IMG/VR virus record: IMGVR_UViG_3300009610_000083
Coordinates: 1-25,490 of that record
Length of the DNA: 25,490 nt
From: a virus
Direction: 5' to 3' (one strand)
The notes under the pieces: model-generated
The model's database searches: none
Seen by the model: only the letters and a program-made list of their open reading frames with translations
What the model was told of the DNA's origin: nothing
Made by a program: the position numbers and the translations under genes
Shown here: piece by piece, positions 1 through 25,490 of the stretch
Numbering within the stretch: the stretch's first letter is position 1
Layout: each line of letters begins with the position of its first letter

Positions 1-2
1 CG

Positions 3-272
3 GTTGCATTCTTTGAAACTGGATGGACAGCGGCTGATCACAATCAGGCAATTGATAGAGTCCATGGAATCGGTCGAGGAATCAAAGGACAAAAGGTGCT
101 GATATACTGGCACGTCGCTCAAGACACTATCGAAGAGGATAAATGCAAAATCCTACAGAAGAAGCAAAGGATCGCAGATAGTACGTTGGATGGTAAGCAT
201 AAAGCCATAGCAGATAACGAGAGCATATATGATGCACTCGAACGTCGATTGCTCAAGCGGAGACACAAATGA
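3..272 (+). CDS. SNF2-family helicase, C-terminal fragment (5' end outside window)
   Basis: The reading frame is open from the window edge to a TGA at 270-272, giving 89 residues of a protein whose start lies upstream. It contains GWTAADHNQAIDRVHGIGRG, which matches motif VI of SWI2/SNF2 superfamily 2 helicases (usual form QAxDRxHRIGQ), followed by a strand and the segment DTIEEDKCKILQKKQ, which is the usual TIEE(K) continuation. The last Q of the RIGQ motif is replaced by RG. Family knowledge: phage SNF2 proteins are DNA translocases used in replication, recombination or transcription. Its stop overlaps the next start (ATGA), so it heads the operon seen here. The family call is firm; the role is inferred. 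Confidence 0.85.
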   Translation, partial: VAFFETGWTAADHNQAIDRVHGIGRGIKGQKVLIYWHVAQDTIEEDKCKILQKKQRIADSTLDGKHKAIADNESIYDALERRLLKRRHK

Positions 273-550
273 AGCAGATATTCATGGGTAACGCTAATTG
301 CAAATGCACTGGCAGTCAAATCGCAGAAGCGTATCAACTTCTCGCTGAGACATTGGAAATTATAAGTGGATTGCAGCAAATGCAATCATACCCAAACGAT
401 CTACGTTGTGTCGGCGAAACTGACAAAGAAATGAAAGTCAGGCAACAGAGCGTGGATGAGGATATTGATACGGCAGAACGACGAATCAACGAGAATGCAA
501 AGAAACTGTTTACAATGCTCACTGGCAGAAAAATCAAGCGGAGAAAGTGA
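269..550 (+). CDS. small hypothetical protein, predicted helical
   Basis: This 93-residue protein starts at an ATG overlapping the upstream stop (ATGA), with GGAG seven bases before it. The N-terminus carries CKC near residue 11. The rest is predicted mostly alpha-helical and charged, with a heptad-like stretch from about residue 55 to 80 and a basic C-terminal tail (GRKIKRRK). The single CxC and the basic tail could suggest nucleic-acid contact, but no known family is recognised. It sits between a SNF2 helicase and a putative DNA-binding protein in the same operon, so a replication or transcription accessory role is possible but unproven. Confidence 0.75.
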   Translation: MKQIFMGNANCKCTGSQIAEAYQLLAETLEIISGLQQMQSYPNDLRCVGETDKEMKVRQQSVDEDIDTAERRINENAKKLFTMLTGRKIKRRK

Positions 551-551
551 T

Positions 552-1016
552 ATGAGTGAAGTTGCTTATGATCCTCTCTACACCGAGAGTAAATCAAAAC
601 GACAAGGCAAACGCAGAAAGCTGAACGGCTTTCTGTACTTCCTCAGGCTGCGTAGAATGACCAGACGAAAATTCACAAACCTCACAGCGAAGCGGAACGA
701 AAAGATTGCCGACGTTGTTGAGTGTTTAATGATGTTATACTGCAGCAATCCAGAACAATTTGAGCAAAGTCTATATAACGCCGGCCTGCTTGCGATAGGA
801 ACACCCGACAATCGAAGGAAGAAGAAGCAGTGCAGATTCTTTGTCCGAAACTTACGACCAGCAACGAAAGAGAAATTCAAAGGAATGACAGAGCAGAGAG
901 GCACTGAAATGACAAGCATTATGGGTGCCATGATGCTTATGTATTGCAGGAACCCGGAAATCATTCGAGCCTATCTGCCAGAAGTCAAAACAAACAGAAT
1001 GAGGAGCAACAAATGA
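552..1016 (+). CDS. putative tandem ribbon-helix-helix DNA-binding protein
   Basis: This 154-residue basic protein starts at ATG 552, where GGAG lies eight bases upstream; an in-frame ATG 96 bases earlier lies inside the previous gene and is less likely. Two copies of a roughly 48-residue unit are visible, at about residues 26-74 and 94-142. Each has a short strand (FLRLRR, FFVRNLR), a helix (TRRKFTNLTAKR, TKEKFKGMTEQRG) and a second hydrophobic helix ending in M-L-x-Y-C-x-N-P-E. That strand-helix-helix order is the layout of Arc/MetJ-type ribbon-helix-helix repressors, which normally dimerise. Two units in one chain would form a pseudo-dimer. The repeat is seen directly; the fold and regulatory role are inferred. 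Confidence 0.75.
   Translation: MSEVAYDPLYTESKSKRQGKRRKLNGFLYFLRLRRMTRRKFTNLTAKRNEKIADVVECLMMLYCSNPEQFEQSLYNAGLLAIGTPDNRRKKKQCRFFVRNLRPATKEKFKGMTEQRGTEMTSIMGAMMLMYCRNPEIIRAYLPEVKTNRMRSNK
999..1016 (+). promoter_or_regulatory. translation start module, copy 1
   Basis: The 18 bases atgaggagcaacaaatga contain a GAGGAG ribosome binding site and the ATG of the 54-residue membrane protein, overlapping the stop of the upstream gene. The identical 18 bases recur at 1174-1191, before the primase start. Confidence 0.8.
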
Positions 1017-1177
1017 TATTCTGGATCATAGTCGCATCAATCGTGTTAGTTACTGCTTTTGCAGTAGCAGTAACAGCCGAAGCTTATGGAGGTCAGCATC
1101 CATTGTGGATTTGCGTTTGGGTTATACTCATGACATTGATAACCAAAAACCTAATTATGTGCTTCCTGAAACGATGA
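1013..1177 (+). CDS. small two-helix membrane protein
   Basis: This 54-residue protein starts at ATG 1013, six bases after GAGGAG and overlapping the upstream stop. Residues 2-21 form one hydrophobic segment rich in V, A and I. Residues about 30-50 form a second (LWICVWVILMTLITKN), ending in a short basic tail FLKR. Both are long enough to span the membrane, with a short AEAYGGQHP loop between them. Small membrane proteins are common in phage early regions, with roles from host-membrane remodelling to exclusion, but nothing specific is recognised. It lies directly before the primase and shares its translation start module. Confidence 0.75.
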   Translation: MIFWIIVASIVLVTAFAVAVTAEAYGGQHPLWICVWVILMTLITKNLIMCFLKR

Positions 1178-1191
1178 GGAGCAACAAATGA
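1174..1191 (+). promoter_or_regulatory. translation start module, copy 2
   Basis: This is an exact copy of the 18 bases at 999-1016, placing GAGGAG six bases before the primase ATG at 1188. The duplicated leader suggests matched translation of the two genes or a local duplication. Confidence 0.8.
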
Positions 1192-2060
1192 CTCTAATCG
1201 AGATTCTTGACGAGTTGAACATCCCAACCGCTCCCGAAGATCATCATCATTGCCGCGAAGGCTGGATTCAAACTGACTGTCCTTACTGCTCACCAGACAC
1301 ACAGCGATGGCGCTTAGGCATCAATGAGCAACACTTCTACTGCAACTGCTGGAGTTGTGGTCGGCATAGTCTGACTGAAGCGCTGTCGATGTTATCATCC
1401 ACACAGAAGCGGGATGTATGGCAGATATTGGAACAAGCCGACAGACGCACAACGAAACATGAACAGATTATAGGTACGCTGAAGATACCTTCCGAAGTCG
1501 GCAAGTTAGAAGAATCGCACAAACGGTATCTAAGAAGCCGAAAGTTCAACCCAAACGAGATCGTTCGATTGTGGGGAATTCAAGGCATTGCCTTATCGAC
1601 TAGACTGGCTTGGCGTATCTTCATCCCGATTCATCTCAACGGCGAGGTCGTCAGCTGGACGACTAGATCGATCAGCGAGAACGTAGAACCTCGATACTAC
1701 TCTGCCAAGCTGATTGAAGAAAAGATTCATCACAAGAAACTGCTGTACGGCGAAGACTACGCACGGCATTCGATATGTGTCGTTGAAGGTCCGTTGGATG
1801 TCTGGAGCATAGGACCTGGGGCAGTAGCAACGTGTGGGACTGGTTTGATGGGAGATGCTCAAGTTGCCAGGATCGCCAAGTATCCTGTGAGATACATCTG
1901 CTTCGACAGTGAACGTGAGGCACAGAAGAGAGCCAACAAACTTGCCGATGATCTGGCTGTGTTCCCTGGAAAGACGACGATCTTGCAATTTGAAACAGGC
2001 AAAGATGCAAACTCGGCATCCAAATCCGAGATCAAACAAATTAGGAAAATGCTCAAATGA
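1188..2060 (+). CDS. dnaG: DNA primase, zinc-binding plus TOPRIM domains
   Basis: This 290-residue primase would make RNA primers for replication. Residues 31-57 hold a zinc ribbon (C31-x2-C34 and C54-x2-C57, with C52 nearby), the template-recognition module of DnaG/T7 gp4-type primases. The TOPRIM catalytic centre follows: VVEGPLDVW with E200 and D204, CFDSE with D240, and GKDAN with D273, which supply the metal-binding acids. It ends right after TOPRIM, so it is much shorter than bacterial DnaG (about 580 residues) and lacks both the helicase-binding domain and the fused helicase of T7 gp4; a separate helicase lies at 4189-5583. Start supported by GAGGAG. The stop overlaps the next ATG. Confidence 0.93.
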   Translation: MTLIEILDELNIPTAPEDHHHCREGWIQTDCPYCSPDTQRWRLGINEQHFYCNCWSCGRHSLTEALSMLSSTQKRDVWQILEQADRRTTKHEQIIGTLKIPSEVGKLEESHKRYLRSRKFNPNEIVRLWGIQGIALSTRLAWRIFIPIHLNGEVVSWTTRSISENVEPRYYSAKLIEEKIHHKKLLYGEDYARHSICVVEGPLDVWSIGPGAVATCGTGLMGDAQVARIAKYPVRYICFDSEREAQKRANKLADDLAVFPGKTTILQFETGKDANSASKSEIKQIRKMLK

Positions 2061-2551
2061 AAAACAAAGTAACTGCAAGTATCACATCAAAAGGCATGAA
2101 ATCAGACGAAATGTCGTTCTATAGAAAAATAGTATCAGCATACGCTCCAGGGCAGTGGATTCAATTGCCAAGACCTTTTCTTCATTTCCTTAACAGGGAT
2201 GAAGCCATCGCTCTGTCAGCCCTATTCGACAAAGCGGATAGACTAATAGCAAGAGAGCGTATTCCTAATGGCTGGTTCTATTACACAATGGAAGATATGG
2301 AGATTGATACCGGCATGGATAGAAATGTCCAGCAAAGAGTAATAAACAGCCTAATCAAAAAACGGATCATACAAAAGGAAAGACGAGGGATTCCAGCAAA
2401 ACGACATTTCAAATTGATGGTTGATAAGATCAATGATCTTGTTACTGAGGCAGTAGAGCACATAGACGAGCAAAAAAGAAGAATGCACAAAAACGAACGC
2501 AAGGCTTTGAAACAAAAATTGATCGAAGAACTAGAAGATGATGGTGATTAA
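2057..2551 (+). CDS. winged-helix protein, replication-initiator N-terminal-like
   Basis: This 164-residue protein is translationally coupled to the primase (ATGA overlap). The middle reads as a winged helix: WFYYTMEDMEIDTGMDRNVQ, then QRVINSLIKKRIIQKERRGI and PAKRHFKL, which is the common phage layout of a Thr/Met-led helix, a recognition helix and a wing ending in P-x-K-R-x-(F/Y). This arrangement occurs in DnaD-like and phage replication-initiation proteins. The C-terminal 45 residues form a charged, Lys/Glu-rich helix suited to coiled-coil contacts. The gene is followed by strong inverted repeats and by a protein resembling the second half of such initiators. The DNA-binding fold is likely; the initiator role is inferred from context. 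Confidence 0.75.
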   Translation: MKNKVTASITSKGMKSDEMSFYRKIVSAYAPGQWIQLPRPFLHFLNRDEAIALSALFDKADRLIARERIPNGWFYYTMEDMEIDTGMDRNVQQRVINSLIKKRIIQKERRGIPAKRHFKLMVDKINDLVTEAVEHIDEQKRRMHKNERKALKQKLIEELEDDGD

Positions 2552-2576
2552 TGCCTGCCTCAGTTTACTTACTTCT

Positions 2577-2618
2577 CAGTTGTACAGATTACTGGAAAGT
2601 GAGTAATCTGTACAACTG
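2577..2618. repeat. 17-bp perfect inverted repeat, possible origin or operator
   Basis: The arms cagttgtacagattact (2577-2593) and agtaatctgtacaactg (2602-2618) are perfect reverse complements around an 8-base spacer. The core tgagtaatct at 2600-2609 recurs as a direct repeat at 2624-2633. No T-tract follows, so this is unlikely to be a simple terminator. It lies in the largest gap of the early block, 2552-2708. Confidence 0.85.
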
Positions 2619-2672
2619 ACTTCTGAGTAATCTATATACCAGAAGTAATATAAGAAGAAACAACCAGAATAA

Positions 2673-2696
2673 GTGGTGATTCTGGCGAATCACCAC
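2673..2696. repeat. 9-bp inverted repeat upstream of a start codon
   Basis: The arms gtggtgatt (2673-2681) and aatcaccac (2688-2696) pair around ctggcg. An alternative 7-bp pairing, ccagaat (2664-2670) with attctgg (2680-2686), overlaps and would exclude it. The structure ends immediately before the GGAAAGGA ribosome binding site of the gene starting at 2709, so it could control its translation. The control is inference. Confidence 0.7.
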
Positions 2697-2708
2697 GGAA
2701 AGGATTTT

Positions 2709-3473
2709 ATGGGATTTGTTGATATGCCGAAACCTAACATATCACCATTCAATCTGAAATGTTCCCATCGCTTGGCAGATGTAGTAAGAAAGCAAAGAAA
2801 AGTAATGCGTCCCATTTATCCAAAAGTATGGGCACGAGACTTTGCCAAACTTCGATCCGTTGACGGCTTAAAAAAGAAACACATACGCAAAGTGCTGGAT
2901 TGGTATCTGCTCCATCTAGGTGAGGAGTATATCCCACAAGCTTATTCAGCCAAAGGCTTCCGTGAGAAGTTTGAAGCCATAGAAAGGGCTATGTTGCGAG
3001 ATCAGAAGCGCAACCCCCAACTGACAATCTCCGATCTTGCCAAAGAGATCGCCGGTAATTGCCGGAATGTGAACTGGCCAAAAGGATCAGATGCCAAACT
3101 ACCAATAGCTGTGCAGCTGTCGCTGGACAACTTCGTGAAGTTGCACAAAGCCCATTCGGAGTACGGAAAAGAGTTGGAGAAATTGTCTAGGAACAAAAGT
3201 GCCAATATCTCGCTGTGTTCTTTTTGGATGACGATGAGTACCGAACTGCATAACGCCAAATCGTTCATCATGCGATGGTTCACGATCTACATTCACAAAC
3301 GCAGAGCAAAATGGAAAGATTGGAACGGTGATCTAGTGAAAGACGCGTTCAGCAAGGATCATCCATTCTTCCAAGAGATCGGCAAAAAGCTATCTAACGA
3401 CTTTTCTGGCTCGCTGCAACATTGGAAGACATACATGGAGAGGATAAATGAGTTTCTTAAAAATGACGACTGA
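2709..3473 (+). CDS. hypothetical protein, possible replication-initiator C-terminal half
   Basis: I chose ATG 2709 because GGAAAGGA lies about six bases before it; an in-frame GTG at 2673 lies inside a hairpin without such a site. The product has 254 residues. The segment WARDFAKLRSVDGLKKKHIR followed by KVLDWYLLHLGEEYIPQAYS and FREKFEAIERAM resembles the conserved C-terminal module of many phage replication proteins, in which a Trp-led helical pair and a conserved S-x-x-F-R-x-K-F follow the winged helix. Residues from about 95 onward are helical, with no recognised motif. With the winged-helix gene just upstream, the two may be one initiator divided into two chains. No catalytic motif is visible. 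Confidence 0.7.
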   Translation: MGFVDMPKPNISPFNLKCSHRLADVVRKQRKVMRPIYPKVWARDFAKLRSVDGLKKKHIRKVLDWYLLHLGEEYIPQAYSAKGFREKFEAIERAMLRDQKRNPQLTISDLAKEIAGNCRNVNWPKGSDAKLPIAVQLSLDNFVKLHKAHSEYGKELEKLSRNKSANISLCSFWMTMSTELHNAKSFIMRWFTIYIHKRRAKWKDWNGDLVKDAFSKDHPFFQEIGKKLSNDFSGSLQHWKTYMERINEFLKNDD

Positions 3474-4176
3474 GCCTAAGAGTCTGAAACATAGCAAAGT
3501 AATCCAAGGTGATTGCCTGTCCGTTTTGCAGGATATAAAATCAAACACCTTTGATTCTATAATCACGGACCCTCCATATGGCATCGTAAACAAGTTTGGA
3601 ATAAACAAGAACAGCAAAGGCACAAGGACGTTAGAGTTCGAGTGGGATGATGAGGATACGAGTCAAATGGTATCAGATGCTTTGTCTTTATCTCTCAATT
3701 TGTGTAAACCAACTGCCTCTATATTTGTATTTACAAGCATAGACATTATAGGACAATTGATTCCGGTTGTTAGAGATCATGGGTTTACAGTTAAACCAGC
3801 AGCGTGGATCAAAAAATGCCCACCACCAGCTGGAAAAGGCAATTGGTGGCCATCCGGGTTTGAACTGGCATTTTATGGGTACAGGGGCAATCCTTGGTTT
3901 GGAGATAAAAATAGAAAACGATCTAACGTGTTTACTTATGATTCTATGCGGTTTGGTCAGCCAGGGAAAAACGGACATCCAACCCAAAAGCCTATTGCGC
4001 TGATGAGAAAAATAGTCAGAAGTATATGCCCAAGCGACGGGCTTGTGCTTGATCCATTTGCTGGCAGTGGTTCTACTTTAGAAGCTTGTGCTTTAGAAGG
4101 TAGACGTTTTGTAGGAATAGAAATCAACAAGAAATATGTTGATTTGATTTGGAGAAGGCTTCGTAGGTTTCAGTAA
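3448..4176 (+). CDS. beta-class N4-cytosine/N6-adenine DNA methyltransferase
   Basis: This 242-residue enzyme would transfer a methyl group from S-adenosylmethionine to an exocyclic amino group in DNA. Motif IV (TDPPYGI, residues 40-46) comes first, followed by the probable target-recognition region. HPTQKP (177-182) and the SAM-binding DPFAGSGST (202-210) with FVGIEI come last. This order is that of beta-class enzymes (Pfam N6_N4_Mtase). DPPY is usual for adenine methylation, though cytosine-N4 is not excluded. The start overlaps the previous gene by 26 bases and has GGAGAGG upstream. No restriction enzyme is adjacent, so it appears to be an orphan phage methyltransferase, perhaps against host restriction. 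Confidence 0.93.
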   Translation: MSFLKMTTEPKSLKHSKVIQGDCLSVLQDIKSNTFDSIITDPPYGIVNKFGINKNSKGTRTLEFEWDDEDTSQMVSDALSLSLNLCKPTASIFVFTSIDIIGQLIPVVRDHGFTVKPAAWIKKCPPPAGKGNWWPSGFELAFYGYRGNPWFGDKNRKRSNVFTYDSMRFGQPGKNGHPTQKPIALMRKIVRSICPSDGLVLDPFAGSGSTLEACALEGRRFVGIEINKKYVDLIWRRLRRFQ

Positions 4177-4188
4177 TGGAGTGCATCA

Positions 4189-5583
4189 ATGCGCGTTGTT
4201 GAGAAGAAAAGCGGAAATATCGAACGAACGATCTTAGTTGCAATGATCGTAAGTCGTTACGTTTTATCCAAAATCTCCGCCCATTGGGAAAAAGGCGGGT
4301 TTTTTGAATCAAAATGGGCGAACCTCATAGCCGGGTGGTGTGTCTCGTACTATAGTAAGTACAAGAAACCGCCCGGACCTATGATCGAATCGCTTTTTCG
4401 AGATTGGGCCGGAGCGAAAGAAAGGGATGCTGATACCGTGGATATGGTAGAACGATTCCTGAATCATCTGAACGGTGAGTACAAGCAACGAAAGCGAGGA
4501 CTCAACGAAGATTACATCATCGACCGTGCTGGTGAGCATTTCAACAAAGCGCTAGTAGGCATGACCGCCAAGGATATGGAGGACGATCTTGAGGCCGGCG
4601 ATGTGGAAAAAGCCGTGCAGCGAATGAAGTCTTTCAACAAGATACAATTGGGCATGGGTCATGGGATTGATTTGCTGTCCGACTTCTCAGCATTGGAGAA
4701 AGCATTCGAGTCCAAGAAGGAGCCGATCCTAGAATATCCTATGGCTGCCGGTGACTTTATTGGCGATGTAATCGAGCGGGATGGATTCGTTATGTTCATC
4801 GGACCTGAGAAGCGAGGCAAAAGTCATTGTCTGCTTGATGTCTCATGGAGGGGGTTCGAGCAACGCAGAAATGTCGCCATGTTCCAAGTAGGCGATATGA
4901 GTCAGTCACAGATCGAACGTCGGTTTGTTGTACGAGCGGCAAAACGTCCATGGAAGGAGGGTTCGTATCGAGTCCCGATCAAAATAACCAAAGTGGAAGA
5001 TGGGATGCCGGAGATTCAATATGAGGACAGGCATTGCGAAATGCCTCTAACTTTCAAAGAAGGACGGAAAGCATACAATCGAGCAAAAAAGAAATATGCT
5101 CCTGGATCAATCAAACTCAGCGTTCATCCAAGTGGAAGCATCAATGTCCCACAAATCCGAAGCATTATTCGAGATTGGGAAGAACATGAACAATGGGTGC
5201 CGGATATCGTTGTGATTGACTACGCCGATATTCTGGCTCCAATAGACCGCAAAGCAGATAAACGGGATCAGATCAATGAATCGTGGATCGCCATGCGGGG
5301 TCTGTCTCAAGAATTGCATTGCTGTGTAGTTACTGCCACACAATCCGATGCTGATAGCTATGATGCTAAACTGATCAGTATGAAAAATTTCAGCGAAGAC
5401 CACCGTAAGTGGGCGCACGTCACGGCAGCTATCGGCATAAATCAAGACGATGAAGAAAAAGAGGCAGGAATATTCAGGCTGAATTTTCCTGTTCGCCGCG
5501 AAGGATTCAATTCGCCAAGACGATACGTTACAATTGCTGGCTGTTTGGCTATCGGCAACCCGTGCATGAGAAGCGTATTATAA
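4189..5583 (+). CDS. DnaB/RecA-fold replicative helicase
   Basis: This 464-residue ATPase most likely unwinds the replication fork. An N-terminal helical region (about residues 1-165) precedes a RecA core with Walker A GPEKRGKS (205-212), Walker B DIVVIDYADIL (339-349), a sensor-like TATQSD (382-387) and a basic FPVRREG segment (433-439) where DnaB-type helicases place arginine fingers. The length matches DnaB (about 470 residues), but the N-terminal domain does not look like the standard one, and the core carries an insertion between about 255 and 305. GGAG sits seven bases before the start. It completes the primase-initiator-helicase set upstream. A recombinase of the RecA/Sak4 type is a less likely alternative because of its length. 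Confidence 0.87.
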   Translation: MRVVEKKSGNIERTILVAMIVSRYVLSKISAHWEKGGFFESKWANLIAGWCVSYYSKYKKPPGPMIESLFRDWAGAKERDADTVDMVERFLNHLNGEYKQRKRGLNEDYIIDRAGEHFNKALVGMTAKDMEDDLEAGDVEKAVQRMKSFNKIQLGMGHGIDLLSDFSALEKAFESKKEPILEYPMAAGDFIGDVIERDGFVMFIGPEKRGKSHCLLDVSWRGFEQRRNVAMFQVGDMSQSQIERRFVVRAAKRPWKEGSYRVPIKITKVEDGMPEIQYEDRHCEMPLTFKEGRKAYNRAKKKYAPGSIKLSVHPSGSINVPQIRSIIRDWEEHEQWVPDIVVIDYADILAPIDRKADKRDQINESWIAMRGLSQELHCCVVTATQSDADSYDAKLISMKNFSEDHRKWAHVTAAIGINQDDEEKEAGIFRLNFPVRREGFNSPRRYVTIAGCLAIGNPCMRSVL

Positions 5584-5654
5584 TGGCTAAACACAGCAAC
5601 AAAAAATTCTCAGACTGTCGGTTTTAGCCAACCCGATATGTCCTGAGTACCGAA

Positions 5655-5675
5655 TTGCGAGAGCGTTTCTCGCAA
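5655..5675 (+). terminator. hairpin downstream of helicase, weak terminator candidate
   Basis: ttgcgaga (5655-5662) pairs with tctcgcaa (5668-5675) around gcgtt, an 8-bp perfect stem. No T-run follows directly; the nearest is about 25 bases on. A second pairing, tggctaaa (5584-5591) with tttagcca (5623-5630), has a long loop. The 133-base gap 5584-5716 may hold a terminator and the promoter for the next gene, but no clear promoter boxes are visible. Confidence 0.4.
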
Positions 5676-5716
5676 CTGTTCGCCCTGCTTCAATGTTCCG
5701 TTTTTAGGAGTTCTAA

Positions 5717-6730
5717 ATGATGAAGGTCAAACTGAGCAAGCTTCGCGAGTTGTTCCAAGCCTGTGGCTACGGCAACGCGGCGAAGTGGGATGCCGACAAG
5801 ATGGCGTCGAAAGTCGGCGACATGGCAGAGCTGATCGACAAGGACACGGCCGCCGGCATCGAAGACGAGGATTTGCAAAAGCTGTACAAGCAGCTGAAGA
5901 AGGCAATGAAGGATGAGGACGAGATCGAGATCATCGAAGGCAAGGACGACGATGACAAGCCGAAGAAGAAAAAGAAAGCAAAAGATGACGACGAAGAAGA
6001 TGATGACGATGATGAGGATGAAGATGATGCCGAAGAAGATGAGGATGGCGATGAAGATGCAGATGATGAGGACGACGAGAAGCCTGCCAAGAAGAAGAAA
6101 GGCAAGAAGGCAGCGGATGAAGATGATGACGATGACGACGATGACGACGCCGATGACGATGACGATGCCGACGATGAAGATGACGAAGAGGAAGAAAAGC
6201 CGGCAAAAAAGAAGGCAAAGAAGAAACCGGCAAAGGATGAAGACGACGATGACGATGACGAAGACGATGATGGAAATGATGGCGAAGACGATGAAGACGA
6301 TGATGATGACGAAGACGAGAAGCCTACCAAGAAGAAGAAAGGCAAAAAGAAGAAGGCAGACGATGACGACGATGACGACGACGATGAACCGAAGAAGAAA
6401 AAGAAGAAGAAGCTGGGCCGGGCTGGTGGCAAGTCTGGCGGCGTGATCGGCTACTTCCGAAACTTGCTGAAGAAGGCTGGCGAGGCCGGCACTTTGATGA
6501 AAGAGAAGAAAATCAAGGCCGCGCTAGAGAATAAGTTTCCAGATCGCGACATTGATGGTATGATGATTACATTCCGTAGCCAGGTGCCGACACGGTTCTT
6601 CAAAGGCGGGGTGTGGGTCCAAGGTAGTCGGGAAGAGGGTTGGATGATCGTCGGCGAAGGCAAGATTCCGACAGGAATGAAAAAGTGGCGTGGTACGAAG
6701 AAGAAGCAGAAGAGCGAAGACGACGAATAA
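5717..6730 (+). CDS. charge-block low-complexity protein with folded ends
   Basis: This 337-residue protein has three parts. Residues 1-75 are helical and folded-looking (LRELFQACGYGNAAKWDADK). Residues about 76-240 alternate runs of Asp/Glu with Lys clusters such as KPAKKKKGKK. Residues about 243-315 form a second domain (VIGYFRNLLKKAGEAGTL, then RSQVPTRFFKGGVWVQG and GWMIVGEGK) that resembles a winged helix. AGGAG lies six bases before the first of two adjacent ATGs. Part of the low-complexity DNA is nearly identical to the SSB gene at 24287. It is monocistronic-looking, with a strong terminator behind it, which suggests heavy expression. Function unknown; a nucleic-acid mimic or binding or condensing protein is speculation. 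Confidence 0.85.
   Translation: MMKVKLSKLRELFQACGYGNAAKWDADKMASKVGDMAELIDKDTAAGIEDEDLQKLYKQLKKAMKDEDEIEIIEGKDDDDKPKKKKKAKDDDEEDDDDDEDEDDAEEDEDGDEDADDEDDEKPAKKKKGKKAADEDDDDDDDDDADDDDDADDEDDEEEEKPAKKKAKKKPAKDEDDDDDDEDDDGNDGEDDEDDDDDEDEKPTKKKKGKKKKADDDDDDDDDEPKKKKKKKLGRAGGKSGGVIGYFRNLLKKAGEAGTLMKEKKIKAALENKFPDRDIDGMMITFRSQVPTRFFKGGVWVQGSREEGWMIVGEGKIPTGMKKWRGTKKKQKSEDDE
5943..6069 (+). repeat. long direct repeat, copy A (other copy in SSB gene)
   Basis: This 127-base coding segment matches 25049-25160 base for base, apart from one 15-base (five-codon) stretch, gacgatgatgaggat, that is present only here. The same reading frame is used in both genes. Confidence 0.92.
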
Positions 6731-6751
6731 ACCCGCCATCCGCGACGACAT

Positions 6752-6788
6752 GGGCGGACCAGTTGTTCTGGTCCGCCCGTTGTTTTCA
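6752..6788 (+). terminator. strong rho-independent terminator
   Basis: gggcggaccag (6752-6762) pairs perfectly over 11 bp with ctggtccgccc (6768-6778) around ttgtt, followed by gttgttttcattt. This is a classic intrinsic terminator closing the 5717-6730 gene. Confidence 0.92.
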
Positions 6789-6810
6789 TTTCCTTTAGGA
6801 GATTCATGTT

Positions 6811-7239
6811 ATGAGCAATGTAAAAGTCAAAAAGCAGAAGCCGGAATCAGAAGAAGAGATCGCTGAAGAATGTGATCACAGCGGATATGCAGGCGTGTGG
6901 TATAATGCTGCCTCGTCAGCTGTGAATGCCGGACGCACAGGGCCGGAAGCAGCGGATATCGCCGATTACATACTAATGGCGTACAATGAGCGTTTTGTCG
7001 GAGGTGGTGGCGGCGATGAGAAAGACAAAGAGACAGATGAAACGGAGCAGGTAGAAGACGACGAAGAAAGCGAAGAGGACGAAGAGGAAGACGAAGCAGA
7101 CGACGAAGATGAGGATGAGGATGAGGAAGAAGAGGAAGAAGAGGAAGAAGTAGAACCTACCAAGGAAGCAAAGAAACCACCGGAAGAAAAGAAAGTTGTG
7201 GTCAAGCGACCGCCACCGCGAGCCAACCCGCGGAAGTAG
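6811..7239 (+). CDS. acidic-tailed small protein
   Basis: This 142-residue protein starts at ATG 6811 after TTTAGGAG; an ATG at 6806 is in another frame and stops at once. Residues about 12-62 look folded and helical (ECDHSGYAGVWYNAASSAV, then AADIADYILMAYNERFVGG). A glycine hinge follows, then about 50 residues that are almost purely Asp/Glu, and a proline- and lysine-rich tail (KRPPPRANPRK). It lies between two intrinsic terminators, so it needs its own promoter, probably in the 80 bases upstream. It shares the charged style of its upstream neighbour but no folded-domain similarity is seen. Function unknown; DNA mimicry or protein-surface binding is possible. Confidence 0.83.
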   Translation: MSNVKVKKQKPESEEEIAEECDHSGYAGVWYNAASSAVNAGRTGPEAADIADYILMAYNERFVGGGGGDEKDKETDETEQVEDDEESEEDEEEDEADDEDEDEDEEEEEEEEEVEPTKEAKKPPEEKKVVVKRPPPRANPRK

Positions 7240-7267
7240 TCAACCCCTCAGTCCGTGAATAGATCGT

Positions 7268-7312
7268 GCCGGAACGGTCGATATACGTCCGTTTCCGGCC
7301 CTTTCTCGTTCG
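7268..7312 (+). terminator. intrinsic terminator
   Basis: gccggaacgg (7268-7277) pairs with ccgtttccggc (7289-7299), with one bulged base, around an 11-base loop. A pyrimidine-rich tract (cctttctcgtt) follows. It ends the acidic-protein unit. The T-tract is weaker than that of the terminator at 6752. Confidence 0.75.
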
Positions 7313-7352
7313 ACCCGATATAAATCTAAACCCCTCAACATGGAGTATCGCT

Positions 7353-7637
7353 ATGGAAACCTATGATTCACAGATTGCTTGCAAGGCAATCGAACTGATG
7401 CACACCTATGTACACGTCTCGGAAGACGCGTTTGTCCGACCAACGCCGAAACTGGCAATGGAGTATTTTGAAGCTAGAATCGAATCGAACATGAGTGAGG
7501 TAAAAAGGCTGATGAAGAAAATGGAGGAGCTGAAAGAACTCGACGTGGTACTTAAAGATCAGTTTGAAAAAGCAAACATCAACGTCCCAAAAATCCGGGA
7601 AGTGTACAGACGACTTGCCGAAGCCCTGTTTGTCTGA
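7353..7637 (+). CDS. small coiled-coil protein
   Basis: This 94-residue protein starts at ATG 7353 with GGAG eight bases upstream; the in-frame extension back to 7266 overlaps the terminator and lacks a site. It is predicted entirely helical. Residues about 45-75 (MSEVKRLMKKMEELKELDVV) show heptad-like hydrophobic spacing typical of a coiled coil. No known family is recognised. It is the first gene after the terminator, so a promoter is likely within 7300-7345, where the A/T-rich gatataaatctaaa stands out, but I cannot assign boxes. Confidence 0.75.
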   Translation: METYDSQIACKAIELMHTYVHVSEDAFVRPTPKLAMEYFEARIESNMSEVKRLMKKMEELKELDVVLKDQFEKANINVPKIREVYRRLAEALFV

Positions 7638-7676
7638 TACGCAACCATCGCCCACATCTCTTACCACACACATATC

Positions 7677-7988
7677 ATGCCAAACCAAAACGAAGGAGTT
7701 CCAGCTATACCACCGATCCCGCCAAAAGAAACGCCGACTCAAGTATCATACATGACTGATTTGGAAATACATTATGGTGATTCTGCTGTGCCTTATATCC
7801 CAACAACCGCCATGACTTTGCCTGATTTCTTTCTTAGTTTGGCAGCTATGTTCGAGTCGCCTGAATACGAAAGCCGGTCGGAGAAGAATCCGAACAACCG
7901 ATTGTCGTTTGAAATGATTATGAATAACTGCACTGTCTTTGCCAGCGAATTGGGATGGGATATTGCAAATGCCAAATGGGGAGGATAA
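7677..7988 (+). CDS. hypothetical protein
   Basis: This frame encodes 103 residues. The N-terminal 25 are proline-rich (GVPAIPPIPPKETP) and the rest looks globular (TLPDFFLSLAAMFESPEYE, then MIMNNCTVFASELGWDIANA). No convincing ribosome binding site precedes ATG 7677; an internal ATG at 7752 is no better placed, so the start is uncertain. It ends one base before the next gene, whose binding site lies within its last codons (GGAGG), arguing for a real, coupled gene. Family unknown. Confidence 0.65.
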   Translation: MPNQNEGVPAIPPIPPKETPTQVSYMTDLEIHYGDSAVPYIPTTAMTLPDFFLSLAAMFESPEYESRSEKNPNNRLSFEMIMNNCTVFASELGWDIANAKWGG

Positions 7989-8441
7989 ATGGACAGTTAT
8001 ACAATCACAATCAATTGCGTTGATGATAGTGTAATGGAATTCAAATCAGCGGATGCGTCTGCTGTTTACGACTATCTGAAATGCCACGATCACGAAGGAT
8101 CGGCGATTACTCTCAAGATCGAGAAGCATGATCCAGACATGATATATGGATTCTTTCAAGGCATGATATCGAAACCCAAAGAATCCGCGCAGGCTCCTAT
8201 CAAAAAGAAAGTCGCTAAAGGCAATTCATCCGAATGGTGTCACTTCGATGTTACCGAAATCGAAGCGACATCCAAAAAGGCAATCAGAATGATTTTGAAA
8301 AGCAATGGCAGAGGATATTGGGTTCCACGTAAGCTTGTAAGCGACGGTGATGACTTCGACAAAGGCGATAAGGACTGTACCGTGTCGGTGAAACGGTTCT
8401 TTTGCGAGAAGGAAGGGTTCGATCAATTCGCGGAGGATTAA
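7989..8441 (+). CDS. hypothetical protein with small beta-rich C-terminal domain
   Basis: This 150-residue protein starts at ATG 7989, five bases after GGAGG. Residues 1-55 look like a small alpha/beta unit. After a Lys/Pro linker (QAPIKKKVAKGNSS), residues about 85-145 form a second unit with FDVTEIEATSKKAIRMIL, GRGYWVPRKLV and CTVSVKRFFCEKEGF. The pattern of a strand pair ending in W-(V/I)-P-(K/R)-x-(L/I) is common in small phage proteins encoded near replication and recombination genes, but the function is not established to my knowledge. It immediately precedes the sliding clamp. Confidence 0.75.
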   Translation: MDSYTITINCVDDSVMEFKSADASAVYDYLKCHDHEGSAITLKIEKHDPDMIYGFFQGMISKPKESAQAPIKKKVAKGNSSEWCHFDVTEIEATSKKAIRMILKSNGRGYWVPRKLVSDGDDFDKGDKDCTVSVKRFFCEKEGFDQFAED

Positions 8442-8457
8442 CCACAGAGGACACAAA

Positions 8458-9531
8458 ATGCCAATAAAACTAAACCGTGAAGATTTCCTTCGGCGAATGG
8501 AGATCGTGCAGCCTGGATTGACGCCTACAGAAGTGGTCGATCAATCCAATTGCCTTGTCTTCAAAAAGGGCAAGGTGTATACCTACAATGATGAGGTCGC
8601 TTGCATCACCAAATCCAAACTACCAACTAGTGTGACTGCGGCTGTTTCTGCTGGTCCGATATTTGCCATGTTGAGTAAGTACAAAGAAGAGTACATCCAG
8701 ATTCGATTAACCAAAAGCAGGATGTACATTCAAGGCAAAGGCCGAGAGTCTTGGATTGCTCTGGATCAAGAGATTACCCTAGGTATAGACAATGTGGATT
8801 TGCCGGACAAGGATAATTGGCAAAAGATCAATCCGGAATTCACCGAGGCTGTTGCGCTTGTTCAAGAATGTGCCAGCAAGAAAGAGGATGAATCGTTTGC
8901 ACTCACTTGCATCAACATTCACCCCAAATGGATTGAAGCCGGCGACAACGATCAGATAACAAGATACCGGCTAAAAACCGGATTGAAAAAATCAGTCTGC
9001 ATCAAACGAAATGCGCTCAAGCACATCATTCCATTCGCACCAACAGAAATGGCTGTCACCAAAACCTGGCTGCATTTCCGCAACGCCGATGTTAGCATGT
9101 CTTGCCGACTGTGGTACGAGCAATATCCAAACTGGTCGCCATACTTTGACATTGAAGGCAAAAAGACAGCACTGCCAAAAGGATTGGTCGAAGCGTGTGA
9201 TAAAGCCAAATACTTCTCCCAGCAGAATGAACATGATTGGGTAAAAATCACGATCCGACCAAATGGCAAGTTGTGGTTGGAAGCTGATGGTGTGTCTGGC
9301 GGACATCGGGAAAAGAAGAAGCTGAATTACTCTGGCAAGAAACTAATATTCTTCATCGGCCCTACGCTGCTAAGTGAAATTGTAAAGAAGCATAATGAGT
9401 GTATCCTGTCGAAAACTGCCATGATGATCGACGGGGGAAAATGGAAATTCGTGGCAAGTTTGGAGTTGTCTGATGGAAAACAACGAGAAGAAGGAAGTAA
9501 CGCTGGAGGAAGCACAGACGAAGGCGATTGA
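8458..9531 (+). CDS. dnaN: DnaN-like sliding clamp
   Basis: This 357-residue protein is close to bacterial DnaN in length (about 366), enough for three clamp domains. Seen in sequence: an N-terminal beta-alpha-beta unit (LNREDFLRRMEIVQPGLTPT, with NCLVFKKGKVYTYNDEVACI), a middle region with QITRYRLKTGLKKSVCIKRN followed by ALKHIIPFAP, and a third with HDWVKITIRPNGKLWLEADG. These match the style of phage beta-clamp homologues. The ring would hold the polymerase on DNA, loaded by the ATPase at 21840-22769. The C-terminal 20 residues are Gly/Asp-rich and not typical of DnaN; the next gene overlaps this tail by 59 bases. GAGG precedes the ATG. Confidence 0.85.
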   Translation: MPIKLNREDFLRRMEIVQPGLTPTEVVDQSNCLVFKKGKVYTYNDEVACITKSKLPTSVTAAVSAGPIFAMLSKYKEEYIQIRLTKSRMYIQGKGRESWIALDQEITLGIDNVDLPDKDNWQKINPEFTEAVALVQECASKKEDESFALTCINIHPKWIEAGDNDQITRYRLKTGLKKSVCIKRNALKHIIPFAPTEMAVTKTWLHFRNADVSMSCRLWYEQYPNWSPYFDIEGKKTALPKGLVEACDKAKYFSQQNEHDWVKITIRPNGKLWLEADGVSGGHREKKKLNYSGKKLIFFIGPTLLSEIVKKHNECILSKTAMMIDGGKWKFVASLELSDGKQREEGSNAGGSTDEGD

Positions 9532-9691
9532 TGCGATGAAAAATCATCCTATGTGGCCGGCATTCAGGGAAGCTTACCACAAAGAAACGGACGTCTATCC
9601 AGAGAAGACAACAGTCCTTGCCTTGATTCCAATTTACTGGCGAATCTTTCTCGCCGGTGCCGAAACGCGAAAGGAAAAATGGAATGAGTGA
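9473..9691 (+). CDS. small hypothetical protein
   Basis: This 72-residue acidic protein starts at ATG 9473 inside the clamp gene's 3' end, with GGAG seven bases before it. It reads as helical: TLEEAQTKAIDAMKNHPMWP, then a hydrophobic stretch TTVLALIPIYWRIFLAGAET that could be amphipathic rather than membrane-spanning. The charged N-terminus (ENNEKKE) and C-terminus (RKEKWNE) argue for a soluble protein. Its stop overlaps the next start. Unknown family; a clamp-associated small protein is only a positional guess. Confidence 0.72.
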   Translation: MENNEKKEVTLEEAQTKAIDAMKNHPMWPAFREAYHKETDVYPEKTTVLALIPIYWRIFLAGAETRKEKWNE

Positions 9692-9827
9692 TGCCAACAA
9701 AGATGCAAAAGAGTTGGAACGCTACAAAAAAAGGCGAGCGGAGAATACCAGATTTGGCAAGGCCCTCGCTGAATATTTTTATTTCGAGTGCCTCAAGAGA
9801 CTCAATCGAGAAAGGAAAAAGAAATGA
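9684..9827 (+). CDS. very small basic protein (47 residues)
   Basis: ATG 9684 overlaps the previous stop by eight bases, with AAAGGAAAAATGG upstream. The frame runs to TGA 9825-9827 and encodes a charged helical peptide (MSDANKDAKELERYKKRRAE, then TRFGKALAEYFYFECLKRLN). Its stop overlaps the next ATG in the ATGA form. Coupling at both ends supports it over the longer +1-frame reading that starts at 9687. Function unknown. Confidence 0.7.
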   Translation: MSDANKDAKELERYKKRRAENTRFGKALAEYFYFECLKRLNRERKKK

Positions 9828-10429
9828 TTCGAGTGCTGCCATTGTGGAACCGGCAATCGTATATAAGGGCAAAGTGCCCAGTGATCCCGACCGTATCAAA
9901 ATCAAAGCAGTACCGAGAACTCAGTCCATTCCATCTTGGGCCATGCAAGTTGTACAAGAATGAATGGTCGCGAATCATGGAAAACGCTTGGCAGTATTCC
10001 AAGCTGTACGAAGTACATGCTGATGGGCTAGCGTTCACAGAAGCGTATTGGGATTGGGCACATCAGGGTTGGCAGAATCCAAACGCCGTGCGATATCCGA
10101 TGGGAAGGAATAGAAAACCGCTAGGGTCAGTCTGGTGGGATGGTTTCAAGTTTCATTTGCTGGGATACATTAGTGCGAGAAAAACTATCTACGGACCCCT
10201 GTATGCCGAGGCCGTGCAAAAGACCAGGACATTCGCCAAATTACAAGAGTTGTACGAAAAGGAAGGCGAATTGATTCTGCTGGATTACGATGCTTACGAT
10301 CATCGTGAATTGAATATGTCGCTCATTGATGTTTTGAACGAACCGAACAAAAAAATGGGGCATGCTTTTGTCTTAGCTATGCTTTTAACCAAGGATAAAG
10401 CACTCAAACAAATGGAGCTTCGACCATGA
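9824..10429 (+). CDS. DUF6939/YbiA-like conserved phage protein
   Basis: I start this at ATG 9824 (ATGA overlap, AAGGA upstream) rather than 36 bases earlier; the product has 201 residues. Conserved-looking motifs: SPFHLGPCKLY (about 35-45), IMENAWQYSKLY (52-63), RYPMGRN, LGYISARKTIYGPLYAEAVQ, ILLDYDAYDH and KKMGHAFVLAMLLT. The E-N-x-W-Q-x-x-K signature and the later Y-x-x-A-R-x-x-I-Y and L-L-D-Y motifs recall the DUF6939 group and, more distantly, YbiA-like N-glycosidases, which act on riboflavin intermediates or nucleotide-type substrates. The family link is from memory of motifs and the enzymatic role is inference. Coupled to the next gene by ATGA. Confidence 0.72.
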   Translation: MIRVLPLWNRQSYIRAKCPVIPTVSKSKQYRELSPFHLGPCKLYKNEWSRIMENAWQYSKLYEVHADGLAFTEAYWDWAHQGWQNPNAVRYPMGRNRKPLGSVWWDGFKFHLLGYISARKTIYGPLYAEAVQKTRTFAKLQELYEKEGELILLDYDAYDHRELNMSLIDVLNEPNKKMGHAFVLAMLLTKDKALKQMELRP

Positions 10430-11115
10430 CCAACCTATCGACGGCGGAAATCGAGGCGATGAAGGCGGAATGGAAATCGATGGATAACTTCATCTTTGCC
10501 GAGCGGTATCCAGACAAGTGGATTGATTCCGCTCGCACCGATCTCCCCCGTCTCGCCGACGAGTGCCTGCGGCTGCGGGAGGAGAACGAGCGGTTGAATA
10601 GGTCACTCGTGGAAACTCTTGCGAGAATTACAATACTGGCCGAAGGCGACGAGCCTGATGGCGAACCATTTCTTCCGACGGTGGCAGAAGAATCAGTGCG
10701 ATTGCACGTCAGAAAATATAAGTCCGACCTCGCCGCGGCACGGGCGGAATTGGAGGCAATCAAGCGAGGTGGCATGGGACGCTGCGAAGGATGTCACGGA
10801 ACTGGCAAAGTTGAATTGACTAGCGTCCACGTGCCAAACGGCGTCCTGACTTTGTGCGATCGGTGTCTCAACGCTGTGAATCGAAAGAACCCGAGACTGG
10901 CAGACCTCGAAACGCAACTGGCGGCGTGCCGGGAGAGCGAAAAAGGATTAGCCGGAATCGCTGTCGAAGCTGCGATTCCGCTTGAAGTGATTGTCGCCAG
11001 CGAACAGGCGCAAGGTCAGATTCGTGACATTTGCCCGTCTCTTAGGAAGCAGATATACGATGTCGTTGAAAAGATTCGCCATGCCGCCGCCGTGCTCGCG
11101 AAGGGGACAACATGA
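10426..11115 (+). CDS. phage-type coiled-coil protein with zinc-finger motif
   Basis: This 229-residue protein couples to its neighbours by ATGA overlaps at both ends. Residues about 38-66 include DLPRLADECLRLREENERLN, a leucine-patterned coiled coil common in phage ead/Ea22-type accessory proteins. A zinc-type motif follows around residues 119-147 (C-x2-C-x-GTG and, 20 residues on, C-x2-C), similar to the DnaJ cysteine repeat. A further helical region ends the protein. It is the first gene of the G+C-rich block. Oligomerisation through the coiled coil is likely; function unknown. Confidence 0.75.
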   Translation: MTNLSTAEIEAMKAEWKSMDNFIFAERYPDKWIDSARTDLPRLADECLRLREENERLNRSLVETLARITILAEGDEPDGEPFLPTVAEESVRLHVRKYKSDLAAARAELEAIKRGGMGRCEGCHGTGKVELTSVHVPNGVLTLCDRCLNAVNRKNPRLADLETQLAACRESEKGLAGIAVEAAIPLEVIVASEQAQGQIRDICPSLRKQIYDVVEKIRHAAAVLAKGTT

Positions 11116-11345
11116 TTCGATTAATACGAAGATGGGTCGGCTATGAAGCCGGATACGAAGCGTGTCGTGCTAGGTGCGCTGAAATTATCGAGGATATCAT
11201 GCGAGACGAGATGTTCTCGCCGCTAGAAAAACACAATATCGGTCGTACCGTCGGAAACCTGTTTCTAACGGCGATATTGGTTGACCGTAATCCTAATCGT
11301 GTGCTCGCGGCCGCGAAGGGAGGGAACAATGCCACGAACTCGTAA
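11112..11345 (+). CDS. small hypothetical protein
   Basis: This 77-residue protein starts four bases before the upstream stop (ATGA overlap, with AAGGGG nearby). It has a basic N-terminus (MIRLIRRW), a helix with YEACRARCAEIIEDIM, and a hydrophobic helix around NLFLTAILVDRNP. The Cys spacing (C-x3-C) is isolated and not a clear metal site. No family is recognised. The next gene starts within its last 17 bases. Confidence 0.65.
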   Translation: MIRLIRRWVGYEAGYEACRARCAEIIEDIMRDEMFSPLEKHNIGRTVGNLFLTAILVDRNPNRVLAAAKGGNNATNS

Positions 11346-11526
11346 GCATAAGGGCCGCAGCCAAAGCGGACGACTAAGCGATCCACCAGACTCAACCGTA
11401 TGTTGTTTCTGCGAACAGAAAAAGCCAAAGATGGTTGTCGTGCAGATTTGTGGTACGAATCGCTGTTGGCCAGCGTGTAAGGAATGCCGGAAAGCCTACA
11501 GCGGAAGATGGAAATACCCAAGATGA
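11329..11526 (+). CDS. small zinc-finger-like protein
   Basis: Start ATG 11329 follows GGGAGGG by about five bases; an upstream in-frame start lacks such a site. The 65-residue basic product has CCFCEQKK (about 25-32) and, later, CWPACKECRKAY (47-58), giving a plausible four-Cys zinc site of the C-x2-C...C-x2-C kind. The N-terminus is basic (RTRKHKGRSQSGR), which suits nucleic-acid contact. It resembles tiny HNH-like or DksA-like zinc modules, but no His or acid catalytic residues are visible, so I make no functional call. Confidence 0.65.
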   Translation: MPRTRKHKGRSQSGRLSDPPDSTVCCFCEQKKPKMVVVQICGTNRCWPACKECRKAYSGRWKYPR

Positions 11527-11562
11527 CTAACCACTCGCCGCGGCGGGCAAGGAGACGAAGGG

Positions 11563-11718
11563 ATGAAATCATGGCTCGACCTGCTCCATCTCCACGACCG
11601 CGTGTGGCGCTGCTACCGCTGGTCGTTCGCAAAGCGCCGACGGATTTGTCAGTCGATCCACGAGCGGATGATCCGAGTCCATTTGGAAGACGCCGAGAAA
11701 CGAAAGGTGACGTCATGA
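11563..11718 (+). CDS. small basic protein (51 residues)
   Basis: ATG 11563 has AGGAG eight bases upstream, and the frame ends at TGA 11716-11718, overlapping the next ATG as ATGA. The product begins MKSWLDLLHLHDRVWRCYRW and continues as an amphipathic, Arg-rich helix (KRRRICQSIHERMIRVHLED). A different frame through the same bases, open from 11484 or 11523 into the next gene, gives a Pro/Arg-rich sequence of shadow type and has no ribosome binding site. I prefer this reading. Function unknown. Confidence 0.65.
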   Translation: MKSWLDLLHLHDRVWRCYRWSFAKRRRICQSIHERMIRVHLEDAEKRKVTS

Positions 11719-12086
11719 CCGACGCCGAACTGCGAGAGCGAGTTAAAAGTTCTCTGGAGCATTCGACACACGATGCTTACGTTCACGAAGCCGCTTGCCG
11801 CTGGCTCGAAATGACGATGGCGGACGACGGGGAGGCGATTGATGAGGCGTTCCTGCTCTCAATTGAATTCAGTAAGGACGACACGAATGGCGACGTTGCC
11901 TATTGGACGTACTGCGATCCACCAGAAAACTTGTGGGTCGGACAAGTAGAGAAAACCAAGGACTGGCACGTTTGGCTCGCCAGCCCGGACGAGATCGTTG
12001 TCACGTTCCAAAGAGAGTACAGAACTCGCGGCCATCTTCGTCATCTCTGCAAATCGTTAGGCATCGAACTGAAGGAGACGCCGTGA
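11715..12086 (+). CDS. hypothetical acidic protein
   Basis: The start is ATG 11715, coupled to the small gene before it; the frame stays open further upstream, but that part overlaps the better-supported gene at 11563. The 123-residue product has a helical N-terminal half (LRERVKSSLEHSTHDAYVHE, then ACRWLEMTMADDGEAIDEAF) and a beta-rich second half (DVAYWTYCDPPENLWVGQVE, then WHVWLASPDEIVVTF). It ends with TRGHLRHLCKSLGIELKETP, a pattern common at the C-terminus of small phage proteins. No family is recognised. The next gene begins at an overlapping GTGA. Confidence 0.7.
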   Translation: MTDAELRERVKSSLEHSTHDAYVHEAACRWLEMTMADDGEAIDEAFLLSIEFSKDDTNGDVAYWTYCDPPENLWVGQVEKTKDWHVWLASPDEIVVTFQREYRTRGHLRHLCKSLGIELKETP

Positions 12087-12421
12087 CCATCGACGACATG
12101 ACAGCCGATGAGTTCGAGCGGGAAGTGGAGCAGCATCAAGCACCACACCACGCTTTTTGGGTTCAGGTCCGACGTGATATATACGACCGTCTCGTCCGCG
12201 AGCGGAAGGAGCGGGGCGAGCGATTGAAAGAGCGTGATAGATTAGTTGATCGAGTTGTTTTAATGGAGGAACGTCTTACGAAGTCAGAAAAAGATTGCGA
12301 CTCGCTCGCCGCACAACTCGCCGAGGCGAAGGCGGAGGTCGAGCGATGGGAAAAGACCGCTGAGAACACCTCAATTTGCCAGGGGTGCGGCGAGGACAAA
12401 GGGGACTGTGTTTGCAACTAA
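12083..12421 (+). CDS. coiled-coil protein with C-terminal Cys cluster
   Basis: I choose GTG 12083, five bases after AAGGAG and overlapping the previous stop (GTGA); ATG 12098 is a weaker alternative. The 112-residue product has a long charged coiled coil at about residues 30-95 (RERKERGERLKERDRLVDRV, then LAAQLAEAKAEVERWEKTAE) and a C-terminal cluster C-Q-G-C-G-E-D-K-G-D-C-V-C of zinc-knuckle type. This coiled coil plus terminal zinc knuckle resembles the first gene of the block. Function unknown. Confidence 0.72.
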   Translation: MTIDDMTADEFEREVEQHQAPHHAFWVQVRRDIYDRLVRERKERGERLKERDRLVDRVVLMEERLTKSEKDCDSLAAQLAEAKAEVERWEKTAENTSICQGCGEDKGDCVCN

Positions 12422-12448
12422 CCATCGGCCTCGGGCCGGGAGCGAGAC

Positions 12449-12892
12449 GTGAGCGAGCATCGAATCGAATTCGTTGGCCAACAATCAGGCGACATGGAAT
12501 GTTTCTGTTTTGAGGTTGACCTTGAAACATATAGAAGACTCGAAAAGCGTGAACCGGATTATTACGACATGTGTGGTCGGAGCGATCCATTTGAGCCGGA
12601 CGGCTGGAAGCCCGATCCGTCGGCTTTGTATCGCTACTACCCGGATTTTGGTGAGCAAAAAGATAAACCGATCCACGTTCGGATTGCAACTAGCGACGAA
12701 CCGATTCCTGAAGACGCGGTGACGAAGTTGGTGGCGGCGGCGAGACTTGCCGAACCGCTCTTGGATGAGGCGTCCAAGATGGCACCGTGCAAACCGGACT
12801 GCGGGTGTTGCCTGGAAATCATTAAGGATCGGCAAGAGGCGTTTGAGAGCATTCGTGCCGCCCTCGCCGCATTCCCGGATACGACATCATGA
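12449..12892 (+). CDS. hypothetical protein with Cys-rich motif
   Basis: Start GTG 12449 follows CGGGAG. The 147-residue product has a beta-rich N-terminal part (HRIEFVGQQSGDMECFCFEV, then YRRLEKREPDYYD) and a Trp/Tyr-rich middle (DGWKPDPSALYRYYPDFGE). The C-terminal helical segment contains VAAARLAEPLLDEASKM, then CKPDCGCC (about 117-124), a possible metal site. The helix with a following Cys or Asp-rich motif is common in small phage proteins of unknown function. It couples to the next gene by ATGA. Confidence 0.7.
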   Translation: MSEHRIEFVGQQSGDMECFCFEVDLETYRRLEKREPDYYDMCGRSDPFEPDGWKPDPSALYRYYPDFGEQKDKPIHVRIATSDEPIPEDAVTKLVAAARLAEPLLDEASKMAPCKPDCGCCLEIIKDRQEAFESIRAALAAFPDTTS

Positions 12893-13080
12893 CCTGCCCG
12901 AAGTGCAAATCGCCGAACGCCCACCGCCGTAGCGGCGTCCATTTCGATCATGAGTATCGTTGCGGCGAATGCGGGTTCGTGTGGGAGCCGTGCCATAAGT
13001 GCGGAATGCCGGCGGCAAAAGATGATTTGTTTTGTGCGGAGTGCCGAGAATCTGTGCATAGAGAGGAGAAGCGAACATGA
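12889..13080 (+). CDS. double zinc-ribbon protein
   Basis: This 63-residue protein carries four Cys-x2-Cys pairs: CPKC (3-6), CGEC (25-28), CHKC (35-38) and CAEC (49-52). That suits two zinc ribbons, the first with a beta-hairpin between its pairs (RSGVHFDHEYRCGECGFVW). Zinc ribbons of this size bind nucleic acid or proteins and occur in transcription factors and ribosomal proteins. The protein has no other domain. It is coupled by ATGA at both ends and may bind a partner encoded nearby, but that is inference. Confidence 0.78.
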   Translation: MTCPKCKSPNAHRRSGVHFDHEYRCGECGFVWEPCHKCGMPAAKDDLFCAECRESVHREEKRT

Positions 13081-13304
13081 CGCCAGCGGAACAGGCGGCG
13101 AAGGAATACGCCGACAACCAGACCGACGTGCAGCCGTACCACAAAGGGTTGAGGTTGGCCTTCCTCGCCGGCGCAGCGTGGCAGCGTGAGGAAAGCAAAC
13201 CAAAGCCGGCGTCGCATCCTTGCCGATGTTCGAAGTGTGACCATCTTTTTGAATCGACCGAGTATCCGTCGCCGTGTCCAAAATGTAGGCATGTGTGGAC
13301 GTGA
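13077..13304 (+). CDS. small protein with C-terminal zinc ribbon
   Basis: The 75-residue product starts at the ATGA overlap. Residues 3-42 are helical (PAEQAAKEYADNQTDVQPYH, then LRLAFLAGAAWQREE), a pattern frequent in phage proteins. Residues 49-73 hold a zinc ribbon with CRCSKC (49-54) and CPKC (67-70). A short gap of 22 bases with GGGAGGGCGG follows before the next gene. It is the sixth of the Cys-pair proteins in this block; no function can be assigned. Confidence 0.72.
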   Translation: MTPAEQAAKEYADNQTDVQPYHKGLRLAFLAGAAWQREESKPKPASHPCRCSKCDHLFESTEYPSPCPKCRHVWT

Positions 13305-13326
13305 TCCGCGACGAAGGGAGGGCGGG

Positions 13327-13698
13327 GTGAAAGTCATCATTGCTGGTTCGCGAGATGCGCCCAAGCACGTCCTTGATTGCTTGGCGTTTGTGATCGACCA
13401 ACTCATCAACAAGCGCTGGGAAATCGATGAGATTGTATCAGGCGGATGCGCCGGACCGGACATGGCCGGCGAAGATTGGGCCATAGTCTACGGCGTCCCG
13501 GTGAAGCGGTTCGATGCCGACTGGAAGAAACACGGCAAGGCGGCAGGACCGATTCGCAATCGCGAGATGGCAGACTACGCCGATGCCGCGGTTGTGATTT
13601 GGGACGGCAAGAGTCGCGGCAGCAAAAACATGATCGACGAGATGAAGAAACGCGGCAAACCTGTTGAGGTCGTTATATTCGGAGCGAAGCCAGCATGA
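13327..13698 (+). CDS. DUF2493/SLOG-family nucleotide-binding protein
   Basis: GTG 13327 follows GGGAGGG and gives a 123-residue protein matching the family closely: KVIIAGSRD (2-10), EIVSGGCAGPDMAGEDWA (35-52), FDADWKKHGKAAGPIRNREM (62-81) and VIWDGKSRGSKNMI (90-103). The family is the YspA/cpYpsA-related branch of the SLOG superfamily, a Rossmann-like fold that binds nucleotides or their derivatives and is often linked to DprA, lysine decarboxylase-like enzymes or nucleotide-based stress signalling. The glycine-rich SGG loop is intact. Substrate unknown. It is coupled to the next gene by ATGA. Confidence 0.9.
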   Translation: MKVIIAGSRDAPKHVLDCLAFVIDQLINKRWEIDEIVSGGCAGPDMAGEDWAIVYGVPVKRFDADWKKHGKAAGPIRNREMADYADAAVVIWDGKSRGSKNMIDEMKKRGKPVEVVIFGAKPA

Positions 13699-14546
13699 CC
13701 GCCATCTCCTCCGACTGCGACGCCCTTCTCCGAGCGATCCTCGAAGCGCCGCGCGATGATGCGCCGCGGCTCGTCATGGCGGATTGGCTGCAAGAGCACG
13801 CCAGGGAGGTTGAGTGCGAGCGGTGCGAGGGAGGAACTCTCAGCGTTTGGGAAGAACACTCGCACCAATTTTGCCCTAAGTGCTCCTGCTCCGGCCGCGT
13901 GTCGAACGGCTTGGCGGAACGGGCCGAGTTTATTCGCGTGGGGGTGGAGCTGGCTAGAACGCCGGACCACGAGTACGGCATGATCACTTACGAAGATTCC
14001 GTCTACGGCGGCACAGTCACGCAAAGCAACGTTAAGTATGCCGACCGAAGATTGGAGTTAGAAGCACGTTCGCGTGGACTCTTGGACACTCACGGCGAGC
14101 GCTGGACGATGGATGATCTTAAGAAGCCGTGCGGGTATCGGAATGACGATAGTTTTGAGGTACGATTGGACAGAGAAAGCGGACCATCTTGGGTTGAATA
14201 TTCACGCGGCTACATCTCAGCAATTACCCTCTCCGCCGACGATTTCGAACGGCACGCGGAGGCGATCTTCAGGCGGGTGCCGGTGGAGCGGGTGACGCTG
14301 TCGGACAAGAGGCCGTATTGGAACGGCGGCGGATATTGCTGGTATGACCATGAGCGTGGAAACCATAGCCAATCTGTACCAGCGACTGCAAACATTCCAA
14401 GAGATTTGTTCAATGGATTGTCAAGAGTCAAATATCAGTTAAATCGGTGGGAGTCTTTCGCCTCCGAACCAGTCGCGCACGCCGCCCTCTCCGCCGCGCT
14501 CGTGAAAGTGGGGCGGCAGCGGACGGGACTGCCAATCCAAAAATAG
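13695..14546 (+). CDS. TIGR02996 domain protein (Gemmata-type)
   Basis: This 283-residue protein begins with CDALLRAILEAPRDDAPRLV followed by MADWLQEHA (residues 8-36), the signature of TIGR02996, a domain expanded in Gemmata-type planctomycetes. Its usual continuation, ERAEFIRVGVELA, appears at about 75-87. Between them a zinc-type insertion is visible (C41-x2-C44 and C60-x2-C63). The C-terminal part lacks clear leucine-rich repeats but has RRVPVERVTLSDKRPYW, as in proteins of this group. It is the best host indicator in the window. Role unknown; probably acquired from a host genome. Confidence 0.87.
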   Translation: MTAISSDCDALLRAILEAPRDDAPRLVMADWLQEHAREVECERCEGGTLSVWEEHSHQFCPKCSCSGRVSNGLAERAEFIRVGVELARTPDHEYGMITYEDSVYGGTVTQSNVKYADRRLELEARSRGLLDTHGERWTMDDLKKPCGYRNDDSFEVRLDRESGPSWVEYSRGYISAITLSADDFERHAEAIFRRVPVERVTLSDKRPYWNGGGYCWYDHERGNHSQSVPATANIPRDLFNGLSRVKYQLNRWESFASEPVAHAALSAALVKVGRQRTGLPIQK

Positions 14547-14561
14547 AATGGAGATAATGCC

Positions 14562-15305
14562 GTGTTTCTTCGGCCGTTTTTCAGCTTTTACGGTTCTAAA
14601 TATCAGGCGTGTAGACAAAGGCTATATCCATCCCCACTGCATTCTACAATCGTAGAGCCGTTTGCCGGAGCAGCTGGATACTCCGTCAACAACTTTCGTC
14701 GTAATGTAGTGCTATTCGACATTGATCCGATCATATACGGCATTTGGCATTATCTGATTCACGTCAAGGCAAGTGAAATAAGAGCATTGCCAAAGACAAT
14801 CGAATGCGTTGACGACGTTCGAGCGCCGCAAGAAGCGTTGTGGCTGATCGGATTCTGGTTGGGCAGAGGCGGGTCTTCTCCTAGAAGCAAACCTACGCCT
14901 TGGATGAAGAATAGATTGTCCGGTCAGAATTTCTATTGGGGTGATTATGTCAGAGGCATGATCGCTCATCAACTCAAATACATTAGGCATTGGAAAGTAT
15001 ATCATGCCTCATACAAATTGTGTCATAACAGAGAAGCATCATGGTACATCGACCCGCCTTATCAGAATCCAGCAGGCCGTCATTACAAACACAATAAGAT
15101 CGACTTCGATCATCTAGGTGATTGGTGCCGTAGAAGAAAGGGGCAGGTTATAGTATGTGAGGGCAGAGACGCTGATTGGCTGCCGTTCCGACCTTTGAAG
15201 AAACTGAATGCAACTGTCAAGAAAGGCGGAGTCAGCAAAAAGAGTCAGGAAGTGGTTTGGATCAAAACAGATAGGCATACGGGTTTCAAAAACTTGTGGC
15301 TTTGA
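14562..15305 (+). CDS. D12-class DNA adenine methyltransferase
   Basis: This 247-residue protein has the Dam/D12 order: FYGSKYQ (9-15), SAM-binding VEPFAGAAGYS (31-41), an acidic loop after VVLFDIDP and the catalytic IDPPYQNPAGRHY (163-175). D12 enzymes methylate adenine N6, usually in short palindromes such as GATC, but the target here cannot be read. GTG 14562 lies eight bases after GGAG. A second, unrelated methyltransferase lies at 3448, and neither has a restriction partner. The gene resumes the A/T-leaning codon use after the G+C-rich block. Confidence 0.92.
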   Translation: MFLRPFFSFYGSKYQACRQRLYPSPLHSTIVEPFAGAAGYSVNNFRRNVVLFDIDPIIYGIWHYLIHVKASEIRALPKTIECVDDVRAPQEALWLIGFWLGRGGSSPRSKPTPWMKNRLSGQNFYWGDYVRGMIAHQLKYIRHWKVYHASYKLCHNREASWYIDPPYQNPAGRHYKHNKIDFDHLGDWCRRRKGQVIVCEGRDADWLPFRPLKKLNATVKKGGVSKKSQEVVWIKTDRHTGFKNLWL

Positions 15306-15325
15306 GAATGCAAAGGAGCAATAAC

Positions 15326-15820
15326 ATGAGCGATCATTCAGACGAAGAGATCAGCAAGGAAATAGGACCAGCATCACGAGTCGTCGGTGAAAGAATCGAA
15401 GAATTTATTTTTGGCGGTGGCGTGAGTTACGAATTCATCAACATGCCTGGTACGGAACCAAGGAAGGCTTTGTGTTATTACGTGCCTAATGGACTGGCAG
15501 ATTTGTTCACAGAACGAGGAATCTGTGATTTGATTTGGAAGTTCATTGCCGAGTTTAGTCACAGAGAAATCAAAACCATTTCAGCATATTCAGCCCACTC
15601 AGATCGTGAAGGATTCACAGCATTCTTCCATCCGTCCATGAAACCAGAAGATCAAGAGCCGTTCATTGCCATGTTGGAAGAACGCAAAGCCGGAATGTTG
15701 GCAAGATTTCCAACGAGTGTTTTGGAATTGGAATTGGTGAAACGAGCAAATGATCATAACTGCATAGCCAACATTTCATACACAACAAAAACACCGCCGT
15801 CAGACAAATGGAGAGAGTGA
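15326..15820 (+). CDS. hypothetical protein
   Basis: Start ATG 15326 follows AAGGAG by seven bases; an upstream in-frame start overlaps the methyltransferase. The 164-residue product is acidic and looks globular: ERIEEFIFGGGVSYEFINMP, ALCYYVPNGLADLFTERGIC, FIAEFSHREIKTISAYSAHS and MLEERKAGMLARFPTSV. No known family or catalytic motif is recognised. It ends one base before the next gene and shares its binding-site region (GGAGAG). Confidence 0.75.
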   Translation: MSDHSDEEISKEIGPASRVVGERIEEFIFGGGVSYEFINMPGTEPRKALCYYVPNGLADLFTERGICDLIWKFIAEFSHREIKTISAYSAHSDREGFTAFFHPSMKPEDQEPFIAMLEERKAGMLARFPTSVLELELVKRANDHNCIANISYTTKTPPSDKWRE

Positions 15821-15821
15821 A

Positions 15822-16058
15822 ATGAAAGTATGGATTGTGTTCGAGAATGACTATGACGGATATATGCTGCTTGGTATCTTCACAAACAAAAGAGCAGCCG
15901 AAGACAGCAGGGATTATTACAACCGACCTATGCCAAATTCTGACTACGTTGACGGCATTGAAACTAAAAGTGCCGTCTTGGAAGAAATCGAAACTGACGT
16001 TAGAATGGGACATAAAACGGATTGGCGGGAGAAAATTGATGTTCGTGCCGAAGACTAG
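15822..16058 (+). CDS. small DUF7336-like protein
   Basis: This 78-residue protein opens with MKVWIVFENDYDGYMLLGIF, followed by TNKRAAEDSRDYY. The order of a beta strand, a D-Y-D-G turn, an L-L-G-(V/I)-F strand and a helix is frequent in small bacterial and phage proteins annotated as DUF7336; the match is from memory. No active-site residues stand out. GGAGAG precedes the ATG. The next gene starts within its last 20 bases in another frame. Confidence 0.75.
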   Translation: MKVWIVFENDYDGYMLLGIFTNKRAAEDSRDYYNRPMPNSDYVDGIETKSAVLEEIETDVRMGHKTDWREKIDVRAED

Positions 16059-17238
16059 CTTGACTGTGATAGGGCAAACATCCTCCGGCATACCTAAGTG
16101 CGGCAAATGCGGTTTGTACCGCACATGCAAATCTCCAAAGATGGAACCACACGGCAAGGGCCGGAAGGGAATCCTGATAGTCGGCGAAGCGCCGGGAGAG
16201 CAGGAAGACAGGGATGGAATCCAATTCACCGGCAAAACCGGAAAGACTTTGCAGCGCGTTCTTGCCAGTCACGACATCGACATGCGTAAGGATTGCTGGA
16301 CCACAAACGCCAACATCTGTCGGCCGCCTAACAACGAAACGCCAAATGATAAATTGATCGGTTACTGCCGACCTACTCTGATCAAAACTATTCAAGAGTT
16401 GAATCCGACAGTCATAATTCTGCTTGGAGGTAATGCCGTCAAATCTCTAATCGGCAAGTATTGGAGGCGATCAATCGGAGGCATAACACGATGGCGTGGC
16501 TGGCGGATTCCGCATAGGGACTTGAACACTTGGATTTGTCCTACATTCCATCCGTCCTATATTGAACATATGGACAATCGGGTTGTTAGTAGGATGTTCT
16601 CGCAAGACTTGCAAGCTGCTGTCGCACTGAATGAGCGGCCATATGCAGAACGCCCGAACGATGAGATCAAGATCATCATTGACGCCGACAAAGCAACTAG
16701 ATGGCTGCACAGAATAAAAGACGGCGATACGATTGCCTTCGACTTTGAATCCAACCCGCTGAAGCCAGATCGAGACGGATCATACATAGTCAGCTGCTCT
16801 GTTTGTAAGAATGGAATATGGACGATTGCCTTTCCGTGGTATGGTTCGGTTGTTGCTGCGATGAAGCGCATCCTCAAGAATCCTAAGATCAAAAAGATCG
16901 GATCGAACATCAAACACGAGCATCGCTGGTGCAAGCGGATTCTGGACATCGAAGTCAAAGGATGGTATTTGGATACGATGCTCATGGCTCATACGTTAGA
17001 TTCTCGTGGCAAAATAACCAGCCTCAAATTCCAAGCATTCGTCCGGCTTGGCGTAAACGATTACAGTGCCCACATCGAGCCGTATCTGGAAACGAAAGGC
17101 GGGAATGAGTGGAACAAGATCAAGCAGATAGACTTGCCATCTTTGCTGCAATACAACGGTTACGATAGTTTGTACGAGTATCAAGTAGCAATGTACCAAC
17201 TGGAGGAAATCGAAAATGGCGCAAACTCTGCTAATTGA
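16039..17238 (+). CDS. uracil-DNA glycosylase fused to 3'-5' exonuclease (proofreading half of polymerase)
   Basis: The 399-residue product joins two enzymes. Residues 15-200 are a family 4/5-type uracil-DNA glycosylase: GEAPGEQED (49-57), HPSY (171-174) and Cys 21, 24, 94 and 110 placed as the 4Fe-4S ligands of these enzymes. Residues 208-390 are a DnaQ-type exonuclease as in Pol I: FDFE (234-237), NIKHEH (290-295) and YDSLYEYQV (375-383) give the DEDD residues. There is no polymerase domain; it is encoded separately at 18450. A UDG-like domain fused to a phage family A polymerase is known from SPO1-type phages. GGAG sits seven bases before ATG 16039. The pair probably removes uracil and misinserted bases. 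Confidence 0.9.
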   Translation: MFVPKTSLTVIGQTSSGIPKCGKCGLYRTCKSPKMEPHGKGRKGILIVGEAPGEQEDRDGIQFTGKTGKTLQRVLASHDIDMRKDCWTTNANICRPPNNETPNDKLIGYCRPTLIKTIQELNPTVIILLGGNAVKSLIGKYWRRSIGGITRWRGWRIPHRDLNTWICPTFHPSYIEHMDNRVVSRMFSQDLQAAVALNERPYAERPNDEIKIIIDADKATRWLHRIKDGDTIAFDFESNPLKPDRDGSYIVSCSVCKNGIWTIAFPWYGSVVAAMKRILKNPKIKKIGSNIKHEHRWCKRILDIEVKGWYLDTMLMAHTLDSRGKITSLKFQAFVRLGVNDYSAHIEPYLETKGGNEWNKIKQIDLPSLLQYNGYDSLYEYQVAMYQLEEIENGANSAN

Positions 17239-17452
17239 ACATGTGGTGGATCGAATCGCTTTGGCTGAGTTAGATACGATACACGAGTTCGTGTATTATG
17301 TCGAACGCGGCAGAACGCACGGACCATTCAAACCTATAGGCAATGGCTTGTTGATGAACATCCATGGCTGTACATTTCCAGTCCATGCGATTTCTAATAC
17401 GGCAGTATTCTTCGTGAAGGGAGACAACTCTAAACTATTCAAGGGAGAATGA
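17216..17452 (+). CDS. small hypothetical protein
   Basis: ATG 17216 lies within the end of the UDG-exonuclease gene, after GGAGG. The 78-residue product looks like a compact beta-rich protein: EFVYYVERGRTHGPFKPIGN, NIHGCTFPVHAISNTAVFFV and a KGDNSKLF tail. A helical N-terminus includes VVDRIALAELDTIH. No family is recognised. It is the first of five small genes separating the exonuclease from the polymerase chain. Confidence 0.72.
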   Translation: MAQTLLIEHVVDRIALAELDTIHEFVYYVERGRTHGPFKPIGNGLLMNIHGCTFPVHAISNTAVFFVKGDNSKLFKGE

Positions 17453-17456
17453 TGAC

Positions 17457-17783
17457 ATGAACGAAATATACACACCAACTGTTCCTTTTGCCGACATCAA
17501 GCAAGAAATCGCTTTCAGGGCTTTGGATAAGATCAAGACAATGACAGAAGATCAAGTTAGATACGCTTTGTGGTGTACATTAACTTTGCTTTTCGGTGAT
17601 CCTAGCAGCAATGCAACGGAAGTTGTGGATCGGTGTGAATTCAGTCTAGAATCGCCGTTAGCTATTAGAGAAGCGCACTTGATTCTTACTCAGATAGGCA
17701 TTGGTAGAGTGATACCCCTTTCCGCAGATCGTAGAAAAGCAGAACTTGAAGTATTCAAGAAAGGATTACATGCAAAACACTGA
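17457..17783 (+). CDS. small helical hypothetical protein
   Basis: ATG 17457 has GGGAG upstream. The 108-residue product is mainly helical: DIKQEIAFRALDKIKTMTED, RYALWCTLTLLFGDPSSNAT and AIREAHLILTQIGIGRVI. A weakly hydrophobic middle could suggest a buried helix rather than a membrane anchor. No family is recognised. The next small membrane gene starts within its last 14 bases. Confidence 0.72.
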   Translation: MNEIYTPTVPFADIKQEIAFRALDKIKTMTEDQVRYALWCTLTLLFGDPSSNATEVVDRCEFSLESPLAIREAHLILTQIGIGRVIPLSADRRKAELEVFKKGLHAKH

Positions 17784-17913
17784 CCGCGAAGATAGTAAAG
17801 CAATTGGCTATCTCGGTCTGATCATGGCGGTCATGGCATTGTTCATGCTGTGTCTGCGCAATGGATGGGATTTGTATCTGCTGCGTCCGATTTGGAAACT
17901 CTTTGGAGCATAA
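17770..17913 (+). CDS. single-helix small membrane protein (47 residues)
   Basis: ATG 17770 follows AAAGGA and runs to TAA 17911-17913. After a polar N-terminus (MQNTDREDSKA) comes a hydrophobic segment of about 18 residues (IGYLGLIMAVMALFMLC), long enough to cross a membrane, and a short tail with RNGWDLYLLRPIWKLFGA. The start overlaps the previous gene and the next starts three bases later, so it fits the operon's pattern. Function unknown. Confidence 0.68.
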   Translation: MQNTDREDSKAIGYLGLIMAVMALFMLCLRNGWDLYLLRPIWKLFGA

Positions 17914-17916
17914 ACT

Positions 17917-18168
17917 ATGGTCTTAGTCACAATCCAGTTGGTATCTGCTCATGGTGAAGATAAGAATAGAATGCTTTGTGTTATGAAGATCAGCAATGAC
18001 GGAACAGGCACTAAAGAGTTAGGCAATTACAACTACGTCCTATCTCACGCTGGCAAGTACATCGGTAAGAGAGGGGTATATAGAAAAGGCAGGATCGAAA
18101 ACTTCCCACGGAATGCCAGTCCATATCGCCTAATACAAAGGTGCTTGAAACATGCCGGTGAAATATGA
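17917..18168 (+). CDS. small conserved-type phage protein
   Basis: The 83-residue product starts at ATG 17917, nine bases after GGAG. It has LVTIQLVSAHGEDKNRMLCV followed by MKISNDGTGTKELGNYNYVL, a pattern of a strand, a loop and a strand ending in (S/A)-N-D-G-T. The N-D-G-T motif in small proteins beginning with T-I-Q-L-x-S-A is recurrent in phage genomes. The C-terminus is basic (KRGVYRKGRIENFPRN). Function unknown. Coupled to the HNH gene by ATGA. Confidence 0.72.
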   Translation: MVLVTIQLVSAHGEDKNRMLCVMKISNDGTGTKELGNYNYVLSHAGKYIGKRGVYRKGRIENFPRNASPYRLIQRCLKHAGEI

Positions 18169-18443
18169 GTAGAGTCGCTGACAATCGCCGGTATAGTGTT
18201 CAGCGCACACTGCTGATTCTATTGATTGGCAGCAAGTGCACCTATTGTCAAGAACGGCGTCCTTGGAAATTGGAATTTCATCATACCAAAAAGACCAATT
18301 GGAAGCCATGGAAAACCAGCAGACACAGACGAATCCGACGATATATGAAAGATTGGATAGACGGATCATGTGTATTGGCTTGCGGTAAATGTAATAAAAA
18401 ACAAGGCAGCCCAGACCACGAAGACGACATCATTCCATTTTGA
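18165..18443 (+). CDS. HNH endonuclease-like protein
   Basis: This 92-residue protein has the small HNH/zinc layout: C25-x2-C28, then LEFHH with H39 and H40, then a basic helix (WKTSRHRRIRRYMKDW) and LACGKCNKK with C73, C76 and N77. The paired Cys bind structural zinc; the first His and the Asn match the catalytic HNH positions, with the last residue of the triad unclear. Such free-standing nucleases are often homing enzymes. It ends six bases before the polymerase chain and after the exonuclease chain, the position expected for an element that split a polymerase gene. Activity is not proven. Confidence 0.75.
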   Translation: MSRVADNRRYSVQRTLLILLIGSKCTYCQERRPWKLEFHHTKKTNWKPWKTSRHRRIRRYMKDWIDGSCVLACGKCNKKQGSPDHEDDIIPF

Positions 18444-18449
18444 GGTACA

Positions 18450-19925
18450 ATGCCTAAATACACATCCACGATGGAAGCATACCAATTGCTTCACGAAGGC
18501 ACTCTAGTCTTGTCGGAGATCGAACACAACGGCGTCAGAATAGATAAGGATTATCTCGACGCCACGATCCTAGACATCGACGAGAAGATTAACGACCTCA
18601 CCAACAAGATGAAGAAGGACAAAGAGGTTTATCCAAGATGGCGCAAACGGTATGGCAGCAAACGATCCTCTCCGACCAGAGTTGAACTCGCAAAAGTGCT
18701 GAACAAGATGGGTTATGATCTGCCTAAGACTGCTAGTGAATTGGAAAACGAAGACGAATTTGGCAGCCAAGTTAACAAGACAGTGCTGGAGAAACTAAGG
18801 ACGGAATTACCGTTCCTGAAAGACTTCCAAGACATAGAACGGCTGAAATACACAAAGGCCACGTACTTCGCCGGCATCCAACGAGAGTTAATCAGGCATC
18901 ATAAAGATTGGTACGTCCACCCATCGTACAATCTCAACACTGTAATCACAATTCGATCATCTTGCAACGCTCCTAACTTTCAAAACATTCCGGTGCGAAA
19001 TCCAGTAATTGCCGAAATGGTTCGGAAGTGTTATATCCCGCCGGATGGGTGGTACTTTGTCGAGGTCGATTTCGAGCAGTTGGAAGTCAAGATTTCTTAC
19101 TGCTATCACAAAGACCCAACGATGGGCAAATACCTCAATGAGAATGTAGACTACCATAGGCAATTCGCCTCTCGCATATTCATGGCGGATGAAGATCAGA
19201 TAAGCAAGAATGCCAGATACGCCGCCAAGAACATGTTCACATTCCCGCAGTTCTACGGCTCCGTGTACTTCCAATGCGCCGAAGCCTTGTGGAATTCGAT
19301 GGACGTACTGGATGGTATGAGGTTGATGAAAGAAGGCGACGACCCTAAGAATCCTACAGGCAGATCGCTGAGGAATCATCTTGAAAGAAAAGGCATAACC
19401 AAACTAGGCAAGTGTGATCCGCAGATCAACACCAGAACTGGCACATTCGAGCATCATATAAAGCAATTAGAGAAGACTTTATGGGAGGATGAGTTCCCCG
19501 TCTACAACGAATGGAAGCGAACGTGGTACGACAAGTATCTGCGTGACGGCGGATTCATGATGAAGACTGGATTTGCCGTTAATGCGTTTCTGAAGCGGAA
19601 TGACGTTATCAACTATCCGGTGCAAGGACCGGCATTCCATTGCATGTTGAAATGCCTAATCAAGATCAGCAAATGGTTACGTAAGTACAAGATGAAAAGC
19701 AAGATGGTTGGAGAGATTCATGACTCGGCACAATTCGTATGCCCACACAATGAACTGCAAGACGTTCTCACTTACTGCCATTGGGTGATGACAGTCTGGT
19801 TGCCGAGAGAATTGAAGTGGATCATTGCTCCGATGGAGACTGAGACGGAAGTCTCCCCGCGCGGGGAGTCGTGGTATGCTAAAAAGGTGTGGAACCGAAA
19901 GAAGGGAGTGTGGCAAGCCGCATGA
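18450..19925 (+). CDS. polA: family A DNA polymerase, polymerase domain only
   Basis: This 491-residue protein is the polymerase half of a Pol I-type enzyme. Seen: SSCNAPNFQNIPVR (170-183), motif A VEVDFEQLEVK (204-214, metal ligand D207), motif B R256-x3-K260 to YG (269-270) with the phage-type FTFPQFYGS spacing, NYPVQGPAFHCM (388-399) and motif C EIHDSAQF (422-429), where HDS replaces the HDE of Pol I. There is no exonuclease domain; that is on the separate 16039-17238 protein. Together they total 890 residues, close to Pol I's 928. GAGG precedes ATG 18450. It probably forms a two-chain replicative enzyme with the sliding clamp. Confidence 0.92.
   Translation: MPKYTSTMEAYQLLHEGTLVLSEIEHNGVRIDKDYLDATILDIDEKINDLTNKMKKDKEVYPRWRKRYGSKRSSPTRVELAKVLNKMGYDLPKTASELENEDEFGSQVNKTVLEKLRTELPFLKDFQDIERLKYTKATYFAGIQRELIRHHKDWYVHPSYNLNTVITIRSSCNAPNFQNIPVRNPVIAEMVRKCYIPPDGWYFVEVDFEQLEVKISYCYHKDPTMGKYLNENVDYHRQFASRIFMADEDQISKNARYAAKNMFTFPQFYGSVYFQCAEALWNSMDVLDGMRLMKEGDDPKNPTGRSLRNHLERKGITKLGKCDPQINTRTGTFEHHIKQLEKTLWEDEFPVYNEWKRTWYDKYLRDGGFMMKTGFAVNAFLKRNDVINYPVQGPAFHCMLKCLIKISKWLRKYKMKSKMVGEIHDSAQFVCPHNELQDVLTYCHWVMTVWLPRELKWIIAPMETETEVSPRGESWYAKKVWNRKKGVWQAA
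19835..19868. repeat. overlapping inverted repeats in 3' end of polymerase gene
   Basis: ctccccgc (19853-19860) and gcggggag (19861-19868) form a 16-base perfect palindrome without a loop. ggagact (19835-19841) pairs with agtctcc (19850-19856) and overlaps it, so the two structures exclude each other. It lies in coding sequence (residues near VSPRGES). Its role, if any, is unknown. Confidence 0.7.
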
Positions 19926-20209
19926 TAACTAAAGAATTCGCCAAACAATTGGCAGAAGATGTATTGTCAGCAGATGAGATCGAAAGACGACTGCTCCTAT
20001 TCCTATGCAAATTTACAAAGGGATATGGAGATCATACGCCTGAAAGAGCCAAAGAACGGCAGTATGCAAACACACGCGGATTCTTCTGGCTTCCTTGCTT
20101 CATATGCGGTAAATGGCTGGGTGACATGCAATCCAAGATCAATAATGGCTTTTCTATCCTTGCGGACCAACGACGAAACAGCCAAATTCGTTTCATATCC
20201 GTTATATGA
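19922..20209 (+). CDS. small protein with Cys pair
   Basis: ATG 19922 overlaps the polymerase stop (ATGA), with GGGAG about 16 bases upstream. The 95-residue product has a helical N-terminus (KEFAKQLAEDVLSADEIERR) and GYGDHTPERAKERQYANTRG followed by FFWLPCFICGKWLGD. The L-P-C-x2-C-G-(K/R) pattern is common in small phage proteins, but the second Cys pair is absent here. Its last 65 bases overlap the next gene in another frame, so its C-terminal end may be eroded. Function unknown. Confidence 0.65.
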   Translation: MITKEFAKQLAEDVLSADEIERRLLLFLCKFTKGYGDHTPERAKERQYANTRGFFWLPCFICGKWLGDMQSKINNGFSILADQRRNSQIRFISVI

Positions 20210-20306
20210 AATTGAAGTGGCGGCTAGAATTGTAGAAGACATATTTTCAAGAGAATGGCCACTTACCTACAAAGCATTTGTAGAGAACGGCAGGGTCGGC
20301 CCATGA
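20145..20306 (+). CDS. small hypothetical protein (53 residues)
   Basis: I place the start at ATG 20145, giving MAFLSLRTNDETAKFVSYPL, then EIEVAARIVEDIFSREWPLT and KAFVENGRVGP; an ATG at 20025 in the same frame runs through the middle of the previous gene and adds shadow-like sequence. The stop overlaps the next ATG (ATGA), which supports translation of this frame. No clear ribosome binding site is visible at 20145, so coupled re-initiation is likely. Function unknown. Confidence 0.55.
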   Translation: MAFLSLRTNDETAKFVSYPLYEIEVAARIVEDIFSREWPLTYKAFVENGRVGP

Positions 20307-20611
20307 AATACGTTATCGGGTATAATGACAGCACCGGATATCATCATCCAATTGTCTTTGATGAGCATATAGTCCATGCGCACGTTGCGGCGGTTTTGCA
20401 TCTGAACAAATGTAAAATAATGTCTGCCGGTTTCGTCAATCTGCACAACGGTGTTTGGGGAGTTTCGTCTCGCAAAAGCAAAAGCCTCAATCTAGGACCA
20501 TCGCCGAATGACGAATTTATCCTCAATCAATTCCTGATTGAAAATCTTTCTGGTTTGAATTTAGCCAATGCAGTCATATACAGAGAGATTCAGAAAAGGA
20601 AAGGCAAATGA
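20303..20611 (+). CDS. hypothetical protein
   Basis: ATG 20303 is coupled to the previous stop; the in-frame extension to 20255 is less likely. The 102-residue product looks alpha/beta: MKYVIGYNDSTGYHHPIVFD, then HAHVAAVLHLNKCKIMSAGF, then GVWGVSSRKSKSLNLGPSPN and DEFILNQFLIENL. The opening strand and the G-(Y/F)-V-x-(L/V) central strand recall small phage proteins of unknown function. Binding site weak. It is coupled to the next gene by ATGA. Confidence 0.68.
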   Translation: MKYVIGYNDSTGYHHPIVFDEHIVHAHVAAVLHLNKCKIMSAGFVNLHNGVWGVSSRKSKSLNLGPSPNDEFILNQFLIENLSGLNLANAVIYREIQKRKGK

Positions 20612-21114
20612 ATAAAGATGACGGCACATATCTTCGTGGAACACGCCCACCACCGATGCTTCCATTCCGATCAGAAAAAGGCCGCAAGCGAATCATAGTA
20701 GCATCTAGTCCGACGTTTGGTAATTGGACGCTGATGGCAAAACGATTGGAAGCCTACACCGATGGCGTTCGTGATCCTATTCTACTCATAGGCAGCTTTC
20801 ATCAAAAGGGGGACAAACTTGCTGCCGATTGGTTTGGCTATTATTGGTATCTGTACCGCATCTATCATCTAAACACTGAGAAGCACAAAGATCGTGCTGA
20901 GTTTGTTCGCAACATCGAAATGATTAAACAAGCGGACATGCTCATAGCCTTTCACAACGGCAATCCTCACCCGCCGCTGGATCATTTGATTCGAGTAGCC
21001 AAACTGCGAGAGTTGGAAGTGCATGTTGTGAAGTACAAACCAAAAGCATGGATCAGAGTAACGAAGATCAAGAAACCAAAATTCAAAATCCGTATTAGGA
21101 GACATGGTGATTAA
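20608..21114 (+). CDS. second, divergent SLOG/DUF2493-like protein
   Basis: The 168-residue product has a disordered N-terminus, then the SLOG order: KRIIVASSPTFGNW (27-40, where the family has AGSR), ILLIGSFHQKGDKLAADW (58-75, in place of SGG-x-G-x-D), AEFVRNIEMIKQADMLIAFH (97-116, with the R-N and A-D typical of the family) and HLIRVAKLRELEVHVVKY (126-143). A basic tail ends it. The glycine-rich loop is altered, so nucleotide binding may differ from the 13327 protein. Coupled to its upstream neighbour by ATGA, with AAAGG before it. The family call is probable; the function is unknown. Confidence 0.7.
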   Translation: MNKDDGTYLRGTRPPPMLPFRSEKGRKRIIVASSPTFGNWTLMAKRLEAYTDGVRDPILLIGSFHQKGDKLAADWFGYYWYLYRIYHLNTEKHKDRAEFVRNIEMIKQADMLIAFHNGNPHPPLDHLIRVAKLRELEVHVVKYKPKAWIRVTKIKKPKFKIRIRRHGD

Positions 21115-21634
21115 GTTACATCAGTTAAGCGACCCGATTGGACGGTCCTGCTATTTCACACTCAGCGCTGCATCCAAAGTCAAAACGTCGTTGGCGATGC
21201 CTGACAAACCGACATTGCCGATAATGGATACTCGGATGTTAGGTGCCAAGTTGATTCTCGAAGAAGCATTAGAGACAATCAAAGCGCTTGGATTCCAGGT
21301 TCGTCTTGACAAGTATAATCTGTACGACACATTTGTAGACATAAGTCGCATATCATTCATGCCATATGTCAATCCAGACTCTTCCGATGAAGAGGCAAAA
21401 CAGAAACGACTCTTGGATGTGATCGACGGTTGTTGCGACACTGCCTACGTTTCCGCCTACACTATGCTTATGTGCGGCGTTCCTGATCTTCCGCACTTCA
21501 CAGAAGTGTGTGATGCCAACAATCGCAAGTTTCCTGAAGGCGTTGCAACACTCAACGAATACGGCAAGTACCAAAAACCCGAAGGTTGGGTTGGTCCCGA
21601 CCACGCCCGAGTTATTGCGGAGTGCAGCAAATGA
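21104..21634 (+). CDS. MazG-like nucleotide pyrophosphohydrolase
   Basis: The 176-residue product resembles all-alpha NTP pyrophosphohydrolases (MazG/PRA-PH group). LILEEALETIKALG holds the E-E-x-x-E metal site (53-57). VIDGCCDTAYVSAYTMLMCG (106-125) supplies the second acidic pair D108 and D112, and VCDANNRKF (135-143) is followed by the usual G-K-Y-x-K-P-E-G-W-x-G-P-D-H ending. Such enzymes hydrolyse (d)NTPs to monophosphates; phage versions may clean the nucleotide pool or act on (p)ppGpp-linked control. AGGAG lies before ATG 21104, which overlaps the upstream gene by 11 bases. Confidence 0.85.
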   Translation: MVIKLHQLSDPIGRSCYFTLSAASKVKTSLAMPDKPTLPIMDTRMLGAKLILEEALETIKALGFQVRLDKYNLYDTFVDISRISFMPYVNPDSSDEEAKQKRLLDVIDGCCDTAYVSAYTMLMCGVPDLPHFTEVCDANNRKFPEGVATLNEYGKYQKPEGWVGPDHARVIAECSK

Positions 21635-21840
21635 AACAAACTCTAGATTCTTGCATGTATTTACTCGACCCACCGAAAGGATCAAACATCTATCAGGCGG
21701 TGGATTGGTTGCTTGAGGCTGTCAAAAACCCAAATCATTACAGAAAAGTGGTAGGATTGGTGTTTAACCATAAGGTTATCCGGTATTGGGATGGGGATAC
21801 AGCAACCGACTTGCTGATAAAATACCATAAGGGAATGTAA
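21631..21840 (+). CDS. small hypothetical protein
   Basis: ATG 21631 overlaps the upstream stop (ATGA), with GCGGAG nearby. The 69-residue product has an N-terminal turn with LDPPKGSNIYQAVDWLLEAV and then KVVGLVFNHKVIRYWDGDTA followed by TDLLIKYHKGM. It looks like a compact alpha/beta unit. No family is recognised. Its TAA shares its last A with the ATG of the clamp loader gene, so the two are probably co-translated. Confidence 0.7.
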   Translation: MKQTLDSCMYLLDPPKGSNIYQAVDWLLEAVKNPNHYRKVVGLVFNHKVIRYWDGDTATDLLIKYHKGM

Positions 21841-22769
21841 TGGAACTTTACAAGCAGTATCGCCCGAAGCAATTCAACGACATCATAGGGCAGGATGATG
21901 TCGTTCGTGTCCTGCGTGCCTTTATCAAGAAAAGCAAAGTGCCGCACGCCATGTTGTTCAGTGGTCCGTCAGGTACGGGCAAGACCACAGCTGCTAGAAT
22001 CATGCGCAAGAAACTCAAATGCGGCAAGCGTGATTTCTATGAGATAAACGCTGCTGATAAGAATGGCATCAACGACATTCGATCTATCGATTCTAGGATG
22101 CGGCAGTCACCAGGACCGGACAGTGAGTGCAAGATTTATCTGATCGACGAAGCACATCGACTCACACCTGATGCCCAAGGTGCAATGCTGAAGATGCTAG
22201 AGGATACGCCGTATTGGGTGTACTTCATTCTTTGCACCACGGACCCGCAACGGCTGAGGAAAGAGATACACACACGCTGTACGCACATCAAGTTCAAAGA
22301 CGTGCGGCCGAAAGATATGGACTCGCTGATAGAATATGTTTTGAGCGAAGAAGGTGCTCAAGATGTATTTCCAAACGATGTTAAAGACAAGATCGTAGAA
22401 GTTGCCGATGGATCGCCACGAAAGGCATTGGTTCTTCTTGGGCAGGTGATCGATCTGAAAAGCGAAGACAATATGATTGAGACGCTTGAGAAGTCCAATC
22501 TCCGCGCTCAAGGATTCGATATTGCACAAGCTTTGATATATGCCAAACCGTGGAAGGAAATAAGCAAGTTGGTTGAAGTGGTGGATGAGGAGCCTGAGAC
22601 GGTAAGGCGAATTATCCTTGCCTACGCCGTCAAAGTGCTTCTAGGCGGCGGTAAGTTTGCAAGTAGATCATACATCATCATAGAAGCATTTCGCGAAAAC
22701 TTCTACGACTGCGGCAAGGCCGGACTCGCTGCGTCCTGTTTCGACGTAGTTCACGCTGGAAGGAAATAA
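21840..22769 (+). CDS. clamp loader AAA+ ATPase (DnaX/RFC-small-subunit-like)
   Basis: The 309-residue AAA+ protein opens with KQYRPKQFNDIIGQDDVV (5-22), the signature of clamp loader subunits. It has Walker A GPSGTGKTT (42-50), Walker B LIDEAH (101-106), sensor 1 CTTDPQ (132-137), T-R-C (145-147) at the place of the SRC arginine-finger motif, and sensor 2 GSPRKAL (191-197). The C-terminal 100 residues would form the oligomerisation collar. It lacks the DnaX zinc site and tau extension. A homo-oligomer or a pairing with an unseen subunit would open the DnaN-like ring encoded at 8458 and load it on primed DNA. Confidence 0.92.
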   Translation: MELYKQYRPKQFNDIIGQDDVVRVLRAFIKKSKVPHAMLFSGPSGTGKTTAARIMRKKLKCGKRDFYEINAADKNGINDIRSIDSRMRQSPGPDSECKIYLIDEAHRLTPDAQGAMLKMLEDTPYWVYFILCTTDPQRLRKEIHTRCTHIKFKDVRPKDMDSLIEYVLSEEGAQDVFPNDVKDKIVEVADGSPRKALVLLGQVIDLKSEDNMIETLEKSNLRAQGFDIAQALIYAKPWKEISKLVEVVDEEPETVRRIILAYAVKVLLGGGKFASRSYIIIEAFRENFYDCGKAGLAASCFDVVHAGRK

Positions 22770-22796
22770 CCGATATACTCTAAGGGAGGATCGACG

Positions 22797-23261
22797 ATGA
22801 GGTATTTGATCGTTCTGCTGTCCATGTCTTTCCTGGCAATCGGTGCGAATCCGCCTGAAACAAAAAGAACTGTTGTGCCTGTGCAAAAAGGAACTACAGT
22901 AGGGAGTCTCAGTACAGGCACAATCTTTGAAGACAATCCAAACGGCTGTTTGTTCATGCGGGTTGATCCGGTATTCCCACCTGCCGATAGTAGTTATGCT
23001 TTGTATGGAGTCCGAGAACAGCCGACCCGACTCGATCCTGCACGATTTGCCAAATCACCAGATTGGGTGAACAGCCCATACCTAGATCAAATTGCTGTTG
23101 TGCATTCTGGATTGATTCAAGCGCTAGATTTGCCTGAGCCGATATGGGCGATCCAGATCAGCCCTACCCCAGGCATACTTCTCAAAATGTCGCCTGATAC
23201 GTGGGTCTATCCTGTGTCGAGTGTTTCGTTTTCTGTCACCATTGCTAGAATCGAGGAGTGA
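22797..23261 (+). CDS. predicted exported protein
   Basis: ATG 22797 follows GGGAGGA. The 154-residue product begins with a short signal-peptide-like segment: one basic residue (R2), a hydrophobic core LIVLLSMSFLAIG and a likely cleavage area near GANPPE at 17-21. The mature part is beta-rich and acidic-neutral (RTVVPVQKGTTVGSLSTGTI, then GCLFMRVDPVFPPADSS), without lipobox or catalytic motif. An exported protein within a replication operon is unexpected; it may act at the envelope early in infection. No family is recognised. Confidence 0.75.
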   Translation: MRYLIVLLSMSFLAIGANPPETKRTVVPVQKGTTVGSLSTGTIFEDNPNGCLFMRVDPVFPPADSSYALYGVREQPTRLDPARFAKSPDWVNSPYLDQIAVVHSGLIQALDLPEPIWAIQISPTPGILLKMSPDTWVYPVSSVSFSVTIARIEE

Positions 23262-23263
23262 TT

Positions 23264-23542
23264 ATGAGTCTTTCATTTGATGTAGGCGATCTAGTAGCCC
23301 ATCGTGGAAGTCATGCGCGGGCTGTTGTGTTGGAAGTAATTGAAGTATGCAAAAATCCAAAGCATTCGGATTTTGCCTGTAATGCAGTAATGTTGGATTG
23401 TGTACCAGAACCAACATATTGTCGTGTTTCATACGATTTCAACCAAACGTCCACAGAGTCAGTGATCTGTCTTGACTTGCTAGATGACAGCGAAATGTTT
23501 GCAGATGATGAGCCTGAGGAAGACGAAGAGGAGGGTTTTTGA
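23264..23542 (+). CDS. small acidic-tailed protein
   Basis: I start at ATG 23264, six bases after GAGGAG; the GTG at 23258 lies directly on the binding site. The 92-residue product has a beta-rich body: DVGDLVAHRGSHARAVVLEV, IEVCKNPKHSDFACNAVMLD and RVSYDFNQTSTESVICLDLL. G-D-L-V at the start followed by V-x-E-V recalls SH3-like or KOW-like barrels. The tail EPEEDEEEGF is acidic, as in the other charged proteins of this window. The next gene starts at the last base of its stop codon. Confidence 0.72.
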   Translation: MSLSFDVGDLVAHRGSHARAVVLEVIEVCKNPKHSDFACNAVMLDCVPEPTYCRVSYDFNQTSTESVICLDLLDDSEMFADDEPEEDEEEGF

Positions 23543-24012
23543 TGGATTCTGTCATCGATATTGACGATAGTCAACTGGACGTAGAGTGGCTGAAGCAGCC
23601 GAAGAAGATGCTACTAGCAGGTCGGAAATTAGCAGATGCCAGATTGAAGTTCAACGAAGCAAAAGCAATGCTCGATCTTGTAGAGGCAAATCTTAACTTA
23701 AAATGCAGGCAGAAGCCAGAGAACTTCGGTTTGGAAAAGGCGACAGATAAAGCAGTTGAATTTGCTGTGGTGACCCACGAAGATTACCAAAAAGCAGTCA
23801 GGAGGATGAACAAACGCAAGCATGAAATGGATTACGTCGAAGCCCTTGTAACCGCACTCCATCACCGGAAAGGAGCATTAGAAGGTCGAGTTCAATTGCT
23901 GGGTATGGAATTCTATGCCGAGCCTAGAGAAAGCAAGCACAGCCGAAGGGCAAGTGAGAAGATTGCAAAGAACAGTCGTAGAGGCATTAACCTTGACGAT
24001 GAGGATGATTAG
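23542..24012 (+). CDS. helical coiled-coil protein next to SSB, possible recombination mediator
   Basis: ATG 23542 follows GAGGAGGG; a TTG three bases earlier is unlikely. The 156-residue product is almost all helix: LLAGRKLADARLKFNEAKAM, LDLVEANLNLKCRQKPENFG, TDKAVEFAVVTHEDYQKAVR, MNKRKHEMDYVEALVTALHH and RKGALEGRVQLLGMEFYAEP. This five-part pattern (R-K-x-A-L-E near the end, followed by x-x-Y-x-A-E-P) is widespread in phages beside SSB or RecA-like genes. A loading or mediator role is inferred from this placement and not shown. The last residues turn acidic (DDEDD). Confidence 0.75.
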   Translation: MDSVIDIDDSQLDVEWLKQPKKMLLAGRKLADARLKFNEAKAMLDLVEANLNLKCRQKPENFGLEKATDKAVEFAVVTHEDYQKAVRRMNKRKHEMDYVEALVTALHHRKGALEGRVQLLGMEFYAEPRESKHSRRASEKIAKNSRRGINLDDEDD

Positions 24013-24013
24013 C

Positions 24014-24253
24014 ATGAAAGCAATAGTCAGAGTGCCGATTCAAACATCGAAGGACGGCGGACCTGCAGAGCATATAGATTTTGATAATACTGATCCACTG
24101 ACTTTTGAATCTCCTGGATTTGGCGTAACTTACGAACGTCAAAGTGTGGATCATCTGCCGGTTCTAGTTCTGCACTTCATTAGCGAGAATAAGAAAATCG
24201 TACATAGGCAAAGGTTCCCAGCAAAAGGCACAGGCATCGTTCTTGAAAGTTAA
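24014..24253 (+). CDS. small beta-rich hypothetical protein
   Basis: ATG 24014 lies nine bases after GAGG; the longer in-frame extension lies inside the previous gene. The 79-residue product is predicted beta-rich: MKAIVRVPIQTSKDGGPAEH, then FESPGFGVTYERQSVDHLPV and LVLHFISENKKIVHRQRFP. No family is recognised. It lies between the coiled-coil protein and the SSB gene, with 33 bases before the latter holding the SSB binding site (ATAGGATTT). Confidence 0.7.
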   Translation: MKAIVRVPIQTSKDGGPAEHIDFDNTDPLTFESPGFGVTYERQSVDHLPVLVLHFISENKKIVHRQRFPAKGTGIVLES

Positions 24254-24286
24254 TTCGCCCAAACACCATCAATAGGATTTACGAAA

Positions 24287-25490
24287 TGAGCAAGAAAAGC
24301 CGAGCAGAGAAGAAGGAAAAGTTTGCATCCGCGAGCGACCGGCTCGCATTTCGAAAGGGGGTTGGTGAACGAACGGCGATTGCCGTGCCGGAAGGTGTCT
24401 CGTTCTTCGGCCCCAAGAAAGAAGGAACGTGGAAGATCGAAGTCATTCCATACAAAGTAGGCAAACGCAATCCGAACAAGAAAGTAGAGAAAGGCAGCTA
24501 TTACTACGAATTGACTTACTTCATCCATCCGCGGATTGGAGCGGACAACAATTCGTATTGCTGCCTGCAGCGCACGTTTGGCAAGAAATGTCCGGTCTGT
24601 GAACATCGGATCAAGCTAGAGAAATCAGCAGAGTCGGAGGAAGAGAAAAAGCTAGTCAAGTCGCTCTATCCCAAAGAGCGGCAATTGTTCAACATCTTCG
24701 ATCACGGTGAGCCGGAAAAGGGAGTGCAGATTTTTGAAATCTCATTCCACAACTTCGGCAAACATCTGGACAAAAAGATCAGGACGGCAGACGATGAGGA
24801 TCGAGAACGATTGAATCAATTCTTCCATCCAACGAAGGGCCGAACGCTACGAATCACTGGCTCAGAAGAATCGATGGGCAAACAGAAGTACATCGAATTC
24901 TCCGACATTGAATTCAAGAAGCGGTCTGAGCCGCTCGACGAAGCATTACTAGAAGAGGCTGTTGATCTTGAATCGCTGCCGATAGAGTTGGAATATGACG
25001 AGTTGAAGAAGATATTTCTGCAGAGCGGTGATGATGAAGATGATGACGAGGACGACGATGACAAGCCGAAGAAGAAAAAGAAAGCAAAAGATGACGACGA
25101 AGAAGATGATGAAGATGATGCCGAAGAAGATGAGGATGGCGATGAAGATGCAGATGATGAAGATGAATGGAGCAAAGGTGACTCGGTAGACTTTGTGTAT
25201 CGTGGCAAGCGCATGAACGGCAAAATCAAACGATTGAATCGAAAGCGCGGACTTGCTGAGATCAAAGTTCCAGGCCAGGAACGTCTGTCAGTCATCGACA
25301 TCGACGAATTGATGAAACCAAAAAAGAAAGGCAAGAAGCAGGAAGACGAAGAAGAGGATGAAGAGGAAGATGATTGGGATGATGCGGATGACGATGATGA
25401 TGAAGACGATGATGAAGACGACGAACCAAAGCCGAAGAAGAAGAGCAAAAAGAAAAAGAAGAAAGCAGAAGACGATGACGATGACGATGA
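24287..25490 (+). CDS. gp32-like single-stranded DNA-binding protein (3' end outside window)
   Basis: The open frame runs 401 codons from ATG 24287 off the window end. Residues 48-110 hold TWKIEVIPYKVG, a tyrosine-rich strand (SYYYELTYFIHP) and a zinc-type site H81, C92, C102, C105, close to the H64-C77-C87-C90 site of T4 gp32; SSB function is inferred from this. A second OB-like part follows (IFEISFHNFGKHL, TLRITGSEESMGKQKYIEFS). After residue 248 come acidic and lysine blocks interrupted by a small SH3/Tudor-like domain (EWSKGDSVDFVYRGKRM, LNRKRGLAEIKVPGQ; about 294-345). Acidic tails on SSBs recruit partners. One charged stretch is nearly identical in DNA to 5943-6069. Confidence 0.87.
25049..25160 (+). 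repeat. long direct repeat, copy B (other copy in 5717-6730 gene)
   Basis: This 112-base segment of the SSB tail is the partner of 5943-6069. The two agree base for base on both sides of a 15-base stretch missing here. The shared DNA includes the distinctive run gatgacaagccgaagaagaa and the acidic-Gly-acidic codons that follow. Confidence 0.92.

Follow-up and report, generated by a model that had tools for sequence, protein, structure and literature searches.

A charged linker segment shared base for base by two replication genes of one phage points to a single recent exchange in frame

Why do two genes that lie 19 kb apart in one phage genome share a stretch of linker DNA? The window, which is the whole stretch of DNA that we analyzed, is a complete virus record of 25,490 bp. 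An earlier note on its sequence had attributed the match to recent duplication or gene conversion, not to convergent selection on charge, and had seen in it a mechanism by which a charged linker module spreads through a genome. The shared segment and the one difference between its copies are listed here.

5943..6069, + strand: shared-segment copy 1 (127 bp), where the charged linker of ORF 5717-6730 begins
25049..25160, + strand: shared-segment copy 2 (112 bp), in the SSB linker that leads from the gp32 core to a Tudor-like domain
6002..6016, + strand: insert found in copy 1 only, 15 bp, with six equivalent placements and GATGA microhomology; unique in 77.6 kb

Alignment confirmed what had been described of the match: its coordinates, its base-for-base agreement, its one 15-base insertion, and its common frame. 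Once a single 15-base in-frame gap is placed, 112 of the 112 aligned bases are identical. They form two exact runs, one of 64 bp (5943-6006 = 25049-25112) and one of 53 bp (6017-6069 = 25108-25160), which overlap because the position of the gap is ambiguous. Copy 1 is in frame with ORF 5717-6730 and copy 2 with the ORF that begins at 24286, and the frame is the same in both. Identity breaks off sharply at 5943/25049 and at 6069/25160; both ends fall within runs of D/E codons, and the flanks beyond them align as low complexity only. The window is 100% identical to part of a longer record, IMGVR_UViG_3300027533_000667 (77,625 bp; record position = window position + 2250), and in the window and this record alike no other exact repeat comes near the pair in length, the runner-up being 22 bp. 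A search of the whole genome for more copies, which the earlier note had proposed, was run on this 77.6-kb parent record and returned copies 1 and 2 and no third copy. In IMG/VR, exact probes from both halves of the segment matched this phage alone; among GTDB contigs, a first-half probe had zero matches; and further copies were found neither among INPHARED phages nor among plasmids.

The two genes differ in how readily they can be assigned. The one that carries copy 2 has these features.

24286..25490, + strand: gp32-like SSB, running past the window end (413 aa to the stop in the parent record)
25165..25320, + strand: small Tudor/KOW-like domain that immediately follows copy 2 in the SSB

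The protein matches the Pfam gp32 family (PF08804) with 36.5 bits against a cut-off of 26.8 (E 6.8e-9), and we assign it as a predicted gp32-type SSB. No solved structure related to its core was found by sequence. Within the core, H81, C93, C102, and C105 are invariant in four aligned relatives; we liken this His/Cys set to the zinc ligand pattern of T4 gp32, zinc binding being predicted only. Copy 2 sits exactly between the gp32 core and the Tudor/KOW-like domain, which has a 47% identical counterpart in L052 and whose equivalent in L010 has Tudor/chromo Pfam hits. The C-terminal part is an acidic, D/E-rich tail with lysine blocks, and a UvsX-like recombinase is encoded just downstream. The gp32 core, the conserved His/Cys residues, and the acidic C-terminal part are all features shared with T4 gp32 and its acidic C-domain (PMC5892887); in contrast to T4 gp32, the tail is much longer, acid and lysine blocks alternate in it, and a Tudor/KOW-like domain is inserted.

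A profile search recovered 182 relatives of this SSB in IMG/VR, and the best 80 of the 182, the phage itself excepted, are 35-46% identical to it. Charged, often tandemly repeated tails occur in nearly all of the relatives, with a charged linker in the same position as copy 2. In pairs of SSBs whose cores are 79-91% identical, the tails differ by roughly 10-60 indels per kb, with a higher value in one truncated pair, compared with 0-10 in the cores. The tails thus appear to change mainly by indels, and such linkers would normally do so by tandem slippage. The SSBs of L221 and L222 have cores identical over 510 bp and D/E/K-repeat tails that are several indels apart, a difference that we read as rapid slippage; the L221 sequence runs to the edge of its contig.

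The gene that carries copy 1, which we call ORF1, lies close to other replication genes.

4189..5583, + strand: DnaB-like replicative helicase, directly upstream of ORF1
5717..6730, + strand: ORF1, a helicase-adjacent protein with an N-domain, an acid/lysine-block linker, and a C-domain
5717..5941, + strand: conserved helical N-domain of ORF1 (family comparison; model pLDDT 82)
6410..6727, + strand: ORF1 C-domain, winged-helix-like by prediction (model pLDDT 62; relative in L178/L179)
8458..9531, + strand: sliding clamp (DNA polymerase processivity factor)

The ORF1 linker begins with copy 1. Neither Pfam nor PHROG yielded a family for ORF1 at a convincing score; the protein, described earlier as unknown, is a member of a helicase-adjacent family that we found here. 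Single-sequence scans recovered only the same phage from IMG/VR and nothing from GTDB. Its relatives came instead from comparison with SSB-linked loci and from a two-row profile; an N-domain profile of six rows varied too much to be used for scanning. Proteins with a similar N-domain, a charged linker, and a C-terminal domain adjoin a DnaB-like helicase in L237/L256, L197/L198, L232, L242, and L257, a protein of the same architecture lies between helicase and sliding clamp in G004, and further N-domain relatives occur in G002, L223, and L255 (that of L255 right after a helicase-like gene), the helicases in these relatives having been called by eye from translation similarity, without a family scan. 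The relatives carry charged linkers at the same place as ORF1. The description of the two linker-bearing genes as unrelated needs correcting as regards function: both belong to a replication/recombination module, and the linkers of their relatives occupy the same places.

The N-domain of ORF1 gave a good model with no confident match in the PDB. The C-domain model is moderate; winged-helix proteins are among its weak structure matches, none of them at E <= 0.001, and we propose with moderate confidence that its secondary-structure elements follow a winged-helix-like order. Several types of C-domain are found among the N-domain homologues, and in G002 a wHTH-like C-domain also terminates a second protein. 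The family appears to keep its N-domain and gene position while exchanging the C-domain across the linker. Protein architecture and gene position lead us to interpret the linkers as acid/lysine tethers that are flexible and disordered; the SSB linker would tether the ssDNA-binding core to the Tudor-like domain, and the ORF1 linker would tether the N-domain to an exchangeable C-domain. Directly downstream of ORF1, at 6811-7239, is a second acidic protein with a long E/D run followed by a lysine/proline tail, which has no long exact DNA match to the other linkers.

One pair of relatives records a breakpoint within such a linker. DNA identity between L256 and L257 is ~86% across the helicase and the N-domain of the ORF1-family gene (L256 1129-1809 vs L257 2920-3477), and this homology is lost ~94 codons into the gene, inside the charged linker. 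Past the breakpoint the C-domains are unrelated and different genes follow, and homology resumes before the clamp. Together with the copied segment of the window, this single breakpoint suggests that charged linkers may act as recombination junctions. A broader proposal is that, in the UvsX-encoding phages of this group, charged linkers of replication proteins are general junctions at which linkers are copied and C-domains or neighboring genes are swapped while the folded parts stay intact; we consider this rather doubtful.

Could the same selection for charge pattern, working with a narrow codon set, have produced two similar linkers independently? Charged linkers of the DDDD-KPKKKKK style recur across many phage SSBs and other proteins, and linkers within one genome are often alike in their DNA k-mers, a likeness that we do not count as evidence, since base and codon use across the whole genome confounds it. 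The codons themselves speak strongly against independent origin. Given that the amino acids agree, the probability that all synonymous choices agree as well is ~10^-11 when codon use is taken from the remainder of these linkers. When synonymous codons were shuffled within each linker with the protein kept, the longest common run had a mean of ~21 and a maximum of 38-44, compared with the observed 64 (z = 5.9). No comparable excess was seen in eight equivalent gene pairs from other phages or in two SSB/clamp-loader pairs from jumbo phages with the same linker chemistry (z -1.3 to 2.8), and the longest runs in these control pairs were within or at the edge of the shuffle null. Across genomes, 42 other phage records with such linkers were compared with the segment, and their best long matches reach only 73-81% identity, as convergence would produce. 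We regard convergence as extremely improbable; on the strength of the codon test, the shuffles, and the 42-record comparison, the two copies share a recent common origin, as the earlier note had held. An assembly artefact, by which a metagenome assembler placed one linker sequence into both genes, is suggested by the difficulty of assembling low-complexity DNA and by the end of the window record at 25490 inside another acidic run. However, a 15-bp difference separates the copies, neither exact run (64 and 53 bp) is as long as the usual 150-base Illumina read, and both genes read through in frame to their own conserved domains. Both copies are also present in the window record and in the 77.6-kb record, although these may share one sample and so are perhaps not independent. 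An artefact of this kind is very unlikely.

A shared origin could also mean that charged linkers are a mobile or hub module in this phage group, repeatedly copied and serving as a site of domain exchange. The event in the window is itself of this kind, and the L256/L257 homology that stops in a linker between differing C-domains, the variety of C-domains behind one N-domain, and the reuse of the G002 C-domain all fit such recurrence. The comparisons that would bring out further events speak against it: apart from the window pair, no gene pair tested has a comparable excess, the window phage has no third copy, and a charged match of >31 bp between distant genes was absent from 16 further contigs, covered whole or in large part, and from 79 SSB-bearing loci (0.93 Mb, many of the compared loci being fragments). 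What is common in these contigs and loci is near-identical charged repeats inside one gene (e.g., 116, 98, and 125 bp). The movement of the segment between genes of related phages, which the earlier note had proposed to look for, had no parallel in the eight homologous pairs, the 16 contigs, or the 79 loci. Recurrent spreading is accordingly improbable, and the proposed spreading mechanism finds no support: on present evidence, this is a one-off event and not a module spread through the genome, and for the most part not a general mechanism.

We therefore consider it highly probable that one recent ectopic recombination occurred, in frame, between charged linkers belonging to two replication genes of one phage, a case built on a single genome, with no closely related phage found. 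Short identical stretches in runs of GAY/GAR/AAR codons would seed the exchange, and gene conversion or replication template switching would copy ~110-130 bp from one linker to the other in frame. Both genes probably had charged linkers beforehand, and the copied segment would most likely have overwritten or lengthened an existing one, because relatives of both genes have charged linkers there. One copy would then probably have lost 15 bp via slippage; the gap favors such a deletion in copy 2, that of the SSB, because of the 5-bp microhomology and because the extra 15 bp are unique, without fixing the donor. Selection would hold charge and length, not the exact sequence, and such copies would therefore be tolerated. 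Synonymous codon use in the segment is weakly SSB-like (log ratio -1.1 to -2.2) and leaves the direction undecided, and the nearest SSB relatives, as a reference for the state before the exchange, are only ~35-46% identical. Both copies may instead have been acquired independently from an unseen third source.

We infer the recombination pathway of this exchange from the genes and from a known system. Besides the UvsX-like recombinase, the record encodes an SbcC-like exonuclease subunit and a RusA-like resolvase. T4 is reported to rearrange by recombination at microhomologies of 6-10 bp, giving segmental amplifications and deletions (PMC9391042); the proposed event would likewise be ectopic, within one phage genome and at short identical stretches, and the window phage likewise encodes UvsX-like, SbcC-like, and resolvase functions. 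In contrast to T4, a short internal segment was here copied in frame between different genes, with no tandem amplification or deletion. Low-complexity regions of prokaryote and phage proteins have already been tied to recombination (PMC6821194), and the window linker is similarly low-complexity and prone to slippage; unlike those regions, it preserves one particular recent exchange between two genes, resolved to the base, for which we found no counterpart in the literature searched. The pair captures, with statistical support, DNA exchange between disordered linkers that belong to two different phage genes. Because sequence of this kind drifts fast, such exchange is usually a matter of conjecture. 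The helicase-adjacent family, in turn, offers a case in which a role of low-complexity sequence as a junction for domain swaps can be tested.

Several other observations were made among the sequences compared. In L049/L092 and L057/L058 (~265-kb phages), the SSB and a DnaX-like clamp loader both have DDEDEKPKKKKK-type tail ends, and DNA-level sharing between them beyond chance was not clear in the shuffle test. L186 contains a 180-bp exact repeat at 4590 and 19217, 14.6 kb apart, whose translation resembles, by eye, part of a homing-endonuclease gene. Downstream of the ORF1-family gene in L197, L232, L257, and G002 are QueD-like, QueE-like, and, in some of them, FolE-like genes, identified by eye from translations, which suggests modified guanine in the DNA of these relatives.
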